64,000 nt of DNA from Diabrotica undecimpunctata. Its lineage: Eukaryota; Arthropoda; Insecta; Coleoptera; Chrysomelidae. The notes under the pieces were generated by a model. That model worked only from the letters and a program-made list of their open reading frames with translations, made no database searches and was not told the origin of the DNA. The position numbers and the translations under genes were made by a program. Shown here piece by piece: positions 1-64,000 of this stretch (its first letter is position 1; every line of letters begins with the position of its first letter). The DNA lies in NCBI RefSeq assembly GCF_040954645.1, contig NC_092805.1:73393186-73457185 (forward strand), given 5' to 3'.

Positions 1-9
1 GACCTTGTC

Positions 10-312
10 CCCTTAAGCAGAACGGACAACTTTCCAATGGAGAAGCCAAGCGTCACTGATAAGGTCTGGCGGACCGAAACAGCTGTTTGGCGTTTCACAC
101 TTGATGGGTTGTGTTGTTCTGCGACCATTGGATCAATAGTATAATTCAATGCCGGTAGGGGTATTAGCCCACGGGGAGTAGTTGTTTCTGTTGATCCAAT
201 CATAATTGGTTGGGTTTCGGTGACCTAAACCGATCAGCAAATGGCTCTTGTTGTTCCAAGCTGTATATGGGTGACCTGGCAGCATTGCACACGGAACACC
301 TGTGATGACATA
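10..312 (-). other. unrecognised coding-like stretch
   Basis: Read on the minus strand from about 300 to 10, one frame is open apart from a single TGA near 131 and has a balanced, protein-like composition (Trp, Asn, Pro, Gly and Cys rich; it contains AWNNKSH, GLGHRNP and WINRNNYSPW). It is preceded by a CAG that could be a splice acceptor near 301 and ends at a TAA near 14. I do not recognise the family. It could be an old exon, a transposon remnant or chance; no function is proposed. Confidence 0.2.
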
Positions 313-1216
313 TTAAACGTTGATCAGTTAAGAGTGGATTGCATTCTCATTTACATATAAAATACTAGCTTTTATCCTCGATTCGATTGTGATGGCGTCT
401 TCTGCCGAGAAGTATCCCTTGAAAATACAACTTTTTTTAATAAAATGTATCATCTGTGCTTATTTGTGTCCCTGTCAAAATTGCAAAAATAATCAATATG
501 ATCGGTTAAAAAGTTAAACAGGGAATGCGAAAAAAAAACAAGCCGACAAACACCTTACACTCACATTTATAATATTAGTTAATATTTTCACAGAAAAAAA
601 GACAAAGCATAACCAGAAAAAGATAAAAACTAAGCATCTTAACGAAAGAATCTTATTAACACAGCGCCAAACCACATTTTCAAAATTCACAACATTTTTA
701 ATGCATTTACAACCCCTAACATTAAATGCTTTTTAATACACAACGTTTTAGCAATGTGCTTCAAAAAATTATACACATGGCGCTGAGAAATAAGGTTATA
801 AAACCTTTCAAAAAGAATAAAAGACTGCAGATAACAAGAAAGTAAGATAAAACCAATAATATATTGTAAATCCAAAAACTAAACAAAAAATATCCATTCT
901 AAGAATTAAACTCAAACGCGAATCGACCAGATGTTACTCGAACCTTTATAAACCTGGAATCTAAGACAATCTAAGTGACTAACTGGCTTCCAAAATCGTA
1001 TCACATCCTGTAGATGCCAATTGAACCGCTAAGCTGTAACGACATGAATATCGCTTTAACTCAATATACACAAATCGATGGTGGCGCTGCTTATTTTTTG
1101 CCTCGAACTACGATTTATTTACGAATCAAAAAACGGTCCAATTGGATTCCGGGTTCATATCGCGTAAAGAGCCTTATAATATCATCCACTATGCGTTTCT
1201 GATATTATTTTGAAGA
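313..1216. other. AT-rich non-coding stretch
   Basis: No supportable gene. Short open frames here (for example 687-875 on the minus strand) have low-complexity composition and no recognisable motif. CAATTG-containing motifs start to appear from about 1014. Confidence 0.5.
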
Positions 1217-1253
1217 GGTCAATTGGCATCCGAATACCGGATGCCAATTGACC
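1217..1253. repeat. perfect 16-bp hairpin with CAATTG core
   Basis: Two exactly complementary 16-bp arms (1217-1232 and 1238-1253) are separated by the 5-nt loop AATAC. Each arm holds CAATTG. Related CAATTG-bearing words occur nearby at about 1014-1028, 1133-1148, 1255-1272 and 1290-1305. It may be the end of an unclassified DNA transposon or a protein-binding cluster. Confidence 0.6.
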
Positions 1254-1309
1254 AGCGGAAGCCAATTGAACCTACAATTTTACATGTGGGAAGTCAATTG
1301 TTACCGTAA

Positions 1310-1312
<3 letters not shown>

Positions 1313-1400
<88 letters not shown>

Positions 1401-1412
1401 CATATATATATG

Positions 1413-1455
<43 letters not shown>
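1313..1455. repeat. (TA)n microsatellite
   Basis: An almost pure TA dinucleotide array with a short interruption around 1397-1420. Tyr/Ile-repeat open frames across it are artefacts. Confidence 0.95.
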
Positions 1456-1457
<2 letters not shown>

Positions 1458-2340
1458 AAATAAAATGACAACTTTTGTTTAGAAGCAAATGTCCACAACA
1501 ACATTGTTCAGTTCAGCTATATAAAAGGTTATTATTTTTATAACTAAAACTAAACAGAGAATTTAAAATAAGTAAAAAAATGTTTCCTCCAGCGGCGTAA
1601 AAAATGGGGGGGATAAAACTTGTCAACTAACTAGATAGCGCGCCACCGGATAAACGTTTTAAAAATTGTATGTCAAAATATTAAGGACTTTAGAAAGACT
1701 TTGGAAAGAAAAAGCAGATTGGCCACCAAATTTGAAGGTATTTTTAATTTATGGCAAATTTTTTATTTTGATTTCAAATTTTTAACATCCTGTATCTCAG
1801 AAACTAAGCACTTTAAGCGTTCGTGTTCCCATATCAAAATTCATTAATTAGCGAGAGCTCTCTGTGATAGAATGTTGTCGGTCGAATATAGAAACACCCA
1901 ATTATTTTAAAATAAGCATTATCTTTTTTTCTGTCATTTAAAGCAAAACAGAAATCATTGCAAATGGAAACTTTGTAACAAAATTGATGTATTTAGAATA
2001 ATAAAGTCCAATACATCGTGTAATACCCAATATTATTTTTGTTTGAACTACAGTAAATTTTGAGTCGTCAGAAATTAATTACTTACCTTGTTGCTTCTTG
2101 ACTAATTCCAATATTTTAGCACCACGATTTCTTAACTTGTTTGGGAGTCTTAACACTTCCTTACTCGTTAGTAATACTGTTAAAGTCTTAACATATTTCC
2201 AATAATTCCTCATTATTCTGTTACAATCATGATTAAGAAAACAAAGATATATTCTCCTATTGTCGATATATTTCTATTACAATAAAACGAGTTTTTGGTC
2301 TCGTCCGACTCTCGCTGAAACAGGTTGCTTATTCTAATAT
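1456..2340. other. non-coding stretch without recognisable features
   Basis: AT-rich sequence with no coding frame, repeat or RNA gene that I can support. Confidence 0.45.
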
Positions 2341-2915
2341 TCGACACACTGTGATTATATATTAGCGCCAAATCTCCCCTTTTAATATAAAAAACTTATC
2401 ATTTTTCCGACCACCACTAGTCATAAATGCTTTTTGCTCCTTCAACCGCCTCGCTAATTCGTTACAAGAAACAAGTTTTTTATCTACCTAGAACTGGGTC
2501 AACATTCACAGACTTTTGTGCTGGGCCCTCGTAGCAAACAATATTCACATTCAAGACTTCTCTCTCGTTTCTCACTCTCAGACTTCGTGCTCGGCCCTAG
2601 TGCCAAATAGTTCACATCAAGACTTCTTTGCTCGGCCCTCGTGTCAAACAGTTCACATCTCACTCTTCGTTCGCGGCCATCGTGCCATTAGTTATGCACC
2701 AATTCTTCTCTCAGACTTCTCGATCCCCAAGTAGGTTAGCTCACACGCGCTCTACGTAAACCTTACCTTCGCACGCATAGCAGAAAAATAACGAGTTTGT
2801 GTATATTAAATACTTTTGTAAACTACAATCTTTGTAAACTAGAGTGCAACGTAAAATAAAGTGCCATCAAATACAACAAAGCATTATTATTACCAGTTCG
2901 ACGTAGAAATTGTTT
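2341..2915 (+). repeat. LTR-like or leader-like region with imperfect internal repeats
   Basis: Between about 2510 and 2730 an imperfect unit of roughly 40-60 bp is repeated three to four times (recurring words: agacttc, gctcggccct, gtgccaaa, agttcacatc). It is followed by an AATAAA at about 2855 and a copy of a dispersed repeat at 2917-3061. This resembles the promoter/R-U5 end of a BEL-type LTR element, but neither terminus is clear, so the classification is tentative. Confidence 0.35.
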
Positions 2916-2916
2916 T

Positions 2917-3061
2917 TTGACGAAGGATTATTTAGTCCAAGTCCAACAACTTAGCCATTTCCAACGTCTGGACCGCTTCTTGTGTTGTAGAAAGGAGACA
3001 ATTTACAACAAATACTTTAAAAGAACAAATATCCCTTATTTCAACAAAAAGGCGATTAACA
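2917..3061 (+). repeat. dispersed repeat shared with 45440-45596
   Basis: About 140 bp match 45440-45596 with scattered substitutions and a small indel, including a shared CTTGTGTTGTAGAAAGGAGA block. The distant copy lies just downstream of a BEL gag/protease remnant, so this is probably BEL LTR or leader sequence. Open frames across it have no independent support. Confidence 0.7.
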
Positions 3062-3211
3062 GGTTGACTGCCGATCTATATTGGAAGATCACGGCTGACG
3101 CCAAACATTTTATTTGCTACATTTACAATTTGTTTTGAAAAATATAAAATAAAAAGTAGGTCATAAAAGATTTAAGAGTTGATTTTTTGTACAAAACGGA
3201 AGAAAAAAACT

Positions 3212-3281
3212 CACTCCGATCGGGGTGGTCGGAGTGGCGTATGAAAATCTTTATTAGGTACCGAATACTCCGATCGGAGTG
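3212..3281 (+). repeat. piggyBac left terminal inverted repeat with palindromes
   Basis: Holds two copies of a CACTCCGATCGGAGTG-like palindrome (about 3213-3228, one substitution, and 3269-3281, partial at its 5' side). The spacing and order mirror the right end. Confidence 0.65.
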
Positions 3282-3349
3282 TACATGTATATTGTGTTAA
3301 AAACAACAAAATACATGGTGCATTTCAAAAACAAATTTAATATAAATTT

Positions 3350-4136
3350 TTATACAGTTCTGTGATATTCATAAAAACATTGGAGACAAAAACTAGGTTT
3401 TCCAGGACATATTTTACATTCATGGACTGTTTGCTTCCGGATTTTCCTCAATCTGCATGTTTTGTATTCTTTTCTTTTCATCCTTTTAGATTATTTAGTT
3501 CCCTTTGTCTCCTTTGTCGTTTCTTCTATTTTGCTAATAGTATGAGCAATTTCGCTGTATGAGAAGAAACTGTAGGTAAATATACAATATCGCGCCCGAC
3601 TGGAAAACTCCTAATTATGTGTAACCGAAAATCGTACAAACGTAAATTATCGGACTGAGAATACTTATTGAATAAGAAATGTGCATTTACAAGGCTCATT
3701 TGCAGCACATGTACAAATATTTTTTTGTACCAACGGATGGTTTTACAATCACATGGATAATAAGCCATCATTTGGTCTTGCCTGTCTATTCCGGACATAA
3801 ACGCATTGTACCCAATTATAGACTCGGGTTTTTCTGATTCCTGTCCTCGTTTGTTTCTAAAAACACCCATTTCACTGCCAAACTCTTTACTAATGTATGC
3901 CACATTACGTTTGTCACGCCATTTTCCAACATGTACTCCATCAGAAAATGCTCTTTTGGATTGACTTTTCTATCTATTCTTAGAGTTCCAGTACAGTATG
4001 TATTTTTCTGTAGTAACTTAGACGCCAACTCAACACTATTATAAAAATTATCTAGATATACGGCATGTCCCTTACCAAGTTTCTCTTCAAGTAAATGTAA
4101 CACTATTTTTTCTGTGTGTCAGATTCCACTATATAC
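3350..4136 (-). pseudogene. piggyBac transposase, C-terminal part
   Basis: Minus-strand translation shows the DDE_Tnp_1_7 core (HAVYLDNFYNS, where D is a catalytic aspartate, then NGVTNVMWHT), the GIDRQDQM block with the later aspartate, and IRWYKKIFVH. After a frameshift near 3540 comes a C-terminal cysteine-rich finger (CKICPGKPSFCLQCF) ending at TAA 3350-3352. A frameshift also separates the frames around 3820-3900. The fragment continues the piece at 9912-10236 once the Gypsy element is removed. Broken by at least two frameshifts, so not functional. Confidence 0.88.
4133..4136. repeat. Gypsy-1 target-site duplication ATAC, left copy
   Basis: ATAC directly precedes the LTR at 4137 and is repeated directly after the other LTR at 9912-9915. 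It marks the insertion of Gypsy-1 into the piggyBac transposase. Confidence 0.8.
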
Positions 4137-4414
4137 TGTAGCGTTTTTAAATAAAACGAGCGGTTCGAATTTATATAAATATATTTATTTATAAGTTTAC
4201 AGTTCAATAGTATCTTACCAAATAAACTTACTCATAACATCGGTACATGTATATACCAAAAAGTATTATTCTCGAATCTTCTGGGGTAGTGCCACCTCTA
4301 ATTCGCCTACGTGACGTGTTGTTCTCTCTCGCACTCGATACATCGCGAGTGTTCTTGATGCCTTTTTCGAGATGCAACTGTTACATGGGCCATGCCGAAA
4401 GCATGTTCGTAACA
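4137..4414 (-). repeat. Gypsy-1 3' LTR
   Basis: 278 bp, starting TGTTACGAACATG and ending CGCTACA when read on the minus strand. It matches 9603-9911 and the solo LTR at 62335-62612. An AATAAA lies near the R region (CGTTTTATTT on the plus strand). Confidence 0.92.
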
Positions 4415-4427
4415 TTGCTCCCCTCTT
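4415..4427 (-). other. Gypsy-1 polypurine tract
   Basis: On the minus strand AAGAGGGGAGCAA directly precedes the 3' LTR, the expected plus-strand primer. Confidence 0.75.
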
Positions 4428-4511
4428 AAATATGAGCGTCCCGATCAGCAACTCTATATGTAGGCCCAGGATGGCGGAATCTACAGGACTCTCCAGCTCT
4501 GCATGAACCCC

Positions 4512-4978
4512 TCAGAAAAAAATAACAGTCCACTGTCTTTGAAGGACACGATCTCTTCGGATTAATGCAATACATATTATTAGGCCGGTTTCTCGGAAGA
4601 TCACTTCAAGCATGCTTCTGACAATCTTCCAATCCAGATTATCTAGTGCATGGTCTATCTTGGGTAAGGCCAAATTCTTGATGTCATAATTGTAACGATT
4701 TTCTTCAAATGAGTTAGAGCACGCCATATATCCTCGTAGCTTGCCCTGTCTGTATACGACTTCCTGGTCACCATATACAGCAAAGATCGAGTGCCATCTT
4801 CTAATCTCAGTACTCTTCCGACTTTAGGCTGTTGATTTTTTAACTCGTCTAAACCACCGAACTTCTTATAAAATACAGATGAGATTCCTTTAGTCATCTT
4901 AAGATCTTGGGCAACACAGTGGGCTAGAGAGACGTTATGCGGAACACTAAAAAGATCCTGCTGAACTTCTGACGTCAC
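4512..4978 (-). pseudogene. TARG1/OARD1-like macrodomain (ADP-ribosyl-glutamate hydrolase family)
   Basis: The minus-strand translation follows the fold of the small macrodomain hydrolase OARD1/TARG1 over its length: DLFSVPHNVSLAHCVAQD, FYKKFGGLDELKNQQPKVG, then YMVTRK, then (after one frameshift near 4700) LALPKIDHALDNLDW and the C-terminal helix. In human TARG1 the catalytic residues are Lys84 and Asp125. Here the aligned positions are Arg (the R of TRK, followed by a Lys) and a conserved Asp (DHALD), and the usual GCG loop reads DHA. The frame is that of the integrase upstream and is separated from it by one TGA at about 4985-4987, so it was probably a C-terminal part of Pol or read just after it. 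Family members remove ADP-ribose from glutamate or O-acyl groups; a role in countering host ADP-ribosylation is only an inference. Confidence 0.85.
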
Positions 4979-4984
4979 GCCGAA

Positions 4985-6215
4985 TCAAGCACTCTTTCTC
5001 TCTGTGTAATTTGACATAAACTCATTAAAGCTTGGTCGCCGGTCATCTTTGATCTCATGTTGAAGGGTGCGGGCTTCTTCTGTTTCATTTGATCCAGCAT
5101 AAGTTGCAAGGCGATTTATGTGAACTACTTTTGGTTTACCTTTCGGCAACTTCTTAATTCGGTATATTACGTCATTTATTCTCTTTTTAATTTCATACGG
5201 ACCCTCCCATTGTCTTTGTAGTTTAGGAGACAAGCCACGACGACGTTGTGGATTATAAAGCCAAACAAGATCACCTACTTCATAGCTTTCATTCTTGCAT
5301 CGAGAATCGTATTGATCTTTCATTCTGTCACTGGTTAACTGGATGTGTTGTCGGGCAAGTTCATGAATGTTGTTCATTCTTAACTTCATGCGGTCGACAT
5401 AATCTTCGCTTGCAACATGTTCTTCGGAAGGTCGCAGGGCAAACGAACTTCACGATTTAACATCAGGCCGGTTGGAGTCTGGCCTGTACAGTTTCATTCA
5501 CGGCCGAGCAGTAGGCCATTAGGCATAAATGAATGTGCTGGTCCCAATCTCTTTGATGTTCTGATACAACTTTGGACAGGTGTTTACCCATCGTTCGGTT
5601 CATCCTCTCGACCATTCCATCTGATTGAGGATGCAGAGGTGTCATTCTGGTCTTATTGACACCAATCAATTTACAAACGTTTTGAAAAAGGGTTGACTCG
5701 AAGTTTCGCCCTTGGTCGGAGTGGATCTCCAAAGGAACACCAAATCGGTTGAAGAATTCTTTAACAAGTACCTCTGCAACGGTAGCAGCTTCTTGATTTG
5801 GTATCGCGTAGGCCTCAGTCCATTTCGTAAAATAATCCATAGCTACCAGGATATATTTATTTCCATCATTCGTCTCTGGAAGTGGACCTGCAATGTCAAT
5901 TGCTACTCTTTCCATAGGACTACCAACATTGTACTGTTTCATGGGTGCCCTTTTTTTACCAACTGGGCCATTACTGGTTGCACACAGTTCACATTTCGGG
6001 CACCATCTTCTTACATCATCTTTATAGTTCACCCAATAGAACCGTTCTCGAACCTTTTGCAGAGTCTTCGTAATACCAAAGTGTCCACCTAATGCACCGT
6101 CATGTAACTGACGCAATACTTCTGACACTTTACTTTTAGGTACAGTCAACTGAAGCTTAGATTCTGTACCATCATCGTTCTCAAAGGTTCTATAAAGAAG
6201 ATCATCTTTTAGCAC
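4985..6215 (-). pseudogene. Gypsy-1 integrase
   Basis: The N-terminal HHCC zinc-binding region (LHDGALGGHFG, CPKCELC) is followed by the DDE core: IDIAGPLP (first D), IHSDQGRNFES (second D) and MVERMNRTM (E). A frameshift near 5465-5470 then separates the C-terminal part, which has the GPY/F module (VGDLVWLYNP, WEGPYEIKKRI, HINRLA). The Gly-Pro-Tyr motif is intact. The frame stops at TGA about 4985-4987 and the macrodomain follows in the same frame. Confidence 0.9.
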
Positions 6216-6375
6216 TAAGCAATTCCATTGGCTCCAGTAACACTTGACTTCAGGACTACATGCACTAATGTCTTGCTAAGAAGGCCTTTCACTTCGACGC
6301 ATCCAATCCAATACTCTTTTTATACATGGATCATCTGCTTGAGCGTCTTGTAGCTGTTGTGGCTGCCATTGATCA

Positions 6376-7976
6376 TTAATGACCGTAATCATATTCTTGT
6401 AATCGTTCTAACCATCTTACCATCTGGCCCTCCGGATTACGAAATTTGTAGGAGCCATTGTAGAGCAGCGTGATCACAGATGTACTGCCATACACGTATT
6501 TATGGAAATGCTCGCAAGCCTTCACTACGCCTAGCAATTCTCTCCTGGTAACGCAATAGATTCTTTCTGGTTTCGACAAGACTTTGCTAAAGTAAGCGAT
6601 GACTTTCTCCTGCCCATCTTGGATTTGGGAAAGAACAGCTCCTATTGCACTGTTGCTTGCATCGGTGTCACAACACAAATTTTCCTGCCTGTCTAGGGTA
6701 GCTTAAAATCGGTGCGCTGATCAGAGCCATTTGTAAGTGTTCAAAAGCTCTTTGACACTCTTCACTCCATGTATATTCTTTGCCTTCTTCTGTCGACTTT
6801 GTTAATGGCTTGGAGATGTTGGCAAATCCTTTGACAAAACGTCGGTAGTATGTACATAGGCCAAGAAAACTTCTAATTTCGTGTTTATCTCTTGGTACTG
6901 GCCAATCCTTAATTGCTGCAAGTTTTTCAGGATCAGCTGTTACACCATTACTTGCTACAATATGTCCCAAGTACTTCTTCTCGTCGAAACAAGTGACATT
7001 TCTTCGGACTCCACTTTAAATTCGCTGCCTGCAATCGTTGAAAGACTTCTGTCAGATTATTGGCATGTTCATCGAAGGATCTTCCAACTACAATTACATC
7101 ATCCAAATAAACCAGGCATGTTTTCCATGTTAGACCTCTTAAAACTGCCTCCATTAATCTATCTTTCAAATGTGGCCGGGGCATTACATAAACTAAAGGA
7201 CATAACTGTGAACTGTCAAAGCCCTGATCCTATCGAGAATGCGGTTTTTTCACGATCAGCTGGCTCCATGTCTACTTGCCAATATGTACCCTTTTTTCTA
7301 TCGAGTGTGGAGAACCAACGAGAACCGAAAGTGTATCCAAAGTATCGTCTATTCTGGGCAAAGGATAACTATCTTTTTTAGTTATCGCATTGAGCTGTCG
7401 GTAGTCAATACAAAAACGTGTTGAACCATCTTTCTTCTTTACTAGCACTACTGGTGATGTCCATGGACTGTTTGATGGTTCAATTACCCCTTGTTTGTTC
7501 ATATCTTTGATGATTTCTTCGGCTTTATCTCTTTTCGCAAATGGAAGTCGTCTAGGTTGTCTGATCGGCTGAGCGTCTCCGGTATTAATTTTATGCTTTA
7601 CTATGCTTGTTTTACCATTATCCTTCTTATCAATGGCAAAAACATCTTGAAATTCTATCAGCATAGACTTCACATTAGTATTCATGGAACAAATCGAAGC
7701 CACGGGAACACACTGTCCGATCAAAGTTCTTTTACTTAACTTAATAGCAGTTCCCTTTAAATTCATAACTCTTACAGGAACGACATCTCGAATTGTCACC
7801 AAAGCTTTTGCCGTTAGGAACTCGGCATTATTCACATCTTCGACCATCCTTAAACTTCCCTCTCGGCAGTAACCATCAGGTCTGGTCATCAAAATTTTCT
7901 CACTATTACCGGGTATCGTTACGTCACAAGTAGTTATTAAGCTGATAACATCTTCTTTGTCTTCATGGAACGGCAA
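6376..7976 (-). pseudogene. Gypsy-1 reverse transcriptase and RNase H
   Basis: Minus-strand pieces in several frames: the N-terminal fingers ([23 protein letters not shown], here cited by its start [10 protein letters not shown] at about 7480), FCIDYRQLN, a frameshift near 7300, the catalytic LVYLDDVIV box at about 7090-7115, the thumb (FLGLCTYYRRF) and RNase H (DTDASNSAIGAVLSQ, YCVTRRELLGVV). At least three frameshifts. The polymerase box and RNase H residues are otherwise conserved, which suggests the element was active before it decayed. Confidence 0.88.
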
Positions 7977-7991
7977 CTCTTCACCACTGAT

Positions 7992-8300
7992 CTAGAGAAC
8001 TCCATCTTTGACATTCAATACAGCCCCAACTCTCCTTAGTAAATCCATCCCCAATATGAACTCGTCGGAGATCTCTGCAATTAATACTCTATGTTTCACT
8101 GTGGTCTGGCCAATGGATACTGACATATTAGCCTCGCCATATGTATTAATTATCTCACCAGTTGCTGTTATAAGCTTTACTGTTGCAGGCGATAATTTAA
8201 GATGGCCTCGTAATACTTCTGGCCGTGCAATAGTTTTTGTTGCACCTGTATCTACCAAAAACGATCTACATTTATTATTGATACGACCCTCGATGTACAA
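7992..8300 (-). pseudogene. Gypsy-1 aspartic protease
   Basis: Retropepsin with the active-site block FLVDTGATKT and the C-terminal FILGMDLLRR. The length (about 100 residues) fits one protease domain. It lies between gag and reverse transcriptase, as in other Gypsy elements, but is cut off from the following frame by a stop near 7990. Confidence 0.88.
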
Positions 8301-8392
8301 GCTATGAATTCAACCGAAGGACGTAATGTTCACAGTTACTATGGGGGCTGTATTTCTCGAGGTCGGCAGTTGCCCCTTGGTGTCGACCCATT

Positions 8393-9409
8393 CTAGTTTT
8401 CTGACTGTTGTATAATTTTCTTGCATTTACGGCGAATGTGACCTACGTCACCACAATTCCATCTGATCTCTCGTCTCTTTGGCATCGTGTTACGAACTAC
8501 TTTTCGTACCATTTCTTCCAGACGTTCATCGTTTGGTTCGTCGCCTTCTTCGACGGTTCTTACTCGATGGCTCCGTGAAGTTTGACTAGCTGTTTCATGT
8601 TCCAAAGCAATAGCGAGCTCTTTCTGAAGCTTTCTGTAATTCACTTTCTTTTCTTCTAGACTTGTTGTAGATGGGCATCTCCGTAACGTTTGTCTAGTCG
8701 AGTGAACAAGGTCTGGTAACATTTTTCTTGACCCTTAGGAATCGATCTTAGGATATCTGTAGCATCACCTCATAAAGCAGCAGTCAAGGAAACAGCTTTT
8801 TCTTGTTCTGTCCAATGATTGGCGGTCGCAATTGCTTCAAATTGTCTAAGGTATATGGACCAAGAAGACTCTCCATCAAATGGTGGCAATTTGAATCTCA
8901 TATGTGTCGTTTCGTCTCTAGGTGATTCTTCTTTCACTACCGGATCTAAGGCTATTGTATTAACTGGTGGTAGCACTTTTGTGTTAGTTGTCATGGTCCT
9001 AATTGTTTGATCTTCTCTTCTACACGTTTTCTATCTTGTCGTTTACGTTTTTCTGTATCTTATCGAATGTTCTTGAGACTTCTTCAAATTTCTCATTGTT
9101 TTGATTACATACTTCGTCGAATCTTCTAGAAACCTTTTCGAGTGTTTCATCGAATCTTTTGGAAACGTTCTCTAATTTATCATCATTTTTTTAGAAGTTT
9201 CTTCAATAATTTGAGAGACGTTTTCAAATTTCCTTATAATTTTTTCTGGAACTCTCTTCGATCTTCATTAAAACTGCTTCTTCTGCTGATTGAAAATGGA
9301 ATGTCTCTGGGCTATCTCTATTCTTGTTAAGAACATTCTTTAGTCGTTCTTGGAGGATCTTCTTAGACCCGCTGCAGTCTTTATCGCGTTCTTCTAGTTG
9401 CTCACGCAA
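8393..9409 (-). pseudogene. Gypsy-1 gag
   Basis: The capsid-like part reads MRFKLPPFDGESSW and YLRQFEAIA (about 8800-8910), a typical Gypsy gag signature. A charged, coiled-coil-like upstream part lies at 9224-9409. The C-terminal nucleocapsid knuckle reads WNCGDVGHIRRKC: the first cysteine of the CCHC knuckle is replaced (RWNC instead of CWNC). Several frameshifts and stops break the gene. Confidence 0.75.
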
Positions 9410-9584
9410 CTATTTTACTGAAAGTTGTACTAGCAGCATCTTTGGTCAGGCACACACGTACTTTTTTTAAATGTTCTTTCTTACAAAGATCACTACCGAA
9501 CTACGCTGATGTTCCCGACGAACAATACTTTTCAAAAGTTCAACAAGTCCTTTTCAAAAGTCACTGCTGAATTTATTTCTAAAT

Positions 9585-9600
9585 CTCACACCGGACACCA
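9585..9600 (-). other. Gypsy-1 primer-binding site
   Basis: On the minus strand, two bases after the 5' LTR, the sequence TGGTGTCCGGTGTGAG begins. A TGG start fits pairing to the CCA end of a tRNA. The tRNA is not identified. Confidence 0.5.
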
Positions 9601-9602
9601 AC

Positions 9603-9702
9603 TGTAGCGTTTTTAAATAAAACGAGCGGTTCGAATTTATATAAATTTATAAGTTTACAGTTCGATATTATCTTAACAATTAAACTCACTCATAACATCG
9701 TT

Positions 9703-9761
<59 letters not shown>

Positions 9762-9911
9762 AAAAAGTATTATCCTCGAATCTTCTTCCCACCTCTAATT
9801 CGCCTACGTGACGTGTTGTTCTCTCTCGCACTCGATACATCGTGAATGTTCTTGATGCCTTTTTCGAGATGCAACCGTTACATGGTCCATGCCGAAAGCA
9901 TGTTCGTAACA
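9603..9911 (-). repeat. Gypsy-1 5' LTR with internal (TA)n
   Basis: 309 bp, same ends as 4137-4414. It is longer because a TA array (about 9702-9759) has expanded where the other LTR has only a few TA units, and it lacks a short segment near 9786. The divergence between the LTRs shows that the insertion is old. Confidence 0.92.
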
Positions 9912-10236
9912 ATACATTTGAAGATCCCTCGTAAATAAAAATTTCAAAATTAGGCCATTTGGTTCTGTAAGCATGTATAATTTAATGCCATACTTATGGC
10001 GCTCGTTTTAAATATAGTGCTTAAATTGTAGACGGCCCCTCCACAGCACCATAGCTTCATTCAACGGTAGCTCTCTTCCTGGGTAATAAATCTCATTCAT
10101 TTTTTTATTGAAAAAATCTACTACAGATCTTATCTTTCCAAGACGATCAGTTGCAGGTGTTTCTGGAGTCGTAAAATGCAAACACCTTAATATTAGAAGG
10201 AATCTATTTCGTGCCATATGTTTTCTTAAAACTGGT
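9912..10236 (-). pseudogene. piggyBac transposase, middle part
   Basis: Minus-strand translation gives KHMARNRFLLILRCLHF, then RLGKIRSVVDFFNKK and YYPGRELPLNEAMVLWRGR, the classic piggyBac core, ending in KYGIKLYMLTE just before the Gypsy insertion. It joins 10567-11134 upstream once the LINE insertion is removed, and 3350-4136 downstream once Gypsy-1 is removed. Confidence 0.88.
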
Positions 10237-10557
10237 CTTCTCTTCTCATTGCGCCGTCTCCTTTCGAAGGTTGGCGATCCAAATGGCAATTGTAGTTTTG
10301 GAAACTGCTGCGCGAAAGATCTCTGTGGATGAGCGGTCGAACCATCTCCTCAGGTCTTTCAGCCACGAGTTCTGGCGTCTTCCTACTGATCTTTTGCCCT
10401 GTACTTTTCCTTCCAGTATAACTTGAAGTAATTCATATCTTTCGCCACTCAACACATGATCCAAGTATTGCATTTTCCTCTATTTGATTATTCTTAGTAA
10501 TTATTTTTGTTTACACATGCGACGAAGTACCTCAACATTAGTAACTCTTTGTACTAA
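10237..10557 (-). mobile_element. 5'-truncated LINE fragment inserted in piggyBac
   Basis: The minus strand encodes a non-LTR retrotransposon C-terminus (LRRMCKQK, YLDHVLSGERYELLQ, GKVQGKRSVGRRQNSWLKDL, IFRAAVSKTTIAIWIANLR). It is flanked by the exact 9-bp duplication AAAACTGGT (10228-10236 and 10558-10566). It belongs to the same family as the 101-bp insert at 50328-50428 and resembles LINE-C at 28875-32797. Confidence 0.85.
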
Positions 10558-10566
10558 AAAACTGGT

Positions 10567-11134
10567 ATGTCAAATAAAAAGTCAGTTTTCCAGTAGTCGT
10601 TTAGACGACTCAAATGAATTGTTCCCGGGTGGAGCAACAGACCCAAAAATATTTTTAATTCATCCACAACTGTTTCCAAGCTGTAATTCGAGATTCGGCA
10701 GATGTTTCTGGGCGTAAAAATACCTCAACTGCATAAGAATTTGTATTATCTACCACAGCTTGCAGGAATGTGTCGTCAAAGATCATTTGAAAAAAATCGA
10801 GTGGTGTACCATCTCCTGGTACTGGCACCAGTAAATTTTGAGTTTCCTTAAACACAAGTTGCTTTAGCTTACCCGTATTACTCCATTGTTTAATATTAGA
10901 ACTTGGTACTTCTTGATTAGTAATATTATTAGAAATATTGCTATTTTCCTCGTCAGTCTCGGAGCTTGAACTGAACTCACCGTCATCCTTATTCGGATTA
11001 AATTCATTACTACTGTCGTCATTTTCCAAATACCATAATTCTTCTTCACCTAACTTTTGTTTTTTGTTAATGGTTCTTTTGTAAATATTAAGTCTTTTAT
11101 TATTAACATCAGAAGGTCCAGCTTTACTGTTCAT
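10567..11134 (-). pseudogene. piggyBac transposase, N-terminal part
   Basis: The ATG at 11132-11134 starts a frame with a basic, then acidic Ser/Glu/Asp-rich N-terminus (EELWYLENDDSSNEF, SSSSETDEEN). After a stop or shift near 10655 comes the start of the transposase domain (LGLLLHPGTI, DYWKTDFLFDIPV). An acidic low-complexity N-terminus is usual in piggyBac transposases. Confidence 0.8.
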
Positions 11135-11282
11135 TTTTAACCTCAAATTATCACCGAACCACAAACGAAACTGCGAAGCCAACAAATGCACGTGTAAAAA
11201 CAAAGTCTTATCTCGGACGCCTGGGACTGGAATGCGGCTATAAACCAACGCCAATGCAATAATAAAGTGTACTGTCAAGAGA

Positions 11283-11351
11283 TACCATTCACTACGATCG
11301 GAGTGGCCGACGTCATCGAAGCTGGCCGATGCACTCCGATCGGAGTGATCA
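11283..11351 (-). repeat. piggyBac right terminal inverted repeat
   Basis: Contains CACTACGATCGGAGTG-like and exact CACTCCGATCGGAGTG palindromes about 50 bp apart, mirroring 3212-3281. Confidence 0.65.
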
Positions 11352-12252
11352 ATACGGAGGAATGGATACCCAACCACCAATTTGGCTTTCGAAAAAAACA
11401 CTCGACAATACAGCAGGTTCATAGAATAGTACACACCATAAATTCTGCAATGGAAAGCAAACACTACTGCACAGCTGCTTTTCTAGATGTTAGTCAAGCC
11501 TTTGATAATGTTTGGCACACAGACATGATTTTCAAAATCAAGAAATATTTACCCATCACGTACCTGAAACTGTTAAAATCCTATCTGAGTGAGAGAGAAT
11601 TCCGAACAAGTGTCCCCCAGTTTCTAACAATATCCAACTTCCCCAATCCACTAGCACTAAATACCTAGGAATACATCTTGACTCAAAACTCACCTGGAAA
11701 GAACATATTCTTAAGAAGCGGAAACAAATTGATTTAAGAATGAAAGATCTAAACTGGTTAGTAGGCAGGAAATCGAAACTGAGCCTTGAAAACAAAATCC
11801 TTGTATACAAAACCGTCATAAAACCTATCTGGACGTATGGAATCCAACTCTGGGGATGTGCGAGCAAGTCAAACACAGCCATAATTCAAAGATGCCAATC
11901 AAAATACTCCGAACGATAGCTGATGCACCTTGGTATGTGTCAAACCTAACACTTCATGAAGACCTAAAAATCCTGTTCGTACAGGATGTAATCACTAAAT
12001 ACAGCACGAAGCACCATGAAGCACTGGAATCGCATAGTAACCCCTTACTCCAACCTCTGCTAGAACACCAAGCCAATAGGAGACTCAAAAGGAACTGGCC
12101 AGCTGACCTGAAAACCGGTTAAAGTGGTCTTGTCACTGGAGAAAACCTCACCACGCCAACAGGAGCCCCTTGCTCCACAGCCAGCAAATTAGGTTATAGA
12201 ACTTTATTTGTGTTTTGATTGCTAAAGATTGTGTCATAATAAAAAAAAAATT
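11352..12252 (+). pseudogene. Jockey-clade LINE, 3' fragment with internal deletion
   Basis: The plus strand encodes a reverse transcriptase segment (EEWIPNHQFGFRKKHST, CTAAFLDVSQAFDNVWH, REFRTSV). It then jumps by an internal deletion of about 0.3 kb, with loss of the YADD-type box, to the thumb/C-terminus (TKYLGIHLDSKLTWKEH, IRTIADAPWYVSN) and the stop at about 12121. A 3' UTR and an A-rich tail end at about 12252. The deletion is visible by comparison with the copy at 27184-28010, which keeps the missing part. The 5' end abuts the piggyBac terminus. Confidence 0.85.
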
Positions 12253-12326
12253 ATTCTTTATTTATATATGTAAACATTTGCTCCCGTTATCACATATTTC
12301 ATACATTCAACCATGATTTCTTTTTT

Positions 12327-12471
12327 CATCAATAAACATCGTTGCAAAGACTCTCAAGAATGATTGTCATAGAACAAGTAATTTTTTATGTCTTTATATA
12401 TATCTTACACAATAAATATTTTTGCAAAAACTCTTAAAGAATTACCGTCACGGAACCAATAATTTTTATCT

Positions 12472-12490
<19 letters not shown>
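12327..12490. repeat. ~82-bp tandem repeat, left part
   Basis: Two imperfect units, each with AATAAAYATY..TTGCAAARACTCT and GAACAAGTAAT.TTTTAT, run into a (TA)n array. A third unit lies at about 18029-18110, on the other side of Gypsy-2. Confidence 0.65.

Positions 12491-12543
<53 letters not shown>
12474..12543. repeat. (TA)n microsatellite, left half
   Basis: Pure TA array directly abutting the Gypsy-2 LTR at 12544. The matching half is at 17963-18027, so the element landed inside one array. Confidence 0.92.
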
Positions 12544-12549
<6 letters not shown>

Positions 12550-13933
12550 GATCTGCTTTATGATGTTTTATTATTAATTAACACTAATTTAATTAATCCA
12601 ATTATTTAATTAATTAATTCACTAATTTATGCAGAGTCATACAATTCAATTACTATTAAAAATTCTCAGGGTGCCTTTTTAATTTTACTTTAATCAGTTT
12701 ACTTTATATATCTCTTCTAGTGGGTTCAGTATCTTCTAGTTGCTCATAATCGGGATAGAACAGGAAACGGAACTAACATTAAAACAACATAAATATGCAC
12801 ACAAATTATTATTTATTTTCAATAAGCAATACGATGAATGTTAATAAATAACTTTTTGTGGGCAATTATCTTTCCCAACAAACTCCTATACTCTAAATTT
12901 AATTTTAATTACAAACTATCTACTGATCTGTTTTATAATAATATCTACTAAAAAAAATTGACCATATAAAAATATAATTTATTCACAAAAAAAAAAATAA
13001 CTCTTTGAAACTTAGAATCTTAGTTCGTATGCTTATATTTGATTTTATTTTTAGAATATCTTAAAATTTTCTTTCATTCAAATTATTTGACTGACCTTTA
13101 ATTTTTTACACCAATGATGTCTCCTCTCGATCAAAACCACAGTTCCTTCTTGATTGATTATGTCCGGCTACCATCAAATCTTTCCCGTTCTCAGCATCGA
13201 TCCAAACCGCATACCAGCAAACTACTCCTCCGAAAACACAAGCCCAAGCTTCTTTTGACCGGTATTCTTTATTCACAAATTCTCCTTTCTTTCTCAATTA
13301 TATCTGGTGGACTATGCAGACTCAAAAGAGGTATTAATCTTCTCAATTTTGATCTGCTCTCAGCTTCCACCTTTTTCACTAACAAACGAAAACACTGGTA
13401 CTCAGATTGACTACACGAAAACACGTCTTCTCTTCTGGTCTGCCGGTAACATAATAATTCTTTCAATCTCCCCAGACAACCTTCTCAACTCTTTCATTCC
13501 CACCATTCCTTTTTAACCAATCATAAGCATTCATCTTTCCCACTTATTTTCGATTTAGAAAATTTCCAACATGATATTTAAAACAAATAAACTACTTTCA
13601 CTCAAATTACTTTTCAGAAACCATTAACAATTTTCCCTTTTTCAACAGAAATAAGTTTCCAAATTCTTGTTATCTCATATCTAAATCTAATTCTTATTTA
13701 CTTTCGAAAAATGCCCAACGCAAAATACAATTACAAAGTTTATTCCTTAAATCTATAATTATACGGGTCCCATTGTCCTTTCACTATTCACTCAGTCTTT
13801 CACGGAACAATGTTTTCTCTTATGGTCTATTACAAATAAGTACAGGGTTGTATTTTAACTTATATGCCCGCGGTATATTAAAATAATAAAAAACTCTTTA
13901 TTCTATTTCTGATCGATACACTAATCCATAACA
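12544..13933 (-). repeat. Gypsy-2 3' LTR (1390 bp)
   Basis: Ends TGTTGTG and CATAACA on the plus strand. Positions 12544-12932 match 17560-17950 closely. About 985 bp (12935-13920) are absent from the other LTR. Open frames inside 13106-13516 have no recognisable motif and are not called. Confidence 0.85.
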
Positions 13934-13945
13934 AATCCCCGCCTT
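13934..13945 (-). other. Gypsy-2 polypurine tract
   Basis: On the minus strand AAGGCGGGGATT immediately precedes the 3' LTR. Confidence 0.65.
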
Positions 13946-14092
13946 GTTTTGAGATACAAATTTTCTTTTTTTTTTTTTAAGTGTAACCAAAAAAAAAATA
14001 TTATTTTCTCTCAACACAATATTTTTCTTTTGTAGTCATTTTATCCTATCCTAAATTTTTATTACTCCATCTTAAAATTTATACTCTTATTT

Positions 14093-15850
14093 TTATTCAT
14101 GGTATTTGTACACACCCTGGATATTGTAAACTCCTCGTATCTTTTCTGATTCTACATGTCTAAGAACATAGCTGTGTATTCCATTTTCATTTTGTATGAT
14201 GTATGGACCCTCGAAAATAGGCATTAGCTTTGCACACACGTCTCCCGTGAGATTTGATACTCGTAACGCCCTTACAAGCACCTTTTCTCCCTTCTGGAAA
14301 GTCACTGGTCTTCGTTTTCTATTCTGAATTTGCCTTTGGAGATATTTTTCATTACTGCGCTGCAGCCTCCTTCGAACAGTTTCCAATACTATTTGATACT
14401 CTCTCTGCCCCGGTTCTTCCCATGGCTGTACTGGCATAATTCCCTTCATGACATATTCCGGCGTTTCTTTTGTCACCGTACTTGGAGTGGTGTTCAAGTA
14501 GTTTTCGATTTCTGCCACTTTCCTATCCCATCGTCGATGTTGTCCAATGGCAGCAATGCGGAGGAATTTTGTCGTCTCTTGTATAAAACGTTCTGACGGA
14601 TTACTTTTAGGATGTCGGATACTGACAAAATTTGTCCTTATTCCCCTGTCTTGCAACTGTCTCTTGAATCGGTCACTCCGGAAATATGTAGCATTGTCTA
14701 AAAGAATTTTCCTTGGTGTTCCTACGGTGGCTATAAAATTGTCTATCTTTCTCATAATTTCTTCCCCCTTTGTCGTACGGCATGTGTATAGCTTTACATA
14801 TTTCGAAAAAATATCTACCATCACCAAAATATGTTTGTTCCTCTGCGTGGTCATTATTAGATCACTTAACATATCTATTGCTACAATGTCTAATTTTTGG
14901 TGGGATACAATATTTTTAGCCACATTTTCATTCCGGAAATTTCTGCTTTTATATTTTTGACATGTTTCACATCTTTGGGTAACTTCTTTTGCAATCCGGT
15001 AATCTTTTCGGCATATATAGTTTTCGCGAAAAACCAGCCAAACCTTCCTGCTGCCGATATGTCCATTATCCTCGTGTATTTTCTGTATGATCCTTTCTGC
15101 CAATGTCTGTGTTATCACGTATAGTTCCTTTCCCTTTTCTTCTCCACATATCAATTTTCTTTCTTTTTCCTCAATTTGTTTACACATATTTATTTTGTAT
15201 TCTGCCTCCTCCATTTCGCATACTTCTTCAAATACCACTGTTTCAATTGTACCTTTTTCGTCTTCTTTTGTTAATCTTTCTTCTTTTTCTTCTTCTGGGC
15301 TCATCTCTTCTTTTGAGGAAACCCACTTTTCACTTTCTTTTGAAAATCTCCTCTTTCTTCTCTGTCCTTGCTTCATTGCCAAATTCATTTCCACCGTTTG
15401 TTCTTTGTCTAAATCATTTTTTCGTTTCTCATTTTCCTTTTCCATTTCCTTACTGTCCTGTTCTTCTTCTTTTTCCTCTGTGATTTTCATCGTGTTATTT
15501 TTGAAATCTATCACCACATGTTTTTCTGCCAATTCATCCACTCCTACGATCATATCATGCGACATGTTTGGCATCACAACACATTGTAATGCATAAAATT
15601 TCTTATCCAATCGTACTTTTATTCGTATTCCTTCATTTATCGTTGCCAAAGTCCGTTTATTTGCGCCCACTAAATTTACCTTGGGAATTTTGTAAATCAA
15701 ATTCGTTAAATTAACTTCCTCTATTAGTTTTCTGTTGATCAGTGTAATTTCCGATACAGTATCAATCATAATTTTAATCGGTGTCTCGTTGATAAAACCA
15801 TCTACCAATTTCAGATTTGCTCCACTTATTTTGTCCTTATTTTCTGCCAA
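14093..15850 (-). CDS. Gypsy-2 protease-integrase fusion frame (585 residues)
   Basis: One uninterrupted frame. Residues about 10-125 are a retropepsin domain: IKIMIDTVSEITLI sits where D-T/S-G is expected, so the glycine of the catalytic triad is Val, and MIVGVDELAE is the C-terminal block. Residues about 125-255 are a Glu/Lys/Asp-rich linker. Residues about 260-585 are an integrase: HEDNGHIG...CETCQKY (HHCC), VAIDML (first D), ILLDNATYF (second D), NPSERFIQE (E), and a C-terminal GPY-type module (FEGPYIIQNENG). Reverse transcriptase and RNase H, which normally lie between, are missing without loss of frame. It overlaps the gag frame by 25 nt in another register, as expected for frameshifted gag-pol expression. 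The integrase keeps all DDE residues. Confidence 0.88.
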   Translation of the reverse strand: MAENKDKISGANLKLVDGFINETPIKIMIDTVSEITLINRKLIEEVNLTNLIYKIPKVNLVGANKRTLATINEGIRIKVRLDKKFYALQCVVMPNMSHDMIVGVDELAEKHVVIDFKNNTMKITEEKEEEQDSKEMEKENEKRKNDLDKEQTVEMNLAMKQGQRRKRRFSKESEKWVSSKEEMSPEEEKEERLTKEDEKGTIETVVFEEVCEMEEAEYKINMCKQIEEKERKLICGEEKGKELYVITQTLAERIIQKIHEDNGHIGSRKVWLVFRENYICRKDYRIAKEVTQRCETCQKYKSRNFRNENVAKNIVSHQKLDIVAIDMLSDLIMTTQRNKHILVMVDIFSKYVKLYTCRTTKGEEIMRKIDNFIATVGTPRKILLDNATYFRSDRFKRQLQDRGIRTNFVSIRHPKSNPSERFIQETTKFLRIAAIGQHRRWDRKVAEIENYLNTTPSTVTKETPEYVMKGIMPVQPWEEPGQREYQIVLETVRRRLQRSNEKYLQRQIQNRKRRPVTFQKGEKVLVRALRVSNLTGDVCAKLMPIFEGPYIIQNENGIHSYVLRHVESEKIRGVYNIQGVYKYHE

Positions 15851-17236
15851 TTTAATAAATTCCTTCGGGTGACAAAAAATTCCTGTTTGTTTCTTGTGTT
15901 GTTGACCGCTCTTCTATTTTCTCTTGTTCTCTCGGACCCGTATCGGTTTCCGCGATTTTCCGGTTCATTCGTTCTATTATTATTTCGGTTTTCCTGATAT
16001 GTGCGAGTGTTGTTTCTATTCTGGTTCTCTCGATATCTGTTTTCGTTCCATTGCCGATTTCTTTGTTCATAGTTTACTCTTCCGTTGTCTCTACTTTCGT
16101 TTTCCCTCCTCGAGACAAATTCTCTTCTTGTGTACTCTCTCCTAAAGTTTTGTCCTCTATCTCTATAGTCTTGATTTTCTCGTTGTCTATAATTTTCTTG
16201 CGTTCTCCTCATTTTTCTTTCTCTTAATTTTGCTTCTCGTATTTGTAAGAATTGACATAAACTGTCAATATCTTTGTAGTTTTGTAGAGTTATGTGATCT
16301 TCTAAGGTATCTTCAAAATGTCTGGCTATTAGTTCCACTAGCTGTTCGGACGAATAGTTGTAATGTAAGTGTCTTGCATTGTTGTATAGTTGTAGGGCAT
16401 ATGTTTTTTCTGATATACCTATACTATCCTGGTATCTCCCATTTTGTAATTCCTTGTTTATCTCTATCTGTTGTATTTTCCCCCAGAAATTTTTGTTCAA
16501 ATGTTTGCCAATTTTGCAATTCTTCTTCTTTGCTATCAAACCATAAACTTGCCTTATCTTTAAGATGGTTCCTTATCGTTTCCTTTGCTGTTTCGAAATT
16601 ACCGATATGTCGTACTTTCTTTTTTAAATTGTTGATGAAAATTACTGGGTGTAATTTTTTTACGTCCCCGCCAAACTGTATTTTTATGTCACCCGGACTT
16701 TGGATGAGTACTTCTCTCCTGTCTCCCATCTCTCGTTGTTTTCTGATATCCTCAATTTGTTTTTCTATTTCTTTCTTGTCTTCTTGTAGCGCCATTTCAA
16801 ATTTTTCTTCCAACTGTTCTATTTCCTTTTTCTGGAAATTTCGTATCTCCTTCATTGTATCTTGGATATCTTTAATCTCTGTCTCTTGTTTTGCATTCTT
16901 TAGGGTTATTTCTTCTATCTGTTGTATCAGTTCTTTCTTTATCCCCTCAACACATCCTTTAATTTCCTGTTCATAGTTTTCCAGACGCTGCTCTATATTC
17001 CTGTTATTTAGTTCTATTGTTTGTTTTGTTTCATCCATTTTTAGTGATGATTCTTGTATTTGTTGTGTCTGTATTTGCATCATTGCTAATAATTTTTCCA
17101 GCATCCCTGTTTCTTTTCTTTCCTCTATTATTGTAGCATTTCCTTCATTATCCGATCCTTCTTCAACAATTGTTTCTTCTAATCTGTTATCCTCCTTTCT
17201 TTCTTGCATTTTGCTTTGACTCCTTGTGGTCGACAT
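15826..17236 (-). pseudogene. Gypsy-2 gag with coiled coil and Arg/Asn-rich tail
   Basis: Starts at the ATG 17234-17236 (MSTTRSQSK). The first about 190 residues are Glu/Lys/Gln-rich heptad-like sequence, a probable long coiled coil. The capsid-like part reads KKLHPVIFINNLKKK and ASLWFDSKEEELQNW. One frameshift near 16480-16500 moves reading into the second frame (FWGKIQQIEIN, ARHLHYNY). The C-terminus (about 120 residues) is Arg/Asn/Glu-rich with repeated REN, NRN and RNR words and no CCHC zinc knuckle. The basic tail probably takes the RNA-binding role. Confidence 0.82.
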
Positions 17237-17538
17237 GTTCGTTAGATTATTTATCCCCGGCTGATATAAAATTCGAAAATACCCGGTCTGCTGTATATAC
17301 ACAAATTTTTCTTTCCCCAAATATTATCAATTTATCACATAAATTTTAAATTCATCAAAAAATTAAATCAATCAAAAATAGAATAAACGTAAAATTGTAC
17401 CTAGATAAAATAACTCAAATAATATTTCATAAATTTTCAAATAAATATATCAAATTCTTTCCGACGGCAAATAAATTCTCTCAATCACCTGTTTTCCTTT
17501 TCTGATCCTTCAAATTCACAACTAGAGATACTTTTAAG

Positions 17539-17556
17539 CCCCACGTTGGCTCGCCA
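17539..17556 (-). other. Gypsy-2 primer-binding site
   Basis: On the minus strand, three bases after the 5' LTR, TGGCGAGCCAACGTGGGG begins. The TGG start fits a tRNA 3' end; the tRNA is not assigned. Confidence 0.5.
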
Positions 17557-17559
17557 TGT

Positions 17560-17958
17560 TGTTGTGATCTGCTTTATGATGTTTTATTATTAATTAACAC
17601 TAATTTAATTAATCCAATTATTTAATTAATTAATTCACTAATTTATGCAGAGTCATACAATTCAATTACTATTAAAAATTCTCAGGGTGCCTTTTTAATT
17701 TTACTTTAATCAGTTTACTTTATATATCTCTTCTAGTGGGTTCAGTATCTCCTAGTTGCTCATAATCGGGATAGAACAGGAAACGGAACTAACATTAAAA
17801 CAACATAAATATGCACGCAAATTATTATTTATTTTCAATAAGCAATACGATGAATGTTAATAAATAACTTTTTGTGGGCAATTATCTTTCCCAACAAACT
17901 CCTATACTCTAAATTTAATTTTAATTACAAACTATCTATTGATCTGTTTCTAATCCAT

Positions 17959-17962
<4 letters not shown>
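17560..17962 (-). repeat. Gypsy-2 5' LTR (403 bp, shortened)
   Basis: Matches both ends of 12544-13933 but lacks about 985 bp between GATCTGTTT (17950) and the terminal CTAATCCATAACA. The loss removes most of U3, where the promoter would be. Confidence 0.85.

Positions 17963-18027
<65 letters not shown>
17963..18027. repeat. (TA)n microsatellite, right half
   Basis: TA array continuing the one at 12474-12543 beyond Gypsy-2. Confidence 0.92.
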
Positions 18028-18028
<1 letters not shown>

Positions 18029-18031
<3 letters not shown>

Positions 18032-18110
18032 CTCAATAAATGTCTTTGCAAAGACTCTCAAAAATGATTGTCATAGAACAAGTAATTTCTCTCTCTAGAC
18101 ATATGCTAAA
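18029..18110. repeat. ~82-bp repeat unit, right part
   Basis: Third copy of the unit seen at 12327-12490, sharing TCTTTGCAAAGACTCTCAA and ATTGTCATAGAACAAGTAAT. Confidence 0.7.
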
Positions 18111-18158
18111 TTTAGATTTATCTCTTTATATAATTTTTACTCACAACAAGAAAATAAT

Positions 18159-18576
18159 ATGGATACATTAAAAAGAAACCGTGGCATACGGAAATCGGCA
18201 ATCACAAGGATTCTAAAGTGGTTAAACAAGTTTCTCGATACTCAAACCAATGCTTTCGAATTATCTCACAGAAAAACTCATTTAATCAGTGCTTTCAAAA
18301 ATTATAACGACATTTGTGACCAAATAGAATCCGGCGATGACGTCGATTTATACACCGAGAATAGAGATTGAAGTTGAGTATAAATATTTTTCTGCTATGT
18401 CACGAATAGACGATAAATTAGATCAGTTGGCTAAAGCTCAATCCCCGCATCCAATATTATCTCATCCCGAAAACAGCAACGACTCTAATGTAAAACTGCC
18501 GCCCATCTCTGTTCCAAATTTTAATGGTGAATACAATAAATGGCTCTCATTTTATCAACTATTCTCTCATCATTGA
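18159..18576 (+). pseudogene. BEL/Pao gag N-terminus (BEL-2)
   Basis: Starts MDTLKRNRGIRKSAIT and, after a frameshift near 18365, continues EVEYKYFSAMSRIDDKL...LPPISVPNFNGEYNKW (cited in parts), the DUF1759-type gag of BEL/Pao elements. It stops abruptly after FYQLFS where a Jockey element begins. The upstream 82-bp repeats may be its leader or LTR. The rest of this element is not visible downstream. Confidence 0.8.
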
Positions 18577-18654
18577 AAACTACTCTCTCTGAAAACTACT
18601 ATGAGAGCGAGCAAAATAAAGAAAATCCTTGACAAATAGTCAACACAAAAATCC

Positions 18655-19383
18655 TTGAAAAGAAGAAAAGTAGATGTTACCAATAGACCAACAGAGACAG
18701 TAACAAATAACAAATATAGTTCTCTAACATTCCCAGACCAAGAGGAAGAAGAATCCACTAAAACTAACGAAAACGCAAATAAAACATTAAAACCACCTCC
18801 AATATACGTCTACGGAGTAATTAAATACAATGAAATGATAAAACAAATAGATCTAATAGCAGAAAGCACACAATACATCACAAAATCCTTAGCAGACAAC
18901 ACGGTAAAGATAAGTTGCGACACACCAGACACATATAGGAAAATAATAAAATACATAGTCGACTTTGAACCAGCAGAAAACAACAAAGACATTTACAAAC
19001 TGACAAATCTTCAAAATAGAGCTATACAAGTGGAACCTCCAAAAATAACAAAAGGGATCACCCAATGCATGAGATGTCAGCAATATGGCCACTCAAGATC
19101 ATACTGCAATAGACCATTTGTGTGCGTCAAATATGGTGGAGAACACAATACGTCAACCTGCAAAAAAAGTAAAGATACCCCTGCTAGGTGTGCTTTATGT
19201 AATGGTGCCCATCCTGCCAACTACAAAGGATGCCAATTCTATCATAACTTACTCCAGACCAACAATGCCAACAATCGTATGAATATTCAACAAAACGCTA
19301 ACAATGCAACAACTAGACCTACAATCTACAAGGCTAATGCAGTAAGAAATGGTACTGAACAACAATCAAACATTAAACATTAG
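18655..19383 (+). pseudogene. Jockey-B ORF1 (gag-like, three zinc knuckles)
   Basis: 242 residues: a polar N-terminus, a PRE_C2HC-like region (PPIYVYGVIKYNEMI, VKISCDTPDTYRKI) and three knuckles, CMRCQQYGHSRSYC, CVKYGGEHNTSTC (second Cys replaced by Tyr) and CALCNGAHPANYKGC. This is the RNA-binding ORF1 of Jockey-type LINEs. It looks short at the N-terminus compared with typical Jockey ORF1 proteins, so it may have lost its true start. Confidence 0.8.
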
Positions 19384-19494
19384 ACATGATGAACAAATTC
19401 TTAGAGGAATTCAAAAACATGTTCCAACAATTACTACCAAAAACAGCATGGTCCTAAACATGCTGACAATGCTTATATCTAAAATTCAATAGCT

Positions 19495-21017
19495 TCATTA
19501 AAATAGCATAGTGGAATGCCAATGGACTTCCAAAGCACAAAAATGAGCTTGAGTTATTTCTACTACACAACGAAATTGGCATTCTGTTAATAAGTGAAAG
19601 CCGTTTCACAAGTCAAACTTACTTTAAGATATCTCACTACACAACATATTTCTCAAACCACACAGACAATACAGCCCACGCTGGATCAACTATTCTGATA
19701 AAAAATACTATTAAACATGCAGAACTACCAAAGTATGCTGAAAATTGCTTGCAAGCTACAGTTATCAAAGTCAGTATGAGGTCTTACGAACTAACAGTCG
19801 CAGCAGTCTACTGTCCACCCCGATACAACTTAAAGAAAGAAGACTTCAAAAATTTCTTCGAAACTCTAGGACATAAATTTATTGCAGGGGAGACTTCAAC
19901 AGCAAACAGTTATTATTTGGATCCCGTCTCACAACAACTAAAGGCAGAGAACTATTAAGCTTAATACATGATAACAACTACCACCCTTTGTCAACAGGCT
20001 CTCCTACATACTGGCCAACGGATCCAAATAAAACACCTGATCTGCTGGATCTATTTATCACTCAGGACATCTCTCTTGGTTACATGGAGGTCATGTCGAA
20101 CTATGATCTCTCATCTGACCACTCCCCAATTATAGCAACCATCAGAAGCTTTATAGTCTACAAAACGGCTACACACGGGGAGAACTAACTGGGAAAAATA
20201 CCGCAGTAAATTAGAAGATATTAGTCTACAAGTAAGCCTCAAAACAACAAGAGAGATAGACGAAACATTAACGGCTTTAAACAACACTCTTATAGAGGCT
20301 GTACAAAATGTTACACCTGCAAACAATACATCCCAGCTGAAATTTAAAAGTTGGTAGCTCAAAAAAGGAAAGCTAGGACCAAATGGCACCAAACCCATGC
20401 CCCAGCAGACAAGACTACATTAAACAGGTTAAGCAATCAACTAAAATCCAAACTTAAAGAGGCACAAGAACTGTTATTTACAAACTACATAACAAATCTA
20501 AACCGGTACGATAACTCAATATGGAAACCGATCAAAAACTCCAAAAAACCCAAGACTCCGGTACCTCCAATTAGAAACGAACAGGGACCAACACTACAGT
20601 GGGCCCGAAATGATGAAGAAAAAACAACGCTATTTGCCGAGCATCTAGCTCAAGTATTTACTCCCAACAACGACTCTCCAGATATTGAAATGGACATAAA
20701 TAACATTCCAGAGAACATATCAGTAATCAGACCACTAACCAAAAATGAAGTTCAACAAGAAATCCAATATTTAAACATTAGAAAAGCTCCTGGGCTGGAC
20801 AAAATAACACCCAAGATGATGAAGGAACTACCAGATAAAGGAATCATACTGATTACTCTCATCTTCAATGCTATTCTACGATTAAACTACTGGCCAAAGC
20901 TCTTTAAAACCGCTGAAATAATACTAATCCCAAAAGCAGGAAATAATCCAAACGAGGTTTCATCATATAGGCCAATAAGCCTACTGCCAGTCGTATCCAA
21001 AATACTTGAAAGGTTAC
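19495..21017 (+). pseudogene. Jockey-B ORF2: AP endonuclease and first half of reverse transcriptase
   Basis: The endonuclease start KIA(stop)WNANGL at about 19503 has a TAG where Gln is usual. It continues with GILLISESRF, VAAVYCPPRY and, after shifts, PTYWPTDPNKTPDLLDLF and SSDHSPIIATI. The RT segment has RKAPGLDKITPKMMKEL, IILIPKAGNNP and SSYRPISLLPVVSKILERLL, where it is cut by the BEL LTR. Multiple stops and frameshifts. Confidence 0.85.
21013..21017. repeat. BEL-1 target-site duplication GTTAC
   Basis: GTTAC precedes the LTR. The same 5 bp (GTAAC on the plus strand, 28011-28015) border the other BEL LTR fragment next to the second half of the same Jockey gene. Confidence 0.75.
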
Positions 21018-21554
21018 TGAATACTAATTGTAGGAAGTATGAAAACGAATTGGTAAATTTAAAATTGAATTTCAAATAATATGGTTCTACAAGTTATGCA
21101 CAAAATCGCTTACCTTAAATTGGTGTTCTTTAGGATTTGGTGCTAAATTAGGATATATGCAGACCCAAAGGTGACTACTCAATTCATCACTGCTCAATCC
21201 CTTTAATGGATTCCTTCCATGAAATTTTTGTTGGACGCAAGACGGTACCGCCCGATACATAACTTTCCGAATTCTTAACCTTTTTCGTTGAAGGTTGGAA
21301 GCGAAGTCGTACCTTGTCGGTTAAAATCTACTCATTCGAGCATGCCCATTTGGATATATGAGCGATTTGTGTGCGTCGAAGTAAAATCATATTATATTGC
21401 GCTTTGAATGAAATGCTACCAATAAGCACATAAGGTTATTCTGCATATTTCAAGGAAATATAATTATTAAAGATCTAAAACTTATTCTACCCGAAATAAA
21501 TTAAGTATTATAATAATATTCAATATAAAATAAAGAAATAAGGATTTCCGAACA
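21018..21554 (-). repeat. BEL-1 3' LTR (537 bp)
   Basis: Minus-strand ends TGTTCGG and GTATTCA (TG...CA). Positions 21327-21554 match 28016-28246 in inverse orientation. It is inserted in Jockey-B ORF2 with the duplication GTTAC. Confidence 0.85.
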
Positions 21555-21567
21555 TTCACCCCGCCAA
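21555..21567 (-). other. BEL-1 polypurine tract
   Basis: On the minus strand TTGGCGGGGTGAA directly precedes the LTR. Confidence 0.6.
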
Positions 21568-21643
21568 AACGAATGTTTTCAAAGTAAAAGAAAAAGAAAA
21601 AAAAATAAAACAAAACAAAACTTAAACCTAATTTAAAAAAAAG

Positions 21644-24600
21644 TTGGTTACCCTAATTGCCGGGAAGAGGACAAATCTTAATCACCGGTCTTTTCATCGT
21701 GCCGCGAGAAGTTTTGACTTCGACAACGCGAATTACATCATCCTTTCCCGGGAAGACGTTAACTATGCGACCAAGTTCCCATTGCAAAGGAGCTTGCTGA
21801 TCATTCTTAATAATTACCAGATCCTCTTTAGAAACCGGAGGAGACTGTTTTGTCCACTTGTGTCTTTGTTGAAGAGTGTTAATATACTCTAAAGACTAAC
21901 GTTTCCAGAAATCGCTTTGGATACGTTGCACTAGCTGCCAACGACTTAATTTGTTAAGGCTTAAAATGATCTGAATTGGGTTCAGGAATCGGATTATTTA
22001 ACGACTCGAAAACCAAAAAATGTCCAGACGTAAGTGGCTGCAGATCATTCGGATCTGTGCTAATGGGACACAAGGGACGAGAATTAAGGATAGCCTCGAT
22101 TTGTGTTAAAACTGTATAGAATTCTTCAAATGTTAGGATTTGATTTCCTATAACTCGGTAAAAATATGATTTAAATGACTTGAAGCCAGCCTCGGCCAAT
22201 CCATTCAAATGAAGAGAAGCGGGAGCTTTAAAATTTCAAGAAATTACTAATTTTTGTGCGGTATTTTGAGCAAGTTCTATCAATTCTTTATTAGCACCCT
22301 TAAAATTAGTACTCTGATCACTAACAATATGATTGCACCTGCCCCTTCGAGCAATGAAGCGCCTAAAAGCTGCTAAGAAGGACTCTGAACTAAGATCAGA
22401 TGTGACCTCCAGATGAATAGCCTTAGTAGCGGTACAAACGAATAAACAGACATAACCTTTAAAGGTTTTCGCTCCTCTATGTTTGCTCATCAAAAGCGAA
22501 AATGGACCAGCGAAATCAATGCAAACTGATGAGAATGCGCTTAACTGAGAAACGCGGAACGGGGGTAAATCGGCCATATACGGATTATAGGACTTGGGTT
22601 TAGAACGAAAACTTGTAACACATTTTGACAAGCATTTATAAATTGCTGTTTTAGGGGATAAGATCCATTATTGTTGAAGTAACAAGTATTGCAAGGTTTT
22701 TAAACCAGGATGAAAATGTGAGTTGTGAACTGATTCTATTATCAATTCTGTAAGTCTGTGGTTTTTCGGTAAAAGAATAGGATGTTTAATATCATAACTA
22801 AAAGAAGATCTTTTAAGGCGACCCCCAACTCTAAGTAAATTATCTGGATCCACAAATGGTGCTAATTTACGAAAAGGTTTTGGCAGTAACTGATTTTGAT
22901 CAATCTTAAGGAAAATATCAGCAAAAACATCTAGCTGAACATATCGAATAATCGGTATAAGTGAAGAATTTATTTCTTGTGGAGTAAGGATTCTGTTTTC
23001 GTTGAGTCTTTGTTTAGACCTAGAGTTGTTTATAAACCTTAACACATAAGCTAAAATTCTTTGAATTTTAGGCAAAGAAGACCATCGGTGGAGTAAATTC
23101 AATAGAAAATTGTCATTAGTGACTGTAATTGTAAGAACAACTTGTTTTTCCTCTTTTTGGACCTCCATTGATAAATCAGAATAAGGTTCAGTTGTAGGTT
23201 GACAAGGCCAAGTGGTTCTAGGCAGAAAAAGAAAAGGCGAGCCTGACCACCACATAGAAGTATTTAAAAGCTGAAGCGGACTTTGACCACGACTTGCATA
23301 ATCGGCAGGATTCTGTGAAGACACCATATGATGCCAACTAGTACTAGGGACAGTTTCTTGAATGTGACTCACCCTGTTAGCTATAAAAGTTTTCCATCGA
23401 CTTGGTGATGAAGACAACCAAGCCAAAGTTATCATCGAATCTGACCATGCGTATACAGCGTCAAACATTATTAAGCCCTCATAACTCTTTTGAACAAAAT
23501 TAATTAAGTTAGCCGGAAGAACTGCTGCCAGAAGCTCCAAACGAGCAATAGACTGAGTCTTTAATGGAGCAACCTTGCACTTAGCCCTAACCAAAAAGGT
23601 TTTGATATTACCCGTGGTTTCTTCTATTCGAAAGTAAACAACACGCATAACCTACTTGAGAGGCATCACAAAAACCATGTAACTCGATGCAAGATATATC
23701 TTTCCAGCCCAAATAACGAGCAATTTTAATATCAGCGAGATTTGGTAACTCAGTTTTAAATTTTGTCCAAATTTCGGTAATCTCGTCGGATAATATTTCA
23801 TCCCAAGGGACCTTGAGCTCCCACAATCTTTGTAGCAGACGTTTTGCAAGCAGAAGACAGGGTGAAACTAGTGATTTCTAGCCCATTTTCCAAGTTCTAA
23901 ACCTCCTCTTTTCATAACTGCGATTAATTAAGATTGAAGAGTCAAAGCTGAGTTTATATCATTAGGCCCCAGTAAACCATCGTCCATATAAAATTGAGTT
24001 CTTACTGCTTTAGCTACACGAGGAAAATTATGTTCTTCTGAAGCTGCGAGTTCATACAAGCTACGTAGTGCCAAATATGGTGAAGCAGATATACCATATG
24101 TCACAGTGCGTAAATGATACTCCTGAAGAGGTTCAGAAAGGGATAAACGCCATAAAATACGTTGATAATTCCAATAGTCGGAAATCACATTAATTTGCCT
24201 GTACATTTGCTTAATGTCGCAAACAAAGACATAAGCATAAAATTGAAATCTAAGTAAAAGACTAGCAATGTCTTTCTGAAGCTTTGGACCTACAAGTAAG
24301 GTGTAATTAGAGATACACCGTTTATGTCACGCCAACTTGCATCAAAGACTACCCTTATTTTAGATACAATCTCGGATTCGGAAATTTGTTCCTTAAATAT
24401 AGCATGATGGGCTATATAATAGGTCGAAAGAGAATGGTTATGCTCTGTAGGAATGAGAGACATGTAACCCTTATCTAAATAATCTTGCATAAAATCACAA
24501 TATTTTGTGCGTAAATCCGGAATTTTTCTAAACCGATTTTCAAGCATCGAAAAACATCGATAGGCGTGAGAATAAGTATCAAGAAATTTAGGTTTTTCTT

Positions 24601-24745
24601 GACGAAACGGTAACGGGACAAAAAATCGACCTGTAGAATCTCTGACAGTTAAAGACTTATATATTTCTTCACATTTTTTATCTTCAGGGGACAAAGGTAA
24701 TGATTTGGAAATCTCCTCAAGCTCCCAAAATTTTCTTAATTGCAT
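21644..24745 (-). pseudogene. BEL/Pao Pol: reverse transcriptase, RNase H, integrase
   Basis: From 24745 downward: the BEL Pol entry ([39 protein letters not shown]), the RT palm with QFYMDDGLLG at about 23990, RNase H (ELHGFCDASQVGYA, then YAWSDSMITLAWL and NPADYASRG), and the integrase (CIDFAGPFS first D, IVSDQSTNFKG second [13 protein letters not shown] with the Glu; the usual Trp before E is Ala). Then the BEL-specific DUF5641 tail (ILNSRPL, and PLQWELGRIVNVFPGKDDVIR at about 21720-21790, cited in part). Order and length fit BEL/Pao. Several frameshifts. Confidence 0.88.
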
Positions 24746-24791
24746 GTCGTTGGTTGTTTCAAGAGATATATGACAATTAATAAGAGTATTC

Positions 24792-24795
<4 letters not shown>

Positions 24796-24854
<59 letters not shown>

Positions 24855-24858
24855 AATA

Positions 24859-24947
<89 letters not shown>
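24796..24947. repeat. (TA)n microsatellite
   Basis: TA array with a short interruption near 24852-24862. It directly abuts the putative solo LTR at 24948. Confidence 0.92.
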
Positions 24948-24949
<2 letters not shown>

Positions 24950-26354
24950 ATACGATTAGGGTTTATAGAAAATAATTTATAAGTTATATACTACATAATA
25001 TTAGATATTTGGTTGTTTTAAATAAGTTATATACTAGAGAATTTTATAAAAATATATTTATGTGAGGGCATTTTTAATAAATTAGCATATAATAAGTGTA
25101 AAAAGTTGTATTTTAATGTTGTAAATATATTTAAGTGAGCCATGTGCATAGGCAACCAACTATACAGTAAATTGACAGATAGAAATTAATCATAATACGA
25201 ATATAAGTGGGGTTATAATAATAATGTTAGTTTAAAATGTTTAATTTATATATATTTAATGATTTAAATGTTTATTCTGATCTGAAAAGCCTAAATGTCA
25301 ACAAAATTATTAATAGAAAAGAATGGAATTCTCTGGATCACCGGAGATGGCCATGTTTGCGAAATGGTTTGTTCCAGAAAATTCAGACATGTATTTAATA
25401 GAACAAATTGGAACATGATCTCTTACCAGATGGTTCTAGAATATCCAAAAAGATATAAATACCGTGATTTGGATTCAAGATGGCAGTTTTTAGTCAGAAG
25501 TCAGGCCAGTTTATTATGAAAGTTAGTAGACACATTTAGTTAGTGAAGTAAATTGTTCAGAATTTTCAAGAAGTCAGTCAGAAAAATTTAGTAAGAAATA
25601 TGAAAGTTAGTTGGAGTCAGTGAATCACTTACAAATAGTCCAATTGTTTAATATAGTGAGTTAAATGAAGATTAAAAATTATGCATATATTTAATGCACA
25701 TTTATAATTATACACAAATAATTATTGAAGATTATAAAAGTATATTAGAAGAATATTGGATGGACATTGGAAGGAATTAAAATTATATTATGATTGGAGA
25801 TTAGTATAAATCAACTTATAATAATTGGATATTGGTATATTGAAAAGAAGAATAAATATAAATGGTGTTTGCTGGTTTGCTTGGTGGTGTATAAATGCTG
25901 GTGAAGAAAAATATATCTTAAATTGGTAGAAGCTGATAATTGGAAAAAGAAATTTCACAAAAACAAGGATAACCGAAGTACGAAGACATTCAGTAGTGAT
26001 TAGAATATATATAGTGGAAAACAGTTCATTTAGGCATTCAGTGAAAGAAAGGTACAAAATTTTGTTAATATAATTTAGTTAGTGTTATAACAATTTCAAT
26101 TTTGAAGATAGTTTGTTTAAATTTAACATTGTCTATAGAATTTAATTAGTTTTATAAGAACATCAATTTAAAGATAGTTTATTTTAAATTTACATTGGCT
26201 AGGTTAGATATATATGTGTGTTTCGTAATAGTTATAATAAAGATAATTTAAAAAAGTACTTACAAACTAATTCTTTGAGAACCGCGATAAAAACCCTATA
26301 TATTATATTATTAAAAATACTCATTGCTCATCATTCAAACAAACAACACATCAT

Positions 26355-26358
<4 letters not shown>
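24948..26358 (+). repeat. probable solo LTR (1411 bp) inside a (TA)n array
   Basis: A block of non-TA sequence begins TGATACG and ends CATAACA, with TA arrays on both sides (24796-24947 and 26359-26432). This is the arrangement of Gypsy-2, whose LTR also ends CCATAACA. It has a TATAAATA at about 25456 followed by a TCAG-rich stretch (possible start site) and no coding frame. The TA target makes the duplication uninformative, so the solo LTR call rests on the TG...CA ends and the context. Confidence 0.5.

Positions 26359-26432
<74 letters not shown>
26359..26432. repeat. (TA)n microsatellite
   Basis: TA array that continues the one at 24796-24947 beyond the putative solo LTR. Confidence 0.92.
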
Positions 26433-26435
<3 letters not shown>

Positions 26436-26642
26436 GTTAAATGTATCGATAGCAATTAAAAGTAAATTGTATACCCAAGCTTAATCAAGCCATTCAGAGC
26501 GATGCTGGGAATATTTATATTCCACTATGCATCAACAATTTACCCATATAAATTACCATCATTCTTGTACTCATTGCGTCGAGTAAGGACGATAAATATA
26601 CGAAGACGGTTACGTTTCGATTTATAATTTAAGTCTCCTACC

Positions 26643-26687
26643 ACTCCCTAACACGTGTTTCTGGGTCTACCCGTCATCAGAGAGAGT
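26643..26687 (-). ncRNA. hammerhead ribozyme-like sequence (type I)
   Basis: Minus strand, 5' to 3': stem I strand ACTCTCT (26687-26681), core CTGATGA (26680-26674), stem II CGGG-TAGA-CCCA (26673-26662), GAAA (26661-26658), a minimal stem III CAC/GTG closed by the A-T pair, cleavage triplet GTT ending at 26650, and the second stem I strand AGGGAGT (26649-26643), which pairs with the first over 7 bp including one G-U. All conserved core nucleotides are present. The one flaw is a C-A mismatch at the base of stem II. A loopless, very short stem III is known from hammerheads of Penelope-like and retrozyme elements, which act as dimers. Activity is not shown by sequence alone. Confidence 0.6.
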
Positions 26688-26696
26688 TTGTAAGAA

Positions 26697-26830
26697 GACT
26701 CAAATTAATTTCCTGCTTCTATACTTCCTGCTTTTGATGTTATTTGGACTCCCAAGTATTAATCACGACTCAAATTAATTTCCTGCTTCTCTACTTCCTG
26801 CTTTTGATGTTATTTGGACTCCCAAGTATT
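26697..26830. repeat. tandem duplication (70 bp) of a LINE-B segment
   Basis: 26697-26766 and 26767-26830 are near-identical (GACTCAAATTAATTTCCTGC ... CTCCCAAGTATT). Both match the codons for YLGVQITSKAGS of LINE-B, which also start the plus-strand LINE-B piece at 28254. The duplication lies at the left breakpoint of the proposed inversion. Confidence 0.85.
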
Positions 26831-27000
26831 TAAAATTGTCTTTTGGTTTTATAGTTCCCGTTTCGATTTGTAGGCTTTCTGGTTTTTCTCCTACAACTAA
26901 GTACTCAGTTTTTTGTATATTAATTGTGAGGCCCCATTTGGTATACTCATCTTCCAGTTTTCTAAGCATGTAGCCTACATCACTCTCGTCTTCAGCTGTA
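26767..27000 (-). pseudogene. LINE-B fragment (reverse transcriptase thumb)
   Basis: The minus strand encodes LRKLEDEYTKWGLTINIQKT, VVGEKPESLQIETG and NFKYLGVQITSKAGS, the RT thumb of a non-LTR retrotransposon. It ends at the same codons with which the plus-strand piece at 28254 begins. Confidence 0.82.
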
Positions 27001-27183
27001 AAATAAATAAATAGATAAATTAGAACCCCGACACCACTGTATGATTATTGTGAAGTGTCATGAAATTTAAATTGGGCGCATTCGCATTTCCGGATATGTC
27101 CGCCATCAGAGGCCACTTTTTTGGTCTCCTTTTCATAACAATTAGATTTCCTCTTTTGTCTTTTTGCTCGATGGGTTTGACAC

Positions 27184-28010
27184 ATACCAAGGTGCATCAG
27201 CTATTGTTCGGAGTATTTTTGATTGGCATCTTTGAATTATGGCTGTGTTTGACTTGCTCGCACATCCCCAGAGTTGGATTCCATACGTCCAGATAGGTTT
27301 TATGACGGTTTTGTATACAAGGATTTTGTTTTCAAGGCTCAGTTTCGATTTCCTGCCTACTAACCAGTTTAGATCTTTCATTCTTAGGTCAATTTGTTTC
27401 CGCTTCATAAGAATATGTTCTTTCCAGGTGAGTTTTGAGTCAAGATGTATTCCTAGGTATTTAGTGCTAGAGGATTGGGGAAGTTGGATATTGTTAAGTG
27501 AAACTGGGAGACACGGGTCTCTTCTCAAGGTAAAAGTCACTTGGACTGATTTTGTTTCATTCATTTTAATTCTCCGCTTGTAAGACCATGTCTCGATTTC
27601 ATTCAGTTGTACCTGTAGAATGTTAGATGCTATAATTGGATTTTCGTCGGCTGCAAGGATGATAGCATCATCTGCAAACGTGCCAGTGATGGTTTCATTA
27701 GTGGAGGGTAGATCTGCTGTGTATAGCACATATAATATTGTTCCAAAAACGCTGCTCGTGGAACACCAGATTTTATAGGAAAATTATTGGAATTACTTTC
27801 ATTCACTCTTGTTCGGAATTCTCTCCCACTCAGATAGGATTTTAACAGTTTCAGGTACGTGATGGGTAAATATTTTGCTTTCCAGTGTAGAATTTATGGT
27901 GTGTACTATTCTATAAACCTGCTGTATTATCGAGTGTTTTTTTCGAAAGCCAAATTGGTGGTTGGGTATCCATTCCTCCGTATTGGGGTCTGAGTTAATT
28001 TTTTGTAACA
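27184..28010 (-). pseudogene. Jockey-B LINE, second half of reverse transcriptase (inverted)
   Basis: The minus strand starts at LLQKINSDP, exactly where the 18590-21017 piece is cut, and continues EEWIPNHQFGFRKKHST, then (with disruption near 27760) GTFADDAIILAADENP (the F/YADD polymerase box), KYLGIHLDSKLTWKEH and IRTIADAPWYVSN. It is truncated near 27184. The frame has a shift near 27730-27790. It shares sequence with the fragment at 11352-12252. Confidence 0.86.
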
Positions 28011-28015
28011 GTAAC

Positions 28016-28246
28016 TATTCGGGAATCCTTATTTCTTTATTTTATATTGAATATTATTATAATACTTAATTTATTTCGGGTAAAATAAGTTTTAGATCTT
28101 TAATAATTATATTTCCTTGAAATGATGCAGAATAACCTTATGTTCTTATTGGTCGCATTTCATTCAAAGCGCGATATAATATGATTTTACTTCGACGCAC
28201 ACAAATCGCTCATATATCCAAATGGGCATGCTCCAATGAGTAGATT
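28016..28246 (+). repeat. BEL-1 LTR fragment (inverted copy)
   Basis: Matches 21327-21554 in inverse orientation. One end is the true LTR end, next to the 5-bp duplication at 28011-28015. The other end stops at 28246, where LINE-B begins. Confidence 0.88.
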
Positions 28247-28815
28247 GAAAGTATACTTGGGAGTCCAAATAACATCAAAAGCAGGAAGTAGCGAAGAAAT
28301 ACACTCCAGGATTGGCCAAGCAAGATCAGCCACCAGACAGCTACACGGACTATTATGGAATAAAAAAATAACAAAAGAAAATAAAAGAAGAATCTATAAA
28401 ACAATAATAGAAAGTATTGGGCTGTACGGCGCCGAACTCTGGGAATTAAACCAAAGAAACAAATAAAAAATTAAGGCCATGGAAATGAACTACTGGAGAC
28501 GATGTTGCCAGCTCACTAGACTTGATAGGGTGAGAAACGAAGATATTAGGAGAGAAATGGAAATCGATCTAGACATAATAGACACAATCGAAGCCAAAAG
28601 ACTTAACTGGTATGGAGACCTTCAGAGAATTCCTGAAAATAGATGGCCAAAAAAATAGAAGAATGGACTCCGCCAACTAGAAGAAAACGAGGTAGACCAA
28701 GACGATCCTGGAGAGACGATGTCGACGATGCAATGACCGCCAGAGATTTAACAACTGAAGATTGCTTCGACAGAAAACGCTGGAAATTAGGATGCGAGAA
28801 GCGGCGCCAGCTGTA
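28247..28815 (+). pseudogene. LINE-B C-terminal fragment
   Basis: The plus strand encodes YLGVQITSKAGSSEEIHSR, RRIYKTIIESIGLYGAELW, MNYWRRCCQLTRLDRVRNED, DTIEAKRLNWYGDLQRIP and RRKRGRPRRSWRDDVDDAM, a typical LINE C-terminus with the DNA-binding-like RGRPRR tail. Stops occur at about 28464 and 28656. The 3' end lies near 28815-28858, where LINE-C is inserted. Confidence 0.85.
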
Positions 28816-29067
28816 GAAGACTCGCTTGTTATATTGTTATATATTTATTTTATATTACATAATATTTTATATTTCTTCTTCTTAAAGTGCCCTCTTCTCA
28901 ATGGAGGTTGGCTACTACAATTTTAGACTCTTCTCTATCTTCAGCTGTTCTTATTAGCTGTTCAAAATTTAGCCCTGTCCATTGTCGGATGTTTCTGAGC
29001 CACGATAGTCTTTTCCTTCCTAGGCCTCTCTTTCCCTCGATTTTTCCTTTCACTATAAGTTGGGCAT

Positions 29068-32000
29068 GGGGGATAAAGGGGTAGAATACGAATACATGGA
29101 GTTGATTCCAGTTTACTCCAACTAGCCTCTTCTACTCAAATCCAACTCTCACCTTCACGCTGGTGTCTCCGTTAACTGAGCAACCCAGCTGGAGATCTGG
29201 TATCCAACCCGGGTGGAAAGTTGGGTCGGGAACTGATGAGAGTGGGTGAAATGGCCCTCCGAAAAGGGGGTTTGGCGTTGTGTTAACTACCCAACCCGGT
29301 AAAACCCTATAGTTACGAAATCGAAAGTCAAAAATGCCGGACGGAAATCTCGACGACGACCTATGCAACGAAATAAGGACCTGAAAAATGGAAATAATGA
29401 TCTTAATATATTTACCTGGAACGTTCGCACACTTAACGAACCTGGAAACATCCGCAAACTGTGTGACATATTAGCACAATATAATGCTGATATTACTGCA
29501 ATACAAGAAGTACGATGGACAGGCCATGGCATAATCCAAAAAGCAAACTACGATATATACTATAGTTGCCATACAACCAGACATGAATTTGGGACAGCCT
29601 TTATAGTCAATAATAAAGTCAAGCACTTGGTTATAGATTTTAAGCCGATAAATCCGCGAATGAGCCGCTTAAGGATCAGGGGCAAGTTTTTTAATATTAG
29701 CCTTATTAATGTACATGCCCCAACAGAGGACAAGCAAGACGAAGAAAAAGACAATTTCTATGATGAATTAGAAAGAACATATGACAATTGTCCCAGAAAT
29801 GACATTAAAATAGTAATCGGTGATCTGAACGCAAAAATCGCAAGGGAAGAAATATATCTACCGCACATTGGTAAATATAGTCTCCATAATAATACTAATT
29901 CGAATGGACACCGAGCAGTCACCTTCGCAGCCTCAAAGAACATGATCGTAGGAAGCACATGTTTTCTACACAAAAAAATACATATGGGGACTTGGACCTC
30001 GCCTGATGGATTGACGAACAACCAAATTGATCATGTGATCATAGATGCTAGACACTTCTCCAACCTTATGGATGTCCGCACCTATCGAGGCGCCAATATT
30101 GATTCAGATCATTTTCTAGTTGGCACAAGAATTCGGGCTAGAATCTCAAATGCGAAGGAGAGAAGTACCCAAACAAGGCGCCTTAATATTGAACTCCTCA
30201 AAAACCCACAAACGGTAGAAAGGTTTCAAAACTATATCGAAACTAAATACATAACTAAAGAGAATCTAACAATTAGTGAACAATGAGAAACGTGTAAAAA
30301 TTACATTAAAGACGCAGCAAATAACATTCTAGGGCCGCAAAGACCACCACCACGCAATGAGTGGTTCGATGCTGAGTGCGAGGACATTACAAGAAGAAAG
30401 AACAATGCATATAAACTGATGCAGCAAAGAAGAACCCGAGAAAAAGAACAAAAATATAAAGATCTCAGAAGAGAAGAGAAGTACATCCATCGAAGAAAAA
30501 AGCGAACTTATGAAAATAGAATATTGGAAGAACTTGAGGCATTAAAAAAGGGAAATCAAACAAGAAAATTCTATAAAAATCTAAATAAAGCAAGAAAAGA
30601 ATTTAAACCAAGGATCGGACTATGTAAGGATAAGGAGGGGCATATACTCAATACAAAAGAAGAAGTATTGAAAAGGTGGGTGGAACACTATAAAGAACTG
30701 CTTGCTATCGAAGTAGGAGATCCAAATCAATCACCCCCAGGAGCAAAGAACAATACACCATTGGAGCCTCCATCAATTCAGGAAGTACGGGATGCAATAA
30801 AACAATTAAAAAATAATAAATCTCCAGGAAGTGATGGTATACCCGCGGAACTTATTAAATGTGGAGGTGCTACTCTGACTAATCATATATATAAAATCAT
30901 ACTGAGAGCCTGGAATGAGGAACAAATCCCAGAAGAATGGTGTATTGGGATCGTTTGCCCGCTACACAAAAAGGGCGATGAATTAGAATGTAGAAACTAT
31001 AGGGGAATAACCCTCCTTAATACAGCATACAAAATATTTTCGAGTATTTTATATGGTCGCCTGAGTGAATATTCAGAGAAGCTTCTTGGCGAATATCAAA
31101 GTGGTTTTAGGCCTGGTCGATCAACAACAGACCAGATCTTTGTGCTAAGGCAAATACTGGAAAAAACCAATGAATTCAATATCGACACATACCATCTTTT
31201 CGTAGATTTTAAATCGGCCTATGATAGTGTCCTAAGAAATAAATTGTATGAAGCCATGGATGAATTCCACATCCCCGATAAACTGATAAGATTGGTTAAG
31301 GCTACAATGCGTAAAGTTGTTTGCAAAGTCGAAATACAGGGCGAAAAATCACAGGCATTTGAAACGCATGTTGGGCTGCGACAGGGAGATGCGCTGGCGT
31401 GTCTCCTTTTCAACATAGCTTTGGAAAAGGCGGTCAGGGATGCCCAAATACACAGCAGAGGAAACATTTTTAATAAATCATCCCAAATTTTGGCATATGC
31501 AGATGATGTTGATCTAGTTGCCCGCACAACACGCAAGCTAGAAGAAATGTATACCACCTTGTCAAACGCCTCAAAAAATATGGGCCAGCAAGTAAATGAA
31601 AATAAAACTAAGATAGTGGCATCAACACCCAATAATAGAGCCAGAAACATCGGCCACCAATTCACGGTTGATAATTCTACCTTTGAAGTGGTGGACAAAT
31701 TCACATACTTAGGCTCCCTGATCACCAAGGAGAACGTCATGACGGAAGAAATCAAGCGAAGAATAATCCTAGCAAACAAATGCTATTTTGGACTGAGTAG
31801 ACATATGAGAAGCTGAAACTTAAGCCAAAAAACAAAAATAACCATATACAAAACCCTTATACAACCAGTGTTGACATATGGGTCGGAGACATGGACCATT
31901 TCCAAGGCAGATGAAAATCTCCTGCTTATATTTGAACGAAGGATCCTGAGAAGAATATTTGGTGGCATCTGTGAAAATGGTGTTTGGAGAAGGAGGTACA

Positions 32001-32324
32001 ACTACGAGATATATCACAGATATAAACATATATTTCGTGGTAAAGACGTAGTATCCTTTATAAAAATAGGAAGACTAAGATGGGCAGGACATCTGGCAAG
32101 ATCACAGCAGAACAACCCTCCTAGAAGAATCCTTATGTCACAACCTGTGGGAAGTAGAAATAGGGGTAGACCAAAACTCAGATGGAGGGATGGTGTAGAT
32201 GAGGATGGTAGACAAATAGGCGCAGCAAACTGGTAACAGTTGGCAATGGATATAACTGACTGGCGTAATAGACTTGGGAAGGTCGAGGCTCTTTTATAGG
32301 GCTGTAGCACCAATGATGATGATG
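29068..32324 (+). mobile_element. RTE-clade LINE, near full length
   Basis: About 3.26 kb with endonuclease, reverse transcriptase and C-terminal region in one frame, a short GATGAT repeat tail, and the 13-bp duplication ATAAGTTGGGCAT (29055-29067 and 32325-32337), which lies inside LINE-C. Length and the single endonuclease-RT protein fit RTE elements. Confidence 0.9.
29363..32299 (+). pseudogene. RTE endonuclease-reverse transcriptase
   Basis: All parts lie in one frame from the ATG at 29363. Endonuclease: LNIFTWNVRTLNEPG, AIQEVRWTG, VIGDLNAKI, NNQIDHVIID, DSDHFLVG. RT: KSPGSDGIPAELIKCG, RNYRGITLLNTAYKI, GFRPGRSTTDQIF, HLFVDFKSAYDSV, GLRQGDALACLLFN, ILAYADDVDLV. C-terminus: LTYGSETWTISK, RRILRRIFGG, RNRGRPKLRWRDGVDED. 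The only breaks are stop codons: TGA 30284-30286, TGA 31814-31816 and TAA 32234-32236, after which the frame runs on to the final TAG 32297-32299. Each of the three can be explained by a single C-to-T or G-to-A change from a sense codon. Confidence 0.92.
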
Positions 32325-32813
32325 ATAAGTTGGGCATATTGGTACTTATTATTTCTCAGTATGTGGCCTAGGTATGATGTTTTTCTAACTTTTACTGTGT
32401 TAAAAAGTTCTCTTTCCTTGCCTATTCTATGCAGCACTTCTTCGTTTGAGGTATGCGATGTCCATGAAATTTTGAGTATTCTCCGGTAGATCCACATTTC
32501 AAAGGCCTCCAATTTATTTACGGTTGATGTTTTAAGGGTCCACGTTTCAACTGCATATAGAAGAGTCGACCAGACGTAGCATTTTGATAAACCTAGTCGA
32601 ATTTCGAGTTTTATTCGAGAATCACAAAGCAGTTTTTTTATTTTTTCGAAAGATTTTCTGGCCTGTTCTATTCTCGATCTTATTTCTAGATCAGGATTTA
32701 GGCTGCTATCGAACCAACATCCCAGGTACTTAAATCTATTGACCTGTTCTAAAATGTGCCCATTTATTGTGCAAGGTTGGTTGGTATTTTATATTATATA
32801 ATATTTTATATTT

Positions 32814-33419
32814 TATCTATTTATTTATTTTACATTATATGTATTTATTTAGGGGGTCGAATTTATCTAATAGTACAAAGTTTGAAAATTTTAATATAAT
32901 GATTGTTTTAATTAGGAAAATATTTGATGTTTTTTATAAGGTCATAACAGTAGCTATAAAATATTTTTCAGAATGTGACTTAGACGACAATTATTGTTAA
33001 TTTTAGTAAAAAATGATCTTGATAAAAAATTGCGATTGTAAAACACCTTAAAATCAAATGAAATTTAAATTTTTTAACTCTGCTTCTTTTTCGTGATTAT
33101 AAACCCAGCCATTGGAGTGTTGAAGGTAACATCTAATAACAGATCCATAAATAATTTGAAATTAGTGAAAAAATTGTCAAAAAGAAATATAAAAGAATGG
33201 AGAAAACTTGTACAAATATTAGCTGGAGCATAATCAAGACAAAAGATGCACCAACCTAGCCAGTCAGCATATTACATCACTAGTCTAGAAACGAAATGAC
33301 ACATAATACTCTAATAGGAAGAATGGTATTATAGAGAAAAAAATAAGAGATTATAAATAGAGTGTTATAAATAAAACAAAGTTTATTGTGCAAACGATTT
33401 ATTTTAGAATATAATAGAA
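32814..33419. other. AT-rich non-coding stretch
   Basis: No coding frame, repeat or RNA gene that I can support. Short frames here are low complexity. Confidence 0.45.
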
Positions 33420-34235
33420 ATAAGCTTTATTGCCACTGAAAATTGTACAAATTTATTGGCAAAGCTTGCAAACAGTTAAAAAAAATATCAATAACAATTA
33501 AAAATTACTAAAATTACATAAATCATCAATATCACAAAATAAAAGATAATAAAATATACAATCAATTTTCAAAATTTAACTAAAAAGCAAATTGCATAAT
33601 AAAACCTTACGAACTAGTTTATGAATAAGTTTCAGTTGCTGCATGTGATACCCAAATATATATAAAAATACTTTAGTTGCTTGTACCTAAACATACTGTA
33701 ATTCCTTAGTTAGTCGTTAAGAAACTCTTCCACTGATAGATATGCTTTTGTCAATATATGGCACTTAAGGAAAGAAGTTGTAGATTCAAGTTGTAAAGGG
33801 AGATGGTTGTATAATTTTTTTTGCCGAATATAATATAGATTTATTTACTAACTCAGTGGACGGGATCGGTAAATACACATCAAAGTTTGAATTTCTGGTG
33901 GAGTAGAAGGAAGTTAGGTCTTGCTGGAAAAACATGTAGTTGTTTACAAATTAAGCAAACAGTTTCTGGAATATATAAAGAGGGAAGAGTTAAAATCCCG
34001 TGAGTTTTTAAGTAGCCTCTGCAATGTGTTTTTCTACTGAGGCCAAAAAGATACCGTATTGCTCTTTTTGTAATTTAAAAATAACATCAGATTGGCCAAC
34101 TGTACTAGAACCCCAAAAAGGAAGGCCATATCGAAGATGAGACTCAAACAAAGAAAAATATGTTATTTTGGAAGATGCAAAATTGATTTCCTTCGGAACA
34201 GATCTTAGCTTGTTAATCGTGAATGTTAAGTAAGA
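33420..34235 (-). pseudogene. LINE 3' fragment (CR1/Jockey-like tail)
   Basis: The minus strand encodes LRSVPKEINFASSKITYFSLF, SHLRYGLPFWGSSTVGQ (in parts) and VIFKLQKEQYGIF, the C-terminal block found in many insect LINE ORF2 proteins, followed after a shift by degenerate sequence and a 3' UTR with AATAAA near 33430. It is fused at about 34235 to P-element transposase sequence. Confidence 0.7.
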
Positions 34236-34694
34236 GTGGACTTTACATTTTAACAAATTCAAAACCTCTGTAGTAAATCCTGGTTCAGCATTCAGTGAAC
34301 TATACCATTTTGATAAAGTTTTTACATGTGGTAAACAATTTAAAAACCGTTTCCTTAGGTATTGATATGCAGCGGCAGAATAAAAATGTAAAGTAAGAGC
34401 AAACTTTTTAATTTCAGGAGAATATTCCCTAGATACTGTTTGTTTTGTAGTTTTATTAAACAAACGATTAATTAATTGTTCATTTGGTCCAAATTGTTCC
34501 ATAATTGTATGGACTTGGTCTTCATTAAATACATTTTTTTTATAGCTCTTTTACGATACTACTCTACTTAAAAATTCTTTTCCGCTGAGCCCAAACCCTT
34601 TTTTGTAATCTCCGCACTAGTTTAGTTTTAAATATATTCTTAGCAGAAAGTATTTGGATTTGTCTTCTAAATTTCTTCTTTCGTGGAGTTTCTA
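34236..34694 (-). pseudogene. P-element/THAP9-like transposase fragment
   Basis: The minus strand has basic coiled-coil-like sequence (TPRKKKFRRQIQ, LQKRVWAQRKR) and then EYSPEIKKFALTLHFYSAAA, YLRKRFLNCLPHVKTLSKWY and NAEPGFTTEVLNLLKCK, a block conserved in P-element and THAP9 transposases just before the catalytic region. No THAP zinc finger is present. A TTTTTTTTAG precedes the block at 34695, compatible with a splice acceptor of a former exon. Several stops lie upstream of 34502. Confidence 0.72.
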
Positions 34695-35064
34695 AAAAAA
34701 AATAATAGATTTAGACTCTAATAATAAAACAATATATTTTTGACATTAAAAAATATTACAAAAAAATGTGACTTTTATAAATAGGTAAGTCATAGGCATG
34801 AAGTAAGCTTGGTAAGTTGGTACCCTACACACTTTTAATTTTCTACATTTCTTCTCAAAATAAATATACCTTCTTATGTATGTATGTTTCTGTCTATAGA
34901 GATCAAAACGTCAGTGAATAAATACGCAAATAAATATATTGTAGCTTGTTTATGTTATGCCATATCTTTACAAAGTACACTCATTGTGTTGCATTGACTT
35001 ACCTTCTAAACATGATGCTTTTCTTTTACCAGTGGGGGTATCTTTGGAAGTGGATGGATTTGGT

Positions 35065-35095
<31 letters not shown>

Positions 35096-35239
35096 CGTGG
35101 AATTTATGGCTTTGGCGAGAACCAATTAGCCAGACTATGTTAAATTGAATCATTAATTTGTGTAAAATGTTTCATAGTATCAGACCTGAGCATGATGTAT
35201 TCATTTGTTTTGTTAGTAATATATAAAATGTGTAAGGTG
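34695..35239. other. non-coding stretch with poly(T) run
   Basis: AT-rich sequence with a run of about 28 T at 35067-35094 (an A-rich tail on the other strand). No gene recognised. Confidence 0.45.
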
Positions 35240-35437
35240 TTTATATATATATATATATATTTTTTTTTTTTATTTTTTTTATATTTTTTTTTTTATTTTT
35301 TTTATATTTTTTTTTTTAATTTTTTTTTTCCGCGCTAGGGCGTCAACCCGGTTCATCCCCTCGGAGGTTTCAGCCCTCTTTGTGTGCTTTACGATTAGTT
35401 TCTTTCGCAGAATTGTATACAAAATTGGTTAGTAATT

Positions 35438-38400
35438 TTACAGTTTTAGTTTACAGTTTATGATGTGTTGATGAAGTACATAAAGGATATCATTATTTCC
35501 TGAAAAAATAATACAATTTAGGTCTATTGGAAGGTTTATCTTGTAGTGAATTAAGTTTTTGTATAGTTGATTAATGTTTACATTATTTATTGGACATTCA
35601 AGTAAAACATGTACTAATGTACCCATTTTACCACAACTACACAGTGGATCGTCTGTAATTTTCATTTTGTGCTTATAATAAGGTGTTAGTGCATGATTAG
35701 CACGTACTCGATTTATTGTGGCAACAAAGTTTCTGTTTGGTATTTTGTGAAACCATGGTTTTCTGGGAATTCTTTGTTGGTGTTTACAAAAGTTTGTTCC
35801 GGTTGTTGAAGCGTTGTGTAGGTTTTGCCACATCTCATTTATTTTGTTTCTTTGGTTTAAGAATAGGTCGGACGGGGGTAGTTTAAGATTTAGTTCTTCT
35901 CCTGATGTTGGGGCTGTTTTTGCTAAGGTATCTACTATTTCATTACCTGTTATACCCGCGTGTCCCTTTACCCATAGATATATGACGACTTTATTCTTGA
36001 TGTGTATCTCATTATGTAAATACAGGATATTTGCTTCAATATGGTTAACTGATCTATTTATGTTTACTTTTTTAAGTTTATCTACTGCACTTTTGCTGTC
36101 CGTACATATTATGAATTTGTCGTGGTTAGAGCCGAGTATGTATTTCATAGCTTGCACAATTGCTGTTAATTCTGCAGTGTATATGGAAGCTTCCTTTGGC
36201 AGAATAAATTTTTTGTCAGTATTTTCTTCCACATGGTAAAAGGCACAGCTGGTATATTCTTTTGACTTTGATCCATCAGTGAATATAGAATCATAGTTTG
36301 GCCAGTATTTGTTTTTTGTTTCGTTAAACTTTGATTGATTGAAACTTGCTACTTCTTGACTTTCAAAATAGTAGGTTCTAATTTCCCGTGAAAAAATTTG
36401 TTCTGGCGAGTAAATTAGAACCGGGGGGAGTTGGTTGGAATAAAGTATATCTGTAATGTCAAGTATTTCTGAGAAAGTTTCTACTATGAGGGGGGTTTTC
36501 TTGAAGTGCCAGTATCTATGGGTCAAAACTTGAACTGTTAGTGATTGTATACTATTGAGGTAAGAAGTTTTTTTGGAAATGGTTTTTATCACAAATTTTC
36601 TGCTCAATAGTTGTCTTCTTAGTTTAAGAGGAGGTTCCACAGCTTCAGCTTGCATAATATTTATGGGTGTTGACTTAAGATATCCCAGGCAAACTCTTAA
36701 GCATTTATTTTGTTGTATCTGATTTTATTTAGATGTGTATCTGCTGCTGTTCCATAGAGTTGACTTCCATAATCCATTATTGATCGTACCATTGTTTTGT
36801 AGAAAAGTAAAGCCGTATTTGGATCTGCTCCCCACTTTGCCCTACAAAACGCTCTTAAAATATTTATAGAATTACTTGTTTTTTTGATGATTTGGTGGAT
36901 ACAGTCCTTCCATAATAGTTTTCTATCTAGATGTAGGCCAAGATATTTTACAGAGTTGCTAATACGGAGTTTATATTTTCCTATTGTTAATGGTCTTTGA
37001 TAGTTGTTTCTATTTCTAGAGAAAATACATATATTGGTTTTGGACTCGGATATGGAAAGTCCCATGTTGTCTAGGCATTTTTGGATTTCTATAAATTCAG
37101 TGTTGATATTTTCTATACATTTGTCCTCTGATTTGTTACTGGTGTAAATAACAACATCATCGGCGTATTGAATAATTTTGGACTTACGTGATATAACATT
37201 TTCTATGTCCATTGTGTACAGGCTGTAGAGGATTGGGCTCAAGATACTACCTTGTGGTAATCCAGATCTACATATTCTTGATTCCGAAACTTCTTTATTT
37301 ATCTTTAAGGAAACTGATCGACTAGAGTAAGCTGATTTTATGAAGTTGGCAAAGGAGGTTGGTAGACCAATATTGATAAGTTTCTCTTCTAGTATATTTA
37401 TTTGAACATTATCATATGCTGAGGTGATATCCAAAAATGTAGCCAAAGTGTTGTATTTGTGTGTGAATCCTAGATAGATGTCATTTACTAGTATCGTTAG
37501 GGGTTCTAAGGAAGATCTTCCCATTCTAAAAGCATATTGTGAGTCAGGTAATATTTTTTCATTTTCTAGCCAATATTCAAGCCTGTTCTTTATCATTCTT
37601 TCCATGGTTTTAAATATACACGATGATAAAGCTATGGGTCTATATGAATCTGCATTTCCGTTCTGTTTTCCAGGTTTTTTGATAGGTACTACGATGTATT
37701 CTTTCCACATTGGTGGAAAAGGAATCTTTTTTATCCAAATCGAATTGAACAATTCTAACAGGGCTTTCTTATGGCCTAAGGGCATTTTATACAACATATT
37801 GTAAGAAATGTTATCCGCCCCGGGAGATTTATTATTTGTTGATTTAATGCATTGTTCGAGTTCCCATAATTGAAATAGTGATTGTAGAAAAGAAGTGTTT
37901 CTATTTACAGTAGCTATTTCTTGAGTAATGTTGTTTTCAACCCATGGGGGTGAGATTTTTGTGTGGAATTCATTTATCCAGTCTTCTTTGGGGTTTATTG
38001 GGGGTTTATTTACTTGTTTTCGGTTTTTATATCGGTTTACTTTGTTCCACACTTCTTTAATTGGTGTATTTTGATTTAGATTTTGGCAATAATTAATCCA
38101 GCTTTTTTTCTTAGTTTCTTTGAAAGTTTTTTTAGCTACTGCATCAAGTCTTTTATATTCTGTTAGATTATTAAGATTTGGAGCATGTGTGTAGGTTAAG
38201 TAAGCTTGTTTTCTTGCTTTAGCAGCTATGTTACAGGTTTCATTCCACCAGTCCTTCGAACAATGATTTCTATTTTGTGTGTTTGATTTTTGTAAGGGAA
38301 TTGCTTTGTTGGCAGCTTTGTTAATATTGTCGATAATGCCCATTAGTGATGATTTTGGTTCTGTAGCTTCAAGTGTAGCGGTGTATACATCCCAATTAGC

Positions 38401-39170
38401 AGCCTTGAGTCTCCATATGTTATGTTTTGTCTGTTTAATTTGCGCAAGCGGGCTATTCCTTCCAAATTGTATGTGTATTGGTAAGTGGTTAGAGCCATAA
38501 GGTTCTTCTAAAGTAGACCACGTAATTAGGTGCGTCAGATCCTGTGTACAGAGGGTCAAGTCTACAGCTGACTTCTTATTGTTTGCTAATGTAGGTGATC
38601 CGTCGTTCAAAATTACTAGGTTGCATTGTTCGATAGCTTCCAAAAGAGTCTTGCCATAGATATCGTCATATCCATCATTCCAAGCCAAACTATGTGCGTT
38701 AAAGTCGCCCCCAATTATGAATGGTTTTGGAATTTGTTCCAAAAAGTTGATCCACTGTTGTAATGATATTCTAGTTCTCGGTTTAAAGTATACTGAAACG
38801 AAGTAAATTTTTTTTTGTATAAATGGAAAATTAACCGAGATACAAGTATGCTCAAAGTTTATTGTAGTTGGAATTGAGACTTCTTGGTATATTAAGTCTG
38901 ATTTTAATAAAATGGCTGAGCCGCCGTACCCGTCGTCCCGGTCACAGCGAATATTGTTGAGGCCTTTAAAATTATAATATTTTCCTGCTTTAAACCATGT
39001 TTCCGATAGAAGTGCAACGGAGTAGTTGCCCCTATCTAGTAGATATTCTAGGTTAGTTTTATTAGAAACTGCTGAACGGCAGTTCCATTGAAGAATATTT
39101 ATTGAATGGTTGAGGTCTGAGAATGTGATGACGTGTTTCCATTTATAGTTAATTTGACTAAGTTTTCGAG
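35438..39170 (-). pseudogene. I-element ORF2: endonuclease, reverse transcriptase, RNase H
   Basis: Endonuclease from about 39110: NILQWNCRSAVSNK, ALLSETWF, FIIGGDFNAHS, SNHLPIHIQF. RT: NKSPGADNISYNM, SYRPIALSSCIFKTMERM, YAFRMGRSSLE, ATFLDITSAYDNV, GLPQGSILSPILY, IIQYADDVVIY. One frameshift near 36700-36730 puts the rest (CLRVCLGYLKSTP onward) in another frame. RNase H: SIFTDGSKSKEY, IYTAELTAI, CTDSKSAVDKL, VKGHAGITGNEIVD. C-terminal CCHC: CSCGKMGTLVHVLLEC. Apart from the single shift every catalytic motif is conserved, so the copy is young or was under selection until recently. Confidence 0.9.
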
Positions 39171-39317
39171 TTCTTCCTTATTTATATTTATACTTTTTGT
39201 TACTAAAACTTTTGTGACAATTTCTATAACTAATTCTAATATTGAATTTATCATGCTTAGGTCTGAAGGAGATGCAACTGAATTATTATTAATATTTCCT
39301 TTATAGTTAATACTGTC

Positions 39318-40637
39318 TTATATTCCTCCCTTAGGTAATTGAGATCTAGGGGAAGCTATAATTTCATTATGCAAAATTAATGTTGGATCTGGACTATTTG
39401 GTCTCTGTCTTTTAAATGTTCTAGAATTTGTATTATTTGAATTATTGTAAAATATGTTATTTGTTGACATTTGGTTAATTGAATTTGATGGGAGCTGGGT
39501 GGGTGTATAATTATTGGGATTTAATGGAGGGAAAGTTTTGAGGCAGGAAATGTTTGTAGTTTGTTCCGTATTAATGGTTGTTGCTTTTGCATAGGAGTTC
39601 CTGGGAAACTGTCTGTTGGCGTCTTGATAACTAATATTACTGGAAGACATAGCGTCTTTTACAAGTTTTTGACGTTGAAATTCCTGACACGCGCTCAAAT
39701 TTGTAGTAAAATGATTCCCCGAACAACTAAAACATTTTGGAGTTATATCGGTCGTTTTACACTCTTTTGTGTTGTGTGATTCCTGACATTTTTTGCACCT
39801 AGCTCTGCTCTTACATTGTCCCCCTGTATGTCCAAATCTTAGACAATTAAAGCATAATAGCACCTTCTGTTTATATGGCTCGACTTCCTTTAGTACCTTG
39901 TTGATTGTTACATATTTTGGTAGTACCTGTGACCTAAAACTAACTACACATGTTTTTGTTGGAATATATTGGGTACCTTTTTCATCTACTTGCCTCCTAT
40001 TTAATCTTTTGACTTGAATGACTTCAAATTTACAGTGTAAATCGTACATTTTGATTCTGTCTTTAACATACTCTACTGAAAATTCTGTGGAAATATCTCT
40101 TATTACGCCCTGTCTAACTACAAGAAACTTAGGAATGTATATGTCTAAATTATTTTTTGTAAATATTGCTTCATTTTTTTTAGATATGATATAGTTGGCC
40201 GATTTATAATCTTTAAATTTTATACGTATTTTATTTCTCCCTACTGCGTCAATGCTCACAATTTTTTCATCAATTTCTTTAAAATTTGTGATAATAATGT
40301 CACCTATCCTTAAAGCGTTTAACCTGCCTTTAAAATCGGGTGAATTATTTTCCAAATACACGTAATGAGGTCCCAAGTCGTTTTGTCGGTAAAGAAATTC
40401 CTCCCTTTTTGTTCCTACTTCTTTGTTTATGGTATTTGTTATTGAAGTGTGTACATTAGCAAAGTCATTATCGATAATGGGTTTATTATTTACAAGTTTT
40501 GTGGTACTTATCTGTATAACCGGAACCAGATTTTGAAATCCTAACAGCTCCTCGTTTGAAGATGATGCATGTTCTGTATCCATTTGGGTTTCTAAAACAT
40601 TGTTATCGGAGGCATCGCCTCCGCTAACTGCACTCAT
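39318..40637 (-). CDS. I-element ORF1, intact gag-like RNA-binding protein
   Basis: An open frame of 439 residues from the ATG at 40635-40637. Residues about 100-260 form an RRM-like/PRE-C2HC region (GDIIITNFKEIDEK, IRIKFKDYKSANYI). Zinc knuckles lie at residues about 265-320: CFNCLRFGHTGGQC, CKKCQESHNTKEC and a third, CFSCSGNHFTTNLSAC. The C-terminus is Asn/Pro-rich. Its role is to coat element RNA. It lies 150 nt upstream of ORF2, as usual for I-type elements. Confidence 0.88.
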   Translation of the reverse strand: MSAVSGGDASDNNVLETQMDTEHASSSNEELLGFQNLVPVIQISTTKLVNNKPIIDNDFANVHTSITNTINKEVGTKREEFLYRQNDLGPHYVYLENNSPDFKGRLNALRIGDIIITNFKEIDEKIVSIDAVGRNKIRIKFKDYKSANYIISKKNEAIFTKNNLDIYIPKFLVVRQGVIRDISTEFSVEYVKDRIKMYDLHCKFEVIQVKRLNRRQVDEKGTQYIPTKTCVVSFRSQVLPKYVTINKVLKEVEPYKQKVLLCFNCLRFGHTGGQCKSRARCKKCQESHNTKECKTTDITPKCFSCSGNHFTTNLSACQEFQRQKLVKDAMSSSNISYQDANRQFPRNSYAKATTINTEQTTNISCLKTFPPLNPNNYTPTQLPSNSINQMSTNNIFYNNSNNTNSRTFKRQRPNSPDPTLILHNEIIASPRSQLPKGGI

Positions 40638-40790
40638 AAGTTTTTAATGTCTTTCCGAATTTCGCTTTTTTATTTGGTGTAATTAATTTACTTTTAAAGT
40701 TCACGAAATATTTATTTATATAGCTAATTTATAAACACCGGTTTTAAAAACAAGCTTCTTTCTTACGCACGTCTAACTACCACGACGAAT

Positions 40791-41140
40791 GAAAGCTGAC
40801 TGGGATTTGGTGTTGAATTGGGTAATATGTCCTAGTCAAATCAAATTTCATTGGAATTGTAAGCTACATCAAATTCACCAACTCTAGACTACTAAATTAT
40901 GAAACAGCATATAAACATCTTGTCATATATTCTTAATAAGCTTTGGACAAAATTAAAATAAACATAATGCAAATAAACTTATATATCTTTGTCTAACAAT
41001 AAGCGATAATAGATTTCGAAAAAGCAAAAACTATCGCCCCCATCCGCTCCTTAAAATCGAGAATCATTCGTGAAGCTATCGAAATCGAAAAATGGCCTAA
41101 CAGCTTGAACACGCGCGATGACGCGAAACGATTGCCGGCA
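40791..41140. other. non-coding stretch
   Basis: No gene recognised. Confidence 0.4.
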
Positions 41141-41470
41141 ACATGGCGACCCTGCTTCAGCGACCTCCCGCCCACACCGCTCAGGCCACGTCAGCGCATA
41201 CCGTTCCCGCGCATACAGCGAGTATAAAAGCAGCCACACAGGGTAAGACCGGTTGTCACTCGACACTGAGGAGTAGGCAGATTGAGACCTCAGTGCCGAG
41301 AGACAGTTCTTGCAATACAGAACACGATACTGGTACGTCTCGGGTGAGGGGAGTAGGCAGATTGAGACCTCGAACCGAACCGTATCACTCTTGATAATGG
41401 CTCCAAAATGGGTGCCGAAACGTCGAGTAATAAATTCTCAACGCGGTTCTTCCCGAGAACTAAGTAATTT
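41141..41470 (+). promoter_or_regulatory. GC-richer promoter-like segment with TATA box, direct repeats and hammerhead-like motif
   Basis: A TATAAAAG lies at 41223-41230. GGAGTAGGCAGATTGAGACC occurs at about 41271 and again at 41350, 80 bp apart. Its first copy is enclosed by CACTGAGG/CCTCAGTG arms. At 41390-41438 the order TTGATAA - GGCTCC/GGGTGCC stem - GAAACGTC - GAGT resembles a degenerate hammerhead. The whole looks like the terminal repeat/promoter of a Penelope-type or similar element; this is inference. Confidence 0.4.
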
Positions 41471-41496
41471 TCATTCATCTGACGGAAATTTATCCG

Positions 41497-41500
<4 letters not shown>

Positions 41501-41590
<90 letters not shown>
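41501..41590. repeat. (TA)n microsatellite
   Basis: Pure TA array. Tyr/Ile-repeat frames across it are artefacts. Confidence 0.93.
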
Positions 41591-41591
<1 letters not shown>

Positions 41592-41669
41592 TCAATGGTT
41601 TTTACTAAATCCAGTGATATTCCCTTTTCATATAAATAATGTACACGACGTGAAAACTTTCACCTCGCA

Positions 41670-42110
41670 ATTGACATGCTCGAAAAGAAATATGACAATA
41701 ATCTCGCAATAATCAATTCGCATATTAATTCTATACTAGATCTCACAATACTATCAAGAAGCAATTATCACACCCTAAATGAATTAAAAAGACACATTAA
41801 CTCCTTAAACATTTTACAAGTTCCAGTAAAATCTTGGGATTATCTCCTAATAAATTTAATAATTCGAAAACTCGGTTTTTCGACCAAACGACACTACGGA
41901 GAAAGAAGAGATCGAAATTGTACTCCCTCAATAGTTGAATTATTTGAAATCTTAAACTAACGCTGCAACATTCTCGCAGACTTGACAAATATCCCTAAAT
42001 CAAAAAGGGACAAATCAAAATTTAAATTTAATACCTCCTCTCTCTCGACTCGAATGTCTGCTATCGCCCAATCTCGCAATTATATACACTCAGATGCAGA
42101 CAAAAACGCA
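41670..42110 (+). pseudogene. BEL-3 gag, N-terminal/central part
   Basis: LEKKYDNNLAIINSHINSIL, SNYHTLNELKRHINSLNIL and SWDYLLINLIIRKL match the DUF1759-type gag of BEL/Pao. A stop at about 41958 and a frameshift follow. Sequence up to about 42110 (PKSKRDKSKFKF, MSAIAQSRNYIH) continues the gag and is then cut by the Tc1-like insertion. Confidence 0.78.
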
Positions 42111-43793
42111 ACGGAGAAAATTTGGTCAAATTCAAAGTATTTCAGTTTTTTTATTTTTAGTCCTATTTTGATGATTTTTTTAGCACACTGGGTAGAAATA
42201 AATTTTAATTTAGTATAATGAGTTTTTTAATAAAATTTTGTATTAATTTAGTATAGTGAGTTTTTTAATAAAATTTTGTATTTGACTTATACCGGGTTAA
42301 TCGAAAGGTGGTTTTTTTCCTAACTTTGAAACATCCTGTGGAATAATTCCGTCAGCGGATTTTCGTAAAACCTTGTTTTTCGGTTGCAACCATGTCTTCT
42401 AAGTATTAAGTTTTTTGTTTCATGTGAAAATATGGATTGGTTCATTTTTAAAAGCGAAATGACTTTGCCACCCACAATTTACGACTTTTCCTATTATTAC
42501 CATTATCTTTTGTATTAATTCGTAATACGACGATGGGGGCTTTGGTGACTGATATCTAAGGAATGTCATATATCGACATCCCAGAAGCACTGTATTTATA
42601 TAATGATTAAAAGCAATGACATGATCTTGGTTTTAATGAACAATGATAACAATAAGAAAACATTAAAAAAAAAACAAGTTAAATGAAACTTAACCTAAGT
42701 ACGCAAATAACAAAGAAAAACTACTAAAAAATAAATTAATACTTTGTATTGCCTCCCCTAGCCTCTATAACTGCCTGTACACGTCGGCTCATGCTGTCTA
42801 TAAGGTTGCGAATATAATCTTACTGGATGTTTTGCCATTCCTCTTCTAGAGCCAAGCGCAGGTCGGTGCGACTTCGCGACCTCTAATAATTCTACCAATT
42901 GGCGAAAACGCTGGCCAGTTCATTTTATTAATACCAACTTCCTCTAAATATTGTAGTCTAACCACTCTGTGCCGTGGAAATACTTGGGGCCCAGTTGCTG
43001 GTCTGCAACTTTGCAAACCAAATTCATGTAATCTTCGACGAACTGTACACTTAAATTATTGCCTCGAACCTCTTAAAGTTGATTTCTTGTTTGCGCCGCT
43101 GTTAAATGACGATCTCGCAAAGCGTTGACTCTTATAAAACGATCATCTAAAGTGGTAGAATTGCGCTTCCTGCCACTTCCTGCTTTATGCTTGTTTGTTC
43201 CAGCTCGTATAAAACGTTCCACTACCCTTTGGATGGTAGAGCGATGCCTGTGTAGTACTCTAGCCACATATTCATAATTTCGCCCATCTTCAACCAGAAC
43301 AAAGGCTTTCGCACAATCTTCGACACTAAGAACCATGATCGATCATAGGTAAACAAACTATAAGTGTCAATATGACATAATGATAACAGTCACCGAAGCC
43401 ACCTGGTCGTATTACAAAAATAACTCAAAGATAATCATAATTAAAAAAGTCCTAAATTGTGGGTGGCAAATTAATTTTGCTCTAAAAAATTAACCAAGGC
43501 ATATTTTGGCATGAAACAAAAACGCAATGCTTAGAAGACATGGTTGCAACCGAAAAATAAGATTTTACCAAAATTCGCAAACGGAATTATTATACAGGAT
43601 GTTTCAAGTTAGGATAATAATACCACGTTTTAATTAACCCAGTACAATCAATCAAATATAAAATTTTATCAAAAAACTGACTATACCAAATTCAAATTTA
43701 TAAATTTATACACAGTGTGCTAAAAAAATCATCAAAATAGGGCTAAAAATAAAAAAATTGAAATACTTTGCATTTGATCAAAATTTTCTCCGT
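42111..43793 (-). mobile_element. Tc1/mariner-like element with ~430-bp terminal inverted repeats
   Basis: The ends match as an inverted repeat, starting ACGGAGAAAATTT at 42111 and, inverted, at 43793. The match runs with small gaps to about 42575 and 43365 and includes the shared words AGCACACTG, GGTTGCAACC and TTTGCCACCCACAATTTA. The left arm has a 38-bp tandem duplication (42207-42281). It carries a transposase remnant on the minus strand. A TA target duplication is not evident at these ends. Confidence 0.82.
42736..43336 (-). pseudogene. Tc1-like transposase remnant
   Basis: The N-terminus has a helix-turn-helix: MVLSVEDCAKAFVLVEDGRN, VARVLHRHRSTIQRVVERF and GSGRKRNSTTLDDRF. After shifts the C-terminal block reads RNLIDSMSRRVQAVIEARGG and NTKY, stop at 42736-42738. 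The middle with the catalytic aspartates has been deleted or eroded, so the protein cannot be active. Confidence 0.85.
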
Positions 43794-44388
43794 AAATGCA
43801 ACTACTGCAATGAATCGGCTCATAAAATTTATTCGTGCAGACAATTTTCTGCTCTCTCACGCTGAAAAATTCGATTTTGTGAGATCAAATCACATGTGTT
43901 CCAATTGTTTGGGTACAAAACACAACCATGCTGATTGCCCCTCTCGCAGCTGTTCGATATGCTCAAGAAAGCATCACACTCTCCTGCATCAAAATTCTTA
44001 TGCAGAGAACACGAATCAATCTCGAGCTACTTACACTTCTCATCCAAATAATTATCGCACTGCTAACTCTAATCATTTTAAACAGCCCTCTCAACAAAAT
44101 AGTAACAGAATTAAACGTTACAATTCTCATTGCTCCTCTAATAATGGAAACGCTCAATCTCAAAGAGCAAATTCTCCCGATCCTTCATACCAGCATAAAA
44201 ACAGTCCAAACGCTAATGATTTACCTCAGGCAAATAATGCCCGACCATCCTTTCCAAATAACTCTCTGGAAGATGACGACAGCCACTCTAACGTCTCCCT
44301 AAACGCTACAAACGAACCACACGCTCATTATTTTAGCCACTGTCCAAGTCATTTTAATGGACAAAGCAGGAAATCCCATTTTAACTAA
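43794..44388 (+). pseudogene. BEL-3 gag C-terminus with zinc-knuckle region
   Basis: CNYCNESAHKIYSCRQFSAL, HMCSNCLGTKHNHADC and CSICSRKHHTLLHQNS form the Cys/His array typical of BEL/Pao gag (CLG..H...C, HHTLLH). An Asn/Ser/Gln-rich tail follows. A frameshift lies near 43860. Confidence 0.85.
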
Positions 44389-44790
44389 AGCTGTACTCGA
44401 TGCCGTATGTCAAACTTCCTTCATAACCCAAAATCTCTCTGGTAAATTAAACACTGAAATTTCTCGCAATATTTTACGGATTCATGTAATTTCTCAAGAC
44501 ATTTTTACTTCGCAATCAAAAGTGAAGACTATACTCTGTACACCCGGTTACAAATGTAACTTTAATTTTAATTGTGCAGTCGTTCCAAGGATAATTTCTC
44601 CGCTCCCACAATTCGACATCAATCCCGATGTACTTAATATACCCAAAAATCTCGATCAAGCTGACAAATATTTTTATCAAAAATCAAACATCGAAATCTT
44701 AATAGGAGCTATTATTATGAACTTCTTCAACCAGGTCTTATAAAATTAGGCCACAATTTCTCTAGTCCCTTTAATACTCTCTTTGGATGG
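44330..44790 (+). pseudogene. BEL-3 aspartic protease (DUF1758-like)
   Basis: ILMDKAGNPILTKAVLDAVC occupies the position of the active-site loop (expected D-S/T-G; here D-A-V, so altered). The domain ends ILIGA, then after a shift YYYELL and LGHNFSSPFNTLFGWIIGG, the characteristic BEL/Pao junction to Pol. Confidence 0.78.
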
Positions 44791-45439
44791 ATAATAGGAG
44801 GTTAAGTTCCAAGAAATATCCACTCCAAAGAAAACAGTTCGCTATTTATTCAAACTCAAAACGCCCACTTTACAAAATCAAATTCTTATTCTCGCTATCT
44901 ACCTCATACTCGATGATCACGTCGTTTCATTTTAGTAAACCAGTTCCCGTCGCTAAAACTCGACACAAGCCCTTTATAACAAATTAACAAATATGTCTCG
45001 AAAAACTAGTCATAGTCTATGACCTCTACGCTCTGAACTTGAATATATCATTTCACTTTTTAACTGGTTTCCTACTGAGCCATATAAAACCAACCTATCA
45101 ACAAATCTCAAAAATAACATATACATTTCGTCCTTTTTTATGCACCTATTCGTCTCTACAATACACAACCGGAATTAGAATTTATTTTAAAAATATTTTT
45201 CTCTCTAAGTAAAATACATTTTATCGCTCATTTATGGCCTTATGGCTAATACAATTCTAGATTTTCATGTGATGAATGAAACGTCTACGAATTTTGCTCA
45301 AGAAGGACTTAAACTCACAACATAATTTGGTACGCTCTAATAATACGACTCAACATAATTTGGTACCCCTATCTATTTTAGTGATTATCGCCTCTAAAAG
45401 AAAGATTATCTACTCTCACCACCTAACACACAAATCTCA
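44791..45439. other. degenerate sequence, probably BEL-3 remains
   Basis: No clear coding frame. CATAATTTGGTACSC occurs twice (about 45322 and 45352). Probably decayed BEL sequence between the protease and the repeat at 45440. Confidence 0.35.
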
Positions 45440-45596
45440 ACGAAAAAATTATTTAATCCAAGTCCAACTACTCGTCCTTAGCCAGTTCCATTGTCTGGCC
45501 CGCTTCTTGTGTTGTAGAAAGGAGACAATTTGCAACAAATACTTTAAAAGAACAAATATAAACAAATATCCCTTATTTCAACAAAAATGCGATTAA
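45440..45596 (+). repeat. dispersed repeat shared with 2917-3061
   Basis: Homologous to 2917-3061 with a 10-12 bp insertion (extra ACAAATAT unit) near 45560. Confidence 0.7.
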
Positions 45597-46161
45597 GTAG
45601 TAGGCGAGAGGAAATGATTATTCACTAGATTTTGAGGTTAGCTGGTAGATTTCTGTTTTGCAGAATGCATCCAAACCACTTGGTCAAAAGGTAAACGAAT
45701 AGCGACAGGCGACCATGTGGGTTGGAGGCGTTCTGCAATAAGTTAATAGATATAAGAACATGTTACTTGTGGACCATGTGGTTTGAATGTTTTCTGTAAA
45801 TAAATAATTCGTGAATATAAAATAAACATAAACATTGATGATCGTTTTCTCCTATAAAATGCTAGGACAGCAATTGGTCGTCTTCTGCAAAATGAAGAAT
45901 GGGTTGAAAGCAGTCGAAAAATGACATTAGCTCAATTTTTGCTATAATGTGAGTTGGTCGCTTTCTGCAGAACTGGGTCCATTTATAACATTATGACATT
46001 CATGTCAATACATAGCAACAAATTTAAATAAAGATGAATGCACTTTTCCAGATTTATAAGTTGTTCAGGTATTGCTCTGAAGTTTTTTCTTATTGGTATT
46101 TTATTATTTTGTTTTAGTACTGTTTCGGAGGAGGTTCTTATAATACAGTTTTTTGTCTTAG
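45597..46161 (+). other. intron sequence upstream of RFC2 exon
   Basis: No coding frame matching RFC2. It ends in a T-rich tract and the acceptor TTAG at 46158-46161. Confidence 0.6.
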
Positions 46162-46749
46162 GTAAAATATACTGAAGATGGTCTTGAAGCTATAGTTTTT
46201 ACAGCTCAAGGTGACATGAGACAGGCCTTAAACAATTTGCAATCCACTCACAATGGTTTTGGTGAAGTAAATTCTCAGTCAGTGTTTAAAGTATGTGATG
46301 AGCCTCACCCTATGTTGATAAAAGACATGTTGAAAAATTGTTCAAAAGGTGACATCAGAAAGGCCTATAAAGTAACAGAGCATTTATGGAATTTGGGTTA
46401 TGCAGCAGAGGATATAATAAAGAATATCTTCAAGGTCTGCAAAAATATGGATATGGAAGAGGGGTTAAAATTAGAATTTATAAAGGTGAGAAATTATTAT
46501 TTCTTTTCTGTACTTTATTAAAATTTAACTGATGCTTTATTAAAACTAATTTTATAAATAAAATTACAGTAAATTATTATCAAGCACTGTACAGACTCTA
46601 AATACATAAGTAACTTTTATAATAAATATATTTTGTAGGAAATTGGCCTGACTCATCAAAGAATAGTGGATGGTCTATGTTCACTAATGCAAATGTCTGG
46701 ATTATTGGCAAGGTTATGTAAAGCCGCTAAAGGGGACACCAGGATGTAG
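46162..46749 (+). CDS. RFC2: Replication factor C subunit 2, two terminal exons
   Basis: Exon 46162-46485 (108 codons) follows acceptor AG 46160-46161 and ends before donor GTGAG at 46486. Intron 46486-46638 is 153 bp. The last exon 46639-46749 ends in TAG. The joined translation reads [78 protein letters not shown] then [26 protein letters not shown]. This is the end of the AAA+ lid and the C-terminal collar of the 40-kDa clamp-loader subunit RFC2 (RfC4 in Drosophila), with the RFC2-specific [13 protein letters not shown] loads PCNA on primed DNA in the nucleus. No frameshift or stop is present. The preceding exons (AAA+ ATPase with Walker A and B) are not seen in this window, so the intron before 46162 is very long or the exons were missed. 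Confidence 0.93.
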
Positions 46750-46793
46750 CCATTTCAACCACTTTTTCACCCAATAGTTATTAAACATTTTTT

Positions 46794-46799
46794 AATAAA
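46794..46799 (+). terminator. RFC2 polyadenylation signal
   Basis: AATAAA about 45 nt after the RFC2 stop codon. Confidence 0.6.
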
Positions 46800-47245
46800 T
46801 ATTTTCATATTGTGTTTGAAGTTTTCTTATTGGATGGGCAAAAGTGTAAAATAGTAATAAACACAAAATAGAAGAAATAAAACGTGAAAAGTGTGTCTAA
46901 TTTGTGCTCCAATGCCATAATATATGGTTTTTATTTCATCAGAGCAATAGCAGGCTTAAGCTACTTTTATTTTCACATTTTGACAGCCCAGAGAACAGAA
47001 AACTATTTAATTGTTTAGTTCTTTGCCACCAAAGCAGGTGGTACCTCTGTGCTCGAACCACCGAAAGTTGAGACATTAGGTGGACTATTCGGTATGAATT
47101 AGAATCAGCTTAACCCTCCACTGCATGATTTTTTATTTTTCGTTACAAAAAAGATTGCAGACTGGATTTTCGTTATTTTTACGGGAAAAAATAATAAAAA
47201 AGATTCTGAACTATTTTGGAAAAATATAAGTGTTGTTCATGAATA
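46800..47245. other. intergenic stretch downstream of RFC2
   Basis: No gene recognised. Confidence 0.45.
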
Positions 47246-47884
47246 TTATGCAAATAAGGATATACTTAAAACAATATTTAGGAAAAATGAAAATTTTTAA
47301 AACATTTTTTCGTTTTATTGAAGCAAAGTGCTACACCACACTTTTCGCACAACATATGTGTATAGCCATTGCATTGTGGAAATTTGCACCTTATTTGTTT
47401 TTCGGACCATACAGACCAATGGTGAATTCCATCCATTCGAACATCCTTTACTGGCATAACCTGTGCTGGGCCTTTTCTCTTCTTTATTTGTAGCTCCTCC
47501 TCCGTTTCACTTGCTGAAGGTCTTCAGCAGTGAAGCAGTCTTGCAAGGGTGAATCGCTCTCCTGTCCTGCATAATGCTTCTGCCAGTTGTGTTCTAAACT
47601 GAACGTGTGTGACTTTAGGCTTCGCGCCAGTTCTATGTTCAGCTGAATTCTTGTGAAGAACTGTTAGCAGCGGTTTAGATCTAGTAGATGGTAAAATATT
47701 CTAAAATGCCATTTTTACTCCTTAGAATAATTTTATTCTGTCTCATGTTGCTATCCAACAAATCAACACCGACCATATGATGGTTGTATTCTTGTACAAG
47801 ATATGGACTACTTACTTCTTTTGTTCTCTTTTCTTTCTTGTTGTTTGTTCTAGTCAGTGGGCTTTTTGTCATTTTATATATATC
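47246..47884 (-). pseudogene. piggyBac-like transposase, C-terminal fragment
   Basis: The minus strand encodes YLVQEYNHHMVGVDLLDSNM (the MGGVD-type block), then RTQLAEALCRTGERF and the C-terminal cysteine-rich finger RCKFPQCNGYTHMLCEKCG, ALCFNKTKKCFKNFH with a stop at about 47249. Frameshifts break it. The upstream part is cut at about 47884, where a Gypsy fragment starts. The sequence differs from the piggyBac element at 3212-11351, so it is another family. Confidence 0.85.
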
Positions 47885-48621
47885 ATTTTGTCAAGTAAAT
47901 GGTATAAAACCGATTAAATCATCTCCGTACCACCCACAGAGTAACGGAATGGCTGAAAGAGGGGTACAAACTGTAAAAAAGGGTTTAAAGAAAGCACTAT
48001 TTTTAGATAATCAGGGAATAAATAAGATCATTATACTAAATAAACTTACTACTATTTTGTTCACATACAGAAATACCCCATCTACCGTCACAGGTGTATC
48101 ACCAGCCCAAGCATTATTAAAGCAAAGACCAAGGACACGTTATGACTTTCTGAAGCCATCTCAGTACAATATAACTAAAACCAGGTTTGACTCATTAGCT
48201 CCAAATCGGACAAAATTGTTTAAAATGAACCAACTAGTCTTTGTTAAGAAGACTTCTACTAAACTGTGGATAAAAGGAAAAATCATTAAAGTTTTGAGTC
48301 ATTGCACTTATTTGGTACAAATAGGGTTAAAATTAGTCATGTTCATGCAGATTCCTTGTGCAGAAGCACCTTATATTTCATCAACAGAAAGTGCTTCTCG
48401 TAAATATAGCTTCTCCCACAGTACAGATTCCTCCTGTTTCTGATTTAAATGATAAAGTTATATCTCATTCTGGTCTGGATAAAGCAAAACTCACAGAGGT
48501 CGTGAAGGTACCAGTAGAGTTAACCGTAAGCGATAACTATCCTGTTAAAGATGCTGTGTTGCTTTCACGTCAGGGATTACAACTCGTTTTGGTAGAGTGT
48601 CCAAACCAGCATCCAGGTTAG
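47885..48621 (+). pseudogene. Gypsy-3 integrase C-terminal half
   Basis: The last catalytic region, NGMAERGVQTVKKGLKKAL (Glu of DDE), is followed by FTYRNTPSTVTGVSPAQALL and, after frameshifts near 48320 and 48400, a tail ending near 48619. It resembles the K02A2.6-like Gypsy integrases common in insects. The first two catalytic aspartates are lost with the truncation. Confidence 0.82.
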
Positions 48622-48665
48622 ACTTATAAGTGAATAATGTATACCTTATTGTAAAGGGGGAGAAA

Positions 48666-48795
48666 TGTTGTGTATGTTGTATGTCTTACTTATGTCATGA
48701 GACATCCATATCAAAAAGATGCCTTATGTTCAAGTCTATAATAAATAATTGTCTTTTAGTGTAAATCTGTGTTTTACTGGCCTAAATACACAACA
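48666..48795 (+). repeat. Gypsy-3 3' LTR (130 bp)
   Basis: Begins TGTTGTGTATG and ends ACACAACA (perfect short inverted ends), with AATAAA at about 48741. Unusually short for an LTR. Confidence 0.75.
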
Positions 48796-48859
48796 GGAAT
48801 ATAATAGCAAAAGTTACAGATAATCCCAACATATCCTGCCAGAATGGAAAATTTTTGTT

Positions 48860-49493
48860 TCTTCTCCACATAGGAAGGAAATTTTGCAAATGTATCATGA
48901 TGATCCTACAGCTGCTCATTTAGGTGTCTTTAAAACCCTTTCTAGGATTTCGGAATTTTATTACTGGCCTAAAATGAGATCTTTTGTTGTGAACTACGTT
49001 CATAAATGTAAAGTTTGTGCTTCTTGCAAGCCTAATAACTTACCTCCAGCTGGTCTTATGGGATAATATCGTGATATTAATTTTCCTTTTCAGTTTCTAT
49101 CTGCTGATTTACTTGGTCCATATCCTAGATCTAAAAATGGAAATTGTTATCTTTTAGTTGCTGTTGAATGGTTTACAAAGTTCATGTTTGTACATTTTTC
49201 GGCTAATGCTACTTCTAAAGCTATTGTCAAGTTGATTGAAAATCAAGAATTTCTAATTTTCGGTGTACCACAGATCTTTGCAGTTGATTATGAAAAACAA
49301 TTTGTTTCCAAAGATTTTAAAACTTTGATGAAAAAATACAAGGTCCAAAAAATTTGGTACAATACTAAGTACTTCCCTCAGATCAATCTCCTACTGAACG
49401 AGTTGATAAGACGATTGTTACTGCAATTAGGTCTTTTATTCGGGACAATCATAAAGATTGGGACAGGGAGATTTTTAAAATAGTCCAATCTAT
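48860..49493 (+). pseudogene. Gypsy-4 integrase, HHCC and catalytic core
   Basis: HDDPTAAHLGVFKTLSRI, YYWPKMRSFVVNYVHKC and KVCASCK form the HHCC zinc domain. FLSADLLGPYP carries the first D and IFAVDYEKQFVSKDF the second. After a shift near 49385 the third block is degenerate. It is cut at TAGTCCAATCTAT (49481-49493), the target of the LINE insertion. Confidence 0.85.
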
Positions 49494-51197
49494 CATAATT
49501 TTGGCTTTACAACCCTGTGTGGGTCCTAGTCTCCCCAAGAATTTTTCTCCAGTCGTCCCTATCCATCGCCTTCCTCCGCCAAGCACGTATTTCCATATTT
49601 CTTATGTCTTCATCGATGTTATCTAGGAATCTTGTTCTGGGTCTTCCTCTCCTTCTTTGACCAATAGGTCTATCAAGGAGCGTTTTTCTAGCTGGGTCGG
49701 TTTGCTCCATCCGCATTACATGGCCTACCCACCTCAGACGTCCTATCTTTATGTGTTTTACGATATCTGGTTCCTGGTATATCCTATAGAGTTCGAAGTT
49801 GTATCGTCTTCTCCAGACACCATTTTCATTTACCGCTCCATAGATGCGCCTTAGTATTTTTCTTTCGAAACATCCTAACATGTTTTCATTGCTTTTTGTT
49901 AAAGTCCAGGTTTCTGAACCATATGTTAGGACTGGGCGTATTATTGTTTTGTAGAGTTTTACTTTTGTATTTCTTGATATAACTGTATATTTAAAAAGGA
50001 GATTAAGCCCAAAATAGCATCTATTAGCCGTGCAAATTCTGCGGTTTATCTCTGCGGTAGTGTCATTTTCAGTATTGACGAGCGTTCCCAGGTATACAAA
50101 TTCGTTAACTGCTTCGATGACGTCATTTTCTATAACAAGTGGCCGTAGTGTTTGTGGTTGCGTACCTATTTTCATGTATTTTGTTTTATTGGTGTTTATT
50201 ATTAAACCCATTTTTGTAGCCGCTTCCTTTAATGCTACGTACGCCTCTCGTGCTGCGTTTTCCGTTCTCCCAACAATATTGATATCATCAGCATATGCTA
50301 AGATTTGCACAGATTTGTTATATATTGCTGTAGCAGCAACGAATTGTTTCGGTCAGCAGTTTCGAAAATACGTATAGCCCTGATGATCGCCAACCTTCGG
50401 AACGAAGATGGCACTTGAAGAAGAAGAAGTTATATATTGAACCGGTAGTTGTGATTTGTGACGTACGTATTACTTTTTCCAGAGCTAGATTGAATAGTAT
50501 ACAGGAGAGTGGGTCTCCCTGACGTAGCCCGTTATTTGTTTTAAAAGGTTCAGAGAGTTCCCCCTGGATTCGTACTCTGCATTCAACTTTTTCAAGGGTT
50601 AGTTTGGTTAAACTTACCAACTGATTTGGTACTCCTAGGTCTATCATTGCTCTAAACAATTATCTTCTATTTACGGAGTCGTAGGCTGCCTTGTAGTCTA
50701 TAAATATGTGGTGCGTGTCTACACCGTATTCCAGTGTTTTCTCTAGAATTTGTCTTAGGGTTGAAATCTGATGAATTGTTGATTTACCACCTCTGAAACC
50801 AGCCTGGTATTGTCCTATTATTCGCTCTGCATATGGTGCCATACGATGGCATAGTATATTGGAGAATATTTTATACGCTGCATTTAGGAGCGTAATTCCT
50901 CGATGGTTAGAGCATTCAAAGATATCTCCCTTTTTGTGTATGGTGCAAAGTATTCCAATCATTGGGAAGGGACTTTTGTATCCATATTTCTTTTATAAGC
51001 TGCTGTAGCGCTATTATGATATCGTGGCCACCTTCTTTATATAATTCCGCTGGGAGATTATCTATTCCGGGTGATTTGTTTCTGGCTAGTTTGTTTACAG
51101 CGTCTTTAACTTCCAGGATCGTTGGTGGATCATCCTCCCTCTCGTCTGCTCGGCTTACCTCGCAGCTTTCGTCTTCCGGGTTTTCTTCTTCTTCCTC
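49494..51197 (-). mobile_element. LINE-D (RTE-like), 5'-truncated
   Basis: The minus strand encodes RT and C-terminus: KSPGIDNLPAELYKEGG, CSNHRGITLLNAAYKI, YQAGFRGGKSTIHQIS, HIFIDYKAAYDSV, GLRQGDPLSCILFN, ILAYADDINIVGR, LTYGSETWTLTK, GVWRRRYNFELY, RRRGRPRTRFLDN. The endonuclease is missing. The exact 13-bp duplication TAGTCCAATCTAT flanks it (49481-49493 and 51198-51210). It holds a 101-bp LINE insertion at 50328-50428 and a stop/frameshift near 50660 and 50962. Confidence 0.9.
50328..50428 (+). mobile_element. 101-bp, severely 5'-truncated LINE insertion
   Basis: Encodes ELFRSAVSKIRIALMIANLR and ends in (GAA)n. It is flanked by the 11-bp duplication GTTATATATTG (50317-50327, 50429-50439). 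The peptide matches the C-terminus of the LINE fragment at 10237-10557. Confidence 0.85.
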
Positions 51198-51210
51198 TAG
51201 TCCAATCTAT

Positions 51211-51480
51211 TCGTCTAGCTAAACATGAAGTGACACAATTTTCTCCTTCATTTTTAACGTTTGCTAGAAATGTTCCTGTTGATGGTTCATTCTTTGGTGC
51301 TAGTAAAGAAACATCTAATAATATTGTTAATATTAAAAAAATTGTTTGATAACAAACCTTTAGAGAATATTTCTCCTATATTTAATGAAGTTCAGAAGAG
51401 AATACGTCACTCTTACAATACCAACACTAAACGCTACAATTTACGTATAGTAGAAATCCTCAATTTAGAAGAGTGATTTC
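51211..51480 (+). pseudogene. Gypsy-4 integrase, middle part
   Basis: AKHEVTQFSPSFLTFARNVP, FNEVQKRIRHSYNTNTKRYN: the region between the catalytic core and the C-terminal module in Gypsy integrases. It contains a frameshift near 51345. Confidence 0.72.
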
Positions 51481-52120
51481 ATAGTTTAAACGCCGAATAT
51501 CCTCAAATTTAAATGTACACAGCGGCCCTCGAAAACTGCCTGTTTTCTCAATTGCAATTTGCGTTTCCTCATAAGAAATTACAGAATATATAAAGTAGTA
51601 TATTTATTTGTGCTTCTCTATAGTAGACTTGACCAGAAGTTGTCGTACAGTGTAGCCAATTCTTGTTCACAAGTAGTAATTATGGTCATCCAAAACCTGT
51701 ATTCTTCCACGCAGCGATTATTACCGTCATAAAAATACAAAAAAACATGATTTTTTCAATAGTAAAAATCAAGCACAAAATTGTAATGAAATAAATTTTA
51801 TTTATATGTTCCGTTTCGTTACATATTTAAATTTATAAAATAAAAATCGATATTTTAAAACATTATTTTTCAATCGTTTGGCAACTTTGGAATTAACGAG
51901 GAAACTCCGTTTTACAAAAGTTCGGACCCAGACAGTTGTAAAACTAGTTTTTATTATTTTTTCGCCAAAGAAATGTCGATCCAGACATTAACGATGGTTG
52001 ATTTACATTGGCGTTTCTATGGGTAGTGCATGTGCTGCATTTTGTAAGTATATTTTATGTGATAAGTTGTTCCAAGAGAAGACAGCAAAACTCTGATGTT
52101 GATTCCAAAAGAGACGGAAA
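51481..52120. other. non-coding part of an inserted DNA element
   Basis: AT-rich sequence between the Gypsy-4 break and the transposase start. No matching inverted repeat to the right end was found. Confidence 0.35.
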
Positions 52121-52700
52121 ATGTTAACGTCCGAAGAGAAGGTAATGATACGAAACGTTTATGAAGGAATTGTCGGCAGAAAAATGGCATTAAATGTTAG
52201 CCAAGCGGTCGATATTTGTAGCAGTTTAACAAAAGTATCCGTTAGCTGTATTTATCGTGTACTTAAAAATACATCGGAAAATAAAAAGCAAGAAAAAGGT
52301 AAAACTAGAGGTAGGAAAAGCATTGTTTTGGATGACGAGACAAGGAATATTATACGTCGAAAAATTCATTCATTTTATTTTCGGAGTGAAATTCCAACAC
52401 TGAAAAAAAATTCTCAAGAGCTCGAAAACGATGACTACCCAAGACATCTCGTAGAGTCTTAATCAGGACCATGCGCGAAATGAACTTTCGATATGTAAAA
52501 CGCAACAGAAAAAGTATGCTATTAGAAAAAAATGAAATTATTCTGTGGAGAAGAAAATATTTAGAAGAAATACGAAAAATTCGCAGCACTGGACGCAAAA
52601 TATATTATTTGGATGAAACCTTGATTAACGAAGGTCATACAGTTGGAAAAGTTTGGCAAGGTTTAAATGTCAAACGTAAACGCGAAGCATTTATATTACT
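52121..52700 (+). pseudogene. IS630/Tc1-superfamily transposase (DDE_3-type), N-terminal half
   Basis: MLTSEEKVMIRNVYEGIVGR, SSLTKVSVSCIYRVLKN (helix-turn-helix), RKSIVLDDETRNIIRRKIH, then after a shift near 52460 MREMNFRYVKRNRKSMLLEK and RKIYYLDETLINEGHTVGK, which holds the first catalytic aspartate. Sequence homology ends after KREAFI, where a tandem repeat begins, so the rest of the catalytic domain is lost. Confidence 0.8.
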
Positions 52701-52705
52701 TGTTT

Positions 52706-53135
52706 TTTATAGCTTTTTGTTTGTGGCATTCTGTATTTTTAGGAGACTGTATGGAATAAGCCACAAAATATTTATTTATAGGTTTAATTTACTGATGTTT
52801 CGATCTCTATATAAAGAGATCGTTTTCAAATATACAAGTGATAGTAATATTTATTTTTCTATGGCTTTTTGCTTGCCGTTCTGTATATTTAGAAATAATG
52901 TTGGGAATAAGTAACAATATATTTAATTGAAATGTTTAATTTACTGACGTTTCGATCTCTATATAAGGAGATCGTTTTCAAATATACAAATGATAGCAAT
53001 ATTTATTTTTCTGTTGCTTTTTGCTTGTGGCATTCCATATTTTTAGGGAGAATGTTGGAAATAAGCCACAATACATCTATTTACATGTTTATTTTACTGA
53101 CGTTTCGATCTCTATTCCAGAGACCGTTTTTAAAG
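52706..53135 (-). repeat. ~150-bp tandem repeat (three units) with hairpins
   Basis: Units start at about 52716, 52867 and 53017 (spacing 150-151 bp). Each has GTTTCGATCTCTAT...GAGAYCG, a hairpin, and on the minus strand ends in GAAAC(G/A)TC(A). A fourth, inverted copy lies at 53217-53285. See findings for the hammerhead-like reading. Confidence 0.8.
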
Positions 53136-53216
53136 TTAAGAAAAAAAAGAAAATAAATAATATAAGATTATATAAATATATAATAATAAACAAATAAAAT
53201 AAATATAACTATAATT

Positions 53217-53285
53217 TATATCTTTGAAAACGGTCTTTGGATATAGAGATGGAAACTTCAGTAAAAACCTGCAGATAAATATATT
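53217..53285 (+). repeat. inverted fourth copy of the 150-bp repeat hairpin
   Basis: TTTGAAAACGGTCT...AGAGATGGAAACTTCAGTAAA in the orientation opposite to the three units at 52706-53135. Confidence 0.7.
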
Positions 53286-53336
53286 GTGGCCTATTTTGAA
53301 CAATAATATTTAAACAATATAATATAATTAACGTTC

Positions 53337-53418
53337 AAATAAAAGTGAGTGTACGCCACTGGATTTTCATACGTCTATAAAAGTGAGTGTGCGCCACTGG
53401 ATTTTCATACGTCTTTCC
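53337..53418. repeat. 43-bp tandem duplication
   Basis: ATAAAAGTGAGTGTRCGCCA ... CTGGATTTTCATACGTCT occurs twice in a row with one difference. Confidence 0.85.
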
Positions 53419-53449
53419 CCACTTCTACGCCTTCAAACGATGAATTACT

Positions 53450-53706
53450 CTCCCAAATAGTGAAATTAGAGTTTAGACGTAATGTAAAATTTCATGTAGA
53501 TAGTCTGGAGGAAAAATAACATCCTTTCAAAAGCTGTGGATGATTTTTCTGCTAAATTAGCTCCCAAATTTATTCCGTGTATTGTTCATAAAGTTTTATC
53601 TCCTTTGGTATATAATCTTAAGGATCTAGATGGTAAAGACCTTGGTATTTTCATGTGCAAGATATTAAGTTAGATGTTACTGATTCTAGTGATGATAAGT
53701 CTCAAT
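53450..53706 (+). pseudogene. Gypsy-4 integrase C-terminal module
   Basis: Reads VWRKNNILSKAVDDFSAKLA, KFIPCIVHKVLSPLVYNLKD and LDGKDLGIFHVQDIK in two frames: the SH3-like C-terminal module of Gypsy integrases, ending DSSDDKSQ and TAA near 53707. It continues the pieces at 48860 and 51211. Confidence 0.78.
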
Positions 53707-54095
53707 AATTTTGTATAATATGGTAAAGCATTATCTTTTATTACTTTATATTTTGATATTTGTCTAATTATGATTAACATATTAATCTTATTTATTTGAC
53801 AATATCCTACTGTTTATATATTTCTATTATTTTACTTTGGGTAATTGTTTTTGATACAATTAAAAGCCTCATCCAGTACTTTATGTATGACAACATGTTT
53901 TGTTGCATACATACATGGTGTTTTAGTTTTCCTAGGATACATATATCCTAAGGAGATTTTGGGCCAGATTATATGAATCTGTGTTCCTTTTTGGTCTTTT
54001 AGAGACAATTAATATACCGTAGGTATATATAAATTTTGTGGATAACGTGTTTTGACGTGACAACGTCTTAAATTAGGTTGTGGCTCGGAGTCATT
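53707..54095. other. AT-rich stretch
   Basis: No gene recognised; possibly the 3' non-coding end of Gypsy-4. Confidence 0.35.
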
Positions 54096-54345
54096 TAAGA
54101 AAAAGTGTAACGCCCGCTCACGTCTGTTACAGTGAGTCGCCGAACGAGAGAGAGGCCCGCCGGACCGGCGAATGCCTTGCGTCTCTCTCCCACTCAAACA
54201 TGATCGGTCCGCTGCGCGCGGCATTAGAGAATTAGGCGCGTTGAATCGCTAAAGTTGAAAATCGTTGAAAGTATCGTCAGCTGTGTCTGTAGTGAAATGG
54301 AGTGCTTAGATTCGTCATTTACAACAACTACAACAATAAAGGTAA
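54096..54345 (+). promoter_or_regulatory. small GC-rich island with possible first exon
   Basis: 54100-54240 is markedly GC- and CpG-rich compared with the rest of the window. At 54298 an ATG opens MECLDSSFTTTTTIK, followed exactly by a donor-like AAG|GTAAAT at 54343-54349. This could be a promoter with the first coding exon of a host or transposon gene whose next exon is not identified. The peptide is not recognised. Confidence 0.35.
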
Positions 54346-54349
54346 ATAA

Positions 54350-55434
54350 TTGTACACTAATATTTCATTATCGTAAACTATGATTGATTGATTAATTGTT
54401 AGATTGACACAAAAGTTGAGAAACTGAGTTTATAGGTTATGTCATACTATTGACAAATGTTGATAGTGTTAAGTAAATTATTAGTTTAAATCACTCTGCA
54501 ATCAATCGTAATTCAGTCGATTGAGAAGAAACAGCGCGTATTGCTAGTCAAACATTTAAAATAACAAATTATAACTTCTAACCTGTCAAAACAGGGCGAC
54601 CAAACAAACGAACTAAACCGACCAATCACCACGCGCGGAGTTAGAATTTAACTGTGTTTAGCAAGAATTTCAAGTTCCAATTTTAGTAAATGTTTTAATT
54701 TTCAACTTTACCTTTTACATTTACAAATTTTAATTAATTTCAAATTTATTTAGCAAAAATTTGAACCTTCGATCTGAATAAGTGTTTTGATTTTCAAATT
54801 GATTCTTTAAAATTAAAAATATTAAAATATATATAATCAGAAGTGAACGTCACATAACATTATCTGTACTTATTATTATTTAATATGTAGGCAAATACAT
54901 GTGACCATACTTGGTAGACACAATTGGAAATAGTAATTTTTTATAACTGAAAAAAATAAATATATAAAATACTGGTAGCAAACAATAACTTCAATGATCG
55001 ATATCTCCGCAACTAATTGATATATCGAAAAAATTTTCAAATAAATTTTGTAGAAAATAATAAGATCAATAATATAATATAAAATAAATAATATATAAAA
55101 TAATATATAAAAATATAATATATAAAATATAAATAATATATAAAATACCTAATAAATCGGTAATGCAATTCTTATTTTCATTCAATTCCTTGTTCCTATT
55201 GTGCAATTTAATAATATTCATATCAATAAATATTCTACCGAGAAAAAGACGTTGTCACGTAAAATCTTCGCCCGTAAAACCGACTTTACAGGCAACCGAT
55301 TTTTTTTTCTTATTTCTTTTGGAGTTAAAATAATTCTCTGCATATCTACTTTTAGAAATCTGGTCTAGAATTATGGCGCTTTGAAGTTTTATTGTAGTAT
55401 ACCTACTTTCACTTGTTTTCTTCTATCTTTTGTA

Positions 55435-55491
<57 letters not shown>

Positions 55492-56330
55492 GTGCTTAAT
55501 TATTTTGTGCAGAAGATCCCTGGTTTATAGTTAGTAAGAATAACATTTCGTATGTATCATTATCTTATTTTCATTATTAACTATTAACTTACTCTTCTAG
55601 GACTTGTTTTATGCAGTTACTATATCACTTTTGTGTAGAACTTTGTCTTATTTGACGTATCAAGTAAAGTTTATATGTATTTTTGAGTTGTTTATCAATA
55701 ATTACATTTGCATATCAATGTCTACATGCTTTTACTAATATTATAATTTTGATATTGTTATCTTACTTTAGGTACTCAGTCATCCCGAGTACTAATTTAT
55801 TTTTTGAGATTTATTCATTAGCAGCGTCAATTAGCTATTCATTTCTGTAACATATGATCTCTCTATTATATATTTACCTGACTTTGCTTATTTGCCTTTA
55901 TTTTTATATACTTACCCGATTTGACTTTAATTATTAACTAGACTTCATACTATCTTATATATGTATATTATGCTATCTTGCAAAAGAAGTCGTTGTACTT
56001 CCGATGAAGAATTTCTGAAGACAGAATTCTTCAACAATGTATATCTGAATATATCATTATTTTTTATTATTATTTTTTTGTTATTGTGGACCTGAGCTTT
56101 GATGCAGATGTACATTCGTACCACTGGATCTTCCTTAAATGGTGGGTTGTCTCCAAGGTATGGCGTCGGGGGGTTCATGGCACATAGGGCTGTCGTCTCC
56201 GAGGAGCGCTGTCGTGGTTTAACCATGGACTATGGGCTACTGCGTTCATACCAACATGGTTTTAATTGATCCTTTGGTAGGGTCCAAAGTCTGCAGATAC
56301 CAGATTAATTTAAATTAATTTTCTCCCCTC
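54350..56330. other. long AT-rich stretch
   Basis: No supportable gene. Very AT-rich words (ATATAAAATA repeats) at about 55070-55150 and a (TA)n array at 55440-55488. A minus-strand frame at about 56100-56230 (TTALCAMNPPTPYLGDNPPF) looks like part of an unclassified repeat. Confidence 0.45.
55440..55488. repeat. (TA)n microsatellite
   Basis: Pure TA array of about 24 units. Confidence 0.92.
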
Positions 56331-56334
56331 ACTT

Positions 56335-56370
56335 TTAGTCTGATGAATACTAAAATTCATTGGGTAATAT
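56335..56370. repeat. unit of a degenerate tandem repeat (first copy)
   Basis: Contains GTCTGATGAATACTAAAATT with a small inverted core. Related units occur at about 61041, 61131 and 61231. Confidence 0.65.
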
Positions 56371-56799
56371 GCATTTATATTCCCCTGAGCGTTTCCCTCA
56401 AAAACTGTATATATTATAATTGAGGGGCTTAGAATAAAAGGGATCCAAGTGCAATTTTGCTAGTTTTGAGATATTTAAGGTTAAAGTTGTTTGAATAATT
56501 AAAATTCCTTGTACATTAGCTACTATCGTACATAGTATTATATTATTATAGGATCAGAAAATTATTATACCTACACAAATTAAAAAAAAACAACCAATTC
56601 ATCTTTATTTTGAAATAAAGCACTTGGACCCTTCTTATTCTGAACGGTCAACCAATTATTATCTGGATTAAAATGTATCCGTAGAATCTTTGCAGGAAAA
56701 AGGTGAATTTTGATAAATGATTGTTTGAACTTTATTGGGTAATTTATTTAATTATAATATGAAACGCTAAAATAAAAAAAATATCTGGACACTAAGCAA

Positions 56800-57690
56800 G
56801 TTTCACTTATAATCAGAGTCCAGCACTGTTATATCTTTCATGTCTTCGTCAAACTGAGTTTGCTGCGATGCCGACTCCAAAGTTTTAGTATTTCCTTGAA
56901 ATGCTTCTTCAGACACTTCACTTCAGACACGTCTGAATACGTTAACGGTATTAGTTTTTGATTTTTTCTTGTGTTCATTGGGAAGGTTGTTGTAGAACTC
57001 GTGCTAAGCCGGTGGAACAAAAGTAAGAAGTTTTTGAATATTGTCCCATTTCCATGGTAACAGTAGGACGTTCAGCTCTGTTTTGTATACATATACATGT
57101 AAAAAATAAAAACTCTTCATTTAATGGTTCCTTAAAAGAAAACAAAAATGTTTTCTTGATTCATTCAGTTTACATTAAATTTTTTGCAAGCTGATTGAAT
57201 TAGCTGTGCCCAGTGCTTTGGAATAAATACCTGTGGATTCTTACGCTTCACTTTTTCCATTTTATCAAAATTACTATCGCACTCCATAAATGTATGGGCT
57301 GGTTCCAAAAACTTGTGGTGAATCTCTTGAATATGAGTAGATTTAACAAGAACATAAACAGCTTTACAACGTTTTTATATTTGTTCTGCCCACCGCAGCA
57401 ATCGCTATATGCGATGATCTTGGTAACACCTTTAGAGAGTATTTTTTTTTTAAATGAATGAGGCACTAACCAATTTCTTGAGATCCCCTGCTTGAAATGG
57501 ATTCATCCCAGATGTGCATTTCTGATCTTTCTGTAGTTACATTGTGAACACAAAAATTAAACGTCCAAAGCTGTCGCAAATAAAACGCTTTGGAAGTAGT
57601 TATTAAGGGAGTGGGAAGGGTTTGCTGGAGATCAAAACTGAGATTTCTGCTGGATCTCATGTAGTTCCTTACATTGTTGAACATATAACT
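56800..57690 (-). pseudogene. DUF7869-like transposase, C-terminal part
   Basis: Minus-strand pieces: [57 protein letters not shown], then KIIAYSDCCGGQNKYKNVVK, and near 57050 IQKLLTFVPPA and HEFYNNLP. The block with FDLQQ-LPTP, YLRQLW-YN-VH, W-E--ASRGSQE and YSD-CGGQN is shared by a large family of insect transposase-like proteins (DUF7869 in my recollection). The spaced Asp residues suggest an RNase H-like fold. Several frameshifts and a premature end. Confidence 0.68.
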
Positions 57691-57799
57691 AGTATATTTT
57701 GTTTAAATTCAAATCCGAAGCCAAGTATCTTGTGTTCAAATTTGAATTCCTTGAATAATGACATATATTTTGGGAATTTGGCCGACTTTTCTGCTATAA

Positions 57800-58090
57800 T
57801 GCATTTTAAATTATTTTTTTAAAACTATTTCTATGTTTTATACACAATGTAAGCCATAAATATCGAAGGTGATAATATACGTTACTTTCTATAAGTAGTA
57901 GCAAAGAATATAGTATGCGTGTATATTCTTTGGTAGTAGTATACTGACTGAATTCAAGTTGGAAGCTGGAATATAAGGGATCTGAAACGGTGCTTGGATC
58001 CATTTTAAACTAAAGGTTTCTATATTTTTATGTATCAAACTTTTTTCAAAGCCCCTTAGATGGCAGTCTATGTATAAAATCACTTAGATT
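57800..58090 (-). pseudogene. DUF7869-like element, upstream coding remnant
   Basis: Two short overlapping minus-strand frames (FSLKWIQAPFQIPYIPASNL; DPLYSSFQLEFSQ) lie between the transposase and the right terminal repeat. Probably a decayed N-terminal part; not certain. Confidence 0.3.
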
Positions 58091-58240
58091 CATTTTAAAA
58101 TTAATAAAACTATACTTTAGGTATTCAAATCTGTATTTAACTCGATATTAAAAAAATTACACTTGGATCCCTTTTATTCTAAGCCCTTCAATTATTAAAT
58201 TTTACTTTTAAGCTACACCATTTTACTGGTTACTTTATAA

Positions 58241-61026
58241 CAGTAGGTAAGAGGTGGGATACTTGATCCCCATTTAAATTTGTCGCCCAATGATATCCTA
58301 TTACTGTTCTGTTGACCCACTTGGGTAGAGGCCATACTGTTTACTTTGTTTTGACAAATGGCTGCTACTTCAGAACACGCTTCACATTTTAATCAAGATT
58401 TTTCTATTTTGTGACATTGAAAGATTATTTTACGCGTGCGAGATAAGTTATAACAACTTTAATTCGTTTAGTTTATAATTATACTGCCCAAATAGTTGAA
58501 ACATTTGTACTTTGATCCACTAAATTCTAAAACATTGGTATTTAAATTGTAACTGTTTTAACCTAAAACTTGCACTTGTTAGAAAAATGACATTGCAGGG
58601 ATAGTTGATCCTATTAAATGGGGGATACTTGATCCCAGGATCAAGTATCCCACTTTGTGTTTCTTTTAATCTCGTGTTTAATGTAATTAATTTTATTCAT
58701 GTTTATTTTTTCCGATGCCACGTAAGTACTCAACTAAAATAGGAGCCACGAAAAGAGTTCCACCTGATGCAGAAAATGTTAAACCGGCTGTAAATGCTGT
58801 AAAAAATGGAGGAAGCTATAAAGCATCCACTAAACAGTTTAGAATAAGTGTCATGACATTGAAGAGGTTGTGCAGAAAAAACATGATATCTCTCCCAGGC
58901 TACAAGGTGAGCAAGGTTTTTTCACTTGAACAGGAAAAAGAACTTGATATGTTTTCGAAAGATATGTCCATGATGTATTACGGTCTTACCGTGGTGCAAT
59001 TGCGCAAATTGGCATACTCCTATGCTGCAGAAAACAGGATATCATATCTCCCTGCCTGGGATAAAACAAAGCACGCTGGCCGCGGCTAGTACCGAGGTTT
59101 TCTTGATAGAAACCCTACGCTGTCATTAAGGATACCAGAAGTCACAAGCTTGGATCGAAGCTCAGCTTTTAATCGTCACACGGTTGGTACATTCTTTAAT
59201 CAATTAACAAATGTTTATACACGGTACCAGTTTCCTCCTGAACGTATATGGAATATTGACGAAACGAACCTCACTACAGTATACAAACCTGCTAAAATAA
59301 TTGCTGTGAAAAGCTCGAAGCAGGTGGGCAAAATTACATCTGCAGAACGAAGCGAACTGGTTACGGTGTGTGCTGGCATCAATTCTCGCATGCCTACTTA
59401 CATGATATTTCCCAGAAAAAACTGGCAGGACAGGTTTCTAAGCCATGCACCTTCTGGCAGCAATGCAACAAGATATCCCAGTGGATGGATGGCTTGCTCT
59501 ATTTTTCTGAAGTTTTTGGAACACTTTGTTCGTTTCGCTCAGCCAAGCCTAGATCGGAATCATTTATTTGTTATATAAAACCATGAGAGCCACTGCTCAT
59601 TGGAGGCTGTAAATTATGCGAGAGACAACGGCATTGTATTTCTTACAATTCCGCCGCACACCTCTCATAAGTTGCAGCCGCGCGGTTTTTGGTCCACTAA
59701 AGACTTACCACTCCCAAGCAACTTCTACTTTTATGCTCAAATTTTCCGGGAAAACTATTACCATTTACGACATTGCAGAACTGCTTGGAGATGCGTTCCT
59801 TCGAGTCATGGCTCCTTCAAATATAATAAGTGGGTTCAAAGTATCTGGAATATGGCCGATAAATCCAAACATATTTACTGACGACGAATTTATAACCAGC
59901 GCTGTCACGGACTGTCCAGACCCAACTTTGATTCAGGAATCAGTTCTGGATCCAATACAGCCAACGCCTAGTGCTAGTACATCAATTTCTATAGAACCAA
60001 CGTTGTCTGGGGCCCTAAAACCTTGCACTCCAACATCGGACATAATGTCTGTGAAACATTTTTCTCCACAAGACATTATGCCCTATCCCAACGCAGCACC
60101 TCGCGCCCAATCTTCTCGAGGTAGAAAACGGGGGCGCTCTCGCATCCTAATTGATACCCCTGAAAAAGCGGAAGTTAAAGAACTTGTTATTAAGAAAGCC
60201 GCAATCAGTAAAAAAAAAAGAGCAGAAAAGCTTCCAACACTTAGAAACACTGAACTTTTCGATTCGACTGATGAAAAGGAGGATGATCTTCCTAGCCTTC
60301 CAGATAGCAGCGGTGGTTCTGATTTCCTTTTAGATGATGAGCTTATTGATGACGTGGATCCTGAGCCAGACGACTACGTTTTAGTCAAGTTTTGTACTAA
60401 AAAAACAATGAAGTTTTATGTTGGAAAAGTTTTGTGCCTGAAAGAAAAGACATTGGAAGTTAAATTCTTAAGGCGGAAGGGACTAGAAGAAAACTTTTTC
60501 AACAGTAGAGGACGTCAGCGAAGTGGACCGGATAGACGTACAAAAGCTGCCGCAGCCGTCCGTCAGCAGAACGACCAGGACTGCTGACATTATAAAATTT
60601 AACCATAGATTTGATGCTAATGTTTTCTAAATAATTGTTCATTTTTGGCTCAAGTTATTTTTGTATTTTATGTTTTTATTTAATAAAGTAGGTAGTTTAA
60701 TTTGTTTCATTGTTTAATTACCTTTCATAATTGGCAATAATTACTTATGCTATGCATCATAAGTGGGATACTTTATCTCAGGGATCAAGTAGCCCTCTCA
60801 CGGGGATCAAGTATCCCTTATGGACAGGGGTTCTTGAACTGCACTAGTGTTTTACAAGAACTGATCTACCTTATTTGTTCTACAAGTAAGAGATTCTATG
60901 TGAACACCCAGTGGAGGGAATTAACCACATTATGAACCTGTTTAATGAAATTAAGAAAATAAATATTATGGCCTGAAATAATCTTTAAACACTAAAACAG
61001 GGATCAACCATCCCACCTCTCCCCTG
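58241..61026 (+). mobile_element. pogo/jerky-type transposon
   Basis: Terminal inverted repeats CAGTAGGTAAGAGGTGGGAT (58241) and, inverted, CAGGGGAGAGGTGGGAT (61026), continuing to a GGGATACTTGATCCC-like word. Several more GGGATCAAGTATCCC-type words lie just inside both ends. The plus strand encodes a DDE_1 transposase. Length 2.8 kb. Confidence 0.85.
58715..60587 (+). pseudogene. pogo/jerky-like transposase (CENP-B HTH, DDE_1)
   Basis: Starts MPRKYSTKIGATKRVPPDAE with an HTH_Psq-type N-terminus (NGGSYKASTKQFRISVMTLK), a CENP-B-type region (EKELDMFSKDMSMMYYGLT) and DDE_1 core: ERIWNIDETNLTTV (first Asp), then LFVI(stop)NHESH where the Asp of the family's DNHxSH motif is replaced by TAA at 59576-59578, then TIPPHTSHKLQP. 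An earlier TAG at 59087-59089 replaces the conserved Trp before YRGFLDRNP. A frameshift near 59690 removes the third acidic site; the rest (VFGPLKTYH to 60587) is open, with a basic RGRKRGRSRI tail and an acidic C-terminus. Dead copy. Confidence 0.88.
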
Positions 61027-61029
61027 CCT

Positions 61030-61275
61030 TATTTAATTTCAGTTTAATGAATACTAAAATTCATTGAGTAATTTTTTATTTTTCCAGAGATATTCTCTGT
61101 AGTAATTTATTAATAGTAAATTAATAATTTCAGTGTGATGAATATTACAATTCATTGGGTAATTTTTTTTTATTTTCCGCAAAATAACATCTGAAAATTA
61201 TTTTGTTATATGTTTTTTAAAATATAAGAAATTTTAGTCTGACGGATACTAAAATTCGTTGGAAAGTATTCAATT
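61030..61275. repeat. ~90-bp degenerate tandem repeat, three units
   Basis: Units at about 61041, 61131 and 61231 share AGTNTGATGAATACTAAAAT and TTCATTGGGTAATTTT. A fourth unit is at 56335 on the other side of the two DNA transposons. Confidence 0.65.
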
Positions 61276-62330
61276 TTCCTGAGTAATACTCTAAATTTTT
61301 TATGATCAACATTTTGTTATTATATTCATTAACTTGATTGCTTTATTATAAGTATTTATTTTTGATTTGTTCCTACGGATTACTACTGTATATACTTATT
61401 CCTAGGTAGAACATTGTGTTCTTGTTTTCTTTGAGAAAAATTTCTCAGTTGTGTTCGAAATTTTTCTGATGGGTGGTAGGAGTGTGTAACATTATAAACA
61501 TCACATCCTTATTAATTGATATTTAAATAATTATTTTATTTTAATTTCTTTATTAATTTATTAATTCCTTAACCTTCAGTTTCTTTTTTACTATTTTTTC
61601 TTCAAAAATAGTTGATGCCCTCTCTCTTTCTGTCCGGTAGACTAAATATTCTGTTCTATGTTCACAGAAGAGCTAATTCCATAATAGACATATGTTCTAT
61701 ATTATGTTCAATGGCATCTGTGCTATACTTCATTGTAGTCACAACTTTTGTCTCCCACTTATTTCAGTCAATCAGCTTTTCTAACGTGGTGGGATATTCT
61801 TTTTTTGTATGTAGTTAAAATTTATAAAAGAAGGTAAAAATTATTATAAGGTTCATTTTATGGTCTGCTGAAATCTCTTGGGGTGAATACTTTTATTGTA
61901 ACCTACATTTTATAATTCTGATAGTATTTTCAATATTCATAACCTCACTTCTTTCAAAGCTACGTTTTCGATTTTATGCATGTATGAATCTTACAAAACT
62001 TAATTAATTTTAATAATAATTCTATTTCACTTTATCCTTGCCATCTGCTATTTGTTTAATTGTGATTTTGTAAAATAATTGGCAAGGAAGTTAACCCGCT
62101 TTGATGTCTCGCTAATACACCCTGTGTTATATTCTAGTTTATGGAATAATTTATTGCTACTAGTGTAGTAAGCCGGAACGATGTCTACGGAGATAAAATT
62201 TATATCAATGAATTCTGCTTAGAACTACAACACGTTTCATTAACTTGAAATCTGCTCATTTAGTGACAATCCATCAAACCACCATCATGAGCCATCAACA
62301 ATTTACCCTGTCAACCTCATGAAGCCATAA
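61276..62330. other. AT-rich non-coding stretch
   Basis: No supportable gene or repeat. Confidence 0.45.
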
Positions 62331-62334
62331 GTAT

Positions 62335-62612
62335 TGGTACGAACATGCATTCGGTGTGGCCCGTGTAACGGTTGCATCTCGAAAGCGACTAAAAGTTTCC
62401 GGCGATGTATCGAGCGCAAGAGAGATCAACCCGTCAAATAGGCGAATTAGAGGTGGGCTACTCCAGAATGTTCTAGTACATAGTGACTTTTATATATAAG
62501 CGAATACCTTCTAGGAGTGGAGTTTAGTTGATAAGATGTTACCGAACTGTAAACTTATAAATAAATATATTTATATAAATTCGAACCGCTCGTTTTATTT
62601 AATCTCGCTACA
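62335..62612 (+). repeat. solo LTR of the Gypsy-1 family
   Basis: 278 bp, starting TGGTACGAACATGC and ending CGCTACA. It is homologous over its length to 4137-4414 and 9603-9911 but in plus orientation. The 4-bp duplication GTAT flanks it (62331-62334 and 62613-62616). It arose by LTR-LTR recombination of an independent insertion. It has a TATATATAAG box at about 62490. Confidence 0.9.
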
Positions 62613-63024
62613 GTATCAATTTTAAATTTGTGCATTGTAAAGCAACTGAATTTTTATTGTTTAATTCATAGTTGAAGACAAGACGGATTCACAATTGAGA
62701 GACTAAGCTAGGCGAAGCATAGACGATAAGCTCCCATAGTTGATTGAGGCATTATTTTATAATAGTATTTCAATTCTCTTTGGTAGTCTTGCACATGGTC
62801 GCTCTATGTTTGCACCAGTGGCGGCTTGTGGGGGTAGGCAGGATAGGCCGGGCCTACCCAATAATTTTAATAGCTTTAAACACATATTCAAAAATTATGT
62901 TAATGCATGTAAATAACTTTTAAATGTACTAAATCACTCAATACATTGCGTCCGTTAAAACAACTATGTTATTATATTCCCACAGAAAACATCGAATCGT
63001 ATTCACGCATTTTAAATATCATTA

Positions 63025-63164
63025 ATAGGCCCGATCGGAACTGGCCGACCGAGTTCACATAAGATCCCCGTACAATAAGCGTTTGAAGTTAAGCAGCTTG
63101 CCGGACAACAATTTATATTGTCGTTTTTATGCTTGCTGTTTAGGCACCAGACGATCGGGCCTAC
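63025..63164. repeat. inverted-repeat segment inside the hAT element
   Basis: TAGGCCCGATCG at 63027-63038 and its exact inverse CGATCGGGCCTA at about 63151-63162 bound about 137 bp. It is GC-richer than its surroundings. Confidence 0.55.
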
Positions 63165-63391
63165 GTCGACCATCGTTGTCACTTCTAACGTAATTATCGA
63201 ATTGTAATATAAATTATCTTTTAAATTATGATAAAAAAATATGTAACATAATCTATAATTGTAACATATTTTTAAACAAACAACACAATTGCAAACAAGT
63301 GCACGGTTGCCCAAATAAATTAAAAAAAAAAATCGTAAAATTCGAAAAAAAAAAAGATTCCCACTCTCACACAAAAAAAATGTATTACACA

Positions 63392-63560
63392 CACTGGCGG
63401 CTACAGAATTTTTTTTGGGGAGGTCATGGATCTTGACGGTGATTACTTTTCTCTGATGCAAGGTCACTTGTAGTCTTACCACCAATAGGATAAGTGGGCT
63501 TCCAAATATTTTTAAGGGGGGGGTCATGACCCCGTGACACCTCCCTCTCTGAATACACAT
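63392..63560. repeat. second, truncated hAT-like MITE
   Basis: CACTGGCGGCTACAG at 63392 followed by GGGGAGGTCATGG, and AGGGGGGGGTCATGACCCCG at about 63515, resemble the two ends of a common hAT MITE. The right terminal CCGCCAGTG is missing. Confidence 0.45.
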
Positions 63561-63627
63561 AGCTTTATGTAATTTGCTGGCTTGGCCTACCCAAAATTTT
63601 ACCACACCAGCCGCCACTGGTTTGCAC

Positions 63628-64000
63628 ATGTTGATATTGCTCCGGTAAAGTTATATTTATGCACATTAGGAGAATTGTTTCTTTTGCTCGTTCGGTGTTA
63701 ATTATATCTGGTGAATATGGCTTATTCGGTGCAGATGCAGTGTCGGTAGACTGACACAATTCAAACAACCTCAACGTTCTACTGGACTTTGGTGAATTTC
63801 GTGATCTGAAATAATAATGAGTAAAAGTATGTAATCATTCAAAAATAACTGACTTTACAATAGATACTAATGACTGCTTACCTGTATGGGAAACTGCTTA
63901 CCTGTATGTACAGGGTGAGTTTTTAGTGTGACATTGGTTGGTAATTTAGTACGTTTTCATAATATACAGTGTATTTATTTCATAGCGATTTCGAAATAAA
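63628..64000. other. non-coding end of the window
   Basis: No gene recognised. A 20-bp direct duplication (TTACCTGTATG, GGAAACTGC) occurs at about 63880-63910. Confidence 0.4.

What the first reader, a model, noticed from the sequence alone, without database searches (positions are those of the whole stretch)
4512..6215. A TARG1-like ADP-ribose macrodomain carried in frame behind the integrase of a Gypsy retrotransposon
The sequence after the integrase translates into a recognisable small macrodomain of the OARD1/TARG1 type (SLAHC, KKFGG-DEL-NQQ-K-G, LALPKI, ALDNLDW) over nearly its full length. It lies inside the LTR-to-LTR unit, before the polypurine tract, in the position of env. It is in the same frame as the integrase C-terminus with a single TGA between, so it was probably part of Pol or read directly after it. 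A hydrolase of ADP-ribosylation would let an element counter host ADP-ribose signalling during DNA damage or antiviral defence. I know of no described Gypsy family with this gene, but I could not search.
Basis: partly seen in the sequence, partly recalled or inferred. Interest (0 to 1): 0.9.

Follow-up and report, generated by a model that had tools for sequence, protein, structure and literature searches.

The report
Jumping gene carrying an ADP-ribose-binding domain
An old, broken retrotransposon in this genome carries, right behind its integrase, a relative of a cellular enzyme that recognises ADP-ribose tags plus a small zinc finger of a kind often found in RNA-binding proteins, which raises the possibility that such elements once interfered with their host's ADP-ribose signalling.

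Summary

The hydrolase claim is weaker: the catalytic-position lysine is arginine (lysine in 100 of 100 aligned relatives) and the GxG loop is DxA; the aspartate remains. Ten of 24 conserved positions are lost, against about 1.5 expected from decay since insertion.

No second internal copy could be examined, because genome and protein searches did not run. Whether a family carries the domain is untested.

The parts
9603..9911 (-). 5' LTR (309 bp, TGTT...TACA); GTAT at 9912-9915
   Evidence: 14 differences in 263 aligned sites to the 3' LTR (K2P 0.055)
9583..9600 (-). Presumed primer binding site, 2 nt inside the 5' LTR end
   Evidence: by position only; the primer tRNA was not identified
8393..9030 (-). 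Presumed Gag region in broken frames, with a CCHC-like knuckle
   Evidence: PF00098 E=0.0018, 18.7 bits, below the curated cutoff of 20.8 (8396-8734); ORF 8773-9030 has no Pfam match
7995..8309 (-). Aspartic protease
   Evidence: PF13975 E=5.8e-12
6379..7991 (-). Reverse transcriptase and RNase H region in broken frames
   Evidence: RVT_1 E=2.7e-10 (6951-7229), RT_RNaseH E=1.8e-23 (6379-6702); ORF 7275-7991 has no Pfam match at 0.01
5466..6275 (-). Integrase, H2C2 zinc domain and rve core
   Evidence: PF17921 E=1.8e-20, PF00665 E=3.3e-15
4988..5449 (-). Integrase C-terminal domain and linker; TGA at 4985-4987
   Evidence: PF22938 E=1e-12
4691..4972 (-). TARG1/OARD1-like macrodomain, N-terminal two thirds, same frame as the integrase C-terminus
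   Evidence: E=1.5e-18; 63.3 bits, profile 2-94 of 138; pLDDT 87.6; TARG1 fold
4569..4709 (-). TARG1/OARD1-like macrodomain, C-terminal third, in another frame (LALPKI...ALDNLDW)
   Evidence: E=0.011 to OARD1 chain positions 105-143; 29.3 bits, profile 89-135
4471..4527 (-). CCCH zinc finger C-x7-C-x5-C-x3-H in the third frame; its ORF (4426-4605) ends in the TAA at 4426-4428
   Evidence: PF00642 E=5e-7; CPSF4 E=2.8e-12 summed over several fingers; only such motif in the window's ORFs; 1 motif in 40 surrogate windows
4415..4427 (-). Polypurine tract (AAGAGGGGAGCAA) next to the 3' LTR, overlapping the stop of the CCCH frame
4137..4414 (-). 3' LTR (278 bp); GTAT at 4133-4136
62335..62612 (+). 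Solo LTR of a diverged relative with GTAT on both sides; no internal region
   Evidence: K2P about 0.26 to either LTR

Best explanation
This is a dead copy of a Gypsy-type (Ty3-like) LTR retrotransposon whose Pol reading frame was extended past the integrase by a macrodomain captured from a eukaryotic OARD1/TARG1 gene, followed by a CCCH zinc finger whose frame ends at the polypurine tract. Shown: domain identity, order, common strand, position, frame relation, altered active site. Inferred: that the three frames were once one Pol-macrodomain-CCCH protein, and that relatives share it. Most likely mechanism (inferred, about 0.35): the module rode with integrase or with the particle and bound ADP-ribose marks or ADP-ribosylated proteins at chromatin or in antiviral complexes, with the CCCH finger holding element RNA. 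Because the catalytic-position lysine and the glycine loop are changed, reading or shielding ADP-ribose is at least as likely as removing it. A benefit to the element is plausible because mono-ADP-ribosylation of KAP1 by SIRT6 is reported to help silence L1 retrotransposons (review PMC4695847, passages seen).
Against: Only one copy with an internal region was seen; the only other family trace in the window is a solo LTR. No related element was found in viral contigs, though that collection is not one of animal genomes. The host's own OARD1 is unknown, so the divergence could lie partly in the host lineage. The lesions (one stop, two frame changes) prevent direct proof of a single reading frame. 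The tree holds one named animal sequence only; the window sits on a long branch (1.30, against 0.14 for human), and human OARD1 is by identity closer to some viral-contig sequences (up to 50%) than to the window (42%).
Confidence: 0.6

Rival explanations
1. One-off capture: this single copy picked up a piece of host OARD1 mRNA, for example by template switching during reverse transcription. The family as a whole lacks it and it has no function.
For: Only one internal copy was seen. The copy is broken. OARD1 is a normal cellular gene, and the domain groups with it.
Against: The domain keeps only 14 of 24 highly conserved columns where human OARD1 keeps 23. Post-insertion decay (LTR K2P 0.055) predicts about 1.5 losses. 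The coding region runs to the PPT and includes a second domain. It is in frame with Pol.
Confidence: 0.2
2. The macrodomain is a family-level passenger that had lost ADP-ribose chemistry before this copy inserted. It is a structural extension of the integrase C-terminus without an ADP-ribose role.
For: Arginine at the catalytic-lysine position (K in 100 of 100 aligned relatives), GxG to DxA, and MG to MT in the MGxGI loop.
Against: The fold is still predicted with confidence for the first piece. The conserved aspartate and the Leu, Trp and Phe positions of the C-terminal third are kept. Macrodomains also serve as binding modules (PMC7139919 passage).
Confidence: 0.25
3. Nested insertion of a host OARD1 retropseudogene or gene fragment into the element after it had inserted.
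For: The domain carries lesions, and OARD1 is a cellular gene.
Against: No A or T run of 8 or more, no bracketing repeats of 8 or more, and GC like that of the integrase. The space between integrase and PPT is filled by macrodomain and CCCH finger, both on the Pol strand.
Confidence: 0.05
4. Chance similarity or misreading.
For: No Pfam, NCBIfam or PADLOC macro match for the pieces.
Against: E=1.5e-18. Profile scores of 63.3 and 29.3 bits against a best surrogate score of 10.1 in 59,645 ORFs.
Confidence: 0.01

Closest known systems
TARG1/OARD1 (C6orf130), terminal ADP-ribose protein glycohydrolase
   Different: R at the catalytic-lysine position, DxA for GxG, MT for MG. Sits behind a retroelement integrase and is followed by a CCCH finger, whereas human TARG1 is described as without notable other domains (PMC7139919 passage).
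Gypsy (Ty3-like) LTR retrotransposons
   Same: LTRs TG...CA, GTAT duplication, PPT, and the order protease, RT, RNase H, integrase with H2C2, rve and a C-terminal domain.
   Different: Between integrase and PPT there is a macrodomain and a CCCH finger where other members have an env or nothing (comparison from recall).
Macrodomains predicted in arthropod-associated viruses (Armadillidium vulgare iridescent virus, Kadipiro virus VP8, Frankliniella occidentalis flavi-like virus 1, thrips virga-like viruses, an entomopoxvirus)
   Same: Best structural matches among viral proteins (E from 3.3e-9 to about 5e-6), showing that domains of this shape occur in such viruses.
   Different: None of those named is an LTR retroelement. 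Their sequences were not examined, so neither TARG1 type nor kinship is claimed for them.
CPSF4/CPSF30-type CCCH zinc fingers
   Same: C-x7-C-x5-C-x3-H; whole-protein E=2.8e-12 to CPSF4, summed over several of its fingers, the best single one at 0.059.
   Different: A single finger, not a tandem array.
Alphavirus nsP3 and coronavirus Nsp3 macrodomains
   Different: Far weaker structural match than TARG1.

Membership tests
TARG1/OARD1-type macrodomain | Sequence match to OARD1 across most of the domain | tested here: met
   two colinear pieces cover profile positions 2-135 of 138, in two frames
TARG1/OARD1-type macrodomain | Macrodomain fold closest to TARG1 | tested here: met
   on the first 109-residue piece only (about its last 11 residues lie past the frame change, pLDDT about 63)
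TARG1/OARD1-type macrodomain | Groups with eukaryotic OARD1 rather than with the bacterial and viral-contig relatives | tested here: met
   one search support 99 (36 sequences); one search support 100 (69 sequences, with human and L044); one named animal sequence, long window branch
TARG1/OARD1-type macrodomain | Catalytic lysine (K84 by recall) and aspartate (D125 by recall), GxG loop | tested here: not met
   R at the lysine column (K in 100 of 100 others); D kept; GxG is DxA. So it is a TARG1-derived domain, not a demonstrated TARG1 hydrolase.
TARG1/OARD1-type macrodomain | ADP-ribose binding and hydrolysis | not testable with these tools
   needs a bench assay
Gypsy LTR retrotransposon | Two LTRs, 4-bp target duplication, PPT | tested here: met
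Gypsy LTR retrotransposon | Order protease, RT, RNase H, integrase | tested here: met
Gypsy LTR retrotransposon | Named clade (by RT phylogeny) | not tested
   no reference set of Gypsy elements was at hand
A Gypsy family defined by Pol-macrodomain-CCCH | Same arrangement in more than one copy | not testable with these tools
   host genome search did not complete; only one internal copy in the window

The most novel reading that the evidence does not exclude
A lineage of Gypsy retrotransposons carries an integrase-linked TARG1-derived macrodomain plus a CCCH finger as an accessory module. The module binds or removes ADP-ribose marks on host chromatin or antiviral proteins, and so lets the element escape ADP-ribosylation-dependent silencing or damage signalling at integration: a retrotransposon counterpart of viral macrodomains.
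Probability: 0.25. Interest if true: 0.88.

Novelty: new variant of a known kind. Interest (0 to 1): 0.63.

Why it matters
Some viral macrodomains act against host ADP-ribosylation (recall; PMC7139919 passage on alphaviruses), and domains shaped like this one occur in several arthropod-associated viruses. An LTR retrotransposon with one next to integrase would suggest that endogenous elements, too, meet ADP-ribosylation as a barrier, and would make that directly testable. It would also be an unusual case of capture of an ADP-ribose-pathway domain into Pol. If only this copy has it, it remains a curiosity of gene capture.

Tried and rejected
Chance match: rejected by surrogates. Nested OARD1 pseudogene: no run of 8 or more A or T and no bracketing repeats of 8 or more. 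Family searches for the pieces in Pfam, NCBIfam and PADLOC gave no macro match, and PHROGs only weak ones (best 0.065); relatives found by tblastn and pattern scans carried the case instead. Looking for the element itself in viral contigs with the macrodomain, the integrase and an LTR stretch found no relative. Of the 123 loci held (80 of 115 relatives kept by its cap), none matched the integrase, RNase H or CCCH pieces by tblastn at 0.01. blastn of 4990-6275 in phages: no match. No other window ORF of 25 residues or more matched the macrodomain profile at E up to 1.

Literature: one search answered ('macrodomain' and 'retrotransposon', 31 papers, one listed; titles and abstract starts seen, 11 not seen). 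None of the 20 listed titles is about a macrodomain in a retrotransposon. This is one search of one open library and is not proof of absence. Passages were seen of PMC4695847, PMC8003356 (reference list only), PMC7139919 and PMC7237415. PMC3655464 was fetched by a wrongly guessed id and is unrelated. The roles of K84 and D125 in TARG1 are recalled; the paper PMC3642678 is not held.

Rows dropped: one search dropped 3 identical and 1 short of 38 domains, leaving 34. One search kept 65 of 80 new domains, then 69 of 101 sequences below 85% identity for the tree; the 100-of-100 lysine count is over the set before that filter (35 of 35). Rough estimates: the 1.5 expected losses take the LTR divergence as a neutral clock and assume independent sites. 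The 'eukaryotic look' of L044 is my judgement from its ORFs.

Full report
What is there. The minus strand carries an LTR retrotransposon from 9911 down to 4137. Its LTRs begin TGTT and end TACA, are 309 and 278 bp long (the difference is mostly a TA run), and differ at 14 of 263 aligned sites (K2P 0.055). GTAT stands on both sides, and transposase fragments matching DDE_Tnp_1_7 (piggyBac type by recall) flank the unit, so the element appears to sit inside an older DNA transposon. Protease, RT, RNase H and integrase follow in the Gypsy order, in broken frames; ORFs 7275-7991 and 8773-9030 have no Pfam match. A solo LTR of a diverged relative (K2P about 0.26), also with GTAT on both sides, lies at 62335-62612.

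The macrodomain. The ORF directly behind the integrase C-terminus, in the same frame after one TGA, matches human OARD1/TARG1 at E=1.5e-18 over chain positions 11-99. The next ORF, in another frame, matches positions 105-143 (E=0.011). A profile built from 34 relatives (21 from viral contigs, 13 from bacterial genomes, no named animal sequence) hits these two ORFs and no other of 1424 at E up to 1 (63.3 and 29.3 bits), covering profile positions 2-94 and 89-135 of 138. The best of 59,645 ORFs in 40 Markov surrogates scored 10.1 bits. So this is a nearly full-length TARG1-type domain interrupted by a frame change. Pfam misses it, while the other 5 of 6 members of the first small alignment match Pfam Macro at E up to 1, best 2.6e-5.

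The zinc finger. In the third frame, 4429-4605, a CCCH finger (PF00642, E=5e-7; CPSF4 E=2.8e-12 summed over several fingers) lies at 4471-4527. It is the only C-x7,8-C-x5-C-x3-H motif among the window's ORFs, and 40 surrogate windows held one in all. Its frame ends with a TAA that overlaps the polypurine tract. This is what one expects of the true end of the coding region.

Original layout (inference). The domain has no ATG of its own: after the TGA only five residues precede its first conserved residue. Pol, macrodomain and CCCH finger follow each other on one strand and fill the space up to the PPT. The simplest reading is one Pol-macrodomain-CCCH protein, since broken by a stop and two frame changes, like the rest of the element. 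A spliced product cannot be excluded. A nested insertion is unlikely: no run of 8 or more A or T, no bracketing repeat of 8 or more, and GC of 0.426 against 0.420 for integrase.

Is it an enzyme? Of 24 columns conserved at 90% or more in relatives, the window keeps 14 and human OARD1 23; one of the window's ten losses is also different in human. Lost are the lysine known (recall) as catalytic K84 (R here; K in 100 of 100 others), both glycines of the GxG loop before the catalytic aspartate (recall: D125), the first glycine of the MGxGI loop, and others. The aspartate is kept. At 0.028 substitutions per site since insertion about 1.5 such losses are expected, and 10 or more would have a Poisson probability of 4e-6 (rough). 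Most change therefore predates this insertion, either in the element's lineage or in an unusual host OARD1. Any single change, K to R included, could still be recent. So the statement 'it hydrolyses ADP-ribose' is not supported by this copy; 'it is derived from TARG1 and may bind ADP-ribose' is.

How it may work. Macrodomains also serve as binding modules (PMC7139919 passage). SIRT6 is reported to mono-ADP-ribosylate KAP1 and thereby promote heterochromatin on L1 (PMC4695847 passages). A module on integrase or Pol that reads, shields or removes such marks could help integration or escape silencing. The best structural matches among viral proteins are macrodomains predicted in arthropod-associated viruses; whether these are of the TARG1 type was not tested. 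This mechanism is inference.

What could not be done. The host genome search did not complete (16 tries), the protein database was off, and one paper search worked. Whether other copies carry the tail is therefore open, and this decides between a family feature and a one-off.

Verdict. A real and unusual feature, correctly read in its main point, with an added zinc finger, a weakened enzyme claim and an untested family claim.

Noticed in passing
62335-62612 (+): Solo LTR of a diverged relative of the element, flanked by GTAT like the full element, which hints at a preference for GTAT targets (two cases only).
   Followed up: partly
3526-4118 and 10008-10349 (-): Fragments matching DDE_Tnp_1_7 (piggyBac type by recall) on both sides of the element, which appears to have inserted into this transposon.
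   Followed up: partly
46162-46521 (+): ORF matching the replication factor C C-terminal domain (PF08542, E=8e-18), a probable host gene exon among transposon remnants.
   Followed up: no
14093-15913 (-): Open 606-residue frame with aspartic protease followed by integrase domains and no RT domain listed between: worth a look.
   Followed up: no
L044:512-1033 (+): A TARG1-like gene on a contig of the viral collection that groups with human OARD1 and whose neighbouring ORFs look eukaryotic to me.
   Followed up: partly
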